Shown in pieces: positions 1 through 64,000 of a DNA stretch of 64,000 nucleotides. The translations under genes were made by a program, and so were the position numbers. Origin of the DNA: Hyphomonas sp. GTDB taxonomy: Bacteria; Pseudomonadota; Alphaproteobacteria; Caulobacterales; Hyphomonadaceae. The notes beneath the pieces were generated by a model. It was not told the DNA's origin and did not search any database. It saw only the letters and a program-made list of their open reading frames with translations. Every line of letters begins with the position of its first letter. Within the stretch, counting starts at the first letter, position 1. The DNA is taken from assembly GCF_022844445.1 (NCBI RefSeq), contig NZ_JALHLS010000001.1, positions 1 through 64,000 on the forward strand, in the 5' to 3' direction.

Positions 1-72
1 CTGTCGCGCGAGGAGGATATTGCGCGGCTGCTGGCCGTGTGCAGGGAAGTGGCGGGGATTGCCCGTTCGTGA
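1..72 (+). CDS. C-terminal fragment of an unidentified protein (…LSREEDIARLLAVCREVAGIARS*), truncated by window edge
   Basis: Open frame 1 from base 1 to TGA at 70-72; no start visible. Confidence 0.3.
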   Translation: MSREEDIARLLAVCREVAGIARS

Positions 73-144
73 CCGGACGGGAACTTAACGATGACGAGCA
101 AAAGATGGTCGCCCACCATGCACAAGCATGGGCGGCATTGAAGC

Positions 145-160
145 GGCCTTCTCGAAGGCC
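145..160. terminator. Hairpin GGCCTT-CTCG-AAGGCC, possible terminator between convergent genes
   Basis: Perfect inverted repeat read directly; no clear T-run. Confidence 0.3.
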
Positions 161-253
161 TAGCCTGGTTCAGCCTGACTGCCAGTCATGATGTTTCGTT
201 GACAGAATACCTGACATCAGCCCGATCGCTCTGGAAGCTCTCGGTGCCCTGAA

Positions 254-1069
254 TCAAAGCCTGACTAGTATGGCCGCAGCATCGTCCCGAGCCTTGAGGC
301 GGACGGAGTGAGGGGTTGCTTCGTGGTAGCGCAAGACGCTGGCGGATGCGGCGAGACCGTTGTTGACGACGCGGGCAAGCAGGCTGGCGGGTGTATCGAG
401 GCCGTAAGGTTCGACGAAGCGGAAGAAGCCGTCGGTCATCAGCAGGACATGGGCGCCTGGCGGCAACCTGAGCTGCGCTGTGGCCAGGTGTTGCGCAGCG
501 GCGGGGTTCAGCGTGATCAGGCCCCGCGCAGGATCGTTGGCGCCGCGTCGCTGAGCCTGCAGGACTGCCCAGCGTTCCGCCTGCGTCATGGACAGCATGC
601 GCACCGCTTCGCGCGTTTCGGCATCAGCTTTCTCTTGTGTGCCAATGAGGCGGGTCTTGCCGTCTCCGGTCTGCGCGATGGCAAAGCAATCGCCCGCCCA
701 CACGAACTCGCAGGTGTCGCCCGCGCGGCGCAGCCACATGGCGGACGCAACCGGCATGGCTTCGCCGGGAAGGGTGTGCAGCGGGAATTTTGACTGCCTT
801 GAGGCTTCAGTGGCGACATTCGTCAGCACACGGCCAAAATAGGCGCTCGCCCCTTCGCCTGCCTCCGGACCGGACATCAGACGCGCCGATACCGTCTCGG
901 CCAGCCAGGCGGCACCGCTTTCGCCCGGAAAGGGTTTCAGGTCGGTGGCATCGGTGGCGCCGTCGATCACCCAGGCACGCCCAGCTGCGGCATCAAACCC
1001 GAGCCGGTCGTCTCCGGACTTGCCCGGCGTGCCGGGATCGTTGATGGAATCCAGAACGTCTATAGCCAT
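254..1069 (-). CDS. PP2C-family serine/threonine phosphatase
   Basis: 271 aa ORF; motifs GDDRLGF, WVIDGATD, WAGDCFA, LLMTDGFFR typical of PP2C. Confidence 0.75.
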   Translation of the reverse strand: MAIDVLDSINDPGTPGKSGDDRLGFDAAAGRAWVIDGATDATDLKPFPGESGAAWLAETVSARLMSGPEAGEGASAYFGRVLTNVATEASRQSKFPLHTLPGEAMPVASAMWLRRAGDTCEFVWAGDCFAIAQTGDGKTRLIGTQEKADAETREAVRMLSMTQAERWAVLQAQRRGANDPARGLITLNPAAAQHLATAQLRLPPGAHVLLMTDGFFRFVEPYGLDTPASLLARVVNNGLAASASVLRYHEATPHSVRLKARDDAAAILVRL

Positions 1070-1087
1070 CAGCGCGCTCAGTCCGGA

Positions 1088-1312
1088 TCAGGTTTTGTCG
1101 GCAGCCTTACAGTGTGCGACGATGGCATTGGCATGGCCGTGACCCAGCTTGTGCTCGTTCTTTAGCCAGCTGACGATTTCGGCATGCTTGGCGCCCTTGC
1201 GCGAAGCGACGAGGGCGAACCAGTGGCTCATCTTCTTGCCATAGGTCTTCTCTATCGAAGGGAAATAGGACACGGGGCCCTTGATGGGCTCGGAACTCGG
1301 ATCGTCGGCCAT
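1088..1312 (-). CDS. DUF4287-like small protein
   Basis: GPVSYFPSIEKTYGKKMSHWFALV…EIVSWLKNEHKLGHGHANAIVAH pattern; start chosen at MADDPSS. Confidence 0.65.
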   Translation of the reverse strand: MADDPSSEPIKGPVSYFPSIEKTYGKKMSHWFALVASRKGAKHAEIVSWLKNEHKLGHGHANAIVAHCKAADKT

Positions 1313-1368
1313 GATAGCCTCCATTGGGGGTGCGGCCGCTGACATCAGCGTCCGGAGATCTTCTGCGT

Positions 1369-2196
1369 CTAGTCGCGCAGCAGTTCGTTCACGGCCGTTT
1401 TCTCGCGTGTCTTGGCGTCGACTGTTTTCACGATGACCGCGCAGGCAAGCGACGGGCCGCCCTTGGGATCCGGCAGCGTGCCGGGGACGATGACCGAGAA
1501 GGGCGGGACGCGGCCGTAGATGATCTCGCCGGTCTGGCGGTTCACGATTTTAGTGGACTGGGTGATGAAAACGCCCATGGCGAGGACAGAGCCTTCGCCG
1601 ACGACAACGCCTTCCACGACTTCGGAGCGAGCTCCGATGAAGCAGTTGTCCTCGATGATAGTGGGGTTCGCCTGCAGCGGCTCAAGCACACCGCCAATAC
1701 CTGTTCCGGCGGAGATGTGGCAGTTCTTGCCGACCTGAGCGCAGGAGCCGACCGAGGCCCAGGTGTCGATCATCGTGCCTTCACCGACATAAGCGCCGAT
1801 GTTGACATAGGACGGCATCAGTACGGCATTCTTTGCAATGAAGGCGCCGCGGCGCACGGCCGAAGGCGGCACGGCGCGGAAGCCGGCTTCCTTAAATTCC
1901 TTCGCGCCCCAGCCCTCGAATTTGGATGGAACCTTGTCCCACCAGTTGCCACCGCCCGGCGTGCCGGAAATGGCGCCATTGGCATTGAGGCGGAAGGAGA
2001 GCAACACGGATTTCTTCAGCCACTGGTGCACCGTCCAGCTGCCGTCAGTTTCTTTCGTGGCGACGCGCGCCTCGCCGGAATCGAGCAGGCTGATAGCGGC
2101 CTCGACCGCGTCGCGGACCTCACCGGTCGTATCTGTGGAGAGCGTGTCGCGCGCCTCCCAGGCGGCATCGATCACACGGGCGAGGGCTTCGGGCAT
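1369..2196 (-). CDS. dapD: 2,3,4,5-tetrahydropyridine-2,6-dicarboxylate N-succinyltransferase
   Basis: 275 aa; left-handed beta-helix repeats, [31 protein letters not shown]. Confidence 0.95.
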
Positions 2197-2200
2197 GGCA

Positions 2201-2947
2201 TCAGTCTTTCACGTTGGCGGTCAGGCGCGGCACCGCGGAGTCGAGGAAGGCCGCGAGGTCGCCGGTGATGTAGTCGATGTGCCCGCTCCCGTCACCCCCG
2301 AACACGTCCCCTGCCCCGGCTGGTCGTGCCTCGATGGGTTCGTGGCTCCAGTCCTTGGCGGAGTGGACGAGCACGGTAGTGAAGCCAAGAGATTTAGCGG
2401 GCAGGAGGTTGCGGGCAAGGTCCTCGAAGAAGGCAGCGCCCTGCGGCTCGACCTGATGAAGGCGGCAGAAGGTCTGGTAGGCAGGCAGGTTCGGCTTGGG
2501 TGTGTAGGCGCTTTCCTCGATGCCGAAGCTCGCATTGAAAAGATGTGCGAGACCCATCTTCTCGGTGACACGCTCGGCATGCCGGCGCGAGCCGTTGGTG
2601 TAGATGAACTTGCGTCCCGGCAGGGCGGCGATGGCGCTGCGCAGATGCGGCAGGTCCGGCAAGGGCGAAAGGTCGATCTCGTGGACGTAATGCAGGAACT
2701 CCGCCGGATCGAGCCCGTGCTCGGTCATCAGGCCGGAGAGCGTGGTCCCGTACTGCGCGTAGTATTGCTTCTGAAGTGTTCGCGCTTCGCTCCGTGCAAG
2801 GCCGGTGAAGCGAGCAACGAAATCGGTCATTCGCGTATCGATCTCGGCGAAGAGATCGCATTCGGCCGGGTAGAGCGTGTTGTCGAGGTCGAACACCCAA
2901 TCGTTGACGTGATCCAGCTTCGGCGCCCGCGGCAGGTTATTCGTCAT
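2201..2947 (-). CDS. HAD-family pyrimidine 5'-nucleotidase-like hydrolase
   Basis: [10 protein letters not shown] motif, FEDLARNL; internal start [11 protein letters not shown] preferred over the longer ORF. Confidence 0.85.
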
Positions 2948-3971
2948 CCGACCCTGCTGCAGTGAAGTCGCGCTCGAAGAACTCGAACACCAGCTTGCGC
3001 TCAGTCGGCGCGGGCGTGCGCGCGAAAAGAGCTGTGCGATAGGAGCTGTCCTCGCAGTTATCTCGGCCGGAGATTGCGAACTTGGAGCGGCCAACACAAA
3101 AGGCTTCGGACGCGCGCGACAGGGTACGCAGGCCGGTCGGCTCTTCCATCTCGGCATAGACGAAGTGTTCGGAGCCGCGCAGCGGACGATCAACCACACG
3201 GGCGCAGCCGCCGGCTTCAATGCGCCACCAGCCGCGGCTCTCCCAGCCTTCGGTGGCGCGCCGGGCGATGGCGCTCCAGACCCGGTTTTTTGTCCGGTTG
3301 CAGAGAGTGAAGCCGACGGCACGGCTGCGCTCTTCCGCGGCCTGTTCGAGATAGTCGATCAAGTCAGCGTCAGACGTGTTGGCAGCGAGCCCCTTGAGCT
3401 TCAGGAAGTCGTTGATGGCGGCACGGGTGCGCAGGCCGATATGGCCGTCTATGTTGCCCGAAACGATGCCCGCTTCGTCAAGCAGCCGCTGCAGCCCGGA
3501 GTTACGGGCATTTTCGAGCGTCCAGTTCTCGATCTCGGTAAAATTGTTGGTCCACTTGGTGGCCGTGATATTGATCGGCCGGAAGCCCTGCGGCTCGAGG
3601 CCCATGGCGGCGCAATCGGGCGGGCTTTCAAGCGAAAAGCCGCCGGTCGGATCGACGCAGAGTTCCTGGCGTCCGCCCCATTCGCGGCCGCCGCCCTGAT
3701 GGGCCGTGGAGGCGCGGCCATAGAGATAGTGAATACCTGGTGTCAGCGGACCCGGCAGCGCCGCTGCGCAGGTGCCGGGCGGAAGCTTGGTCCAGCCCTC
3801 GACAGATGTACCGGCACCTTCCGGGTGGCCGACAGCAGCTTCGATGATGTAGCTGGTCCGGTTGCACAGCTGCCATCCGTCTTCGTCCTGAGCACGCGCC
3901 GGGAGGGCGAGCACCGTGACCGTCGCAATGGCGAGTGCAGCGACCTTAAGAAACAAGCGTTCCAGCGCCAT
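2937..3971 (-). CDS. Secreted protein with two DUF1036-like domains flanking a peptidoglycan-binding-like segment
   Basis: Signal peptide [27 protein letters not shown]; two copies of (W/F)xLCNRT…; [20 protein letters not shown] between them. Confidence 0.7.
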
Positions 3972-4842
3972 GTTCGGTAAACAGCTCCATGAGCAGGGCG
4001 TGCGGCGCACGACCATCGAGGATAACCGCCGCCCCGACTCCATGAATCACGGAATGCGCCGCCGTTTCAAGTTTGGGAATCATGCCGCCTGCAGCTGTGC
4101 CGTCCGAAATCAAGCCTGGAATGTCTTTGACCTTGATTTCACGGATAAGATTTTTCTGCTTGTCGAGCACGCCGGCGACATCGGTCAGCAGCAGGAGGCG
4201 GCTGGCGCCCAGTGCGGCGGCGACAGCGCCGGCGGCGGTGTCGGCGTTAATGTTGTATCGGGCGCCGTCCTCGCCGATCCCGACCGGCGCGACAACCGGG
4301 ATGAGATCGTCATCGGCGTCGCGCAGCGCCTTGAGTACCGCGATGTCGACATGTTCAGGCTCACCCACGTAACCGAGGTCGACAACGCTCTCGATATGGC
4401 TGTCGGGGTCCTTGGTGGTCTTGGTCGCTTTGCGGGCACGGATCAGGTTGCCGTCGGCACCAGAGAGGCCGACGGCCTTGCCGCCAGCGGCGTTGATCGC
4501 GCGGACGATGGATTTATTGATCGGACCGGAGAGAACCATCTCAACCACTTCCATGGTCGCATCATCGGTAACGCGCAGGCCGTCCTTGAACTCCGACTTG
4601 ATGGCGAGCTTGTCTAGCATCGCGCCGATCTGCGGGCCGCCGCCGTGGACCACGACCGGGTGGATGCCAAGAAGCTTCAGAAGCACGACATCGCGGGCGA
4701 ACGCCTTGGCGAGTTCCGGGTCCACCATGGCGTGGCCGCCATACTTTATCACAATCGTCTGATTGTCGTAGCGCTGCAGGTAGGGCAGCGCTTCGGACAA
4801 GGTGCGAGCGGTGAGCAGAGCTTCGATCTGGGCGTCGGTCAT
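3946..4842 (-). CDS. argB: Acetylglutamate kinase
   Basis: [22 protein letters not shown] motifs; start at [10 protein letters not shown]. Confidence 0.95.
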
Positions 4843-4898
4843 GAGGCCGGTGTCTAGAGCGTTTCGATAGCCCCATGCAATGCCCGTTGCGCGCCGGG

Positions 4899-5360
4899 TC
4901 AGGCGAGGGTCAGGGTCATGAAGACGCTGTGCGGGTCCTCGGAATAATCCCCGAACGGTCCGCAATAGTTGAAGCCATAGGCCTCATAGAGACGGCGGGC
5001 CGGGGTGAAGGCATCCATGGAGCCGGTTTCCAGCCAGAGCGAGATGTAGCCCCGCCGGCGGGCCTCGGCGAGGATGTGTTCCAACATGCGCCGGCCAAGC
5101 CCCCTGCCCCGCAGGACCTCGCGGGTGTGCATGGATTTGATCTCGCCCGTGCCGTCGCCAAGATCCTTAAGGGCGCCGCAGCCGATCAGGGCGCCGTCGT
5201 CCCACATGCTCCAGACCGATACGGCGGGCTGGCGCAGTCCGTCGATCGGCAGGAAGTGGCAGCTTTCGGGCGGGGAAGCGGCCAGCATGGTGGCCGCATG
5301 GACGGCAATCAGGTCCGCCATGTCCTGGCTGGAAAGATCATCGGGGCGAATGTCGATCAT
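4899..5360 (-). CDS. GNAT-family N-acetyltransferase
   Basis: [21 protein letters not shown] acetyl-CoA loop; start at MIDIRPDDL. Confidence 0.85.
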
Positions 5361-5385
5361 GGTGCAGGATCCTCCCGCGCCGTTT

Positions 5386-6033
5386 CTAGGCGGGCGGCAG
5401 GAAACCGGCAATCTCGGCGCGGAGCTCAGGGATGCCCCAGCCCTTTTCTGATGAAGTTTGCAGCACGACCGGGTGAGCCGCGCCGCGCTTCTTGAGCTTC
5501 GCGGCGACTTCGGCGGCGGTTTTCTCGACCTCGACCTTCGGAACCTTGTCAACCTTTGTAAGGATCACCTGGTAATTGACTGCCGAACCGTCGAGCAGGT
5601 CCATAATCTCGTGGTCAGTATCCATGAAGCCGCGGCGCGAATCGACGAGCAGGAAAACGCGCCGCAGGCTTGGCCGGCCGCGCAGGTAGGATTTGATCAG
5701 CTTTTGCCAGGCGGCGACCTGCGTCTTTGAGACCTGCGCATAGCCGAAACCCGGAAGGTCGACGAGGTAGAGTCGGCCCTCGCCGATGTCGAAATAGTTC
5801 AGCTCCCGGGTCCGCCCCGGCTCGGTGGAAGCGCGGGCAAGCTTTGCGCGGCCGGTGAGGGCATTGATCAGGCTCGACTTGCCGACATTCGAGCGCCCGG
5901 CAAAGCATACTTCCAGACGATCCGCAGGCGGAAGACCTTCAAGAGCGGCAACGCCCAGCCGGAATTCCGCCGGGCCGGAAAAAAGAACGCGGCCGGCTTC
6001 GACCTGGTCATCGGGATAGGAGGGCGCGTCCAA
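5386..6033 (-). CDS. engB: Ribosome biogenesis GTP-binding protein YsxC/EngB
   Basis: CFAGRSNVGKSSLINALTG, LVDLPGFGYA. Confidence 0.95.
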   Translation of the reverse strand: MDAPSYPDDQVEAGRVLFSGPAEFRLGVAALEGLPPADRLEVCFAGRSNVGKSSLINALTGRAKLARASTEPGRTRELNYFDIGEGRLYLVDLPGFGYAQVSKTQVAAWQKLIKSYLRGRPSLRRVFLLVDSRRGFMDTDHEIMDLLDGSAVNYQVILTKVDKVPKVEVEKTAAEVAAKLKKRGAAHPVVLQTSSEKGWGIPELRAEIAGFLPPA

Positions 6034-6035
6034 GA

Positions 6036-7865
6036 CTATTCCGCCGGCGCCTTCCGGCGCCCGAGGATGCCAGCGACGAACTTGCCGACTTCGGTTTCCG
6101 CGCCATTCATCCGCATGATCGTGTATTGCTGGATGAATGTCAGCACGTTCGACCAGACCCAGTACAGCACGAGGCCGGCGGCAAATCCTCCGAACACGAA
6201 CATGAACACCAGCGGCAGCGCCATGATGATGCGCGCCTGCATCTTGTCCGGCGGCGGCGGCGACAGCGATTGCAGGATCGCCATGGTTGCGCCGTAGAGC
6301 AGCGGCAGGATGCCGATACCGAAGATAGTGCCGATAATAAAGATGCCCTTGATGTCGGCAGCCGACCAGAACGGGATCAGTCCGAACAGGTTGCCAATAG
6401 CGGTCGGGTCTGGGGCCGAAAGGTCCTTCATATACCAGAAGGGCTCGTGGCGCATGTCGAGGGTGACATAGAGCGTCTTGTAGAGCGCGTAGAAGATCGG
6501 GATCGTCACGAGGATGGGCAGGCAGCCGCCGATAGGGTTGGCGCCAGTCTCCTTGTAGAGCTTCATCATCTCCTGCTGGCGCCGCTGGGGATCGGCGGCA
6601 AAGCGCTCGGTAATCTCCTTCATCGGCTCCTGAAGCTTCTTAAGCTTGGCCATCGATTTGAAGCTGGCATTGTAGAGCGGGACGAGCGGCAGCTTGACGA
6701 GCACGGTGAAGGCGAGGATCGCCCAGCCGAACGAGCCGACAAGTCCGTGCAGCCAATGCAGCACATAGAAGAAGGGCTTGGTGAGGAAGAAGGCCCAGCC
6801 CCAGTCAATGGCATCGACGAACTGGGGAATGCCCTGAGCTTCTTCGTAGTTGCGGAGGATTTCGAACTTCTTCGCGCCGGCGAAGATGCGGTTTTCGACG
6901 GTAACGCTTGCGCCTGGCGCGATGCTCACCTCGGCGCCTTCGGTGCGCACTTCGAGCGGGCCGCCGCGCGCGAGGCTGGCGCGGTTGACCGATGCGGTAA
7001 AGGGCGTCGCCTGTGCAGGAACAAGCACACTCATCCAGTACTTGTCGCTGAGACCCCACCATCCGCCAGTCGCCGTGCTGAAACTGCCATCGGCCGATTC
7101 CCCGTCGATCTTCTTAGACTCGAACAGCGGCTTGTACTTCTTCAAGCGCAGGTTGCCGTCCATGACACCCATGAGGCCCATGTGAGCGAGGCCGTTGTCT
7201 GCTTCTGCGGCAACACCCGGCTCGGTGGCATTCAGGAAGAGCTTGTAGTTGCCGTGGCGCTCGACAGAACCGATCGGGCGCAGGCTCTTGGCAGCGTCCG
7301 AGGTGTTGGTGACCGTGTCGCGGAACGTGAACAGGTAATTCTCATCGACTGAAATCTCGCGGTCGATACGGACACCTTCTGACTCAAGGCTGAGCATGAC
7401 CGGAGCGCCGGGGCTGAGCGTGCCTTCGCCGACCTGCGTCCAGTTCGAATTGCGCCCTGCGACGAGCGTGTTTCCGGTAGCCCAATAGTAGGTGGTAAAG
7501 TAGCCGAATTCGGATTCCTCGGGACGCAGCAGACGGACTTCTTGCGCGCGCTCCACAGTGAGAAAGTGCTTCTTGAGCTGCAGGTCGTCGAGGCGCGCGC
7601 CGGCGAGGCGGATCGAGCCATCTATGGAAGGGGCGTCAAACTTGACCCGGCTGGCGGCGGCGAGCGCCTCTGGAAGCGGCTTGGGGCCGGCAGCTTCGGC
7701 CGCGGCGGTATCGACCGAGGCAGCCTGTTGCTGGGCCGCGACAATGGCCTGCTGGGCCTGATAGCGCTTCTGGGCCGGCTCCATCACGAATATCTGATAG
7801 AGAAAAACGAACGCAATCATCGCCACGAGGGCGAGCAGGAAGTTGCGCTGGTCTTCTTTTTCCAT
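6036..7865 (-). CDS. yidC: Membrane protein insertase YidC
   Basis: 609 aa; MEKEDQRNFLLALVAMIAFVFLYQ N-terminus; Oxa1-like C-terminal domain. Confidence 0.97.
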   Translation of the reverse strand: MEKEDQRNFLLALVAMIAFVFLYQIFVMEPAQKRYQAQQAIVAAQQQAASVDTAAAEAAGPKPLPEALAAASRVKFDAPSIDGSIRLAGARLDDLQLKKHFLTVERAQEVRLLRPEESEFGYFTTYYWATGNTLVAGRNSNWTQVGEGTLSPGAPVMLSLESEGVRIDREISVDENYLFTFRDTVTNTSDAAKSLRPIGSVERHGNYKLFLNATEPGVAAEADNGLAHMGLMGVMDGNLRLKKYKPLFESKKIDGESADGSFSTATGGWWGLSDKYWMSVLVPAQATPFTASVNRASLARGGPLEVRTEGAEVSIAPGASVTVENRIFAGAKKFEILRNYEEAQGIPQFVDAIDWGWAFFLTKPFFYVLHWLHGLVGSFGWAILAFTVLVKLPLVPLYNASFKSMAKLKKLQEPMKEITERFAADPQRRQQEMMKLYKETGANPIGGCLPILVTIPIFYALYKTLYVTLDMRHEPFWYMKDLSAPDPTAIGNLFGLIPFWSAADIKGIFIIGTIFGIGILPLLYGATMAILQSLSPPPPDKMQARIIMALPLVFMFVFGGFAAGLVLYWVWSNVLTFIQQYTIMRMNGAETEVGKFVAGILGRRKAPAE

Positions 7866-7919
7866 GGACGGTGTTCCGGGTGTCTGTGAGCGGTGCGCCA
7901 GGACGCGGCGCCGGGGTCA

Positions 7920-8288
7920 TCAAATGCGCGCGAGGCTTATCAGCGCGCTTTCCATATCGTCAAGCAATCGGGACCAGCCTACTTCGAGCGTCGCTTCGCG
8001 CGCGATGAAGACATAGTCCCAGCCCGGACGGCCATATCGGGCCAGCAGGCGGCGGGAGGCCTCTCTCAGCCGGCGCTTGGCCCGGTTGCGCTGGACGGCG
8101 CCGCCGATCTTTTTTGTCGCGGTGAAGCCTTCCCCGACATGGCCGCCAGGAATGTCCCCCGCCCGCGCCCGGGCCTGGATGACCACGGACTTGCGCCGTT
8201 CGGTGATCCCGTCACGGGCAAACGTGAATTCGCGCCGCTTCTTTAGGCGGCGCGTTTCCGGAGTGTCTGGTTTATCGGGGCCGGACAT
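7920..8288 (-). CDS. rnpA: Ribonuclease P protein component
   Basis: KKIGGAVQRNRAKRRLREA motif; next to rpmH and yidC. Confidence 0.95.
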   Translation of the reverse strand: MSGPDKPDTPETRRLKKRREFTFARDGITERRKSVVIQARARAGDIPGGHVGEGFTATKKIGGAVQRNRAKRRLREASRRLLARYGRPGWDYVFIAREATLEVGWSRLLDDMESALISLARI

Positions 8289-8336
8289 GATCGGCCTCCC
8301 GGTCGGCGGGCCGGACTGGCCTGTGCGGGGGGAGGA

Positions 8337-8471
8337 TCAGGCGGTCAGGGTCTTGCGGCCCTTGGCGCGGCGGCGTGCCAGCACCTTGCGGCCAGACTTA
8401 GTGCCCATGCGCTCGCGGAAGCCATGGGTGCGCTTGCGGCGGAGGTTGCTCGGCTGGAAAGTGCGTTTCAT
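8337..8471 (-). CDS. rpmH: 50S ribosomal protein L34
   Basis: 44 aa (absent from supplied track): [44 protein letters not shown]. Confidence 0.98.
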
Positions 8472-8650
8472 GGAACTGCTCTGAGCTTGGAACTTGGAAA
8501 ACGGGGCAAATACAGGCGGGCGGGGGCGGGGTCAAGCCGGAACTGGTGCAAAATATGCCGATCACGGCTCCGGTATTCACCCTATCGTGAGATGCAGGGG
8601 GCACAGGTGCAGTCTATGCGTCGCCCGTGCCTGCAAACCGGAGTGTCCCC

Positions 8651-9463
8651 ATGCGCCGTGCTGCCTTTTGTCTTGTTGCCCTTGCGGCGGCCCTTTTCCC
8701 CGCTGCCGGTCTGGCTGATACCGCTTCAAAGCCCCAAGCGGAGTCTCCCGTGCCTGCTGAACATGCTGCCTGGACCCGTCTCCTTAAAACCTATGTCAAA
8801 GCCGGAAGCGACGGCCTCACCCGTGTGGACTATGCGGGCCTGGCCGCTTCGCAGGCCGACCGGGCCGCGCTGGACGCTTATATTGCCGGCTTCGCGGACC
8901 GGGACATGTCGGCCAAGACAGATGGGAACTTCGCGGCGTGGGCGAACCTCTACAACGCCGTCACCGTGCGCCACATCGTGGAGCGCTACCCGGTCAAGTC
9001 GATCAAGGACGGCTACCTGACAGGGCCCTGGAAAGAGGTGAAGGTTCAGGCGGGCGGGCGCGAGGTGTCGCTGGACGCCATCGAACACAAGATCCTCCGC
9101 AAGACCTGGGGCACGCCGGAAGTGCACTATTCGATCAACTGTGCCTCCTACAGCTGCCCGAACCTGCCGGCGAAAGCCTGGGAAGCCGCGAGCCTCAACA
9201 AGGACCTCGATGCCGCCGCGCGCGTCTACATCAATCACAATCGCGGCGTGACGGTAACGGCGAAGGGACTCAAGGTATCGGAGATCTACAACTGGTTTGA
9301 AGCGGACTTCGGCGACTCGAAAGAGGCTGTGATCCAACATCTGCTCTCATATGCCGAACCAGACCTCGCCGCGAAAATCCGCGCCAATCCGAAGATCGTA
9401 GGCTACCAGTATGACTGGTCACTCAATGACGCAGCCAAACTTAGGAAGCCGGTGAAACCATGA
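8651..9463 (+). CDS. DUF547-domain secreted protein
   Basis: Signal peptide; FAAWANLYNAVTVRHIVERYPVKSIKD; EVSLDAIEHKILR; NCASYSCPNL. Upstream start 8627 also possible. Confidence 0.85.
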   Translation: MRRAAFCLVALAAALFPAAGLADTASKPQAESPVPAEHAAWTRLLKTYVKAGSDGLTRVDYAGLAASQADRAALDAYIAGFADRDMSAKTDGNFAAWANLYNAVTVRHIVERYPVKSIKDGYLTGPWKEVKVQAGGREVSLDAIEHKILRKTWGTPEVHYSINCASYSCPNLPAKAWEAASLNKDLDAAARVYINHNRGVTVTAKGLKVSEIYNWFEADFGDSKEAVIQHLLSYAEPDLAAKIRANPKIVGYQYDWSLNDAAKLRKPVKP

Positions 9464-10173
9464 CCGACAAACCCGCCTCCCTCTGGCGCCGGCTTTGGCC
9501 GGTCTACATCATCCTCGCGGGTCTCGGGATCGCGCTGTCGCAGGGCTGGCACGAACTGCTGACGCTCGAGTCGCTTTCGGCGAACGCAGCAAGCCTTGAT
9601 GCGATGGTGCGGGACAATTTCCTGATCGTCTTCGTGAGCTATGTGGCGATCTATGCGGCAGCGACAACCTTCATGGTTCCCGGCAGTGCACTGACGATCG
9701 GCGGCGGGTTCCTGTTCGGGCTGGCGCTCGGCACGCCCGCCACGGTGATCGGCGCGACGCTCGGCGCCTCGATCCTGTTCTTTGCCTCCAAGACGTCCAT
9801 CGGCTCCGTGCTGCGCGATGTGGCCGGACCGTTCATCGAGAAGATGCGGGCGGGGTTTGCCGAGAACCCCGTCTCCTACATGTTCGCCCTGCGCCTGATT
9901 CCTCTCTTCCCCTTTGCGGCGGTCAACATTGCGCCGGGACTGCTGGGCGCCAAGTATCGCGATTACTTCGTGACGACCTTCTTCGGCATCATTCCCGGCA
10001 CACTGGCCTATACTTGGATCGGGGCGGCCGTGAAGGGCACGCTGCTGGAGGGCGGCACGCCTGACATCGGATCGCTGGCGTCAAACTTTGTGCCGGCCTT
10101 CATCGCCCTCGGCGTCGTCTCGTTGCTGCCCGTCGCCTACAAGAAACTCTTTGCGAAAAAGGTTCCCGCCTAA
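9460..10173 (+). CDS. TVP38/TMEM64 (DedA/SNARE-associated type) membrane protein
   Basis: 237 aa multi-TM; GGGFLFGLALGTPATVIGATLGASILF; FALRLIPLFPFAAVN. Confidence 0.85.
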   Translation: MTDKPASLWRRLWPVYIILAGLGIALSQGWHELLTLESLSANAASLDAMVRDNFLIVFVSYVAIYAAATTFMVPGSALTIGGGFLFGLALGTPATVIGATLGASILFFASKTSIGSVLRDVAGPFIEKMRAGFAENPVSYMFALRLIPLFPFAAVNIAPGLLGAKYRDYFVTTFFGIIPGTLAYTWIGAAVKGTLLEGGTPDIGSLASNFVPAFIALGVVSLLPVAYKKLFAKKVPA

Positions 10174-11606
10174 TGGCCGACATCCGTACTCTGAAGGCAG
10201 ACCTGTGCGTGATCGGCGCGGGTTCCGGCGGGCTTTCGGCCGCGGCCGGGGCCGCCATGCTGGGCCTCAAGGTCGTGCTGTTCGAAAAGCACGAAATGGG
10301 CGGGGACTGCCTGAACTATGGCTGCGTGCCTTCGAAAGCCCTTCTCTCGGCGGCGAAAGCCGCGCATGCGCCGGCAGAGGCTAGCAAGTATGGCTTAAAG
10401 ATCGGGCCCGCGAGCGTCGACTGGAACGGCGTCAAGGCGCATGTGCGCAAGACCATCGAGACGATTGCGCCGGTCGACAGCCAGGAGCGATTCGAAGGAT
10501 TGGGCTGCACGGTGATCCGCGAGGCGGCACGGTTTTCTGATCCGTCTACGGTCGTTTCGGATACGGCGCGCGTCAAGGCGCGGCGGATCATCGTCGCCAC
10601 CGGCAGCCGTGCCTTCATCCCGCCGATCCCGGGCCTTGCCGAACGGCCCTACCTCACCAACGAAACCAGCTTCTCCTTGCCGGAGTTTCCTCAGCACCTG
10701 ATTGTCCTCGGCGGCGGCCCGATCGGGCTTGAACTCGCGCAGGCCTTCGCGCGGCTTGGCGCAAAGGTCACGGTGCTCGAAATGGGCCGGGCCCTAGCAA
10801 AAGCTGACGCCTCGCATGCGCAACTGGCGGTGGACACGCTGCGCAGCGAAGGCGTCACAATACTGGAGGGCCACAAGGCCGCGCGGGTTTCCGGCGAGGC
10901 TTGCCGCCTTACAGTGCACGCCGAAGGGCCACAGGGCGAGGTCGCCGTTGAAGGCTCCCATATCCTGGTGGCCTTGGGCCGGCGCGCAGTGCTGGACGGG
11001 CTGGACCTCGAAAAAGGCAAGGTCGACCACACACCGGCTGGGATCCAGGTCGGCGATACGCTCCGCTCAAAGAGCAATCCGCGCGTCTGGGCGCTGGGCG
11101 ATGCGGCGGGCCGGGAACAGTTCACGCACGTGGCCGGCTGGCATGCATCGGTGTTCATCCGCCGCGCCTTCTTCAAGCAGGGCAGCACCGCGGCGAGCCT
11201 GCCGATTCCGTCGGTGACCTATACTTCGCCGGAGATTGCGCAGATCGGCCTGACGGAGGCCGGAGCGCGCGCAAAGTTTGGCGAAGCTGTGAAAACGAGC
11301 GCCTTCCCCTTCCATGACAATGACCGTGCCATTGCCGAGGGCAAGACGCTGGGCGAAGCCAAGCTCGTGCTGCATAAGGGCAAGCTGATTGGCGCCTCGA
11401 TTGCGGGCGACGGAGCAGGCGACATCCTGCAGGTTGTGTCACTCGCTATGTCGAATGGGCTCAAGCTGACTGCTCTCACCAACTTCATCTCCCCCTACCC
11501 GACCCGGGCCGAAGTGGTGAAACGAGCGGCCTCGGCCTATTTCACCCCAAGCGTATTCGGCAAACCGGCCCGGACGCTAGTTGGACTGTTGCAGCGGATT
11601 CCCTGA
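10173..11606 (+). CDS. FAD-dependent pyridine nucleotide-disulfide oxidoreductase (mercuric-reductase/lipoamide dehydrogenase-like)
   Basis: CVIGAGSGGLSAA; redox CLNYGC; GGGPIGLELAQ; no C-terminal vicinal Cys pair. Confidence 0.9.
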   Translation: MADIRTLKADLCVIGAGSGGLSAAAGAAMLGLKVVLFEKHEMGGDCLNYGCVPSKALLSAAKAAHAPAEASKYGLKIGPASVDWNGVKAHVRKTIETIAPVDSQERFEGLGCTVIREAARFSDPSTVVSDTARVKARRIIVATGSRAFIPPIPGLAERPYLTNETSFSLPEFPQHLIVLGGGPIGLELAQAFARLGAKVTVLEMGRALAKADASHAQLAVDTLRSEGVTILEGHKAARVSGEACRLTVHAEGPQGEVAVEGSHILVALGRRAVLDGLDLEKGKVDHTPAGIQVGDTLRSKSNPRVWALGDAAGREQFTHVAGWHASVFIRRAFFKQGSTAASLPIPSVTYTSPEIAQIGLTEAGARAKFGEAVKTSAFPFHDNDRAIAEGKTLGEAKLVLHKGKLIGASIAGDGAGDILQVVSLAMSNGLKLTALTNFISPYPTRAEVVKRAASAYFTPSVFGKPARTLVGLLQRIP

Positions 11607-11660
11607 CAGCGCGCGCAATCCCCGTTTCCCTGAACCCTGAATTCGCCTAAGCCTCCACGC

Positions 11661-13082
11661 GTGACCGCGCCCGAACCTGCCCCCGCACCGACGCCGCCGC
11701 AGGGCATAAGGCGGCTGACAGACGGACTGTCGGCGCGCCTGTTTGCGATCACCCTGGGCGCGATCCTGTTTACCGAATTCCTGATCTTCATCCCGTCGGC
11801 CAGCAACTTGCGCACGCAGTGGCTGGAGGAGCGCGTGGCCGCAGCGCGGATCGCGGCGCTCGCCCTTGATGCGGCGCCTATGCGGGAAGTTTCTGACGAG
11901 CTTTCAGAAAGCCTGCTGATGAAGGCAGAAGTGCTCGCGGTCGCCGAGATCGAGGACGAGATGCATATCCAGCTCCTCGCCCCGCAGGCGCCGATCGAAG
12001 GCACGATGCGCCTTGTCGATCTTCGAGGATCGACACCGGCCGGCCGCGTCCTTGCCACGCTGTCGGAGTATTTTGCGCCGGAGGGCGAGATGCTTGTCGT
12101 CATCGCCGAAGGCTCCGCCGAGGGCCGCGTGATCGAGATCGTAGTGCCCCAATCGCCTCTGAAAGCCTCGCTCGTCGCCTTTGCGTGGCGGATTGCCGGC
12201 ATTTCGCTGATCATCGCGCTTGTCGCGGCGGTCCTTATCTATGCGGTGCTGGACATGCTGGTCGTGCGACCGATGAAACGGGTAACTGTGAGTGTCGAGC
12301 AGTTCAGCCGCGACCCCGGCAGCTGGACGCGGCGCCTCTCGCCGACGAACCGGCGCGACGAAATCGGTCGGGCGCAGAACGCACTGTCGGGCATGGAGGA
12401 GGCAGTGGCAGATGCGTTCCGGCAACGCTCGCATCTTGCCGAGCTTGGCAGCGCCGTCGCCAAGATCAATCATGACCTGCGCAATTCGCTCGCCTCGGCG
12501 CAGCTTGTGTCGGACGTGCTCTCGAAGTCCGAAGATCCACGCGTGAAGCGAGCTGCACCGCGGCTTGAACGCGCATTGGAGCGCGCCATCGAACTTGCCA
12601 CGGCAACGCTCGACTATGGCAAGTCCGCGCCGCGCCCGCCGCGACTGCAGCCCGTCAGCCTGCGGACGGTTTTGCTGGAAGCCGCAGACGAAGCGCTGAA
12701 TGTCGGCGGGGCCAGTTTCGAAGCGAATGTGCCCGCCGACTTGATGATCGAGAGCGATGCGGAATACCTGCACCGGATCGCCGCCAACCTTATCCGCAAT
12801 GCCGCTGAAGCGCTGGCGCAGGCGTCGACGCCCAATCCGCAGATCCGTGTATCGCTGACCAGCCGTGCCATTGAGTTCCGCGACAATGGGCCCGGCCTGC
12901 CGGAAAAGGCGCGTGCGAACCTGTTCCGGCCTTTTGCGGGTTCCTCCCGCGCCAATGGCACCGGCCTTGGCCTGGTGATCGCGCATGAACTGGCCGAGGC
13001 GCTCGGCGGCGAGCTTGCGCTTGCAGAGACCGGAGACGCCGGGACGGCCTTCTGTCTCACTCTGCCGGGACTTCCGGCATGA
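11661..13082 (+). CDS. Membrane sensor histidine kinase
   Basis: HAMP-like region, KINHDLRNSLASAQLVSDVL H-box, NLIRNAAEAL, FRDNGPGLP, GTGLGLVIAHEL. Confidence 0.9.
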   Translation: MTAPEPAPAPTPPQGIRRLTDGLSARLFAITLGAILFTEFLIFIPSASNLRTQWLEERVAAARIAALALDAAPMREVSDELSESLLMKAEVLAVAEIEDEMHIQLLAPQAPIEGTMRLVDLRGSTPAGRVLATLSEYFAPEGEMLVVIAEGSAEGRVIEIVVPQSPLKASLVAFAWRIAGISLIIALVAAVLIYAVLDMLVVRPMKRVTVSVEQFSRDPGSWTRRLSPTNRRDEIGRAQNALSGMEEAVADAFRQRSHLAELGSAVAKINHDLRNSLASAQLVSDVLSKSEDPRVKRAAPRLERALERAIELATATLDYGKSAPRPPRLQPVSLRTVLLEAADEALNVGGASFEANVPADLMIESDAEYLHRIAANLIRNAAEALAQASTPNPQIRVSLTSRAIEFRDNGPGLPEKARANLFRPFAGSSRANGTGLGLVIAHELAEALGGELALAETGDAGTAFCLTLPGLPA

Positions 13083-13726
13083 CGGACTACGCGCCGCCAA
13101 AGGCGCGGCTGGAAATTGTCCATGCCGACGAATTCCTGGTTGCCGTGGACAAGCCCTCGGGGCTTCTGTCGGTGCCGGGACGAGGTGAGGACAAGGCGGA
13201 CTGCGCCTTGTCGCGGTTGCAGGCGGCTTACCCGGACGCGCTGACCGTGCACCGGCTGGACATGGCGACCAGCGGCCTTTTGCTGCTGGCGCGGGGCAAG
13301 GACATGCAGCGCGCCCTGTCCGGCCTGTTCGAGCGCGGAGAAGTGCAGAAGCGCTACATCGCCGATGTGTGGGGCGAACCGCACCCCGATGCCGGCGAGA
13401 TCAGCTTGCCGCTGATCACCGACTGGCCGAGGCGGCCGCTCCAGAAGGTAGACCACGAGATTGGCAAGCCCAGCATCACGCGGTACGAGACCTTGTCCGG
13501 CAGCGGATCCATCGCGCGCCTTGCGCTGACACCTCTGACCGGGCGTTCACACCAGCTGCGCGTGCACCTTGCCGAAACCGGGCATCCCATTCTGGGTGAC
13601 GAATTCTACGCCACCGGCGAGGCGCTTGCCGCCCGCCCGCGCCTCGCGCTGCATGCCGAGAGACTGGCCTTCGTCCATCCGGGCACCGGCGCAGCCCTCG
13701 ATCTCGTCTGCCCCTGCCCGTTCTAG
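13079..13726 (+). CDS. RluA-family pseudouridine synthase
   Basis: VHRLDMATSGLLLLARGKD; LTPLTGRSHQLRVHLAETGHPILGDEFY. Confidence 0.93.
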   Translation: MTDYAPPKARLEIVHADEFLVAVDKPSGLLSVPGRGEDKADCALSRLQAAYPDALTVHRLDMATSGLLLLARGKDMQRALSGLFERGEVQKRYIADVWGEPHPDAGEISLPLITDWPRRPLQKVDHEIGKPSITRYETLSGSGSIARLALTPLTGRSHQLRVHLAETGHPILGDEFYATGEALAARPRLALHAERLAFVHPGTGAALDLVCPCPF

Positions 13727-13800
13727 TCCCGGTTGACCGGCAAGCCTCACGCGAGTATATTGTTTTTCGATAATAACTGAACGGCCCCGGGAGCCTCCCC

Positions 13801-14232
13801 ATGCGTGCTGAACTCGTTCGTGTTGGCTTGCACGAAGTCGACATCAAGATCGTTGCCGGCGACCGGATGCACGTCCTGCAATGGCGCCGTAACCTGCTCT
13901 GGGATGAGGTCCTGCTCGATGGCAAGCGCCAGGCTTCAAGCCACGGACTTTGGGGCCGCGAGAAGGTTTACGGCCTGGTGTTCGGGCGCGACGCGGATGG
14001 CCGCGGCGGCCATCAGATCATGCTGATTCTCGACCCCGGCTACGGCAACTACGACTATTCGAACAACGGTCAGCGGCTGAAAGGCGTCCGCCTCGAGAAC
14101 GCTGATGGCCCGCTCGTGTCCTATGGCTCACTCGATCCCAAAGCGCTCGAAAAGCCGGCAACCTTTGCCGATTGGATGAAGAAATCCATGGGTATGGATT
14201 GGGGCACAGACCACACGCGCCGGCCGAACTGA
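13801..14232 (+). CDS. Hypothetical protein, 143 aa
   Basis: Intergenic, AT-rich leader; no family recognised with confidence. Confidence 0.7.
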   Translation: MRAELVRVGLHEVDIKIVAGDRMHVLQWRRNLLWDEVLLDGKRQASSHGLWGREKVYGLVFGRDADGRGGHQIMLILDPGYGNYDYSNNGQRLKGVRLENADGPLVSYGSLDPKALEKPATFADWMKKSMGMDWGTDHTRRPN

Positions 14233-14239
14233 CCCACCT

Positions 14240-15667
14240 TCAGTTCGCCGCCGCGATCTCGACCAGCAGCTTGTCGATCACCGGCAGGACGGAATTGGCA
14301 TCGGCCGGTCGATCATTTGCGATCACCGAGAAGACCAACGTCTCGCCGCTCGCCGCGATGAGGAAGCCCGACAGCGCGTTGACGCCCTGCACCGTACCGG
14401 TCTTGGCGAAGAGGCGCCCTTCCAGCGGCGTGCCGCGGAACCGCCGGGACAGCGATCCAGTCTTTCCGCCCACCGGCAGCGCCCCGCGGAACGCCTCGCC
14501 CCAGGGCTGCGACGTGGTCCATGTCAGGAAGCGGACGGTCGATTGCGGCGTCACGCGGTTGTAGGGTGAAAGGCCGGAGCCGTCAAAAAGCTCGATTTCA
14601 GCACGACCGATGCCGGCCTCGTCCAGCATGGTGTGCACAGCATCGAGCCCGTCCTCAGCGCCTTCCCCGCCGGTTGCGAGGGCAATGTGGCGTAGCAGGA
14701 GTTCGGCTGCGAGATTGTCACTGTCTTCGGAGACATAGACGATACTTTGCAGCAGAGGGGGCGCCACAAGGCGTGCAATCTCCTCACCAGACACTTCCTC
14801 GCTCCGTGAACGGACTCTTGCTGACCCCTCGACCGCTATTCCGCGCGCCAAAAGCAGCCGCACAAGGCGCTCCGCTGCTGTCTGTGCGGGCTCGGGAACG
14901 CTGAGGAAATAGTTGCGTGCGGCGGCATCCGAAGGAAGGCTGCCGGTGAGCACCACTTCGTCCGATCCCGGCCAGCGCAGCACGCTCAGCAAGTTCTTGC
15001 TGCCGAGAGGCCCAGTGACCGCCTCATTTCGCACCGTCAGCACGTCATCGCCCGGCGCCCAGGCGGCCATGACCGGGGCACCTTCGGCGGTATCCGGGCC
15101 GACCCGCAGGGCGGCGGCGTTTCCGTTGACCGTCAGTGCGGAAACCGGCGCGCCGAAATAGAAGGGCAGGTTGTTCCAACTCCAGCCCATGCCCCAGGGC
15201 TCGAACGGGAACAGCGTATCATCCCCGTAGACATCGGTCACACGCGTGATGCCGCGCGCGGCGACGGCATCGGCCAATTGTCGGAGACAATTGTCAAGGC
15301 AATCCGGCGCATCCCGCAAGGTGGGGTCGCCAGCTCCGACGAGGATCAACGAAGGCGCAGCGCCGCTTTCGCCGGGAATCAGGCGCAATGACGTGCCGAG
15401 CGCCGGGTCGGGACGATCGATGTTCCGCATCAGATGAAAGGTGGCGGCGGTTGTGAACAGCTTGGTGTTCGAGGCCGGGATGAATCGCTCGCTCGCCTTG
15501 TCGGCAAAGACTGGTTCGCCGGACAGGGTCGCCACCATGACGCCCAGGCGGACGCCTTGGGCTGGCGCGATTACGACGGGCTCGCGCGCCGGCACGGGCG
15601 CGGGCGGCACGGCGCAGGCAGCGACCGCAAGGCCAAGCACCAGAGCAGCCATCCGGAGCAGCAACAT
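14240..15667 (-). CDS. dacB: D-alanyl-D-alanine carboxypeptidase/endopeptidase (PBP4, S13), predicted lipoprotein
   Basis: SxxK = SNTK, SxN = SDN, KTG = AKTGTV; lipobox LAVAAC. Confidence 0.9.
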   Translation of the reverse strand: MLLLRMAALVLGLAVAACAVPPAPVPAREPVVIAPAQGVRLGVMVATLSGEPVFADKASERFIPASNTKLFTTAATFHLMRNIDRPDPALGTSLRLIPGESGAAPSLILVGAGDPTLRDAPDCLDNCLRQLADAVAARGITRVTDVYGDDTLFPFEPWGMGWSWNNLPFYFGAPVSALTVNGNAAALRVGPDTAEGAPVMAAWAPGDDVLTVRNEAVTGPLGSKNLLSVLRWPGSDEVVLTGSLPSDAAARNYFLSVPEPAQTAAERLVRLLLARGIAVEGSARVRSRSEEVSGEEIARLVAPPLLQSIVYVSEDSDNLAAELLLRHIALATGGEGAEDGLDAVHTMLDEAGIGRAEIELFDGSGLSPYNRVTPQSTVRFLTWTTSQPWGEAFRGALPVGGKTGSLSRRFRGTPLEGRLFAKTGTVQGVNALSGFLIAASGETLVFSVIANDRPADANSVLPVIDKLLVEIAAAN

Positions 15668-15687
15668 ATCTTTCCCTTCGTCCCGGC

Positions 15688-18132
15688 TCAGGTGAGCCGT
15701 TTCCTGGTGCGCCCCTCATGGGCACGCGCATTTGCCGGATCGTCCGGCCAGTCATGCTTGGGATAGCGCCCGCGCATGTCCTTGGCCATGTCCTTGTAGC
15801 CGGCGCCCCAGAAACGCGCGAGGTCCTGCGTCGTGGCGGCCGGCTTCATGCCGGGCGAGAGCAACTCCACCGTGACTGGCACCCGGCCCGCCGCGATGCG
15901 CGGATGCTCGGTGAGCCCATAGAATGCCTGCGCGCGCGCAGAGACGAGCGGCGCGCGCGGATCAAGCCAGTCAACCCGCGCCTCCTGGCCTGAGGGCAGC
16001 CCCAGCATCAACGGCGCATGCTGGCGCAAAGCTTCCTGGACCGGCCAGTCGAACGATTGGATCAGTGCGTCGCGCACCTCATGCGGCGCCGGAACCGAGG
16101 CGCCCTTTCGGCGCAGCAGCGGATAAAGCCAGTCCTGGGCGGACGTGATCAGCGCTTGGGCGTCCTTCGCCGGCGTCTCGATCAGGGCAGCCACCTCGAG
16201 GATCCTGAGGCGATGCAGGGTTTCCTCGACCGCTTCGGCTGCGCCGAGCGCGGCGAAACCACCCGCTTGCACGGCCTCCAGCATTGCGTTGGCACCGGCT
16301 TCAGCGGACGGCTTGGGCAGCGGCGCTTCCGACAACACGATGGCACCGAGCGCCTTGACGCGCCGGGCGGCGAAGCGGGCGGACCTGGGATCAAAGGTGG
16401 CGCGATCTTCTGTGACAACGTTCTGGCTGGCCAAGGCTTCCGCCTCCGTCAGCGGCAAGGCGAGTGTGATGCGCGGCTCGCGCGCCGCGCCGCCAAGATC
16501 CGCCACGACGAGCCAGTCTGATTTGGCGAGTCCGTCCGTAGCCGGAACAGTTGCCGCGCGGCCCGACGCCATGAGGTACGATCCATCGGAGCCGGGCCGC
16601 TTACGTGCGACCTGATCCGGCCAGGCGGAGGCGAGCAACCGCGCAAGATCGCCACCTGGCACGCCGCCGCCGCCCCAGCCAGCGGCCTGCGCCTTGAGGC
16701 TGCGCGCCCGCTGACTGCCATCGGCGCGAAACCGTTTCAGGCGGTCCCGCAGGTCGCTGGAGTCCCCGCCCATGCCGCGCTCGCCGGCAAGGGCCGCGAC
16801 TTCCGCTGCGAGCGCTTTCTCCGACGGGCCGGGCGCGGCTGCGATCAGGGCTGAAAGACGGGGGGCCATTGGCAAGCGCGCCATCTCGCGGCCTTTCTGG
16901 GTCAACGCGCCGGTTTCATCGAGCGCGCCGAGGGCATGAAGCTGCGCCTCGGCGGCGCGGTACTTTCCGGCGGGAGGCACATCTAGCCAGGTGAGCTTCG
17001 TCGGATCACGCTCGCCCCATTCGGCAAGCGCAAGCACGAGTCCCGAGAGATCGCTGTTGAGAACTTCCGGGGTCGGCGCCGCGATCAGTCCGCGCGTCGC
17101 TGCCTCGTCCCACAGGCGGTAGCAGACGCCCGGCGCCGTGCGTCCCGCCCGGCCGCGCCGCTGATCCACCGACGCGCGCGAAGCCCGCACCGTTGAGAGG
17201 CGTGTGCCGAGACCGCTCGCTTCATCTTCCGCAACACGTGCAAGGCCTGAGTCGATGACGATGCGCACGCCTTCGATGGTGAGTGCGCTCTCGGCGAGGT
17301 CGGTGGCAAGCACGACCTTGCGCTTGCCGGGCGGCGCTGGCGAAACCGCCGCGTCCTGCTCCGCCGGCGAGAGCGCGCCGAACAGCGGCGCCACCAGAAT
17401 GTCCGGCCCGAGCCCTTCGAGCGCGTCCGCCGTGCGATGGATTTCACGGGCACCCGGAAGGAAGACGAGGATGGATCCCTCCGATTCCCGAAGTGCCTGC
17501 CGGATCACCTTCGGCATCCGGTCCTCGATCCGCTCGTCGGAGCGCCCGACATAGCGTGTGTCCACCGGATATTGCCGGCCGGCACTCTCGATGACGGGCG
17601 CGTTGACCGCCTTCGAGACGGCAGCGATGTCCAGCGTCGCCGACATGATCAGCAGGCGAAGATCTTCTCGAAGTGCGCCTTGCGATTCAAGCGACAGGGC
17701 GAGACCAAGATCGGAATTCAGACGGCGCTCGTGGAACTCATCAAAGAGCACAGCGCCAACGCCCTGCAGTTCGGGATCATTGAGGATGCGGCGGGTGAAG
17801 AGGCCGTCGGTAATGACCTCGATGCGCGTTGTAGCGCTCACCTTGCGGTCCACGCGCGTCGTCAGGCCTACTGTTTGCCCGAGCTTCTCACCGAGGCTCG
17901 ACGCCATGCGTTCCGCCGCCATGCGAGCTGCGATCCGGCGCGGCTCCAACATGAGGATGCGGCCTGTGATGACCGGCGCATCTCCCAATAGGCCTGCAAG
18001 TGCAAGCGGCACACGCGTGGTTTTACCTGCGCCGGGCGGCGCAGCGAGGACAAGCCGGTTCGCCTCGGTGAGTGCACGAAGAATCTCCGGCAACACGTCG
18101 TCAATCGGGAGGGGATCACGGTTCGGGGCCAT
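15688..18132 (-). CDS. hrpB: ATP-dependent helicase HrpB
   Basis: AAPPGAGKTTRVPLAL, DEFHERRL, SATLD, QRRGRAGRTAPG; start at MAPNRDPLP. Confidence 0.93.
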   Translation of the reverse strand: MAPNRDPLPIDDVLPEILRALTEANRLVLAAPPGAGKTTRVPLALAGLLGDAPVITGRILMLEPRRIAARMAAERMASSLGEKLGQTVGLTTRVDRKVSATTRIEVITDGLFTRRILNDPELQGVGAVLFDEFHERRLNSDLGLALSLESQGALREDLRLLIMSATLDIAAVSKAVNAPVIESAGRQYPVDTRYVGRSDERIEDRMPKVIRQALRESEGSILVFLPGAREIHRTADALEGLGPDILVAPLFGALSPAEQDAAVSPAPPGKRKVVLATDLAESALTIEGVRIVIDSGLARVAEDEASGLGTRLSTVRASRASVDQRRGRAGRTAPGVCYRLWDEAATRGLIAAPTPEVLNSDLSGLVLALAEWGERDPTKLTWLDVPPAGKYRAAEAQLHALGALDETGALTQKGREMARLPMAPRLSALIAAAPGPSEKALAAEVAALAGERGMGGDSSDLRDRLKRFRADGSQRARSLKAQAAGWGGGGVPGGDLARLLASAWPDQVARKRPGSDGSYLMASGRAATVPATDGLAKSDWLVVADLGGAAREPRITLALPLTEAEALASQNVVTEDRATFDPRSARFAARRVKALGAIVLSEAPLPKPSAEAGANAMLEAVQAGGFAALGAAEAVEETLHRLRILEVAALIETPAKDAQALITSAQDWLYPLLRRKGASVPAPHEVRDALIQSFDWPVQEALRQHAPLMLGLPSGQEARVDWLDPRAPLVSARAQAFYGLTEHPRIAAGRVPVTVELLSPGMKPAATTQDLARFWGAGYKDMAKDMRGRYPKHDWPDDPANARAHEGRTRKRLT

Positions 18133-18243
18133 ATGGACGAAATAGGGCGGTGGAGCCTCCTCTGGCAAGCAGGCCTCGGCAAAGGTTGTCTTCTGCGTCC
18201 CCGGCCCCTACCCTCCCGACCTCGCGGATTAGAGAGGTGGCAC

Positions 18244-19557
18244 ATGAAGACGTGGTTTGAAATCGATCTCTGGAAGCGGGTGATCCTCGGTCTCCTGCTT
18301 GGCGCCGCCATCGGGCTCGGACTTCGCTACGGCATCGGGCCGGACCCAGCCAGCGCGATTGTAACGACCTGGTTCAAGCCTGTAGGCGACGCATTCATCA
18401 GCCTGATCCAGATGCTGGTCGTTCCCCTGATCTTCTCGACACTGGTGTCTGGCGTGCTGGCGATGGGCGATCCCAAACGCCTTGGCAGTCTCGGCGGGCG
18501 GGCGCTGGCGATGTATATGGTTACCACGGTCATCGCCGTCTGCTTTGGCCTTGCGATAGGAACGCTTCTTCAGCCCGGCGCAGGCTTTGATCTGTCGGTC
18601 GTTTCAGCGACTGATATGGATCAGGCTCGCGAACGCCTTGCGGCAAACCCAGCGCCCGGCGGCGTGGTGGAACAGATCATCCGCACCCTGCTATCGATCA
18701 TTCCGGTCAACCCTATTGATGCAATGGCAAAAGGCGATGTGCTCGCCATCATCTTCTTCGCCATTATGGTCGGCATCGCCACGTTGATGGCCGGCGAAGC
18801 GGGGGAACCCGTCGCGCGCGTGATGAACAGCGCCTCAGAAGTGATGATGCGCCTCACCATCATCGTCATGGAAGTGGCTCCGATCGGCGTGTTGGCGTTG
18901 ATGGCCTGGGTTCTCGGCACGCGCGGTCTCGTCGTGCTCGAAGTGCTCGGCAAGATGACACTGGCGCACTATCTCGCCTGCACGCTCCACATGCTGATCA
19001 CTTACGGCTTCATCGTGAAGGGGATGCTGCGCCTGCCGCTGATCCCTTTCATCCGCGGGATTGCCGACCCGCAAGCTGTGGCGTTTTCGACATCCTCTTC
19101 CAACGCCACTCTGCCTGTCACGATGAGCGCCGCGAACAAAAATCTCGGCATCGGCAAGCCGATTACCTCTTCCGTCCTACCGCTCGGCGCCACCATCAAC
19201 ATGGACGGCACAGCCCTCTACCAGGGCCTAATTGCCCTGTTCGCCGCGCAGGCGCTTGGCATTACGATGACGCCCGACATGTATTTCACAATCATCCTCA
19301 TGGCGACGCTGGTTTCGATCGGAACAGCCGGCATACCGTCAGTCAGCCTTTTCCTGGCGGCCACGACACTCAGCGTCATAGGCGTATCAGCGGAGAACAC
19401 GGTGCTGATCATCGCCATCCTGTTCCCGTTCGACCGTATCCTCGACATGATGCGTACCGTGACGAACATCACTGGCGACCTTGCGGTCGCAACCGCTGTC
19501 GCCAAGTGGGAAGGCGAACTGGATGAGGATGTCTTCCGGGCCCGCGACCCGGTGTAA
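18244..19557 (+). CDS. Dicarboxylate/amino acid:cation (Na+ or H+) symporter
   Basis: FSTSSSNATLPVTM and TINMDGTALYQG signature motifs; start at MKTWFEIDLWKR. Confidence 0.93.
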   Translation: MKTWFEIDLWKRVILGLLLGAAIGLGLRYGIGPDPASAIVTTWFKPVGDAFISLIQMLVVPLIFSTLVSGVLAMGDPKRLGSLGGRALAMYMVTTVIAVCFGLAIGTLLQPGAGFDLSVVSATDMDQARERLAANPAPGGVVEQIIRTLLSIIPVNPIDAMAKGDVLAIIFFAIMVGIATLMAGEAGEPVARVMNSASEVMMRLTIIVMEVAPIGVLALMAWVLGTRGLVVLEVLGKMTLAHYLACTLHMLITYGFIVKGMLRLPLIPFIRGIADPQAVAFSTSSSNATLPVTMSAANKNLGIGKPITSSVLPLGATINMDGTALYQGLIALFAAQALGITMTPDMYFTIILMATLVSIGTAGIPSVSLFLAATTLSVIGVSAENTVLIIAILFPFDRILDMMRTVTNITGDLAVATAVAKWEGELDEDVFRARDPV

Positions 19558-19567
19558 ATCGCAGCGC

Positions 19568-22009
19568 CTAGAGTGCTGCACCTTCCGGGTGATGCAGGGC
19601 AGCTTGCGCGGTGACTGTCACCTGCGCCGGCAGCCAGCACGTCACTTCGAGACCGCCGCCATCGACCGGCTTCATACCGACTGTGCCGCCATGCAAGTGG
19701 ATGAAATGCTTCACCAGCGCGAGGCCCAGGCCTGCGCCGCGCTGGTCGCCCGAAACAAAGCTGTCGAAGCTCGTGGCGCGTTTGTCGGCCTCCAGACCGA
19801 TGCCATTGTCCCGCACACTGAGCATGATCATGTCGCCGGCTCGCTGCGCCGCCACGACGACCTCGCCGCCGGACTCGGTGAAGCGCAGCGAGTTCGAGAC
19901 TAGGTTGAACAATACCTGCTTGATGCGGCGCGCATCGCCCCGGATCGTGCCAAGCTTGCCGGTGATCTCTGAGCGCACAGTGACTTCTGTATCTTCCGCT
20001 TTCGAGACCACCATCTCGATACCCTCGGCGATCAGATCCTCGAGGTTCACAGTATCGAGGTCTAGGTCCATCCGTCCCGCTTCGATCAGGGCGAGGTCGA
20101 GGATGTTCTCGATCAGCTTATTGAGGTGGTCCGATGCCGACAGGATTGCGCGGACATGATCCGTCTGACGCTCGGTCAGCGCACCGTTGCGCTGGGTTTC
20201 CAAAAGCTCTGCATACCCGAAGATGGTCGTCAGCGGCGAACGCAGTTGATAGCTGACATTGCGCACGAATTCCGTCTTGAGGCGGTCAGCAGCCTCGAAG
20301 GCTTCGGCGCGGTCGCGCAGCGCGGATTCGACACGGCGTGTGGCCGTCACGTCGGCGAAAGCGATCAGCGTGTTACCGTCCGGCAGGGGGTTCGTAATGT
20401 AGGTCAGCAGCGAGCCGTCCGAACGGCGCATCTCGCCGGTTGTTGCCTGGCGCGCGCCAGCAGACGGATCGGTGATGTGAACCTTGATTGCGTCCCAGAT
20501 TTCGGCGTCGTGAAACAGCGGCACGCACGCCTCAACCACATCGTCATAGTCCGGCGTGTCCTTCAGCAGCTCGGCCGGCAAATCCCACACTCGCGCGAAG
20601 GCACTATTGTGCAACTTGAGCCGTCCGTCGCTGCCGAACACGGCGACCGCCTCGTGGAGATTATCGAGGGTCGAGCGCTGCGTCTTGATGAGGGCGTTGA
20701 AGCGTGTCTGAAGGTCGAGCTGAACAGTGATGTCCTTGAACAGCAGTAGCAGGCCGCCCATCGGGTGGCGCTGGCGCGTGACCGACAGCGTGCGGCCATC
20801 AGGTAATGACCACTTGTCTTCCTTCACGCCGTCGAGGTCGAGATAGTAGGAGATCTCTTCCGCGCGCCACTCGGCATAGTTCGGCCGGCCCGGGAGCTTG
20901 CGGCGCTCGCGCAGTCGATCAAGCAGCTGGCCATGGTTCGGCCGGTCTAGGAGGAAGGCTTCCTCAAGGTCCCACATGTCGCGGAAAGCCTTGTTGTAGA
21001 AGGTCAGCTTGCGTTCAGCGCTGAAGATCGCGACGGCATCGGCGACATGGTTCAGCGTCTCATCATGTGCGCGCACGTGGCGGTTCAATTCCTCACGCGC
21101 ATTCTCCTGCATGGTCACGTCAAAGGCCATGGCCCCTGCCCCGCCGGAGAGCGGGAACGTCAGTACACGCATCGCCCGGCGATCACCCTTGACGACGATG
21201 TGGCGGGTCTCATCATGCTCCTGGCCATCGGAGATCGTCTTGCGGGCCTGTTCTGCGACGACCTGGTCAAGCATCGTCTGCTCTTCGAGAAGACGGTCGA
21301 GGCTGGAGACATCGACGGCGGCGAGATAGGCCGGGTTCGCCCATTGCAGGCGGCCCATGCCGGATACGCGCCAGGCCGGGAAAGGCGCCTTACGCAGCAT
21401 GTCGAGGAAGGCGGTCGGATCGCGCGCGATCACCTGCCGAGCTTCCTCGAATTTTCCGCGAGCGGAGCTTTCCTCGAGGCCCTTGATAGTGGAATCGGTG
21501 ACCCAGACGACCGCGCGGGCGCCAGCCGTGCGCCCGTCGGCTTCGAGGAAGCGGCCCGAGGGGCCGATGATGGTCAGCGAAAACGGGTTGCCCTGCTCGC
21601 GCAGCTCACGCAGGCGGATGCGTAGCGTTGTGTCCTGCCCGGCGGAATCGCGCGCTTCGAGATCGGCGATGCCCTCAACGATACGAACGGTCGGATTTTC
21701 CGAAATTGCGGCGTCGGTGAAGCTGAGCAATCCGGCGAGCGCCACCGACGAGCCAAATACGTCCGGCGGGGTGATCTCGTCGCCCTCGATCTCCAACGCC
21801 TCACCCTGCCAGACCAGGATGACGCCCGGATGCGCACCTAAAACAGATTTAAGGGCGGCATTTTCAGTCTCACGATCGCCGGCCAGATCACGATACTTCT
21901 TCGCGGCGCCGCGGGCGCCGTCCGACACGCGCAAGGCCCAGAGAAGCGCGCCGAGCGCCAGCATTGCGGTGCCAACCGCCATGATGATGGGCACTTGTTC
22001 TGCGTTCAT
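19568..22009 (-). CDS. divL: DivL-like multi-PAS sensor (pseudo-)histidine kinase, Tyr in place of phospho-acceptor His
   Basis: One N-terminal TM, several PAS-like regions, FVRNVSYQLRSPLTTIFGYAELL (TAT Tyr codon at 20251-20249), HATPase_c NLVSNSLRFT, VRDNGIGL, GAGLGLALVKHFIHLHGG. Confidence 0.85.
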   Translation of the reverse strand: MNAEQVPIIMAVGTAMLALGALLWALRVSDGARGAAKKYRDLAGDRETENAALKSVLGAHPGVILVWQGEALEIEGDEITPPDVFGSSVALAGLLSFTDAAISENPTVRIVEGIADLEARDSAGQDTTLRIRLRELREQGNPFSLTIIGPSGRFLEADGRTAGARAVVWVTDSTIKGLEESSARGKFEEARQVIARDPTAFLDMLRKAPFPAWRVSGMGRLQWANPAYLAAVDVSSLDRLLEEQTMLDQVVAEQARKTISDGQEHDETRHIVVKGDRRAMRVLTFPLSGGAGAMAFDVTMQENAREELNRHVRAHDETLNHVADAVAIFSAERKLTFYNKAFRDMWDLEEAFLLDRPNHGQLLDRLRERRKLPGRPNYAEWRAEEISYYLDLDGVKEDKWSLPDGRTLSVTRQRHPMGGLLLLFKDITVQLDLQTRFNALIKTQRSTLDNLHEAVAVFGSDGRLKLHNSAFARVWDLPAELLKDTPDYDDVVEACVPLFHDAEIWDAIKVHITDPSAGARQATTGEMRRSDGSLLTYITNPLPDGNTLIAFADVTATRRVESALRDRAEAFEAADRLKTEFVRNVSYQLRSPLTTIFGYAELLETQRNGALTERQTDHVRAILSASDHLNKLIENILDLALIEAGRMDLDLDTVNLEDLIAEGIEMVVSKAEDTEVTVRSEITGKLGTIRGDARRIKQVLFNLVSNSLRFTESGGEVVVAAQRAGDMIMLSVRDNGIGLEADKRATSFDSFVSGDQRGAGLGLALVKHFIHLHGGTVGMKPVDGGGLEVTCWLPAQVTVTAQAALHHPEGAAL

Positions 22010-22100
22010 CGGACAGCCGCCTTTCCAAGCGCGAACCCGCACGCCCGCGGGGGCGCGACTCGGACTAGTTTATACTGGTTAACGATTGGCCCCGCGAGCG

Positions 22101-22115
22101 TTAAGGCAGGGTTAA
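22101..22115. promoter_or_regulatory. CtrA-type full box TTAA-GGCAGGG-TTAA
   Basis: Exact TTAA-N7-TTAA in the divL/EF-hand divergent intergenic region. Confidence 0.65.
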
Positions 22116-22228
22116 TTCCAGGGCTGCAAGGCTCACCTCAACAGGCGCCCCGGCGCTGCAAGCGGCTGTTGCAAAAACAGCACACCCACCTAGGGTAACC
22201 ATTGGCAAGCCTGAGGAGTCCCCGTTTC

Positions 22229-22771
22229 ATGCGCCGTGCCCTTCTAGTCGCAGCCTTGCTGTTGTCTGCCCTTCCCGTGAATGCTCAGGCTGAAACCGAG
22301 GTGGACGATCTTGTCCGCCTGCCCGGCCAGGGACTGGTGAAACCGGACTCCGCGGCCGCCCAGATGAACCTCGGCCGGCTTGTACCGGGCGGCGGCCTGA
22401 TCGCCAGCTTCGACGCGGACAGTGACGGTCGAATTTCCCCGGGCGAATTGAAAGCTGGCGCGCTGGCCGCGTTTAAGGCCGCCGACGCCAATAGCGACGG
22501 GCAGCTTGTCGCGTTGGAGCAGCAGGACTGGGCTTCTGGTCTTCCGACCCGTGATGACACGCTCGCCAACCCTGTCCGCTTTGATCCCAATCTGGACCGC
22601 GTCGTGAACTTCCAGGAGTTTCAAGCTGCCATCGTGCACCTTGCAAAAAACTACGAAGACACCTCTGGCACCATAGAGATCGCAAAGCTGTCGGCGCCGG
22701 AACCCCGTCCCGAGCGCAACGAACGCCGTTCGCCCTTCGACGACCCTCCACCTGAACGCAGCAACAACTGA
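22229..22771 (+). CDS. Secreted EF-hand calcium-binding protein
   Basis: FDADSDGRISPGE and ADANSDGQLVALE loops; signal peptide MRRALLVAALLLSALPVNAQA. Confidence 0.85.
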   Translation: MRRALLVAALLLSALPVNAQAETEVDDLVRLPGQGLVKPDSAAAQMNLGRLVPGGGLIASFDADSDGRISPGELKAGALAAFKAADANSDGQLVALEQQDWASGLPTRDDTLANPVRFDPNLDRVVNFQEFQAAIVHLAKNYEDTSGTIEIAKLSAPEPRPERNERRSPFDDPPPERSNN

Positions 22772-22831
22772 CCCGCGCGGCCAGCGCAAGCGCTTGACAG
22801 CCGAGGCCAGTCAGGCGACCCGCTGCTCGAC

Positions 22832-23773
22832 ATGACCCGGCTCTCCCTTCCGCCTGCGCGCGGCAAACTGATCGAGAACGCCCCGCTGGCGCCCTACACC
22901 TGGTTCCGGGTAGGCGGGCCTGCAGATGTGCTGTTCCTGCCTGAAGATGAAGCCGACCTCGGCGTTTTCCTTGGTGCGCTCGATCCCGCCATTCCCGTGA
23001 CGGTGCTGGGCGTCGGCTCAAACCTGATCGTCCGCGACGGCGGCATCGCAGGTGTCGTGATCCGGCTGATGGGCCGGGCCTGGGGCGAAGTTATGAAAAC
23101 CGGGGAGCTCGAGATGACGGCCGGCGCCGGTGCGCTTGATCTGGCAGTGGCCAAGGGCGCAGCGAAGCACGGCATTGCAGGCCTCGAGTTCCTGTCGGGC
23201 ATTCCCGGTTCTCTCGGCGGCGCGACGCGCACCAACGCCGGATGTTACGGAAGCGAACTCAAGGATGTGCTCGTCCGCCTCGAGGGCGTGACCCGCCGGG
23301 GCGAACGGCGCGTCTATGGTGAAGGTCATGAGCCGGTTGAATTTAGCTATCGTCATACCGACCTGCCGGAGGATTTCATTGTCTCGCGACTCGTCCTGCG
23401 CGGCACCGGCAAAGGCGACGCGGCCGAGATTGGCGCGGCGATCGACGCGCTCCAGGCCCGCCGGAGCGAGACCCAGCCTATCAAGGAAAAGACTTCCGGC
23501 TCGACCTTTGCCAATCCCGATCCTCCGGGTAGTCCCGACCAGCGCTCCGCGTGGAAGCTGATAGACGCGGCCGGTTGCCGCGGCCTCAAGGTCGGCGGCG
23601 CGCAGGTCTCGCCAATGCACTGCAATTTCCTGATCAATGCTGGCGAGGCCACTGCCGCCGACCTTGAAGCTCTCGGCGAACTGGTGCGTGCCCGCGTGCT
23701 GGATACGTCCGGCGTCCAGCTACGCTGGGAAGTGCGCCGGATCGGCCGGATCGGACAAACCGGTCCGGTCTAG
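22832..23773 (+). CDS. murB: UDP-N-acetylmuramate dehydrogenase
   Basis: [49 protein letters not shown]. Confidence 0.95.
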
Positions 23774-25848
23774 AAAGTTCCGTTCAAGGATAGCACGAAA
23801 ATCAGGCCACGATCACGTTCTGACACTTCCCGGCGAACAGCGAGGCCGTTTCGGTCAGGCGCAAAAACCGTGCGTTCGACCACATCCCTGTGATCGAGGA
23901 GATTGCGAACCGCAAAGCGCCCGGTCGCACCCCAGAGGTTCTTGTGCTCGACGAAGACTTCACCCATGCCGTTCAGCTGCCGCTCGAGCCTTCGCTCGCT
24001 TCGCGTGAACTCGTCCGTGAAAGCAAGCCGCTCGAGCTTTGCGCCCCAGGCAAATTGCGTATCCGGAACATCATGCCGAAACTCAACGTTCACTTCATAG
24101 AGCAGGTCATCGCTGATCCGTCGGGACGCACCTGTGACTGGATCATCTACCCGCGAGTCGATCCATACACCGCTGGCCGTCACTTCGGCGCCATCGAACC
24201 CGAGCGGCGCAAGTCTCAGCGTCGCGTCAAGCTCCGCGATCGCCCCCCAGGCTTTGTCGATGTTGCCAGGACCGTCGCCGGTGCCGATCGGCACACGGTC
24301 AACGATATCCTCGATCTTGTCGTAGGTAATCTTGGCCGTGGCAGCGCCCCACTCCGAAAAATCCTTTTCAGCCTGCAAGCTGGCGCTCCACACCTGCGTT
24401 GGAACGATGTCGGGATTGCCAGCATTGTTGTTGTCCAGCGATAGGTCGGCCGAAGTAACGAAATCGAAGAAGTCGAGCTGTCCGACCTTGCGCTCGATCC
24501 GAGTGACGAGGCTGAGCGTTTCGCTGGCTGCCCAGGTCAGGCTTGCGTACCCCTTGGGACGCGTAAATATGCGGACTTTCTCCGTGTCGCCGGATTGCGA
24601 GATCTCCGAATACTCCGCTCCGACCGCCAACTGCATCGTGAGATCGGCCGCCAGCGACCGCGTATGCGTCAGCATCGCCTCGGCCCGGCGTTCCTCGACG
24701 CGTGTATTCGATGTATCGAGCGGCACGGCCACGAACGGCCCGTTGCTGATCGCCTCAGAGAGTTCCGATTCTGCCTCGAGGAAATTGAACGCACCTTCCG
24801 CAGACAGTTGCCACTCCGGACCTGAAGGCGTCTTCCAGCCATATTCGCTGCGAAGAATATACTCGCCTTCATCCGTGGTTTGACGAAAGTCCGAGCGGTA
24901 GAGGTTCGAGCCGTCGAGACCGCCCCTGAGGAAGGTATCGTTGAAGGGGCTGCGCTCGCGGCGTGCCAGTCCGATCGCTTTCAGCCTACCGGAACTGAGG
25001 TCGAATTCGACATCGCCGCCGAGCTCCGCATTCCACTCATCCTCAAGGCTCTCGAACAGCCGCCGGCCTTCGGGACCCGCAACTGGAAACACCTGGGCGC
25101 GATCCTTGATTTCTTGCCGGTAGGTCGCCGCCTTTCCATTGAGATTGGCCACCATGCCGCCCGGCGGTTTCCAGGCCATCGAGCCCGACACCGACGTTGT
25201 ATCGACATAGAAGATGAACTTTTCCTGGCGCAGTTCGAGCAGGTTGCCCGTTCCGTCCGTCACGTTCCGGAAGCCCTGGTTACCTCGCCGTTCCGGCGCA
25301 TTGTCCGCCTGCACGCTCCAGCTGACATCGCCGCTACGGCCGGATAGCGCCAGATTGGCGACGCCAAGCGCCGGTTGGAAATCATCGCGCCAGCGCGCCT
25401 GCATCTTCCAGGAACCGGATTGGCGGGCCTCGCCCGATGTCACGACGTTGATCGCCTGGCCGGATAGTCCGGGCACGCCGAAGACGCTTGCATCCGCAAC
25501 TTCGATCCGCTCGACCTGGCTTGCCGGAACCCGGCCGAGCGCCGCGCTGGCACCGTTGGACTTGCCAGAGACGCGCTGGCCGTTGATTAGCACGTTGCCA
25601 CTGGCCTGGCCGAAGCCGCGCGAGTCGCTGTCATCCTTGGATATCGACACGCCCGGCACACGTTGAACCATTTCCAGCGCCGTGCGCGGCGCAAACTGGG
25701 CAAAATCTTCCAGCGTCAAGATCGTCCGGTGCTCCGGACTGGCGCCGTCTATCGTGTCAGCAACTGTCTCAGCGAATGCTGGCGCACCCAACGGAGCTAC
25801 GGCCAGCGCCGCCGCCACATGGTTCAAGAACCGTCGCAACTCTAGCAT
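23770..25848 (-). CDS. TonB-dependent receptor plug-domain outer membrane protein (paralogue 1)
   Basis: [28 protein letters not shown]-terminal aromatic LSLNGTF; start at MLELRRFL. Confidence 0.8.
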
Positions 25849-25992
25849 CCGGATTGGCGTCTCCCACGCTTTCCAATGGACCTTTTCCCACGCCGAAGTC
25901 CAATGATTTCGCATCGCACGGCGCCCCGGACCGGCGCTTTCTCATTTCGGTCGCCAGCCCTGCCCGCTTGGCGGGCCGTCCTTCGGGAAGCC

Positions 25993-28059
25993 TCAGAACT
26001 TGCCTTTGAGTTCGATCGTGAAAATCGGGCCGAACGCGCGCGCGTATTCTTCGGAGCGAACAAGCGTGCCGTTCCGGTCGGGCGCATAGACCTCACGCCA
26101 GAACGTGTCACGCTGGTTGAACAGGTTGCCAAGCGCAATGGTGCCAATCATGCCGGCAATGTCTTTGTGTTCAAGGTACACCATAGAGAATGCCGGATCG
26201 TTTCCTCCCAGCGCGATCTGGTTGAGCTGGTAAGACGGCTCGGACTTGAAGCCTTCGATAACCGTGCCCCAGGCCCAATCCGTGTCCGGAATATCCTGCC
26301 GGAGTTCCATGTTCCATTCCCATATCAGGTGGGAGTTGATCGAGCGGCGCTCACCCGTCAGCGGGTCATCGACTTCCGTATCGTAGTAGCGGCCGTTGAA
26401 GGTCAGCTCGGCGCCCTTGAAGCCAATCTCCTCGAGCTTGAGCGTCGAATCGGTCTCGATCCCGAACAGCTTGCCGCTTTCAATGTTGCCGGGACCCGCG
26501 CCCGTGCCGATGGGCACCTGGTCGATGACGTCTTCAAGTTCCACGAATATAAGCCGAACGGTCGAGGCGCCCCAGGCCCTGAAATCCTTCTGGGCTTCCA
26601 GATTCAGCCGCCAGGACTGGTTCGGAACGATCTCCGGATTACCATCGACGCTGTTCTCCTGCTCGAGATTGACCGAGGAGATGAAGTCGAAAAAGTCCAG
26701 CTGGCCGACGCGCCGCTCGACCTTGGTGACGAGCTTCAAAGTATCGCTCTGCTGCCAGGACAGGCTGGCAGATCCTTTGGGCCGGGTGAAGGCGCGCTTG
26801 TTCTCGGCGTCTCCCGTCTGCGACAGCTCCGAATACTCTGCCCCGGCTGACACCTGCAGATTGAGCTTCGGGGTCAGCTGTCGGCCATGCGTCAGGATCA
26901 CTTCGCCGCGGCGCTCCTCGACCCGCGAATTGGCGAGATCCAGAATAACCGGCACCAGCGGCGCGCCGCCGGTTGCTTCTTCGAGGGATGCTTCCGCCTC
27001 CAGGAAGTTGAAAGCGCCTTCCGTCGAAATCTGCCAGTCGTCGCCCTGCCCCGTCTGCAGGCCATACTCGCTGCGCAGGATGTACTCGCCTTCATCGACC
27101 GTCTGATGGAAATTCGACGCATACTGGCCGGAGCCATCGAAGGCCGCCATCTTGAACCTGTCAACAAACGGACTGTGCTCCAGCCGGCCAAGACCGATGA
27201 ATTTCAGCCGACCCGGGCCTGCGTCGAACTCGAAGTCGCCGCCGATTTCGGCGTTCCATTCGTCTTCCGCCGACTGGAAAAGACGCCGGCCTTGTGCGCC
27301 GCCCAACGGATAAGTCTTGCCGATCTGCTTGACGTCCATCTCCCAGATCCCGACCTTGCCGTTGAGATTCGCGATCGGCCCGAACACCGGCTTCCAGGCG
27401 AGCGAGCCCGAGAGCGACACGTCTTCGATGATGCGCGTGAAATCTTCTTCGCGCTGCTCCAGCAAGTTCTTCTGGCCGTCCTGGATTAGACGCCAGCCGG
27501 CATTCCCGTTGCGCTGAGGCGCACTGTTGGCTTCGAGCGTCCAGCTGACGGCGCCCTTGCTGCCCGCCAGCGTGACGGTGCCCTCATTCAGTGAGGGCGG
27601 CAGGTTTTCGCGCAGGCGTATCTTGTAGCGCCAGGTGCCGTCGATCGACGCCGCGCCATCGGTTACGACATTGACCACCTGTCCAGTCAGGCCCGGAATT
27701 TCGGTCTTGGTCCCGTCCAGAACCTCGATCCGCAGGACGCGCGCGGCGGCGATCCGTCCCAGCGCCAGTTCCGCACCGTTGGACTTGGCCGATACACGCT
27801 GGCCATTGATCAGCACGTTGCCTCGCGCCTGGCCAAACCCGCGGTTACCGCTGTCATCCCTGATGATCGCAAAGCCGGGAATCCGGCGCACCATGTCCAG
27901 CGCGTTGACGGGGCCGTACTGGTTGAAGTCTGCCGGCTGGTAGACCGAGCGGTTTGGATCGCCTTCCTCCGGTGTGACGGCGGTGTCAGCGCCCGCGGCC
28001 AGCTGGCCTGATAGGGCAAAAACGGCAAAACTGGTCAGCAGCGCCCGCGGAATCGGCAT
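25993..28059 (-). CDS. TonB-dependent receptor plug-domain outer membrane protein (paralogue 2)
   Basis: [28 protein letters not shown]-terminal IELKGKF; co-linear similarity to paralogue 1 throughout. Confidence 0.8.
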   Translation of the reverse strand: MPIPRALLTSFAVFALSGQLAAGADTAVTPEEGDPNRSVYQPADFNQYGPVNALDMVRRIPGFAIIRDDSGNRGFGQARGNVLINGQRVSAKSNGAELALGRIAAARVLRIEVLDGTKTEIPGLTGQVVNVVTDGAASIDGTWRYKIRLRENLPPSLNEGTVTLAGSKGAVSWTLEANSAPQRNGNAGWRLIQDGQKNLLEQREEDFTRIIEDVSLSGSLAWKPVFGPIANLNGKVGIWEMDVKQIGKTYPLGGAQGRRLFQSAEDEWNAEIGGDFEFDAGPGRLKFIGLGRLEHSPFVDRFKMAAFDGSGQYASNFHQTVDEGEYILRSEYGLQTGQGDDWQISTEGAFNFLEAEASLEEATGGAPLVPVILDLANSRVEERRGEVILTHGRQLTPKLNLQVSAGAEYSELSQTGDAENKRAFTRPKGSASLSWQQSDTLKLVTKVERRVGQLDFFDFISSVNLEQENSVDGNPEIVPNQSWRLNLEAQKDFRAWGASTVRLIFVELEDVIDQVPIGTGAGPGNIESGKLFGIETDSTLKLEEIGFKGAELTFNGRYYDTEVDDPLTGERRSINSHLIWEWNMELRQDIPDTDWAWGTVIEGFKSEPSYQLNQIALGGNDPAFSMVYLEHKDIAGMIGTIALGNLFNQRDTFWREVYAPDRNGTLVRSEEYARAFGPIFTIELKGKF

Positions 28060-28144
28060 TTTAGCTCCCTCGGTATCACTATCGGGTCAGTCGATTTGCC
28101 CAAGGGAGATTACCGTTTTTCGTTATCTGTTTTCCGCTTATCAA

Positions 28145-28168
28145 TATTGACTACATCCATAGTCAATA
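28145..28168. promoter_or_regulatory. Inverted repeat TATTGACTA-CATCCA-TAGTCAATA, candidate operator
   Basis: Perfect 9-bp arms, 6-bp spacer, in the AT-rich divergent region between TonB paralogue 2 and ddl. Confidence 0.5.
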
Positions 28169-28313
28169 GATTTGTTGTTCCCCTCCCATGATTTTTTTGT
28201 AATCCGCCTGTTTTGCGCCAGACAGCTGCCACGCCCTCCCCTTTAAGCTGCTGTTCACCGCATCGTTCCATCACGGACGATGGCGGAATGAACGCATCTC
28301 AGAAGGAGTTGGC

Positions 28314-29222
28314 ATGAAACGGGTGGCGGTGATCTATGGTGGCTGGTCTTCGGAACGGCCCGTCTCGCTCTCCTCCGGCCGCCAGATGGCCGAAGCCGCG
28401 CGCGAGGCCGGCTACGACGTTGTCGAGATCGACGCGACCCGCGACCTGGCTCGGCAGCTGACCGACGCAAAACCCGAGGTCGTGCTCAACGGCCTGCATG
28501 GTCCCTGGGGCGAAGACGGCTCGGTACAGGGACTGCTCGAAATCATGGGCCTGCCCTATTCCCACTCCGGTGTGCTCGCCTCGGCGCTCGCAATGGACAA
28601 GCTCAAATCCAAGGCCGTCTACAAGCAGGCCGGTCTGGACGTTGCCGCAGACCGCCGTGTCACCCGCGCCGAAGCTGCTGCAGCCCATGCCCTGAAGCCG
28701 CCCTATGTGATCAAGCCCGTCAACGAGGGCTCGAGCTTTGGCGTGCTGATCGTGCGCGAGGGCGCCAATGGCCCGCCGCAGGAACTGACCGGTCCGAACT
28801 GGCGCTACGGCGATTATCTGATGGCGGAGGAATACATTCCCGGCCGCGAACTCACCGTCGCTGTGCTGGGCGATCGCGCGCTTGCCGTCACCGAGATCAC
28901 GACCTTAAGGGACTATTACGATTTCGATGCAAAATACGCGGCTGGTGGATCGCAGCATGTGATCCCTGCGGATCTGCCCGCGCACGTGACCAAGGCAGCG
29001 ATGAATGCATCGCTCAAGGCTCACGTTGCACTTGGATGCCGCGGGGCGACACGCTCGGACTTCCGTTACGACGAAGAGAAGGACCGGCTTGTGATCCTCG
29101 AGACCAACACCCAGCCCGGCATGACGCCCACCTCGCTCGTTCCCGAGCAGGCCGCGCACATGGGCATGAGTTTCGTGGAACTGGTCGCCTGGATGATCGA
29201 GGACGCCTCATGCCAAAGATAG
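28314..29222 (+). CDS. ddl: D-alanine--D-alanine ligase
   Basis: [53 protein letters not shown]. Confidence 0.96.
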
Positions 29223-30088
29223 AGCGCAACCAGACAGTTCCTTCCGGCCGCCGCCGGCCCGCTACCATCGTCGATGAGACGACAGGCGAGGAAGTGCGCG
29301 TCTCGTCCGTAATCTTCGGCGTCGTGATGCTGATCGCGATCCTCGTCGCCACCGCTGCCTGGATGGGCGGATCGATGTCACAGATCGGTTCGCGCTTCGG
29401 CGGCTTCATGGACGACACGTCCCGCCTCATCGGCGTGGATGTGAATGACGTCTCCGTACTCGGCCTCGAGGACAATCCTGCTCTCGCCGACGAAGTGCGC
29501 GCCGCTGCGATGATCGAGCCGGGCGAGAACATGTTCCGTGCTGACCCGCACCTGATCAAGAGCCGCGTGGAAGGCACCCACAAGGTGCTGAACGTGCGCG
29601 TCCACCGTCTCTGGCCCGGCCAGATCGTGATCCTTGCCGACGCCGCCGATCCTGTCGCTCTCTGGCATGACGGCCGCCAGTGGCAGGTTGTCGATGGCCT
29701 TGGCCGCCTGCTGCCCGGCGCCCGCGCCGAAGACCATCCGAACCTCCTGCGCCTCGCCGGCCAGGGCGCACCGGAAGCAGCGCCGCAGCTCGCCGCCGCC
29801 CTCGCCTCGGCGCCCGACATCAATGGCCGCGTCGCCGTGGCAACCCGCATCGGCACGCGCAGATGGGACATGCGCTTCATCAACGGTGTCACCGTTCGCC
29901 TGCCGGAAGATCCCGGCCTCGAGCCCGCCATCGAACGCCTCGCAAAACTGCAGGTGCGAACCGCCCTTACCCAGCGCCCGCTGGAAATGATCGACCTGCG
30001 CAGCCGCGGACGCGTCTATCTGCGCCTGGCTGAAGCGCCCGTCGAACCTGAACCCGAGACTGTCCGCGAGGCTGCCGAGAAAACCTGA
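29210..30088 (+). CDS. ftsQ: Cell division protein FtsQ
   Basis: Position ddl-ftsQ-ftsA; one TM then POTRA-like region; start at MPKIERNQ. Confidence 0.9.
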
Positions 30089-31398
30089 TGTCCGAACTTT
30101 CCGCCAAGCGCCTCGCCCGTCTTAACGGCCGCCCCGGCGGCACGGTCGCCGCGCTGGACATCGGCTGTTCAAAAACCACTTGCCTGATCGGCCGTCCGGA
30201 TGCGGACAATCCGCGCCGCATGACCATTCTCGGCAGCGGGCGCCAGCAGACGCGTGGCTTCGCCGGCGGCAACATCACCGACATGGAAGGGCTGGAGCGA
30301 TCCATCCGCCTCGCCGTGGAAGACGCCGAGCGCGAAGCGGGCGAGCCGATTTCGGAAGTTATCCTCGGCATCACCGGCCCGAAGCTGTCTTCGCGTATGA
30401 TGTCTGCCAGCATCGAGATCGGCGGACGCGTCATCACCGCGAAAGATGTGCGGCGTCTGCACCAGCAAGTGCTGCTGCGCGCTGCGCAGTCCCCTGCCCT
30501 CAGGCAGGAGGATATCCTCTCTGCCTGGCCGGTGGTCTACACCATCGATAAGGCGGCAGGTCGCGTGCGCCAGCCCGTGGGCATGATTGCCGGCGCACTG
30601 ACCGTCAAGATGTCGATTGTCTCGGCCCCGCGCGCCATCGTGAAGAACCTGACGGAGTGCGTATTTCGCGCCCATCTCGGCGTCACGCAACTCGTGCCAT
30701 CCGCCATCGCCAGCGGCGCCGGCACCCTGATCGAGGACGAGATCGAGAACGGCGCCGTCTGCATCGACCTCGGTTCCGGCGTAACAGCCGTCTCAGTCTA
30801 CCTGCATGGATCGCCCGCCTGGCTCGGGCTCGTTCCAGCAGGAGGCGCCCATGTGACCGCCGACATCGCGCAGGGCATCGGCACGACCTTTGCCGCCGCC
30901 GAACGCCTCAAACAGCTTTACGGGACCGCCGACCTTGAAGGCCCCGGCCTCGCCGAGCGCATCGAGGCGCCGCGCCTCGGCGATGACGGACGCCTGCACG
31001 CCTCGCGACTGGAACGCGCCGAAATCGCCCGCATCATCGCGCCGCGTGTCGAAGAAATTTTCGAGATGGCGCTCGACTTGCTCGCCCGCAGCGATGTGAA
31101 ATCGGTGCTGCCCCAGCGTGTCGTGCTCACGGGTGGGGCAAGCCAGCTGCCAGGTGTGCGCGAAGTCGCCAACCGAATTCTCAAGACACCTATCCGTCTT
31201 GGCCGCCCCGTCCTTGCCGAAACTTTAGGCGAGCAACTGGCAACACCAGCTTTTTCAACGGCTTCTGGCCTGCTACTTTATCCCGAGTTGGGGTTCACCG
31301 ACGCCGCGCGGGCTGGCGCGCCGTCATTGGAAGCAGAAGCGGAGGGCGGCTCGGGACGGCTCAGGAGTGTGCTTTACTGGCTGAAGGAAAATTTCTGA
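30088..31398 (+). CDS. ftsA: Cell division protein FtsA
   Basis: VAALDIGCSKTTCLIG, IDLGSGVTAVSV, VLTGGASQLPGV. Confidence 0.95.
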   Translation: MSELSAKRLARLNGRPGGTVAALDIGCSKTTCLIGRPDADNPRRMTILGSGRQQTRGFAGGNITDMEGLERSIRLAVEDAEREAGEPISEVILGITGPKLSSRMMSASIEIGGRVITAKDVRRLHQQVLLRAAQSPALRQEDILSAWPVVYTIDKAAGRVRQPVGMIAGALTVKMSIVSAPRAIVKNLTECVFRAHLGVTQLVPSAIASGAGTLIEDEIENGAVCIDLGSGVTAVSVYLHGSPAWLGLVPAGGAHVTADIAQGIGTTFAAAERLKQLYGTADLEGPGLAERIEAPRLGDDGRLHASRLERAEIARIIAPRVEEIFEMALDLLARSDVKSVLPQRVVLTGGASQLPGVREVANRILKTPIRLGRPVLAETLGEQLATPAFSTASGLLLYPELGFTDAARAGAPSLEAEAEGGSGRLRSVLYWLKENF

Positions 31399-31492
31399 CG
31401 CCAAGCTCGGCCACTTAAGCGTTTTTTAGCGGCAGGAGCGCATTCTGCCCGCTCCAGCCAACCCGGCCGACGCAGACGCAGATTGAGGCGCA

Positions 31493-32935
31493 ATGACCCA
31501 GGAACTTAAGCCGCGGATCCTCGTGTTTGGTGTTGGCGGGGCTGGCGGCAACGCCATCAACAACATGATTGAGGCGAACCTCCAGGGCGTCGAGTTCATC
31601 GTGGCCAACACCGACGCGCAGGCCTTGTCGCGCTCGCGCGCCGACAGCCGTCTTCAGCTCGGCCTCGGCACCACGTCTGGCCTCGGCGCCGGCGCCCGTC
31701 CCGAGATCGGCGCCAAGGCCGCCGAAGAATCCATCGACGACATCCGCGCTCGTCTCGACGGCGCGCACGTGGTGTTCATCGCGGCCGGAATGGGCGGCGG
31801 CACTGGTACCGGCGCCGCGCCGATCATCGCGCGCGCCGCGCAGGAAATGGGCATCCTGACCATCGCTGTGATCACCAAGCCCTTCGGCTTCGAAGGCGCA
31901 CACCGTATGCGCCTCGCTGAAGAAGGCCTCGCGAAAATCCGCGGCCATGTCGACACGATGATCGTCGTGCCGAACCAGAATCTGTTCCGCATCGCCAACG
32001 ACAAGACAACTTTCGCGGACGCCTTCCGGATGGCCGATGACGTGCTCTATTCCGGCGTGCGTGGCATAACCGACCTGATCGTCATGCCAGGCCTGATCAA
32101 CCTCGACTTTGCGGACGTCAGCGCCATCATGCGCGGCATGGGCACCGCCCTGATGGGCATGGGCGAAGCCGCCGGCGAAGCTCGCGCGCTCGAAGCGGCG
32201 CGCCGCGCCATCGACAATCCGCTGCTCGACGACGTGACCATCAAGGGCGCCAAGGGCGTTCTGGTGAACATCACTGGCGGCTATGACATGACGCTGTTCG
32301 AGCTCGACGAAGCGGCCAACGAAATCCGCCGCGAGGTCGACCCCAACGCCAATATCATCCTCGGCTCCGCGTTCGATGCGAGCCTTGAGGGCCGCATCCG
32401 CGTGTCCGTAGTGGCCGCCGGCCTCGATGCCGCCTCGCGCCGCCTGCCCATCGCCCAGCCGATTTCGCCGCGCGTTCTGGCAACGGCCACCACCGCCCCG
32501 ATTCTTCCAGCCGAAGAGGCAGCGATCGAACCGGATAGCGCCGAAGACGAGATGATCGGCGCCGAAGATATCGAATTGACGGGCGCCGCACCGGACTATG
32601 GCGCCGATATCAGCGACCGGCCGAAGATCGTGACGCCGCCGCGCGTACCCGCCACGCCTGCGGCGCCGCCGGCCGGCATCTTCTCGGAGCGCACCGATGC
32701 GCCTGCTCCCGACCGGCCAACCCGCGAAGGCGCTCCGGCCGCTTCCGGCTTTGCGAACCTGTTCGGCTGGCGCCGTCCGGCGCCCCAGGGACAGAACGAT
32801 TCCGAACCGGGTCAGCGCGGCGCCCCCGCGGCCTCGCCGATCATCTCTGCCGCGGACGATCACCCGGAGCCGGCCCCCTTCGATGACGCCGATCTGGAGA
32901 TCCCCGCCTTCCTGCGCCGCTCTGCCAATCATTAG
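31493..32935 (+). CDS. ftsZ: Cell division protein FtsZ
   Basis: [31 protein letters not shown] tubulin signature; C-terminal [14 protein letters not shown]. Confidence 0.98.
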
Positions 32936-33120
32936 AGGCCCGGTGTGGCCTTCCGGCGACACATTTCAGCCAGGTTAATTTCCTTCTGATTCAAAAGGTT
33001 GGACTGTTTCCAGGCCGCGAGCTGTAATACAGCGAAATATCGCGTGTTTTGAGTGCCGGGCCGCGCCGGGCCATCTAGTCTGCTATGTATATGTGTAGCG
33101 GGCTGAAGGCCGACAGAGAC

Positions 33121-34032
33121 ATGGCAGTTGAGCGGCAAACCACGATTTCGCGCAAGGTGAGCTGCGCAGGGATTGGCGTGCACTCCGGTGCGCGCGCCCG
33201 GCTGACCCTAAATCCCGCCCTCGCCAATTCTGGCATCCGCTTCGTGCGCGTCGATGCCGCCCCGGGCACGGGCGAAATTTCTGCCCATGCCGAATCCGTC
33301 TCCGACACCCAACTCGGCACCACACTCTCGAACGAGCATGGCGTCTCGGTGGCTGTGGTCGAGCACCTGCTGGCTGCTGTGGCAGGTCTCGGCATCGACA
33401 ACCTGCGGATTGAGATCGATGGCCCCGAAGTGCCGATCATGGACGGCTCGTCCTCAGTCTTCTACGAATTGCTCCTGCAGGCCGGCCAGCGCACGCTGGG
33501 CGCCGCCCGCCGCCGCATCCGCATCCTCGAGAAGGTCGAAATGCGCGAGGGCCCGAAGCGCGCAACCCTCTCCCCGTCGCACAATGACGTGCTGACGCTT
33601 CGTGCTCGCATCGAGTATGACGACCAGCATATCGGCGTGCAGCAGATGGCGATGCGCCTCGCCCCTGGCATGTTCGCCCGCGATCTCGCCTTTGCGCGCA
33701 CCTACGGCTTTGCCCGCGATGTCGAGATGCTTCGCGCGATGGGCCTTGCCCGCGGCGGCTCGCTCGAGAACGCGGTCGTCATCGGCGAAGATGGCGTGAT
33801 GAACCCCGAAGGCCTTCGCATCGAGGACGAGTTCGTCCGCCACAAGATGCTGGATGCCGTCGGCGACCTGATGCTCGCCGGCGCTCCGATTGCGGGAGAC
33901 TATGACGCCGTGCAACCAGGCCATGCACTGAACAACAAGCTGGTCCGCAAGCTCCTTGCCACGCCTTCTGCCTGGTGCTGGGAAGAAGCCGGGGTGCACG
34001 CTGCAACCGAAGTGGTTCGCGCAGCGGTCTGA
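33121..34032 (+). CDS. lpxC: UDP-3-O-acyl-N-acetylglucosamine deacetylase
   Basis: VEHLLAAVAGLGIDN, EVPIMDGSS, HKMLDAVGDL zinc motifs. Confidence 0.95.
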   Translation: MAVERQTTISRKVSCAGIGVHSGARARLTLNPALANSGIRFVRVDAAPGTGEISAHAESVSDTQLGTTLSNEHGVSVAVVEHLLAAVAGLGIDNLRIEIDGPEVPIMDGSSSVFYELLLQAGQRTLGAARRRIRILEKVEMREGPKRATLSPSHNDVLTLRARIEYDDQHIGVQQMAMRLAPGMFARDLAFARTYGFARDVEMLRAMGLARGGSLENAVVIGEDGVMNPEGLRIEDEFVRHKMLDAVGDLMLAGAPIAGDYDAVQPGHALNNKLVRKLLATPSAWCWEEAGVHAATEVVRAAV

Positions 34033-34058
34033 AACTGCTGCAGGGCCCGGGCGCTGCC

Positions 34059-34493
34059 CTAACCCATCAAGCCGCGTTGATCGCCGTTAGCTGCCGGCTC
34101 GGCCGGGGTCAGTGCGTCCGCATCCTCATCGCTCCGCCCGGCCAATGACCGGACCAGTGCCATCAGGTGGGTGCGAATGCGTTCGTCCTCGATGCGGGAA
34201 AAGTTTCGGACGAGATCGATCACCGCGCGGGACGACCCGGCAGCCGATTCGACTTTTTCGGTGGCGCCAAAAAACCAGCCCGGCTGGACTTCCATCACTT
34301 CGGCAATCTGGGCGAGGCGCCCGGCGCTGACGCGGTTGGCCCCCGTCTCGTATTTCTGGATCTGCTGGTAGGAGATGCCGAGCGCATCTGCGAGCTGGTC
34401 CTGGGTCAGGCCCAGAAGGATGCGGCGGCGGCGCATCCGCTCACCGACCTGGCGGTCAACCGTGTTGGCGTCACTCAATTTCCGGTTCGTCAT
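34059..34493 (-). CDS. XRE-family HTH transcriptional regulator
   Basis: RRRILLGLTQDQLADALGISYQQIQKYETGANRVSAGRL. Confidence 0.92.
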   Translation of the reverse strand: MTNRKLSDANTVDRQVGERMRRRRILLGLTQDQLADALGISYQQIQKYETGANRVSAGRLAQIAEVMEVQPGWFFGATEKVESAAGSSRAVIDLVRNFSRIEDERIRTHLMALVRSLAGRSDEDADALTPAEPAANGDQRGLMG

Positions 34494-34755
34494 GACTGTA
34501 CCTGATCAACTTGCCTGCAACCCTGAACTTGGCCGTTTCCGGTAGTGGCAGCGCGGGCGGCGCAGCGATCCGGGCCAAAACTGCATTTGTGACACGTAGA
34601 GTGGATGCCCCGCCTGACAAGCCCAATACCTTCCGATTGCCGGGTGTGAGGCTCTCAGGCCAGAAAACCCTGCCATTCGGGCCTTGGAAAGGCGGGTCCA
34701 TTCGGGCTAAGCAAACAGGCGAAACGCTTGATGCTGCAGATACAGGCCGCTGCCC

Positions 34756-35589
34756 ATGTCCCGACTGATGACCCTTCCCTTGGCGATTGCCGTCTGTGCG
34801 CTGGCCCTGGGGGCCTGCCAGTCCAACAAGCGCAATACCGAACTTGCCTATGTCGAGCGCCCAGTGGAGCAGCTCTACAATCAGGGCGCCCGCCAGCTGG
34901 ACGATCGCAAATATGAGGACGCGATCCTCTTCTTCGCTGAAGTCGAGCGCCAGCACCCCTATTCCGAATGGGCGCGCAAATCGATGGTCATGTCGGCCTA
35001 CGCTTCCTACCAGACACGCGATTACACGACCGCCATCTCCGCTGCCGAGCGCTATCTCGCGCTCCACCCCGGCGGCTCGGAAGCCGAATATGCTTATTAC
35101 CTGATTGCCCTCTGCCACTTCGACCAGATCATTGATGTCGGCCGCGACCAGGCGACCACCGAGCGCGCCAGCACGGCGCTCAACGACATCATTCGACGCT
35201 TCCCGCAGAGCGAATATGCCAAGGATGCGCGCATCAAGCTCGACATGGTCAACGACCAGCTTGCTGGCAAGGAAATGACGGTCGGCCGGTGGTACCTGCG
35301 TTCCAACCAGACCCTGTCGGCGGTCAACCGTTTCCGTACGGTCGTCGACACATATCAGACGACCAGCCACACACCCGAGGCGCTGCACCGTCTCGTGGAA
35401 GCCTACCTGACGCTCGGCCTCAAGGATCAGGCGCTCGCGGCCGGTGCCACGCTCGGCTACAATTATCCCGAAACCGAATGGTACCGGTTGAGCTACCGCC
35501 TGCTCAGCAACAAGGGTGTTGATCTCGACACGATTAGCGAGTCGCAGAAGCGCACGCTCCTGCAGCGCCTGATTCCCGGCGGAAAATAA
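34756..35589 (+). CDS. bamD: Outer membrane assembly lipoprotein BamD
   Basis: Lipobox LALGAC; TPR organisation; RHPYSEW-like QHPYSEWARKSMVMSAYASY. Confidence 0.92.
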   Translation: MSRLMTLPLAIAVCALALGACQSNKRNTELAYVERPVEQLYNQGARQLDDRKYEDAILFFAEVERQHPYSEWARKSMVMSAYASYQTRDYTTAISAAERYLALHPGGSEAEYAYYLIALCHFDQIIDVGRDQATTERASTALNDIIRRFPQSEYAKDARIKLDMVNDQLAGKEMTVGRWYLRSNQTLSAVNRFRTVVDTYQTTSHTPEALHRLVEAYLTLGLKDQALAAGATLGYNYPETEWYRLSYRLLSNKGVDLDTISESQKRTLLQRLIPGGK

Positions 35590-35605
35590 TCCTTACCCGG
35601 AAGTC

Positions 35606-39393
<3,788 letters not shown>

Positions 39394-39412
39394 GGGTGTG
39401 GAATTATCACAA

Positions 39413-39427
39413 GAACAAAAGCGGAAC
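39413..39427 (-). promoter_or_regulatory. Alphaproteobacterial LexA/SOS box GTTC-CGCTTTT-GTTC upstream of recN
   Basis: Exact GTTC-N7-GTTC on the minus strand, 20 nt upstream of the recN start. Confidence 0.75.
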
Positions 39428-39503
39428 AAATGGAATCTTGCTTGCCAGCTGCAATGCGTTCCAGTCTTCTGCCCAAAGGCGAATTGCGGCCGAGGGAGAC
39501 GGG

Positions 39504-40217
39504 GTGGACGCAGCCAGATTCCTGTTCACGGGACTACGCTGGTGCGGCCTCGCACTCCTGGCGGCGCTGGTTTGCGCCTTCTGGTATCTCGGCGCGTCCT
39601 GGCTCGCGGCGGCGCTGCCACTGAAGGGAAAGGTCGCCCACCTGCCGCCGGCCAAGCCCGCCGCCTTCCTCTGTGAAGCCGCCTTTCACACCGACATCGC
39701 CCTGCCGCTCGACGGCGAGGTTATCAACTGGCGCAAGGAATTGCGCGGCCATATCCCGGACTACCTGCCGCGCGACACCTATCTCCTCTTCGGCTGGGGC
39801 GACTCGGTCTTCTTCACGAAAGTTCTGTACCCGGAAGACCTGACCGCTTCGCGCGCCCTCTCTGCCCTCGCAGGCATGAACCAGGTCGCCATGCGCATCG
39901 TGCCGGTCTACGGCTCGGATGTGCGCGAAGTTTGCAAACCCTTACCCGGCGGACAGCAGACGAAAACCGTTCTTATCGACGAGATCCTGAAAAGCCTGAA
40001 GAAAGACGAGGGCGGCGCCTATCGCCCGATCGAGACAAGCGTGCCCGGCGAACTGCTGCTCACTGCCAAGGGCCGCTACAGCCCCTTCAACACCTGCAAC
40101 CAGTGGACCGCAGCCGCGCTCGGCAAGGCGGGCCTGCCCCGCGCCGCCTTCGCGCCATTTGCGTGGAGCGTGACCGAACCGCTGGAGCGCATCAAAGGAA
40201 CCACCCCTGATGGCTGA
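39504..40217 (+). CDS. DUF2459-like (TIGR02117-type) membrane protein
   Basis: HTDIALPLD, FGWGDSVFF, YSPFNTCNQWTAAAL; GTG start with GAGGGAG upstream; longer ORF from 39381. Confidence 0.75.
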   Translation: MDAARFLFTGLRWCGLALLAALVCAFWYLGASWLAAALPLKGKVAHLPPAKPAAFLCEAAFHTDIALPLDGEVINWRKELRGHIPDYLPRDTYLLFGWGDSVFFTKVLYPEDLTASRALSALAGMNQVAMRIVPVYGSDVREVCKPLPGGQQTKTVLIDEILKSLKKDEGGAYRPIETSVPGELLLTAKGRYSPFNTCNQWTAAALGKAGLPRAAFAPFAWSVTEPLERIKGTTPDG

Positions 40218-41334
40218 CGGAGCAACCCGCCCCTGCCCCGACTGGTATGCAAAGCCCCAGCTTGGTATCTTCATTCACTGGGGCATCTTCACGATCCCCG
40301 CCTGGGCGCCGCGCGGGCGGATGATCCACGAGCTCACCGGTGACGATTTCGACATGAGCGCCGTGCTGACGCCCTATTCGGAGTGGTATGCGAACGCCAT
40401 GCGCGTTGAGGGCAGCGCAACGCGCGACCGCCACAAGCGCCTCTATGGCGACAAGCCATTCACGGATTTCCGGGCAGAGTTCGATGCGGCCGCCGAAGCG
40501 TTCGATGCCGATCAGTGGGCGGACTTCTTCGCCGCCAGCGGCGCCACCTATGTTGTCTTCGTCACCAAACACCATGACGGCTATTGCCTCTGGCCAACGG
40601 ACGTACCCAATCCGCACCGCCCGGGCTGGAACACCGCGCGGGACTTTGTCGGCGAGCTTGGCGAGGCCGTCCGCGCGCGCGGCATGCGCTACGGCCTTTA
40701 TTATTCTGGCGGCCTCGACTGGACCTTCCGCGACACGCCCATCGCCAATATCGGCGACATGTTCGCGTGCGTGCCGACCGAGGATGATTACCGCCAGTAT
40801 GCGATGGCGCAATCGAAGGAACTGATCGACCGCTACAAGCCGTCTGTCTTCTGGAACGACATCTGCTGGCCGAGCGGCGAGGATGTACCTCGCCTCATCG
40901 ACTATTATTACAGCGTCGTGCCGGACGGCGTCGTCAACGACCGGTGGCTCGCCAACGAAGCCTTCTTCAATTCCCTGCGCGACCCCGCCACCCGCGCCGC
41001 ATTCAATACCATGCTGAAGGCGCGCACCACCGGCGGCCAGCAGGAAGAGACACCCGCACCCTATGCCGATTTCCGCTGCGTGGAGTTCGGCCTCGGCGTC
41101 ATCCCGAAGGAAATGAAATGGGAGGCCTGCCGCGGCCTCGGCCTCGGCTTTGGCTACAACCAGGATGAATTGCCGGAAGATTATCTCACACCCGCCCAGC
41201 TGATTGATCTCTACACGGACGTCACCGTCCAGCGGGGCAACCTACTGATCAATGTAGGTCCGATGGCGGACGGCACCATTCCAGAAATCCAGCAGGCCCC
41301 GCTGCGCGCGCTCGGCAAGCGTCTCGGGAAATGA
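40210..41334 (+). CDS. Alpha-L-fucosidase-like glycoside hydrolase (GH29)
   Basis: FIHWGIFTIPAW, TKHHDGYCLWP, FWNDICWP, LLINVGPMADGTIPEIQ. Confidence 0.88.
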   Translation: MADGATRPCPDWYAKPQLGIFIHWGIFTIPAWAPRGRMIHELTGDDFDMSAVLTPYSEWYANAMRVEGSATRDRHKRLYGDKPFTDFRAEFDAAAEAFDADQWADFFAASGATYVVFVTKHHDGYCLWPTDVPNPHRPGWNTARDFVGELGEAVRARGMRYGLYYSGGLDWTFRDTPIANIGDMFACVPTEDDYRQYAMAQSKELIDRYKPSVFWNDICWPSGEDVPRLIDYYYSVVPDGVVNDRWLANEAFFNSLRDPATRAAFNTMLKARTTGGQQEETPAPYADFRCVEFGLGVIPKEMKWEACRGLGLGFGYNQDELPEDYLTPAQLIDLYTDVTVQRGNLLINVGPMADGTIPEIQQAPLRALGKRLGK

Positions 41335-41564
41335 CCCGGCTGCAGAAATTCCTGCTCGGCCTTCTGCCGCCGGACCGGCGCGCCGAGGCCGAAGCGGAAT
41401 CGCGCCGCTGGAAAGTCGTCTGCGCTGCCTGCGGTCAGGCGACCTCCATCTGGGACATGGGCGGCGTCCGCTATGGCGCCACCGGCCGCTCGCTTACCTG
41501 GGGCCGCTGCAAAGCCTGCGGCAAGCGGGGCAAGCACCGTGTCGAGCGACACGAAACACACTGA
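41331..41564 (+). CDS. Small zinc-ribbon-like protein
   Basis: Two CxxC motifs (CAACG, CKACG); ATGA overlap with the fucosidase stop. Confidence 0.65.
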   Translation: MTRLQKFLLGLLPPDRRAEAEAESRRWKVVCAACGQATSIWDMGGVRYGATGRSLTWGRCKACGKRGKHRVERHETH

Positions 41565-41574
41565 AAGGCAGGAT

Positions 41575-42357
41575 ATGATCAACTATGCAGACCAGACCAT
41601 CCTCGTCACCGGCGGCGCCTCGGGCATCGGCAAGGCGCTGGCCGAAGCCTTCGCGGCGCGCGGCGCCGAGGTCATCATAGCGGACGTGCAGGCCAGCGCC
41701 GCTGAGGCCGTCGCTGCCAGCCTGAACGGGCATGCGATCGCCTGCGACCTGTCCGATCCTGCCGCACCCTCAAGCCTCATCGATGCTGCCTGGGCCTGGA
41801 GGGGCAAGCTGGACTTTGTCTGCGCCAATGCCGGCACCGGCGTGCGCAATCCCGTCCGGAAGGAAGATTTCGGTCCGGCTACCGAGCGTGTTTTCGCCGT
41901 CAACATGCGCGCGCCGATCCTGATGGCTCAGGCCTATGCCGCAAAGCTGGAACCGGCCGGCAGGCGCGGGCGCCTGATGATTACCAGTTCCGAGAATGCC
42001 CTCAGCCTGCCGGCAGGTGTACGGCGGAGCCGCATCGGCGCCTATGCCGCATCCAAGCATGGCGTGCTGATCCTTGCCGAATGGCTGCGCGAGGAACTCG
42101 CGGGCGCCACCATGGACCTGCATGTCCTCCTGCCCGGCGCCGTCTACACGCCGCTGGTTGCCGCCGGGATCCCGGACCCCGCTCTGGCGCCCAAGGAACT
42201 CGGCCTCATCCTGCCGGAACGCTGCGTCGAACTCGCCCTGAAAGGCCTCGATCTCGGCCTCTTCTACATTCCGACGCACGCGCACACCGCAGCAGACATG
42301 CAGGCGCGCACGCAAGGCGTGGCTGATGCGCTGAAAGCCCTCGGACTGACGCCCTAG
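41575..42357 (+). CDS. Short-chain dehydrogenase/reductase
   Basis: LVTGGASGIGKALA, NAG, YAASKHG. Confidence 0.93.
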   Translation: MINYADQTILVTGGASGIGKALAEAFAARGAEVIIADVQASAAEAVAASLNGHAIACDLSDPAAPSSLIDAAWAWRGKLDFVCANAGTGVRNPVRKEDFGPATERVFAVNMRAPILMAQAYAAKLEPAGRRGRLMITSSENALSLPAGVRRSRIGAYAASKHGVLILAEWLREELAGATMDLHVLLPGAVYTPLVAAGIPDPALAPKELGLILPERCVELALKGLDLGLFYIPTHAHTAADMQARTQGVADALKALGLTP

Positions 42358-42830
42358 CCCGCGCGTTTCGCCCCTGGCAGCCGCTCGACGACCATCGCCA
42401 CCGGCCTGCGCCGGGCGCCGTGCCGGCCCTTGAAGCGCACCGCCTCGCCGACACGCGGCGCGCGCTGGAAGGCTGCGACGTCGAAACGCACAAGCCCCTT
42501 CACCCGGTCAGACCGGATCAGGCCCACGGCCTTGTAGCGGTCAAAGTGAATCACGTTGCCGGACACCCACTCCTCCGGGTCGAGATCGGGCGCGGCGGCA
42601 TGGAGCGCAACCGCCTTGGCTGCGGCGCCAGCCGGCAGGGCCGCGGCACCACCGCTGCCAACCTCTGCGACCGTGTGCTTGCGGCGGCCAAGCAGCGCCG
42701 CCACCAGCAACACGACGCCGAGCACAACCGCCGTGAACAGCGCTGCCGCGACCGTCAGGCGCACGTTATCACCCCAGGCTGCCGGCAGCATGTCTGCAAC
42801 CGGCGCCAGTATTGTTTGTATGTCCAACAT
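42354..42830 (-). CDS. Membrane-anchored protein with cold-shock-domain-like C-terminal region
   Basis: N-terminal TM LTVAAALFTAVVLGVVLLVAALLG; SGNVIHFDRYKAVGLIRSDRVKGLVRFDVAAF…GEAVRFKGRHGARRRPVAMVVERL. Confidence 0.55.
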   Translation of the reverse strand: MLDIQTILAPVADMLPAAWGDNVRLTVAAALFTAVVLGVVLLVAALLGRRKHTVAEVGSGGAAALPAGAAAKAVALHAAAPDLDPEEWVSGNVIHFDRYKAVGLIRSDRVKGLVRFDVAAFQRAPRVGEAVRFKGRHGARRRPVAMVVERLPGAKRAG

Positions 42831-42906
42831 TGCCTCCCTGGAACGCGCACAGGGATAGTCCGGCGACTCGGTCGCCCAAAGCGCAGGCACCGGATTCAGG
42901 GCACAG

Positions 42907-42939
42907 AAATCAGGCAGCGCCCAAAAATCAGGCAGCGCC
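42907..42939. repeat. Two direct copies of AAATCAGGCAGCGCC, 18-bp period
   Basis: Read directly from sequence. Confidence 0.9.
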
Positions 42940-42957
42940 AGGCGGCGATTCGAACGG

Positions 42958-43518
42958 TCAGGTAAGGTCGAGCAGGGTTTCCAGCGCGTCGCCGTCATCG
43001 TCAGCTGCGGCGCCTGCCGCGCCTGTTGCATCCGCAAGGTGCAGGCGCAGGAGATGGTTCAGGTCCCGCGCCGCCGCGACTCCCGCATAGGCAAACCAGA
43101 TAACGCCGATCAGCACCGCAATCATTATGAACAGCGGCACCATCACGACCGCCGGCGGCAGGCTGCGAATCAGGTCACTGACGCTGCCGGGTAGAAACTG
43201 GTTGAGCAGCACAAGCACGCCCACCGGCACGGAAATATTGGCCACCAACGTCAGGCGCAGGGCGGAGGCCGCCTGATCCTGGTTGACGGCGCTGCGCACC
43301 ACGAGGCGGCCGAGCTGGACCGCGTCCAGCCCCGCCACCAGCGGCGCCAGCTTGCGCGCCGCCGCTGAGCGCGTCAGCTGCGTCATCCGGTCAAACCCGG
43401 TGCGCTCCGACACACCGCCAAACCATGTCCGGTGCGGCCGCATGAAGGCCCGGTTCGAAAAAATCGGCGCGATCTGGCTCCAGAGGGCTTCGACCGGAAC
43501 CTTGTCAGCCGAACTCAT
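42958..43518 (-). CDS. Hypothetical membrane protein
   Basis: Two hydrophobic segments; overlaps pepP start by 4 bp. Confidence 0.7.
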   Translation of the reverse strand: MSSADKVPVEALWSQIAPIFSNRAFMRPHRTWFGGVSERTGFDRMTQLTRSAAARKLAPLVAGLDAVQLGRLVVRSAVNQDQAASALRLTLVANISVPVGVLVLLNQFLPGSVSDLIRSLPPAVVMVPLFIMIAVLIGVIWFAYAGVAAARDLNHLLRLHLADATGAAGAAADDDGDALETLLDLT

Positions 43519-45326
43519 ATCTTCGCGCACGCCACCTTCAGCCAGTCCTTCACCGCGCCGTCGAGCTTGCGGCTCAGCAGCTTCCAGACGCGCTTGTGGT
43601 AATCATTGACGTACTTGCGTTCCTCTTTTGAGAGCAGCTTCACGTCGATCAGCCTGCGCGCCAGCGGCGCGAAGGTCAGGCATTCGAAGCCCAGCATCGG
43701 AATCTCGCCGCCGGGAATGTCGGCTGCGGGGGTCACGTATTGCAGGTTCTCGATACGGATGCCGTACTGGCCCGCCTTGTAGAATCCGGGTTCGTTGGAC
43801 ACGATCATTCCCGGCATCAGCGGTGTTGCGTTCCAGACTTTCGCGATGCGGTGCGGTCCTTCGTGCACGCCGAGATAAACCCCGACGCCGTGGCCGGTAC
43901 CGTGCTGGTAGTCCAGCCCCGCCTGGTACAGTGGATGGCGCGCGAGGATGTCGAGGTGCGTTCCGGTCGTGCCCGCCGGAAAACGCACCGTCGCCAGCGC
44001 AATGTGCCCCTTCAGCACCAGCGTGTAGTGCTTGACCATATCGTCCGTAGGCTGACCGATCGGCACGGTACGTGTCACGTCGGTCGTGCCGTCGAGATAC
44101 TGCCCGCCGCTGTCGATCAGGAACAGCGAGCCGCGCGCCAGCTTCCGGTTCGACGCGGTCGACACACGGTAATGCGGCAGCGCCCCGTTCGGCCCTGCAC
44201 CGGAAATCGACGGAAAAGAGAGGTCATTGAGATTGCCGAGGTCTTCGCGGAAGGCTTCGAGCTTCATCACCGTGTCGATCTCGGTGACCTCGCCGCTCTG
44301 CGCTTCGGTGTCCAGCCAATGCAGAAACTTCGTCAGTGCCACGCCGTCGCGCGCATGAGCAGCCGTCGTCCCCTTGATCTCCGCCGCATTCTTGCAGGCG
44401 CGCGGGAGCGACACCGGATCGCGCTGACGCAGGATCTTCGCACCCGCTGCGGCCAACCGGTCGAAGAACCAGGCCGAGGCCACATCCGGATCAAGGCTAA
44501 CCGTCTTTCCCGCAAGTGCGCCAAGCCCGCTCTCAAGCTGCGACAGCGGCCGGAGCGTGACGGAATTGCCAAGGTGCCGTCGTAGCGCGTTGTCGGTCTT
44601 TGCCTCATCGATGAACAGTTCTGCCGATCCATCAGCATACAGAATGGCGCGGCCCAACGGCAGCGGCGTGCAACTCACGTCGCCGCCGCGGATGTTGAAT
44701 GCCCAGGCAAGCGACGCAGGCGAAGTCAACACCGCAGCCTCAGCCCCGTCGCGCGCGAGCTGCGCGCCGACCGATTCAAGCTTGTCGGTATGCGCCGCGC
44801 CGGCATGCTTCACGGCGTGCGGCACAACTTTCGCCATCGGCTGCGGTGGGCGGCCTTTCCAGGCCTTGTCGATCGGGTTATCGGCCACCGCCACCAGTTC
44901 GGCTCCGGCCTTCGCCGCGGCCGCGCTCAGCGCCGCAACGTCATTCGGGCTCATCAGGCGCGGATCATAGCCTACCCGCTTACCCTTCAGGCTCTGCTTC
45001 GCCAGCCAGCCGAACGCGCCGGGATCCGGAATGCCCTGCACCTCGACCAGCGCCGGGTCCGTCTGATCCGCAGCCTGCAGCGTGTAGCGCCCGTCGGCGA
45101 ACAGCACGGCCTTGTCCGTGAATACGAAGGCCGCTCCGAACGAGCCTGTAAACCCGGTCGCCCATGCCAGGCGCTCGTTCGCATCCGGCAGATACTCGTT
45201 CTGATACTCGTCGTCGTGCGGCACATAGAGGCCATCGAGGCCCTGTCCGGAAAGTTCACGGCGAAGAAGCGGAAGGTGGGCGCGGCCGTCTTGCGGGCCG
45301 CCCTTGATGTCGAATGTCTGTCTCAT
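43515..45326 (-). CDS. pepP: M24-family Xaa-Pro aminopeptidase (aminopeptidase P)
   Basis: DGTTDVTRT, HGTGHGVG, NEPGFY metal-ligand motifs. Confidence 0.93.
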   Translation of the reverse strand: MRQTFDIKGGPQDGRAHLPLLRRELSGQGLDGLYVPHDDEYQNEYLPDANERLAWATGFTGSFGAAFVFTDKAVLFADGRYTLQAADQTDPALVEVQGIPDPGAFGWLAKQSLKGKRVGYDPRLMSPNDVAALSAAAAKAGAELVAVADNPIDKAWKGRPPQPMAKVVPHAVKHAGAAHTDKLESVGAQLARDGAEAAVLTSPASLAWAFNIRGGDVSCTPLPLGRAILYADGSAELFIDEAKTDNALRRHLGNSVTLRPLSQLESGLGALAGKTVSLDPDVASAWFFDRLAAAGAKILRQRDPVSLPRACKNAAEIKGTTAAHARDGVALTKFLHWLDTEAQSGEVTEIDTVMKLEAFREDLGNLNDLSFPSISGAGPNGALPHYRVSTASNRKLARGSLFLIDSGGQYLDGTTDVTRTVPIGQPTDDMVKHYTLVLKGHIALATVRFPAGTTGTHLDILARHPLYQAGLDYQHGTGHGVGVYLGVHEGPHRIAKVWNATPLMPGMIVSNEPGFYKAGQYGIRIENLQYVTPAADIPGGEIPMLGFECLTFAPLARRLIDVKLLSKEERKYVNDYHKRVWKLLSRKLDGAVKDWLKVACAKI

Positions 45327-45385
45327 GCTCTTCGTCTTAAACCGATGCGCCGCTGCCGGAAAGCAAGTGAGATATGCAATATTTC

Positions 45386-45407
45386 ATGGCAAATCGCGCA
45401 TTGCCAT
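45386..45407. promoter_or_regulatory. Inverted repeat ATGGCAA-N8-TTGCCAT
   Basis: Perfect 7-bp arms in the pepP/small-ORF divergent region. Confidence 0.4.
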
Positions 45408-45492
45408 ACTGTTTTGTTTGCCGGTCACCCTATATAGCCCGCACACGAACAAATGCTGCACCGCAGCAATATAATGTAAACAAGGTACTAAG

Positions 45493-45675
45493 ATGAAATT
45501 CGACTTCGACATCCGCCCCTCCGCCGAAATCCCGGCCCGTGAGGCGCTGCGGCCGATCGAGGGCAACGAAATCGGTGCACAGGTCCGCCTTTCGGCCCCG
45601 CATGCCTTACCGGTTTCCGAACTCGGCCTGCTCGTTCGCCGCCAGGCCCGCCTCACCCGCCGCGCCACGCGCTAG
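45493..45675 (+). CDS. Hypothetical small protein, 60 aa
   Basis: Isolated ORF with an AT-rich upstream region; no antisense gene; no homologue recognised. Confidence 0.45.
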   Translation: MKFDFDIRPSAEIPAREALRPIEGNEIGAQVRLSAPHALPVSELGLLVRRQARLTRRATR

Positions 45676-45690
45676 GCGCAACTCCCCGCC

Positions 45691-45710
45691 GTCCCGGACT
45701 TGAGCCCGGG
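45691..45710. repeat. CCCGGACTTGAGCCCGGG element resembling a common alphaproteobacterial intergenic repeat
   Basis: GTCCCGGACTTGAgCCcGGG; single degenerate copy. Confidence 0.35.
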
Positions 45711-45812
45711 CCGGTGTGCTGCATCGCAGACCGGCGAGACTCCCCCCTCTCACCCGCCGGTGCGATCCCCTCGCCGCCCGCCCCGACTCCCAGGGGTGCG
45801 GCGGGGAGGGCT

Positions 45813-46670
45813 CTAGCCCTTCTTCGCAAACACCAGAGTCGACCAGCCGTCGCGCTTGATGCGCTTCTGGAACAGCATCCCGTGTCCCTCGAACGCCGCG
45901 CGGACAGGGCCAGCCTGATGGTGAAGGAGCCCTGACAGGATTATCGCCGCGCCCGGCGCCGACAGGCGCTGTATTTCCGGCGCAAGCCCGATGAGCGGCT
46001 TCATCAGGATGTTTGCAAACACCGTGTCATACGGCCCCAGCCGGCGCATGTTCGGCGTATTCGCCCCGCGCACATGGTGAACGAAGAACCGGCTCACCTT
46101 GTTCTTGCGCGCGTTCTCCCGCGCGACGAACACCGAGTCCCGGTCAATGTCACTCCCCGTCGCGAGTTCTGCGCCCACTTTAAGCGCCGCAATCGCCAGC
46201 ACGCCGGAACCTGTACCGAGGTCCAGTACCCGGCCGACCTTGCGCCGCCGGCGCACATCCGCCAGCGCCAGGAGGCAGCCCAGCGTCGTGCCGTGATGTC
46301 CCGTGCCGAAGGCCGGCCCAGCCTCGATCAGCACCGCCGTCTTGCCCGGGGAAGTCGCGGCCAACGCATGGCTGCCGACCACCACGAACCGTCCGGCATT
46401 CACTGGTGGCAGACCCTCCAGCGACAGGGTGACCCAGTCACGCTCGACGATCTCATCGATCCGCGCCGTCAGCTCCGGCGCCGCCTCGTTGATCAAGGCA
46501 ACGCATTCCTCCGCCTCTTCCAGCGTCTCGGAAAACGCATCGAGTCGCCAGGCGCCGCGCGCATCTTCCTTCGAATCCACGGCGCCGGCCGGCGACGGGT
46601 CTGCCCAGGCAAGCGCCTCCCAGGCGGTTTCAATCGGCCCACGCGGGCCCTTTGCGGTGATCTGGTACAT
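45813..46670 (-). CDS. prmA: Ribosomal protein L11 methyltransferase
   Basis: FGTGHHGTTLGCL, VLDLGTGSGVLAIAA; start at MYQITAKG. Confidence 0.92.
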   Translation of the reverse strand: MYQITAKGPRGPIETAWEALAWADPSPAGAVDSKEDARGAWRLDAFSETLEEAEECVALINEAAPELTARIDEIVERDWVTLSLEGLPPVNAGRFVVVGSHALAATSPGKTAVLIEAGPAFGTGHHGTTLGCLLALADVRRRRKVGRVLDLGTGSGVLAIAALKVGAELATGSDIDRDSVFVARENARKNKVSRFFVHHVRGANTPNMRRLGPYDTVFANILMKPLIGLAPEIQRLSAPGAAIILSGLLHHQAGPVRAAFEGHGMLFQKRIKRDGWSTLVFAKKG

Positions 46671-46797
46671 GGGCGCGGGCGTTAGCAGGGCCGGGCGGGA
46701 TTGGAAAGACTGCAGCGAACCTGAAGGGGAGTTAACGCAACCCCGGGGAGCCAAGGGCGTTGGTCGTGCATCTGCAACTCAGTAAAGGAGCATAAGC

Positions 46798-47163
46798 ATG
46801 CCTACTCAAACTGGCCACACCACCGCCATCCGTGCCAGCCGCACCATCGGCACCAGCGTCTACAACACGCAGGGCGAAAAAATCGGCAAGATCGAAGACG
46901 TGGTCCTCAACAAGACTGACAACTCGATCATGTTCGCGGTCGTCGGCTTCGGCGGCTTCCTCGGCATCGGAGAGAAGTATCACCCCGTGCCATGGTCGAG
47001 CCTCAACTTCAGCAAGGACCGCGACGGCTATGTCGTGCCGTTCACCAAGGAACAGCTCCAGGCGGCCCCGGCGGACGGTATCCAGGAACTGACCCGCAAT
47101 GACGGGCAGGCCACGCGCGACGCGACCTACAAGTACTACAATGTAAAGCCTTACTGGATGTAA
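46798..47163 (+). CDS. PRC-barrel domain protein
   Basis: GTSVYNTQGEKIGKIEDVVLNKTDNSIMFAVVGFGGFLGIGEKYHPVPW. Confidence 0.93.
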   Translation: MPTQTGHTTAIRASRTIGTSVYNTQGEKIGKIEDVVLNKTDNSIMFAVVGFGGFLGIGEKYHPVPWSSLNFSKDRDGYVVPFTKEQLQAAPADGIQELTRNDGQATRDATYKYYNVKPYWM

Positions 47164-47183
47164 TATCCGTACACGGCTGAATG

Positions 47184-47214
47184 AAGGGCGGAAGCGAAAG
47201 CTGCCGCCCTTTTT
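47184..47214. terminator. Rho-independent terminator with GAAA tetraloop
   Basis: AAGGGCGG-A-AGC-GAAA-GCT-G-CCGCCCTT followed by TTT. Confidence 0.85.
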
Positions 47215-48437
47215 CATGCGGAGAGAGCGGACCACCCAATCCATGCCGACGCGAGAGCCCCGAATACCCCAATACACCGCGCGGCCCATCTGAGATCCTT
47301 GCGCGCGACTGCTCCGGCAAACCGGATCAAGGCAAGTGAACAGAGGATATAGATCAGCAGGAATACGTAGACGGTTATGTCCGCGATCAGGCTGAACTGT
47401 GCGACGAGGTCCGGCGTCAGAGTCAGAAACGCGACGAGGCTCATCAACACTCCCATAACGATGAGGTCTCGCCTGGGCGCGGCGCCCGGCGCTGTGCTGG
47501 AGAATTGCTTCGGCAGGAATCCCCGCCGTCCGCCCGCCTGCCCCGTCTCGCCTCCGACATAGATCCAGCCCGCCGTGCACCCGATCGTCCGCGCGAACGC
47601 CGCGCAGGCCACCAACACGCTCGCCACAGACCCTGCAACGGACCCGATGACGTCGGCGAAAGGTGCTGACGATTTCGCCAGCTCCGCCGCCGGCATCAGG
47701 CCGAACAGCGCTGTTGTCGCCAGCGCATAGACGACCGCCGCAATCGCGACGCCCCCGGCCGCCGCAATTGCGATATTGCGTTTCGGATGGCGCACGCGAC
47801 CAGCAATTGCATTGGCGCTTTCCAGCCCCAGGAACGCCCAGAAGATCGAAAGCAATGTTGGTGGCAGCGCGTCGCCCAGAGGCGCACCGCTGACATTCCA
47901 GGAGGCGGCGAATACATCGACGTCAAATCCCGCAAATCCGATGACGATAGCCGCCGCAATCGGCGCCAGGCCGATCGCCAGCGTTGCCGACGACATCCGC
48001 CCGACAAAGCGCGGCCCCGCGAGCGCGCACCCGACCAGTACCCAGATCGTCAACAGTATCGCGAAGAAGCGTTGCGCCGTATCCAGCACCACGCCAAATA
48101 TCGCCGCGCCATACCCCACAGCAACGATGGCAATCGCCACATTGCCGATAAAGCAGGCCGCCCAGTATGCCGCCCAGGCCACGAACCCGAACGCCGGATG
48201 AAAGGCCGCACCCGGATATTCTGTCAACGTCTCGGTCTCGTCCCGCATCCTGCCCAGAAAGGCGAAAACCAGCGCCAGTACGATGGCGATCACCGCCGCC
48301 ACTCCCCACGCAATCAGGCTCGCCGATCCGACCGAGGCGAGCACTGCTGGCAGAAGGAACACACCGGAACCAATCATGTTGCCCGCCACGATCGCCATCG
48401 CGAGCGCCGGGCCGATCTGCTTTGCGGTGTCGTTCAA
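47214..48437 (-). CDS. APC-family amino acid permease (AdiC-like)
   Basis: AIVAGNMIGSGVFLLPAVLA; 12 hydrophobic segments. Confidence 0.87.
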   Translation of the reverse strand: MNDTAKQIGPALAMAIVAGNMIGSGVFLLPAVLASVGSASLIAWGVAAVIAIVLALVFAFLGRMRDETETLTEYPGAAFHPAFGFVAWAAYWAACFIGNVAIAIVAVGYGAAIFGVVLDTAQRFFAILLTIWVLVGCALAGPRFVGRMSSATLAIGLAPIAAAIVIGFAGFDVDVFAASWNVSGAPLGDALPPTLLSIFWAFLGLESANAIAGRVRHPKRNIAIAAAGGVAIAAVVYALATTALFGLMPAAELAKSSAPFADVIGSVAGSVASVLVACAAFARTIGCTAGWIYVGGETGQAGGRRGFLPKQFSSTAPGAAPRRDLIVMGVLMSLVAFLTLTPDLVAQFSLIADITVYVFLLIYILCSLALIRFAGAVARKDLRWAARCIGVFGALASAWIGWSALSA

Positions 48438-49465
48438 GCAGGGTACCCGGCATCGCGGCGCAGCCTTGCCTGGAACCAGGCGACTGCACCCTCATGCCGG
48501 GGCGAAAGCGGTCCTGCCTTGTAGGCGCCGCTGACGATGTTCCGGTGCACGATCTCGCACATCTTCAGGTCTTCGTCCGTCACGGCGTCTGATAGTTTCA
48601 ACATGTCTTCGAGCTCCCCGCCCCGCGCCGGATCAAAAAAGTAGAGATAGTCCAGCCGCGTCTCTTCTGGCCCGACGGGGGAGATGCGCTCCATCATCAC
48701 GCCATGCTCGTAGACATTGATCCCCAGCCACGGCCAAGCCCAGGCCCAGTACCCCGTGTAAACATTGTCCGCCTTGCGCGACGGGGCGCGGTGCACGGCG
48801 ATGTCGCCTTCCATGTGCACCGTGTATTTCGAGGAATCGATCTCCGCATCGAGTCCCGGATGGATCAGCGGGACGTGATATCCTTCGAGATAGTTCTCGA
48901 CATAGGCCTTCCAGTCGCACTTGATCCGATGCGAGCGGCGCAGTGCATAGGGTTGCACGGTTTGATCCGTCCACGACGCATCCACAGGCGCCATCATCTG
49001 GCGGATGGGCGGCGCAGCTGCACTCAGTGTCACGAACAGGAAGCCCCGCCAGGTTTCCATCCGTACCGGCGTCAGCCCGTGCTCGCGCGGGTCAAACCCT
49101 TCTGCTGCGCCGAAATCCCGCGCCGATTGAAGCCGGCCTTCGAAAGTGAAGCGCCAGCCATGATACTGGCAGGTGATCGCGCCCTCGCAATGCCCGTCGG
49201 ACGTCATCGCGAGCGGTCCCGCCCGGTGCGGGCACACATTGTGGAACGCCCGCACCACGCCGTCCTCGCCGCGTACGGCGATGATGGACCGCCCGGCCAA
49301 ATCATCCGTCAGGAAATCACCGGCCTTGGCCAGCATGTTCTCGTGCCCGATGAGCCGCCAGGACCTGGCGAACACGGTCTCTCGCTCCAGCGCGAAAATC
49401 TCTGCCCGCCCGTAGAGCGAAGGGGCCAGTGCCCGCGCCGCCGATTTGCCCGTCCCATCTGCCAT
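48434..49465 (-). CDS. Rieske 2Fe-2S aromatic-ring-hydroxylating-type oxygenase alpha subunit
   Basis: CPHRAGPLA…CQYHGWRF Rieske motif; NYLEGYHVPLIHPGL mononuclear Fe site. Confidence 0.93.
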   Translation of the reverse strand: MADGTGKSAARALAPSLYGRAEIFALERETVFARSWRLIGHENMLAKAGDFLTDDLAGRSIIAVRGEDGVVRAFHNVCPHRAGPLAMTSDGHCEGAITCQYHGWRFTFEGRLQSARDFGAAEGFDPREHGLTPVRMETWRGFLFVTLSAAAPPIRQMMAPVDASWTDQTVQPYALRRSHRIKCDWKAYVENYLEGYHVPLIHPGLDAEIDSSKYTVHMEGDIAVHRAPSRKADNVYTGYWAWAWPWLGINVYEHGVMMERISPVGPEETRLDYLYFFDPARGGELEDMLKLSDAVTDEDLKMCEIVHRNIVSGAYKAGPLSPRHEGAVAWFQARLRRDAGYPA

Positions 49466-49842
49466 CAGGGCACTACGCCTTCGACGATCATCAGGCGCGA
49501 CCTTGTATTGTCCGTTCGCAGATGAACGATCGCGGCATATTCCGGCGATTCCAGGAACGCCTTGGCCGCGTCAAGGCTCGGATATTCCAGAATGACCATA
49601 CGTCCTGCAGGCGGCGCCCCTTCCCGCGCCTCAGACTTGCCACCCCGCACAAGGTACCTGCCGCCGGCTGCCGCCACCATTGGCGCAACGGCCGCCTTGT
49701 AGCCCTCATAGGCCTCCGGGTTCGTCACCTCGATCTCCACGATCACATAACCCTTCGGCGTCGCAGCAACTTCCGCCGCCGGCGCGCTCGCGCAGCCTGC
49801 TGCCAGAATGAATGCCGCCAGCGCGGCAAGACCTGCCCTCAT
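49465..49842 (-). CDS. DUF1330-like predicted lipoprotein
   Basis: Lipobox LAAGC; GYVIVEIEVTNPEAYEGY…GGRYLVRGG…MVILEYPS. Confidence 0.85.
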   Translation of the reverse strand: MRAGLAALAAFILAAGCASAPAAEVAATPKGYVIVEIEVTNPEAYEGYKAAVAPMVAAAGGRYLVRGGKSEAREGAPPAGRMVILEYPSLDAAKAFLESPEYAAIVHLRTDNTRSRLMIVEGVVP

Positions 49843-49998
49843 GTCCTCGTCCTCCCGGCCGAAAGCAGGCCTCATTCCGCGCGCCTGCGCAACGGGTCCC
49901 GGGCCGGAATCCGCATTTTTCAAGCCAGCCCCTTTAAACCCCGGCCAAAAAGGACTATCTGTTTATCGATAAGAATAAGGAGCCCCACCGGGACCGCC

Positions 49999-50283
49999 AT
50001 GTACACGACCGAAGACCAGATCCTAATCGAAACGCGCGTTGCCAACGAAAAGAAAAGCGCTGGCGCCGCATACTTCCTATGGTTCTTCCTCGGCTTCCTA
50101 TCGGCGCACCGCTTTTACCTGGGCAAACCGATCACAGCCATTCTACAGATTTGCTCATATTTTCTCATTATCGGCTTCGTCTGGTGGGTCGTGGACCTTT
50201 TCCTCATCCCCGGCATCATCCGTGACAAGATGGACGAAACCCGCGGCCGCATGACCCGCGACATGCGCCGGTACGCTTACTGA
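49999..50283 (+). CDS. TM2-domain protein
   Basis: FLWFFLGFLSAHRFYLGKPITAILQI…WWVVDLFLIPGI. Confidence 0.9.
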   Translation: MYTTEDQILIETRVANEKKSAGAAYFLWFFLGFLSAHRFYLGKPITAILQICSYFLIIGFVWWVVDLFLIPGIIRDKMDETRGRMTRDMRRYAY

Positions 50284-50383
50284 TCCGCGTTCTCAGCCCC
50301 GCGCCCACTTTAGTCCGCTCATTCCCGCTCAAGCGAAGATGAGAGCTTCAGCTTGTCAGACTCTTCTCTTCCGACTTGACTAT

Positions 50384-50407
50384 ATATTTCTACAATAGTA
50401 GAAATAT
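50384..50407. promoter_or_regulatory. Palindrome ATATTTCTAC-AATA-GTAGAAATAT, candidate ArsR-family operator
   Basis: Perfect 10-bp arms, 4-bp spacer, 26 nt upstream of the VOC gene that precedes arsR; flanked by TTGAC…GTCAA. Confidence 0.7.
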
Positions 50408-50432
50408 TGTCAATACCTGGAAGGATAATCCG

Positions 50433-50906
50433 ATGTCCGAATTTGACCGCCCCAAGGGCCTCGCCAGCGCGCTTTGCTATGGCGATCCCAACGCCGCCTT
50501 TCTCTGGCTCGAGGAGGCGTTCGGCTTCGAGCCCTACATGGTCCTGCTCGACGAGAATGACAAAATTGCCCATTCGGAAATGTCTTTCGGCACCGGCTTC
50601 ATCATGGTCGGCAGCGAATGGTCCGAGAACCATAGTAGCCCGAAGAACATCGGCCTGAAGAACACCCAGACCGTCCATGTCCAGCTCGGAAAGGGCGAGG
50701 ACATTGACGCCCACTGCGCCCGCGCCCGCAAGGCCGGCGCCGAAATCCTGCAGGAGCCGGACACGCAGTTCTACGGCGACCGGACCTACCGCGCGCGCGA
50801 CCCCGAAGGGCATATCTGGACCTTCGGCGTCACCGTGATGGAGATGTCCTCCGCCGACTGGGACAAGGCCTCCGGCGGCGCGCTCCGTACACTGACACGC
50901 CTGTGA
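50433..50906 (+). CDS. VOC-family (glyoxalase-like) protein
   Basis: YGDPNAAFLWLEEAFGFEP; FYGDRTYRARDPEGHIWTFG. Confidence 0.88.
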   Translation: MSEFDRPKGLASALCYGDPNAAFLWLEEAFGFEPYMVLLDENDKIAHSEMSFGTGFIMVGSEWSENHSSPKNIGLKNTQTVHVQLGKGEDIDAHCARARKAGAEILQEPDTQFYGDRTYRARDPEGHIWTFGVTVMEMSSADWDKASGGALRTLTRL

Positions 50907-51238
50907 AACCTCGCCCGAACCTTGATGCCACGCTGACCGCGCTCGCCGATCCGGACCGGCGGCGGGCCATCGAACTGCTCGGCAAGGCGCCGCGCCGCGC
51001 CGGGGAACTCGCCGAAGCGCTTGGCCTGCCTGCGCCTGCGATGAGCCGCCACCTGCGCATCCTCAAGCAGGGCGGCCTGGTCGAGGAAACGCATCCGGAG
51101 TTCGATGCCCGCGTGCGCATCTACACGCTGAAGGAGGGCGGCATGGCCGATCTCAAGCTCTGGCTCGCCGATACAGAGACGCTCTGGGCCACGCAGCCAA
51201 CGGCCTTCAAAGTTCACCTGGAGAAGAAGCGTAAGTGA
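50903..51238 (+). CDS. ArsR-family HTH regulator
   Basis: TALADPDRRRAIELLGKAPRRAGELAEALGLPAPAMSRHLRILKQGGLV; GTG start in GTGA overlap. Confidence 0.93.
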   Translation: MKPRPNLDATLTALADPDRRRAIELLGKAPRRAGELAEALGLPAPAMSRHLRILKQGGLVEETHPEFDARVRIYTLKEGGMADLKLWLADTETLWATQPTAFKVHLEKKRK

Positions 51239-51693
51239 GCGCTGTCCTCGTCGCCATTCGCGTGCCCGCCGCACCGGAGGATGCGTTCGATGCGTTCACG
51301 GATGATATCGGCCTCTGGTGGCGCCCCAGCGCCCTGTTCCTGCTGACCCCGCGCGGCGACGGCACGCTCAGCTTCGACGGCGAGAGGCGCCTCATCACCA
51401 CGCTTGCCAGCGGCAAGGTCTTCGAAATCGGCCGCGTCACCGCCTGGCAGCGCGGCGCCCGCCTCGCCTTCACCTGGCGTCAGGCAACCTTCACACCGGA
51501 CCAGATCACCTGCGTCGAGGTCACCTTTGAAGCCATTGGCGAAGACACCCGCGTCACGGTCACCCATCGCGGCTGGGACACCATCCCGCAGGAACACGTC
51601 GCCCGCCACGGCTTCCCGCTTCAGGCCACGCAAGGCCACCTCGCCAATGGCTGGCGCGCGAGCCTCGCCGCGCTCAGGGATAGATTTCGCTGA
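51235..51693 (+). CDS. SRPBCC/AHSA1-family protein
   Basis: VRVPAAPEDAFDAFTDDIGLWW; VTVTHRGWD; GTG start in GTGA overlap. Confidence 0.87.
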   Translation: MSAVLVAIRVPAAPEDAFDAFTDDIGLWWRPSALFLLTPRGDGTLSFDGERRLITTLASGKVFEIGRVTAWQRGARLAFTWRQATFTPDQITCVEVTFEAIGEDTRVTVTHRGWDTIPQEHVARHGFPLQATQGHLANGWRASLAALRDRFR

Positions 51694-52162
51694 ACCGCGC
51701 CCACAGCGCCGGCCGGGTCGTCTGGAAACTTTCCACTGCAATTGCATCTTCCGCCGCCACGGCATCGGCCGCCGCATACTCGATGAAGATGTGCGAGGTG
51801 GGGACCGCCCAGGTGCTGTCGTCCAACGTGCCCGCGCAGAGGATCACGAGGTCCGGCGCCACCGCCGGCAAGTGCCACATCCGCGTGCCGCACACCGCGC
51901 AGCGCTCGACGGGAATCGCATTGCCGCTGCCGCCGGTCCGCGTGAACACATCACGCGCGCCGCCGCTCACCTGCAGCGCGTCCTTCGCCACATGCAGGTA
52001 CAGGCCGAACGGGCCGCCCGCGAGGCGCTTGCAGTCATCGCAATGGCACGCATTCACCGCCATTGGCCGCGCCGTCACCCCATAGCGCACGGCGCCGCAA
52101 TGGCACCCGCCTTCCATCGGCAACTTCGGCAAGGGCGGACGGTTCAGGGCAATGCGCTTCAT
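51674..52162 (-). CDS. GFA-family (glutathione-dependent formaldehyde-activating-like) protein
   Basis: GGCHCGAVRYG, CHCDDCKRLAG. Confidence 0.9.
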   Translation of the reverse strand: MKRIALNRPPLPKLPMEGGCHCGAVRYGVTARPMAVNACHCDDCKRLAGGPFGLYLHVAKDALQVSGGARDVFTRTGGSGNAIPVERCAVCGTRMWHLPAVAPDLVILCAGTLDDSTWAVPTSHIFIEYAAADAVAAEDAIAVESFQTTRPALWARFSEIYP

Positions 52163-52242
52163 GCGCCATGAATAGGCCGCACACGCCGCCTAATCAATCG
52201 AAGCGGATTGACGCCGCCCGCACTCCGGAGAACAGTTCGCCC

Positions 52243-53172
52243 ATGACACGCGCCCTCGCTTTTGCCGCCCTCGCCCTCGCCGCCTGTACCGGCGTTCCCG
52301 TCTCCCTCGCCGAGACCCCCGCAACGCCCGCGGCTGCCAATAGCTGGCGGACCGTCGACCCGGACAATCTCATCATCCTCGACGCGCCGACCGGCCAGGT
52401 CGCGATCGAGCTCTTCCCGGAAGCGGCCCCTGCCCATGTCGCGCGGATGCGTGAACTCCTGGCCGAAGGCTTCTATGACGGCGAATTCTTCTACCGCGTC
52501 ATCGACGGCCACGTCGCCCAGGCCGGCCGCGAATTTCCGATGGCCAGCAATGCATGGCCCAACGTGCCGCTGGAGGCTGAGCGGGCCGTTTCCGTCGACG
52601 GCTTTGTTCCGCTCGGCAATGCAGACCTCTTCGCCCCTGAGGCCGGCCACCGGTCCGGCTTCGCGGTCGGGCGCGATGGCGGCCAGGAATGGCTCCTCAA
52701 CTGTCCCGGCGCCCTCGGCATGGCGCGCGACGAGTCGCCCGATACGGGCAGCACGGAAATCTACTTCCCCCTCCAGCCGCGCCGCTACCTCGATCGCAAC
52801 TATACGATCTTCGGCCGCATTATTGACGGCATGGAGCACATCCACCGCCTGCCGCGTGTTGATCCGTTTACGGAAGAGGAAGCGAACGCCCTGTTCGGCG
52901 AGGACGAACCCCTCGCCTACCAGATGGCTATGTTCCGCCGCTCGAAGCTGAACTTCAACGCCGTCTTTGCAGCAAAGCTCGCCTCCGCTATCCCGGAAGC
53001 CGAACGCCCCGTCTACGAAGTGATGGACACTTCGTCCGAAGAATGGGCCGCCTTGAAGGAGTCGAAGCGCGACTATTCCAAGGTCCCCGCCTTCATCGCC
53101 CCGCCAATCAACAAGCTGGATATCTGCTCGCTGCCCGTCCCGGCCCGGCTGGTCGGCCCGGTCTTCGAATAG
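52243..53172 (+). CDS. Cyclophilin-type peptidyl-prolyl isomerase, predicted lipoprotein
   Basis: Lipobox LALAAC; VAIELFPEAAPAHVARM…FYRVIDGHVAQAG; FGRIIDGME. Confidence 0.88.
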   Translation: MTRALAFAALALAACTGVPVSLAETPATPAAANSWRTVDPDNLIILDAPTGQVAIELFPEAAPAHVARMRELLAEGFYDGEFFYRVIDGHVAQAGREFPMASNAWPNVPLEAERAVSVDGFVPLGNADLFAPEAGHRSGFAVGRDGGQEWLLNCPGALGMARDESPDTGSTEIYFPLQPRRYLDRNYTIFGRIIDGMEHIHRLPRVDPFTEEEANALFGEDEPLAYQMAMFRRSKLNFNAVFAAKLASAIPEAERPVYEVMDTSSEEWAALKESKRDYSKVPAFIAPPINKLDICSLPVPARLVGPVFE

Positions 53173-53179
53173 GCGGGCC

Positions 53180-53451
53180 TCAGCCCGGCGCTGCCTGCGC
53201 CTGGCCCTGCAACCGGTTGATCGCGGGTCCATGCTCCTCATCGCGCCATAGCCTGCAGATCTGGCGCGCCACTCCGGTAGAGCTGACGAACAGTCACAGA
53301 CCATTGTGTTGGGCAGGAAGCTCGAGCCGGTGAACGTCCAACGTTCCTTCGGCGCACGTCGGCCGCCGTCAGAATCCGCGAACGCCTGCACAGCAACATA
53401 ATCCTGTCCGGGAACCAGATGTCTGAGCGGTGGCGTCGGCGAAGTCTGCAT
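53180..53451 (-). pseudogene. Decayed DUF3601-like gene (frameshift plus in-frame TGA)
   Basis: LRHLVPGQDYVAVQAFADSDGG…ERWTFTGSSFLPN, then -1 frame GL*LFVSSTGVARQICRLWRDEEHGPAINRLQ…*. Confidence 0.5.
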
Positions 53452-53757
53452 CAGCCTGCATGTTCTTGCGGTGTTGCCGGCATCGCCGTCGCTGACGCCA
53501 TATTGGGCGCGCGTGTACAGCGGCTGGTAACCGGCGCAACCTTACGCATTTATAATCTGTCCCATTCCCTACAGGATTCAGGGCGTTAGCCCGCGCCCGC
53601 CCGCCCCCGCGCAGAAACCAGCCCGGCCCCGCCTTGCCAGCTTACAGGCGCCATAGTTTCGTCACCGTCAGCAGCGCGGGGCATGGGCGCCTCGTGTTCG
53701 GATCGGGACGGACCCGATGGTGGCGGGTCCGAACGGAAGGCGACGGGGCAAGTGACA

Positions 53758-55062
53758 ATGGCGTTTGAAGGCAAGGCACAGGTGGCGGAGAAGCCCGCCG
53801 AATTCGAGGCGCGCCAGACCGGGCGGCGCTGTTTCGTCATCCTCCCCTATGCAGCGCCGAGTACGCCCGGCACACCGGCCATAGACTTTGACGCCGTCTT
53901 CCACGAGATCATCCAGCCGGTCGCCGAGGATCTCGACCTCGACTGTATCCGCTCCGACCGGGTCAGCCGGTCCGGCCTCATCCACCGCGAGATGGTGGAG
54001 AACATCATCGACGCAGATGTGGTGATCGCCGACATCACGCTCGGCTCGCCGGACATCTTCTTCGAACTCGGCATCCGCCAGGCCGCGCGCCGCGCGGGCA
54101 CTGTCGTCATGTGCCATTCCGGCAGCAATGAGGATTTCAACATTACCGGTGTTCGCGCGCTGGACTATGAACTTCCTCCCGAAGGCGCTCCCGCCCGCGC
54201 GCAAATCCTGGCCGACTGCCGCGCCCTGCTGCGCACCCACATCAAGAACAGCCTTGACAACCGCGCGACGGATTCAATCGTCCATTCATTGATCCCGGGC
54301 ATCTCTATCCGCCTGCCGGATCGTCCGCTCCCGGAGCGTCGCTACCACGTCTACAAGCTCGGCCTTGCCGGCATGACTGGCCCGAAGGCCGCCCGCCAGA
54401 TCGAGATCATCACCGGCGACATCGCCGACATTGACGATATCGACGTCTGGGTGAACCCCGAGAACACGCGCATGGAACTCGCGCGGCTGCATGACAGCTC
54501 CATCTCAGCCACCATCCGCTATCTCGGCTCGCGCCGCGACCGGCACGGTTTCGTGCGCGACGACGCGATCACACGCCTGCTGCGCAGCAAGGTCGGCGCC
54601 AGCCACCGCACCGGCATCGAGCCCGCCACCACGATGCTCACCAGCGCCGGCGCCCTCGCCCGCACCAACAAGGTGAAGCTCCTTGTCCACGTCGCCGCCC
54701 ATCAGGGTGAGCCCGGCCGCGGTTACCAGCTGATTGGCGCCTACCGCAAATGCGTCACCAACGCGCTCGCCGCCGTCGACCAGCATAATGCCGGCTTCAG
54801 CGCCAAGCTAAACGCGAAGTCCGCCCTGCGGTCGGTCCTCCTGCCCCTCTTCGGTGCCCGTTCGCCCGGAGAATCGCCCCACGAGCGCGTGCAGGGCCTG
54901 ATCCACGCCGCACACCAGTACCTGCTCCATTCGGCCGACACACGGATCGAGCGCGTCGCCTTCCTCGCCTGGACCCAGGTGGACCTTGAGCTCTGCCAAG
55001 CGGCCCTTCACCGCCTCGGCCTGAAACCCGCCGGCGCCCCCAGAGGCCCCGGCAAGGCCTGA
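53758..55062 (+). CDS. Fusion: N-terminal nucleoside 2-deoxyribosyltransferase/TIR-like domain + C-terminal macro-like domain
   Basis: CFVILPY…DFDAVFHEIIQPVAEDLDLDCIRSD…GLIHREMVENIIDADVVIADITLGSPDIFFELGIRQA; IEIITGDIADIDDIDVWVNPENTRMELA…VKLLVHVAAHQGEPGRGY. Longer start at 53683 possible. Confidence 0.7.
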   Translation: MAFEGKAQVAEKPAEFEARQTGRRCFVILPYAAPSTPGTPAIDFDAVFHEIIQPVAEDLDLDCIRSDRVSRSGLIHREMVENIIDADVVIADITLGSPDIFFELGIRQAARRAGTVVMCHSGSNEDFNITGVRALDYELPPEGAPARAQILADCRALLRTHIKNSLDNRATDSIVHSLIPGISIRLPDRPLPERRYHVYKLGLAGMTGPKAARQIEIITGDIADIDDIDVWVNPENTRMELARLHDSSISATIRYLGSRRDRHGFVRDDAITRLLRSKVGASHRTGIEPATTMLTSAGALARTNKVKLLVHVAAHQGEPGRGYQLIGAYRKCVTNALAAVDQHNAGFSAKLNAKSALRSVLLPLFGARSPGESPHERVQGLIHAAHQYLLHSADTRIERVAFLAWTQVDLELCQAALHRLGLKPAGAPRGPGKA

Positions 55063-55154
55063 CAAGCGGGCGAAATTCCCTCCACAGGCGAACGCTTGTT
55101 GTGCAATTCGCAGGCGCGCATATGTGCACATCTTGCGGCGTTAACGAATTTTAA

Positions 55155-55170
55155 GCACTATATATGGTGT
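55155..55170. promoter_or_regulatory. NrdR-box-like palindrome GCACTATATATGGTGT
   Basis: 14/16 match to acaCwAtATaTwGtgt by eye, 41 nt upstream of nrdB. Confidence 0.6.
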
Positions 55171-55211
55171 TTGGACGCCACCAAAGACGTTTGCATTCTA
55201 AGGAGTTCCCC

Positions 55212-56249
55212 ATGGCTGACGGCAACGCGAACCTTCCCGGCCTGCTCACCCCGAGCCACGCCTACAAGCCGTTCCGCTATCCGTGGGCATACGAGTTCTG
55301 GAAGAAGCAGCAGCAAGTCCACTGGATGCCCGAAGAAGTGCCCCTCGGCGAGGATTGCAAGGACTGGGCGGTGAAGCTGTCGGACGCCGAGCGCAACCTG
55401 CTGACCCAGATCTTCCGCTTCTTCACCCAGTCGGATGTCGAAGTCGGCGCCAACTACATGACCAACTACATGCCGCGCTTCAAGCCGGTGGAAGTGTCGA
55501 TGATGCTGGCCTCGTTCTCCAATATGGAGACAATCCACATTGCGGCCTACGCTCTGCTGCTCGAGACGATCGGCATGCCGGATTCCGAATTCTCTGCCTT
55601 CATGGAATACAAGGAGATGTCGGCCAAGCACGACTATCTCGGCCAGTTCGGCTGCGAGACGAACGAGGACATCGCCGTTTCGATGGCCGTGTTCGGCGCC
55701 TTCACCGAAGGCCTGCAGCTATTTGCCTCCTTCGCGATGCTCATGAACTTCCCGCGCTTCAACAAAATGAAGGGCATGGGCCAGATCGTGACCTGGTCCA
55801 TCCGCGACGAGTCGCTTCACTGCGAAGGCATGATCAAGCTTTTCCACACCTTCTGCGCCGAAACGAACGTGATGACGGACGAGTTGCGCGAGAAGATCCG
55901 CGAGTGCTGCCGCACCGTGATTGCGCTGGAAGACAAGTTTATCGACCTCGCCTTCGAGATGGGCCCGGTCGAAGGCATGACGCCAGCCGACATCAAGAAC
56001 TACATCCGCTACATCGCCGATTGGCGCCTCGGCCAGCTGAAACTCGAGCCGATTTACGGCATCGACAAGCACCCGCTGCCCTGGCTGTCGGAAATCCTCA
56101 ACGGTGTCGAGCACGCGAACTTTTTCGAACAGCGCGCCACCGAATACTCCAAGGGCGCCACTAAGGGCGACTGGCACGGCGAAGACGGCGTCTGGGGCCG
56201 CTTCGATGAACGCCGCAAGAAAGCCGCCGAAAGCGTGCCCGCCGAATAG
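55212..56249 (+). CDS. nrdB: Class I ribonucleotide reductase beta subunit
   Basis: FSNMETIHIAAYALLLE (E-xx-H-xxx-Y radical/iron site), RDESLHCEG. Confidence 0.96.
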   Translation: MADGNANLPGLLTPSHAYKPFRYPWAYEFWKKQQQVHWMPEEVPLGEDCKDWAVKLSDAERNLLTQIFRFFTQSDVEVGANYMTNYMPRFKPVEVSMMLASFSNMETIHIAAYALLLETIGMPDSEFSAFMEYKEMSAKHDYLGQFGCETNEDIAVSMAVFGAFTEGLQLFASFAMLMNFPRFNKMKGMGQIVTWSIRDESLHCEGMIKLFHTFCAETNVMTDELREKIRECCRTVIALEDKFIDLAFEMGPVEGMTPADIKNYIRYIADWRLGQLKLEPIYGIDKHPLPWLSEILNGVEHANFFEQRATEYSKGATKGDWHGEDGVWGRFDERRKKAAESVPAE

Positions 56250-56274
56250 ATATTTGGTTGCAAAGAGCCCCGCC

Positions 56275-56303
56275 CTAACCGTCGCCCTTATAAGGACGGT
56301 TAG
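56275..56303. terminator. Strong hairpin CTAACCGT-CGC-CCTTATAAGG-ACGGTTAG between nrdB and dnaX
   Basis: 8-bp outer arms plus self-complementary CCTTATAAGG core; no T-run. Confidence 0.45.
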
Positions 56304-56372
56304 AGTGCGGCGAAGCACAATGCCAACCCCCATTTGCCCCAGCGCTCCGGCCCGGCTAGTGTCCGCCCGGTA

Positions 56373-58100
56373 ATGAGCGCAGACGATTCCTCCACAGGCG
56401 ATGACGCCTCGGGTTCCCTGTTCGGGGACGCAGCGCATGTGCGCGCCGGCGCCTATGAGGTTCTGGCCCGGAAATACCGCCCGCGCCGCTTCGAAGACCT
56501 TATCGGCCAGGAAGCGATGGTGCGCACGCTCTCAAACGCTTTCGAAATGGGCCGCATTGCCCACGGCTTCATGCTGACGGGGGTGCGCGGCGTTGGCAAG
56601 ACGACCACCGCCCGCCTGCTTGCCCGCGCGCTGAACTTCGAGCCGAAGGATGCGCCCAAGGGCAAGGGAAAGAAGGGCGAGGCTGCGACCGGCCCGTCGA
56701 TCCATCTCGACCCGCCCGGAGTTCACTGCGACGCCATCATGCGCGGCCAGCACCCCGATGTGCTGGAACTCGACGCCGCCTCCCGCACCGGCGTCGCCGA
56801 CATGCGTGACCTGCTCGATTCGTCCCGGTACGGACCGGTTTCGGCGCGCTTCAAGGTCTACATCATCGACGAAGTGCACATGCTGTCGAACGCCAGCTTC
56901 AACGCGCTTCTGAAGACGCTGGAAGAGCCGCCACCGCACCTGAAGTTCATCTTCGCCACGACCGAGATACGCAAAGTACCTGTCACCGTGCTATCCCGTT
57001 GCCAGCGATTTGACCTGAAGCGCCTCGAAACGCCGGTGCTCGCCGCTCATCTCGGCCGCGTCGCGAAGAACGAAAAGGCGAAGGTTTCCGAAGAGGCTCT
57101 TGCCCTCATTGCACGCGCTGCCGAAGGCTCGGTACGCGATGGCCTCTCCCTGCTCGACCAGGCGATTGTTCAGACTCCGGACGGTGAAGTCTCCGGTGCC
57201 GCTGTCCGCGACATGCTGGGCCTCGGCGATCGCACGCGCCTCTATGACGTATTCGAGAAGGCCATTACTTCCGACGGAAAGGGCGCCCTCGCTGAACTGA
57301 AGGACCAAGTCGCCGGCGGCGCCGATCCCGCGGTCGTGCTGAAAGACCTTATGGACATTGCCGCCGATGTCTCCGTTGCGCAAGCTACCGGCGATGGCTG
57401 GACGCCGTCCGGGCCCGCCGACTGGGCAAGCCGCACGCGCGCCCTCGCGCAGCGCCTAACCCCGGCGCAGGCCGCACGGACCTGGCAGATCCTCCTCTCC
57501 GGCTATGGCGACCTCCAGGTCGCACCCGATCCTGCGACGGCACTCAACATGGTAGTCCTGCGCCTCGTCGCAGCCTCCGGTCTTCCGTCCCCGGAGGAAG
57601 CGGCCCGCATGATTGCCGAAGGAGCCCGCCCGCCGGGAAAGGGCGATAGCCCCCTTGAGGCTTCGCCGATCGCGCCCGGCGGGATCGCCAGCTTTGCCGA
57701 TATCGTCAGCGCCCTGACAATCGCCCGCGAAGTGGCCCTGCAAGTCGATACCGAACGCTTCATCCGCTTTGCTTCCGTCAGCGCCGGTCATCTCAGCTAC
57801 GCCCTCGCGCCCGGCGCACCGTCCGGCCTTGCCGGACGTCTCAAGATATTCCTCGACAACGAGACCGGGCTCGACTGGCAGGTCACGGAATCGGAGACCG
57901 ATGCCGAATCCCTGCGCGAACGCGAACGGCGCGAGAAAGCCGAGCGCATCGCAGCCGCCAGCCAACATCCCCTGATCGCCGCGACGCTGAAAGCTATCCC
58001 CGGTGCGGTAATCCTTGATGTAACGGACGAGCCCTCGCCCATTGAAAATCCCCCTGCGGCGGACAATGTGATCCAGTTGAAGACGCGGCGCAGCAGCTGA
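56373..58100 (+). CDS. dnaX: DNA polymerase III subunit gamma/tau
   Basis: ARKYRPRRFEDLIGQEAMVRTL, GVRGVGKTTTARLLA, LLKTLEEPPPHLKFIFATTE. Confidence 0.97.
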   Translation: MSADDSSTGDDASGSLFGDAAHVRAGAYEVLARKYRPRRFEDLIGQEAMVRTLSNAFEMGRIAHGFMLTGVRGVGKTTTARLLARALNFEPKDAPKGKGKKGEAATGPSIHLDPPGVHCDAIMRGQHPDVLELDAASRTGVADMRDLLDSSRYGPVSARFKVYIIDEVHMLSNASFNALLKTLEEPPPHLKFIFATTEIRKVPVTVLSRCQRFDLKRLETPVLAAHLGRVAKNEKAKVSEEALALIARAAEGSVRDGLSLLDQAIVQTPDGEVSGAAVRDMLGLGDRTRLYDVFEKAITSDGKGALAELKDQVAGGADPAVVLKDLMDIAADVSVAQATGDGWTPSGPADWASRTRALAQRLTPAQAARTWQILLSGYGDLQVAPDPATALNMVVLRLVAASGLPSPEEAARMIAEGARPPGKGDSPLEASPIAPGGIASFADIVSALTIAREVALQVDTERFIRFASVSAGHLSYALAPGAPSGLAGRLKIFLDNETGLDWQVTESETDAESLRERERREKAERIAAASQHPLIAATLKAIPGAVILDVTDEPSPIENPPAADNVIQLKTRRSS

Positions 58101-58112
58101 CGGAGACCCCCA

Positions 58113-58436
58113 ATGAAAGACCTTGCCCAGATCATGCAGCAGGCCCAGGCCATGCAGGCCAAGATGGCCGAGGTTCAGGCCAAGATCGAGGCAACCGAAG
58201 CCGACGGTGTCGCCGGCGCGGGCCTCGTCCGCGTCAAGCTGAAGGGCAAGGGCGAACTCGTCTCGGTCAGTATCGACAAGAGCCTGATGGGCGACGATCC
58301 GGAAATCATAGAGGACCTGATCAAGGCCGCCCATTCCGATGCCCGCCGCCGTCTAGACCAGGCGATGGAGGACGCCATGCGCGCCGCCACATCCGGATTT
58401 GGCGGCCTGATGCCGGGCTTCAAGCTGCCCTTCTGA
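58113..58436 (+). CDS. ybaB: YbaB/EbfC nucleoid-associated protein
   Basis: QQAQAMQAKMAEVQAKIEATEADGVAGAGLVRVKLKGKGELVSVSID. Confidence 0.95.
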   Translation: MKDLAQIMQQAQAMQAKMAEVQAKIEATEADGVAGAGLVRVKLKGKGELVSVSIDKSLMGDDPEIIEDLIKAAHSDARRRLDQAMEDAMRAATSGFGGLMPGFKLPF

Positions 58437-58480
58437 TGCGCGCGTGACTTGGTCAGCGGCGCGCGTATAGTTGCCGCCTG

Positions 58481-59701
58481 ATGACCCAGTCGCCCTACAC
58501 GCCCCCTCTTCGAGCGCCCGAACCCCGAGGCCTCTGCACCGACTGCGGTGTCTCCCGGATGGCGGACGCCAAAGCCTGCGGGCGCGCCTGCCAGTTCATC
58601 CAGCCTGATTACCCATCGCAGGAACTGCGCCTGCATGGGCGGACGCGGAATGATCAGACGCCGGACGAAACACATTTCGGCGTGTTCCGGCGCATGGTCC
58701 GCGCACGCCTTTCGCCAGCGAAGGCCGGCGCGCAGTGGACCGGTATCGCGACAACGCTGGGCGAGCAATTGCTGGCGACCGGCAAGGTGGACGCGGTGCT
58801 GGCGGTCGCGCCTGACCCGGAAGACAGATGGAAGCCAAAGCCGGTGATCGTGACCCGCGCCGAGGACATGGACCAGTGCCGCGGGATGCGGATGGGGTAT
58901 TCGCCGCTCATTGCCTTGATGGAGGAGGTTGCCGCGCGCGGATTCAAGCGGATCGCGCTGATCGGCATTCCCTGCCAGGTTTACGCCCTGCGCGCGCTGG
59001 AGGCGGAGTTCGGTCTCGAGAAACTTTATGTCATCGGCACTCCCTGCTCCGACAATACGACCACAGAAAATTTCCACGATTTCCTGAAACTGCTAGATCC
59101 CGCACCGGAGACGATTTCGTATCTGGAGTTCCGCGCAGACTTCCGCGTGGAACTGCGCTTCGATGACGGCCGCCAGCGGCTGATACCCTTTCTCTCCCTT
59201 CCCATCTCGAAACTGCCGCGTGACTTCTTCCCGCTGACCTGCCGGACCTGTGTTGACTATACCAATGCCCTCAGTGACCTGACGGTCGGCTATATGGGCG
59301 GCGAAGGCGAGCAATGGCTGATCGTGCGCAACGGGCGCGGCGAGGAACTGGTGGAGCTGCTGGGCGACGCGCTCGTCACCGCCGTGCCGGGATCGAAGGG
59401 CAAGCGGGCGCCGCATGTCGCGGCGTTCATCAAAAACGTGGAACTGGCAGCCGGCGGCCTGCCGCTGCGCTCGATGCCGAACTGGGTGCGCCCGCTCGTT
59501 TCCTTCCTGCAACCGCGAATCGGGCCCAAGGGCCTCGAATTCGCGCGCACGCGGGTGGAGATGAAGGCGGCCGAAACGGTGATCCACTTGCGGCGGGAGG
59601 AGCCGGCCAAACTAAAGAACATGGTGCCCGCCCATGTGTGGAAACTGCTGGGAAGCTACGGCATCGCGCCGAAGCCGGGCGAGCGGAAGGAGCCGGGGTG
59701 A
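58481..59701 (+). CDS. Coenzyme F420 hydrogenase/dehydrogenase beta-subunit family (FrhB/BciB-like) iron-sulfur flavoprotein
   Basis: [70 protein letters not shown]. Confidence 0.88.
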
Positions 59702-59732
59702 CAGTTTCGCCGGACTCGGGCAGAACCCGCCC

Positions 59733-60338
59733 ATGTCCCAACGCTCTGCCGGCCCCGAACTCCTGCGTCTCATCGACCTGATCGCCAAGCTGCCCGGGCT
59801 CGGGCCGCGCTCGGCGCGGCGTGTGGCGCTGCACCTCCTGAAACGCAACGAGACGCTGCTGAAACCGCTGGCCGAGGCGATGGCAGAGGCGGGCGCGAAG
59901 ATCCAGAAATGCGAGACCTGCGGGAACTATGACACGGTGCAGCCCTGCGCGGTGTGCCAGCTGCCAGGCCGCGACGATGCGGTGATCTGCGTGGTGGAGG
60001 ATGTGCCGGATCTCTGGGCGCTGGAACGCGGCGGCGCGTATCGCGGGCGCTACCATGTGCTGGGCGGGGTACTGTCCGCGATCGACGGCATCGGGCCGTC
60101 GGACCTCGGCATCGCGGCGCTGGTGCGGCGCGTTGAGGCAGGCGGTGTGCGCGAGGTGATCCTTGGTCTGAATGCCACGGTGGATGGGCAGACGACCGCG
60201 CATTACATCGCCGATCAGCTGGAAGGCAAAGGCGTGGAAGTCACCCGGCTGGCGCACGGCGTTCCGATCGGCGGGGAGCTCGATCACCTGGATGACGGGA
60301 CGCTTGCAGCAGCGCTGCGTTCGCGGCGCGGGGTTTGA
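59733..60338 (+). CDS. recR: Recombination protein RecR
   Basis: [37 protein letters not shown] Zn finger; Toprim [12 protein letters not shown]. Confidence 0.96.
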
Positions 60339-60360
60339 GCCGAAGCGGCGGCTAGTTTTT
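60338..60360 (+). terminator. Weak rho-independent terminator after recR
   Basis: AGCCG-AAGCGG-CGGCT then AGTTTTT. Confidence 0.5.
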
Positions 60361-61164
60361 CAGTTCATCCAGCAGCCAGCCGTGATGGACCGGGCCATGG
60401 CCCTTGCCGAAGCCTTTCGCGGCCCTGATCGCGCCGTGGAGATAGTCCCTGCCCTGTTCGACCGCTTCGGGCACCGAGCGGCCCTGCGCGAGGAGGGCGG
60501 CAATGGCGGAGGCGAGCGTGCAGCCGGTGCCGTGTGTGGACGTCGTGTCGATGCGGGGACTTTCGAAGATCCACTCGCCGGTGGTTGTCTGCAGCACGTC
60601 ATGGATGAGCTTGCCGCCGATATGGCCGCCCTTAACGAGCGCGCCATTGGCGCCGAGTTCAAGCAGGCGTTCGGCGGCGCGGCGCTGGCCGTCGATGTTC
60701 TCGACCGGCTTGCCGGTCAGCACCTCCGCCTCCGGCGCGTTCGGCGTGACGAGGCGGGCGCGCGGGAGGAGTTCGGATCGGATCGCGCTGATGGCTTTCT
60801 CGTCCACCAGCCGGTCGCCGGACGTGGCGACCATGACGGGATCAATGATGCGCGGTGTGACGCCGCCCTGCGCGTGCAACGCTTCGGCGATGGCCTCGAC
60901 GAGCTGGGCCGAGCCGAGCATGCCGGTCTTGATCGCGTCGGCGCCGATGTCTGCCAGCGTGACCTTGATCTGACCCAGTACCGCCTCCAGCGGAACCGGC
61001 CAGACGCCGTGTACGCCGCGCGTATCCTGCACAGTGATCGCCGTGACGGCGGTCATCGCATAGCCGCCGAGCATCGTGACAGCCTTGATGTCGGCCTGGA
61101 TGCCGGCGCCGCCACCGGAATCGGAGCCGGCGATGATGAGAACGCGTCCGGTGGGGTTGGTCAT
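60352..61164 (-). CDS. thiD: Hydroxymethylpyrimidine/phosphomethylpyrimidine kinase
   Basis: LIIAGSDSGGGAGIQADIKAVTMLGGYAMTA; STHGTGCTLASAIAA. Confidence 0.94.
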   Translation of the reverse strand: MTNPTGRVLIIAGSDSGGGAGIQADIKAVTMLGGYAMTAVTAITVQDTRGVHGVWPVPLEAVLGQIKVTLADIGADAIKTGMLGSAQLVEAIAEALHAQGGVTPRIIDPVMVATSGDRLVDEKAISAIRSELLPRARLVTPNAPEAEVLTGKPVENIDGQRRAAERLLELGANGALVKGGHIGGKLIHDVLQTTTGEWIFESPRIDTTSTHGTGCTLASAIAALLAQGRSVPEAVEQGRDYLHGAIRAAKGFGKGHGPVHHGWLLDELKN

Positions 61165-61238
61165 GACCATGTCCTTGATGCCGGACTTGGTCTTAGCGCC
61201 AAGTACGGCGCTGTCACCAACGGATCGCTGCGTCCTGA

Positions 61239-61625
61239 CTACCGGCGAATGAGAGACTGGACCAGTCCAATGAGGAGTTGCGGGACTGACAGCACCACCC
61301 CAAGCAGGAAGAAGGGAATCGATGCGCCATACATCATCACTGTTTCGCCGAGCGTGGCGCCGTGTCCGTTCCCGAGATAACCCGGCAGTATGATCAGAAG
61401 CACAGCTATGCCGAGGCTGCCGCGTCCGAGGAGCGGGCCCCAGGTCAATGGCCAGGCGAGCATGGGCCCCATCAGCACGAGCGCCCAGAAGAGTGTCAGC
61501 AGGGTGACACCGATATGGGCGGCCCAAAGGGAGGTGATGAAAGCAGCCGCGACCACAATACTGGCCACCCATCGAACGAGGCGTCGCGCGGGTTCGCGGG
61601 AGGTGCCCAACAACCAAGCTGTCAT
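61239..61625 (-). CDS. Hypothetical membrane protein
   Basis: 128 aa with several hydrophobic segments. Confidence 0.55.
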   Translation of the reverse strand: MTAWLLGTSREPARRLVRWVASIVVAAAFITSLWAAHIGVTLLTLFWALVLMGPMLAWPLTWGPLLGRGSLGIAVLLIILPGYLGNGHGATLGETVMMYGASIPFFLLGVVLSVPQLLIGLVQSLIRR

Positions 61626-61694
61626 GCCGTCCTCCTCAAGCCATCGAGGCTCTCACAGGAGGGTTGAAATTTCGTGCAGCGCCGCCTGGGGCGA

Positions 61695-62345
61695 TCAGAC
61701 CTTGATGCCAGCTTTCTTCGCATCGGCGAGGAAAGTTTCGAGGCCTTTGTCCGTGAGCGGATGGTTGACGAGGGACTTGATCACCGCGGGCGGGGCGGTC
61801 ATCACGTCAGCACCGGCGAGGGCGCATTGCTTCACGTGGTTGGCCGTGCGGATAGAGGCGGCGAGGATTTCCGTATCGAACAGGTAGTTGTCGTAGATCT
61901 GGCGGATCTCGTGGATGAGTTCCATGCCGTCGAGGTGGATATCGTCCAGGCGGCCGATAAAGGGCGAGATGAAGGTCGCGCCGGCTTTCGCGGCGAGGAG
62001 CGCCTGGTTGGCCGAGAAGCAGAGCGTGACATTGACCTGCGTGCCCTCCCCCGTCAGCGTCTTGCAGGCCTTGAGGCCGTCGAGCGTCAGCGGGAGTTTC
62101 ACAGTGACGTTGGAGGCGATCTTCGCGAGCTTGCGGCCTTCCTTGATCATGCCGTCATAGTCGGTGGCGACGACTTCGGCGCTGACCGGGCCTGGCGTAA
62201 GCGCGCAGATCTCGGCGATCACTTCGGCGAAGGGGCGGCCGGACTTGGCGATCAGCGAGGGATTGGTCGTGACTCCGTCGATCAGGCCGGAGGCGGCGAG
62301 GTCGGCGATGTCTTTCGTATCGGCAGTGTCGACGAAGAATTTCAT
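61695..62345 (-). CDS. fsa: Transaldolase / fructose-6-phosphate aldolase family
   Basis: [45 protein letters not shown]. Confidence 0.92.
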
Positions 62346-62422
62346 GTGCAGGTTCCAGTCCGGTGAGAGAGCGCTGGCGCTTCCTTAACCAATCGGGACC
62401 CGCGATCCAAGTGCGGCGCAGA

Positions 62423-62454
62423 TAGAAACGCTCCCCCCGGGGCCGGGAGGAGCG
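62423..62454 (-). terminator. Rho-independent-type hairpin downstream of ugd
   Basis: Minus strand CGCTCC-TCCCGGCCCCGGGG-GGAGCG followed by TTTCT. Confidence 0.6.
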
Positions 62455-62479
62455 CTGGATTGTGGGCGCCGTAGCAGCC

Positions 62480-63790
62480 TCAGACGGCCGGACGGCCGAT
62501 CGAGGTGTAGGCGAAGCCGTGTTTCGCCATGTCTTCCGGGGAGTAGATATTTCGCAGGTCGACGACGACCTTGCCCTTCATCGCGCCCTTGATGCGGCCG
62601 AAATCAAGCGCGCGGAACTGGTCCCACTCGGTGATGATGACCATGGCATCGGCGCCATCGACGGCTTTGTAGGCGCTGTCGGCGTAGGTGATGTCTTTCA
62701 GGAGGTGGGACGCTTCCTTCATCGCTTCCGGATCGAAGGCGACGACCTTGGCGCCAGCAGCCGTGAGCGCCGGGAGGATGTCGAGCGAGGGCGCATCGCG
62801 CATGTCGTCTGTGTTCTGCTTGAAGGCGAGGCCGAGCACGCCGATCGTCTTGCCCTTCACCTCGCCACCCATCGCCTGGATGACCTTGTGGGCCATGGCT
62901 TTCTTGCGGGCGGCGTTGACCTCGACGACGGTGTCGACGATGCGCACCGGACTGCCATAATCGTTCGCGGTCTTGGTGAGCGCGAGCGTGTCTTTCGGGA
63001 AGCAGGAGCCGCCATAGCCTGGGCCGGCGTTGAGGAATTTGGAGCCGATGCGGCCATCAAGGCCAATGCCGCGCGAAACTTCCTGCACGTTGGCGCCGAC
63101 CTTTTCGCACAGGTCCGCCATCTCGTTGATGAAGGTGATCTTCACGGCGAGGAAGGCGTTGGCGGCATACTTGATCAGCTCTGACGTGCGGCGCGCCGTA
63201 AACAGGATCGGCGTTTCGTTGAGGAAAAGCGGGCGGTAAAGCTCGCGCATCACCTGCTTGGCGCGCTCGTCCTCTGTGCCCACGACAACGCGGTCCGGGA
63301 TCTTGAAGTCCTTGATCGCGGCGCCTTCGCGCAGGAATTCGGGGTTCGATACCACGGCGAAGTCGCCATCCGGGCGGACCTTCTTGATGATCGCTTCGAC
63401 TTCGTCGCCGGTGCCGACGGGCACGGTCGACTTGGTGACGATGACGGTGAAGCCGCTCATCAGCTGGCCGATCTCCTCGGCAGCGGCATAGACATAGGAA
63501 AGGTCGGCGTGGCCGTCACCGCGGCGAGAAGGCGTGCCGACGGCAATGAACACAGCATCGGCATCCTTGACCGCTTCGGCGGCGTCAGTGGTAAAGAACA
63601 GGCGCTCTTCCTTGACGTTGTTGGCCACGAGGGTGTCGAGGCCCGGCTCGTAGATCGGCATGATGCCGGCCTGGAGCTTGTCGATCTTCGACTTGTCCTT
63701 GTCCACGCAGGTTACGATGTGGCCGAAATCGGCAAAACAGGCGCCTGACACGAGGCCGACATAGCCCGTTCCGATAATCGCGACACGCAT
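62480..63790 (-). CDS. ugd: UDP-glucose 6-dehydrogenase
   Basis: AIIGTGYVGLVSGACFADFGH; LNAGPGYGGSCFPKDT; LGLAFKQNTDDMRDAPS. Confidence 0.97.
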   Translation of the reverse strand: MRVAIIGTGYVGLVSGACFADFGHIVTCVDKDKSKIDKLQAGIMPIYEPGLDTLVANNVKEERLFFTTDAAEAVKDADAVFIAVGTPSRRGDGHADLSYVYAAAEEIGQLMSGFTVIVTKSTVPVGTGDEVEAIIKKVRPDGDFAVVSNPEFLREGAAIKDFKIPDRVVVGTEDERAKQVMRELYRPLFLNETPILFTARRTSELIKYAANAFLAVKITFINEMADLCEKVGANVQEVSRGIGLDGRIGSKFLNAGPGYGGSCFPKDTLALTKTANDYGSPVRIVDTVVEVNAARKKAMAHKVIQAMGGEVKGKTIGVLGLAFKQNTDDMRDAPSLDILPALTAAGAKVVAFDPEAMKEASHLLKDITYADSAYKAVDGADAMVIITEWDQFRALDFGRIKGAMKGKVVVDLRNIYSPEDMAKHGFAYTSIGRPAV

Positions 63791-63916
63791 GGAATAGTCC
63801 CTCAGTAAGATACAATAGCGGGGTGTTCGCCTGCGGGGTGCAATTTTTGTGCGAGAGGGTCAAGGGGCGTTTGCCCCAAGGGGAACTGGGTTGACTCGGG
63901 GGGTGCCGACCCATTA

Positions 63917-63931
63917 GAACAAAACATGAAC
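63917..63931 (+). promoter_or_regulatory. LexA/SOS-type box GAAC-AAAACAT-GAAC (GTTC-N7-GTTC on minus strand)
   Basis: Exact direct repeat with N7 spacing, 15 nt upstream of the 63947 start codon. Confidence 0.65.
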
Positions 63932-63946
63932 AAATAGGAGGGCAGG

Positions 63947-64000
63947 ATGAGCCTCGTACTTTATACGAACCCCATGTCGCGCGGCCGGATTGCCCGCTGG
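63947..64000 (+). CDS. N-terminus of a glutathione S-transferase-like protein (truncated by window edge)
   Basis: MSLVLYTNPMSRGRIARW with AGGAGGGCAGG RBS. Confidence 0.7.
   Translation, partial: MSLVLYTNPMSRGRIARW

Follow-up and report, generated by a model that had tools for sequence, protein, structure and literature searches.

A TIR/deoxyribosyltransferase-like head joined to a macro domain in Hyphomonas, a candidate macro-gated NAD+ glycohydrolase

What might be the function of a single polypeptide that joins a TIR- or nucleoside 2-deoxyribosyltransferase (NDT)-like domain to a macro domain, and what does its position next to nrdB mean? Such a protein is encoded in the window, the 64,000-nucleotide stretch of a Hyphomonas sp. 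contig that was analysed here. At 53758..55062 (+), the translation runs for 434 codons without an internal stop, while the reverse strand contains four stops across the same interval. The start, MAFEGK, is identical in 15 aligned homologs, and dN/dS values for close homolog pairs lie between 0.07 and 0.19, with constraint in both halves. The conserved start and the purifying selection indicate that the fusion frame is not a product of chance; the 434-aa frame of the original prediction is therefore real, and the motifs quoted from it occur in the protein as written.

The N-terminal half (residues 21 to 185; 53818..54312, +) had been described as TIR/deoxyribosyltransferase-like, and our searches agree. 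It is matched by the PADLOC model "Effector, TIR" (PDLC00733; E value of 1e-8), and a 16-row profile of the domain retrieves DNPH1/Rcl structures (E value of 1.5e-5), whereas the match to Pfam Nuc_deoxyrib_tr (PF05014) is weak (E value of 0.09; 13.4 bits versus a cut-off of 28.8). Among solved structures, DNPH1/Rcl are the closest to the domain, the solved TIR NADases being farther in sequence. AlphaFold models alternating strands and helices, and this Rossmannoid fold, together with a conserved catalytic-type Glu, places the domain in the TIR/DrHyd class. The Glu in question, E103 of the motif FFELG (codon at 54064..54066, +), aligns with the YELG Glu of DNPH1/Rcl and is the predicted catalytic residue. 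The Glu of DNPH1 is catalytic. E103 is invariant in the genus and present in four lineages, being lost only in the patatin-linked relatives discussed below; the gene is thus not the housekeeping gene devoid of catalytic residues that would have spoken against the original prediction.

A second position bears on the substrate. By motif alignment, with strand 1 lying outside the HMMER alignments, F26 (codon at 53833..53835, +) occupies the place of the active-site Tyr of NDT and DNPH1. Phe is found here in all Glu-bearing rows that cover the site, and Val or Ile in the Glu-lacking rows. In other proteins this residue is Tyr in NDT and DNPH1, as opposed to usually Phe or Ala in NADase TIRs (PMC11204291). 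The alignment would thus favor a ribose substrate such as NAD+ and, because the active-site Tyr position is taken by Phe, makes a deoxynucleotide substrate less likely. Judged by these residues, the N-terminal domain probably cleaves NAD+. It also occurs as a movable head before other C-terminal parts, for example, in TRAFs-binding proteins. A search of plasmids returned N-domain matches only, within TRAFs-binding/DUF4071 proteins, and no relatives of the macro half; in a search of phages, some of S. aureus and pneumococcus matched the N-terminal domain weakly, and viral contigs searched with macro and full-length patterns contained no relative.

The C-terminal half (residues 209 to 427; 54382..55038, +) yielded nothing usable as a single sequence from Pfam, NCBIfam, or PDB phmmer searches. 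A profile of distant relatives, in contrast, retrieved macro domain structures, namely, TTHA0132 (3.7e-8), macroH2A1.1 (1.1e-7), and the PARP14/15 macro domains. Similarly, AlphaFold reached a pLDDT of 35 from 15 close homologs and a mean pLDDT of 82 from a 30-row alignment that included distant homologs, and Foldseek aligned the model with macroH2A and PARP macro domains at TM-scores of up to about 0.8 on the target, several of the matched macroH2A-type folds having been solved with ADP-ribose. This agreement between profiles and predicted structure confirms the macro assignment of the original prediction. The expected ADP-ribose pocket residues are likewise present. D221 of the GD motif (codon at 54418..54420, +), aligned with the GD of TTHA0132, corresponds to the adenine-side Asp of macro domains and is kept in nearly all relatives. 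The NPEN motif of loop 1 (residues 233 to 236; 54454..54465, +) aligns with NAAN of TTHA0132 and supplies N233 and N236 of the NxxN pattern, with E235 and N236 invariant across all macro rows. Fold, Asp, and NxxN together define the domain as a member of the macro superfamily, and on these grounds it probably senses ADP-ribose-type molecules. Separately, the ASENT and SxSxxxR motifs of the fusion family recur in a TM-macro protein (L078:1000-2082; PF01661 just above cut-off) that belongs to another class of the phylum.

Relatives matching the protein over its full or nearly full length occur in other genera of the family and in one further family of the order; among 385 sampled genomes of the class and 398 of the phylum, no additional fusion lay outside the order. 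Four of these relatives (L099, L100, L134, and L135) have a NUDIX gene directly upstream that is matched best, among NCBIfam models, by those of the YffH/AdpP family and of ADP-ribose diphosphatase; the L099 gene scores above the TIGR00052 cut-off. This gene neighborhood strengthens the link to NAD or ADP-ribose chemistry that had been proposed for the Hyphomonas protein. Five relatives overlap a large gene for a TM and patatin-like protein of 916 to 1094 aa with hydrophobic N-terminal stretches, as read by eye (L096:8497-11409, L097:8756-11671, L098:4974-7724, L100:8577-11861, and L135:9285-12566). The L096 partner scores above the Pfam patatin cut-off (E value of 3.8e-8), those of L100 and L135 fall below it, and those of L097 and L098 are linked to the L096 patatin by homology. 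Neither a NUDIX nor a patatin gene adjoins L095 or the Hyphomonas genes; L101 has no patatin downstream, and its contig ends upstream of the gene. PADLOC gave no match for the patatins tested or the NUDIX partners tested.

Two further features of these loci were observed. L098 and L100 share a cluster (L098:9063-13651 and L100:1030-5395) encoding a protein of about 700 aa, a lipoprotein-like one of about 300 aa, and a membrane protein of about 470 aa, none with a Pfam match and with the gene order rearranged between the two loci. In L134, a few genes from the pair of NUDIX and TIR-like-macro genes, an 829-aa protein (L134:1005-3494) fuses TIR to a DnaB-type replicative helicase, with Pfam matches to TIR_2, DnaB, and DnaB_C and a ThsB-like PADLOC match.

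In the alignment, all five patatin-linked rows lack both E103 and F26, and each row that has no patatin partner retains E103; the macro residues are kept with and without patatin. Counted by leaves, this exclusion sets five lineages against four, with a chance of 1/126; after grouping of related rows, it is about three lineages against three, or 1/20. The sequence pattern is therefore suggestive of a real exclusion. Since the patatin-linked relatives keep the macro domain behind a dead head, head and phospholipase look like alternative outputs, and the simplest reading of the alignment would be a macro module serving as the constant sensor. The patatin gene and the dead-head macro gene, joined in L100 and L135 by the upstream NUDIX gene, form a candidate three-gene system.

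We propose that the Hyphomonas protein is a macro-gated NAD+ glycohydrolase contained in one polypeptide, a model to which we assign about an even chance. In this scenario, the macro domain would bind ADP-ribose or an ADP-ribose-type nucleotide and would control the N-terminal TIR/NDT-like domain, in which Glu103 would cleave the N-glycosidic bond of NAD+. In relatives lacking the Glu, the same macro module would act with the membrane patatin-like phospholipase in trans, and in some loci, the ADP-ribose-diphosphatase-type NUDIX protein would clear the signal. The domain identities, the conserved residues, the gene associations, and the stable position in the genus are established by the analysis, whereas the ligand, the substrate, the gating, and a role in the stress response or in phage defense are inferred. 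Type II Thoeris offers a precedent, as it pairs an NDT-like TIR enzyme with a macro effector that binds ADPR (PMC11204291). Several points argue against the model: the head is nearer in sequence to DNPH1 than to the solved TIR NADases, the exclusion between E103 and patatin spans about three versus three independent lineages, and in Hyphomonas the gene has a fixed site surrounded by housekeeping genes and no NUDIX or patatin partner, a setting atypical of defense islands.

The same precedent gives rise to an alternative that we consider unlikely, in which the N-terminal domain, like ThsB, would make an ADP-ribose derivative for an unlinked effector, with the macro domain acting as feedback or buffer. 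NDT-like ThsB proteins do pair with macro effectors, and the Hyphomonas protein carries no effector domain besides its head. However, no linked effector was found in Hyphomonas, and where a patatin is linked, the head has lost its Glu and so cannot be the generator. The likeness to type II (TM-macro) Thoeris lies in a TIR-class domain with relatives that include NDT and DNPH1 and in a macro domain for which ADPR-type nucleotides are the expected ligands (PMC11204291). Type II Thoeris consists of separate ThsA macro and ThsB genes, whereas here one polypeptide without TM helices carries the macro domain at its C terminus, which places the protein outside that type. Furthermore, the macro-linked ThsB subfamilies have Tyr at the marker position where the fusion has Phe (PMC11204291), and the PADLOC ThsA and ThsB models did not match the fusion protein.

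The position of the gene raises another alternative, in which the protein would be linked to ribonucleotide reductase as a DNPH1-like N-hydrolase or transferase for deoxynucleotides and its macro domain would sense a nucleotide. Besides the closeness of the DNPH1/Rcl structures, with which the head shares the Rossmannoid class and the aligned Glu, the stable neighborhood speaks for it. The gene is present in 16 of 42 Hyphomonas genomes (one copy split over two contigs), mostly recorded as Hyphomonas or Hyphomonadaceae MAGs, and all 16 carriers have a cyclophilin gene upstream and/or nrdB downstream, as far as the contigs reach. One distant relative, moreover, lies near a mutY-like gene, as judged by eye. 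Nevertheless, nrdB (55212..56249, +), which is found in 41 of the 42 genomes whether they are carriers or not, has a promoter of its own, marked by an NrdR-box-like palindrome (55155..55170, +) with one mismatch to the pattern, none expected by chance, and conservation in carriers. Since this promoter stands between the two genes, we rejected a common operon; the fusion gene is not obviously part of an nrd operon. Relatives in other genera lie elsewhere, not near nrdB, and 26 of the 42 genomes lack the fusion gene altogether. Together with the ADP-ribose-diphosphatase type of the NUDIX partners and the Phe at the Tyr position, this makes a nucleotide-pool enzyme rather improbable, and the tie to nrdB looks incidental. 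The protein also differs from DNPH1 and NDT in its score below the Pfam cut-off and in its added macro domain.

The neighborhood also corrects the view that the gene is a recent insertion beside a decayed gene. The gene upstream encodes a cyclophilin-type isomerase (PF00160; E value of 4.5e-25). Recent insertion was rejected, as all Hyphomonas carriers share one site near nrdB and fall into two groups on the nrdB tree. Non-carriers lie between these groups, with several weak nodes, and have different genes upstream of nrdB; the scatter is consistent with old presence and loss. A promoter-like leader block (ACCTTACGCATTTATAATCTG...; 53538..53582, +) is conserved in both carrier groups, although a sigma-70 scan did not detect it. 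Between the cyclophilin gene and this leader, the window has 368 bp (53173-53540) that are absent from all other loci compared and may be the "decayed gene" of the earlier reading. A minus-strand reading there resembles a gene remnant, for which Pfam gave no confirmation; a DUF3601-like identity, guessed from the letters, was dropped for the same reason. In one carrier (L020:7306-9148), a second ORF and a gene with a TIR domain (L020:8005-8961, minus strand) have entered the interval that separates the fusion gene from nrdB; conflict-type genes can thus be accommodated at the site. Three loci labeled as Acidobacteria or Sulfopaludibacter MAGs (L023, L027, and L028) contain genes 91 to 94% identical with the same neighbors, which suggests mislabeled or mixed public bins.

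A search of Hyphomonas for a patatin partner found none, and NUDIX and patatin queries had no match in the 64-kb window. Lack of an AdpP-type NUDIX was rejected as a carrier-specific trait, as no genome of the genus, carrier or not, scored above cut-off. The fixed chromosomal site in the genus differs from a defense-island or mobile-element location, and its stable housekeeping setting speaks for a resident gene of the stress or innate type and against an island gene acquired recently.

Many bacterial macro domains are hydrolases, and one could envisage an eraser, in which the macro domain would hydrolyze ADP-ribosyl conjugates or ADPR esters and the head would process the released nucleotide, a bifunctional arrangement that would fit the NUDIX neighbors. 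We doubt this alternative. In place of the GGGV-type loop that follows NAAN in MacroD, the C-terminal half has ARxxDxSxSxxxR, with the family motif SxSxxxR at residues 248 to 254 (54499..54519, +), and the nearest folds are of the macroH2A type, whose macro domains are described as non-catalytic binders (PMC11204291). Although macroH2A-type ADP-ribose-binding domains provide the best fold and profile matches, the fusion macro domain is about 16% identical, bacterial, and joined to an enzyme-like head, with a loop of its own. Because GD221, NPEN233-236, and SxSxxxR are kept and the glycine-rich loop is absent, the predicted role of reader fits better than that of eraser. Finally, a non-catalytic sensor, in which both halves would only bind ligands and the protein would regulate other partners, would suit the conserved family members with a dead head and the nucleotide-binding inactive members of the TIR/DrHyd/SLOG class (PMC9503650), but the invariance of E103 across the genus and its presence in four lineages, unexpected for a pure binder, make it very improbable.

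Returning to the macro-gated glycohydrolase, other known systems resemble it in part. Swarozyc/DUF4062 TIR-like NADases also combine a TIR-like domain distant from TIR and NDT, a conserved Glu, and a C-terminal auxiliary part (PMC13174449); the fusion protein differs in lacking a DUF4062 match in Pfam scans and in having a macro domain as its auxiliary part. The relatives encoded with a patatin-like phospholipase recall CBASS, whose patatins of the CapV type form a nucleotide-gated effector class, but their patatin is a large TM protein with a macro partner, no cyclase gene was seen, and the arrangement is not present in Hyphomonas. PADLOC matched only the TIR head and has no model for the macro half. 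Among open-licence papers, in which an absence is weak evidence, we found none on macro, patatin, Nudix, and phage together and, for macro, deoxyribosyltransferase, and TIR, only the Thoeris paper (PMC11204291). Each domain is already known; for the fusion and its gene set, we found no paper, and PADLOC models reach no further than the TIR head.

Few described systems use macro domains for ADP-ribose-type signals, type II Thoeris being the clear case, in which the sensor drives TM-helix clusters. The relatives that have lost the enzyme site and are encoded beside a phospholipase hint at a family, so far little described, of stress or defense proteins gated by ADP-ribose. Quite tentatively, they may represent an undescribed class of ADP-ribose-gated bacterial modules for immunity or stress. 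Here, the output of a conserved macro sensor would be either a TIR-like NADase fused to it or a membrane patatin-like phospholipase encoded separately, an ADP-ribose diphosphatase would be the off-switch, and Hyphomonas would have the single-gene form. If true, a macro module that swaps its head for a phospholipase as the Glu is lost would be a natural experiment on sensor-effector wiring, predicting that head and phospholipase are interchangeable outputs.
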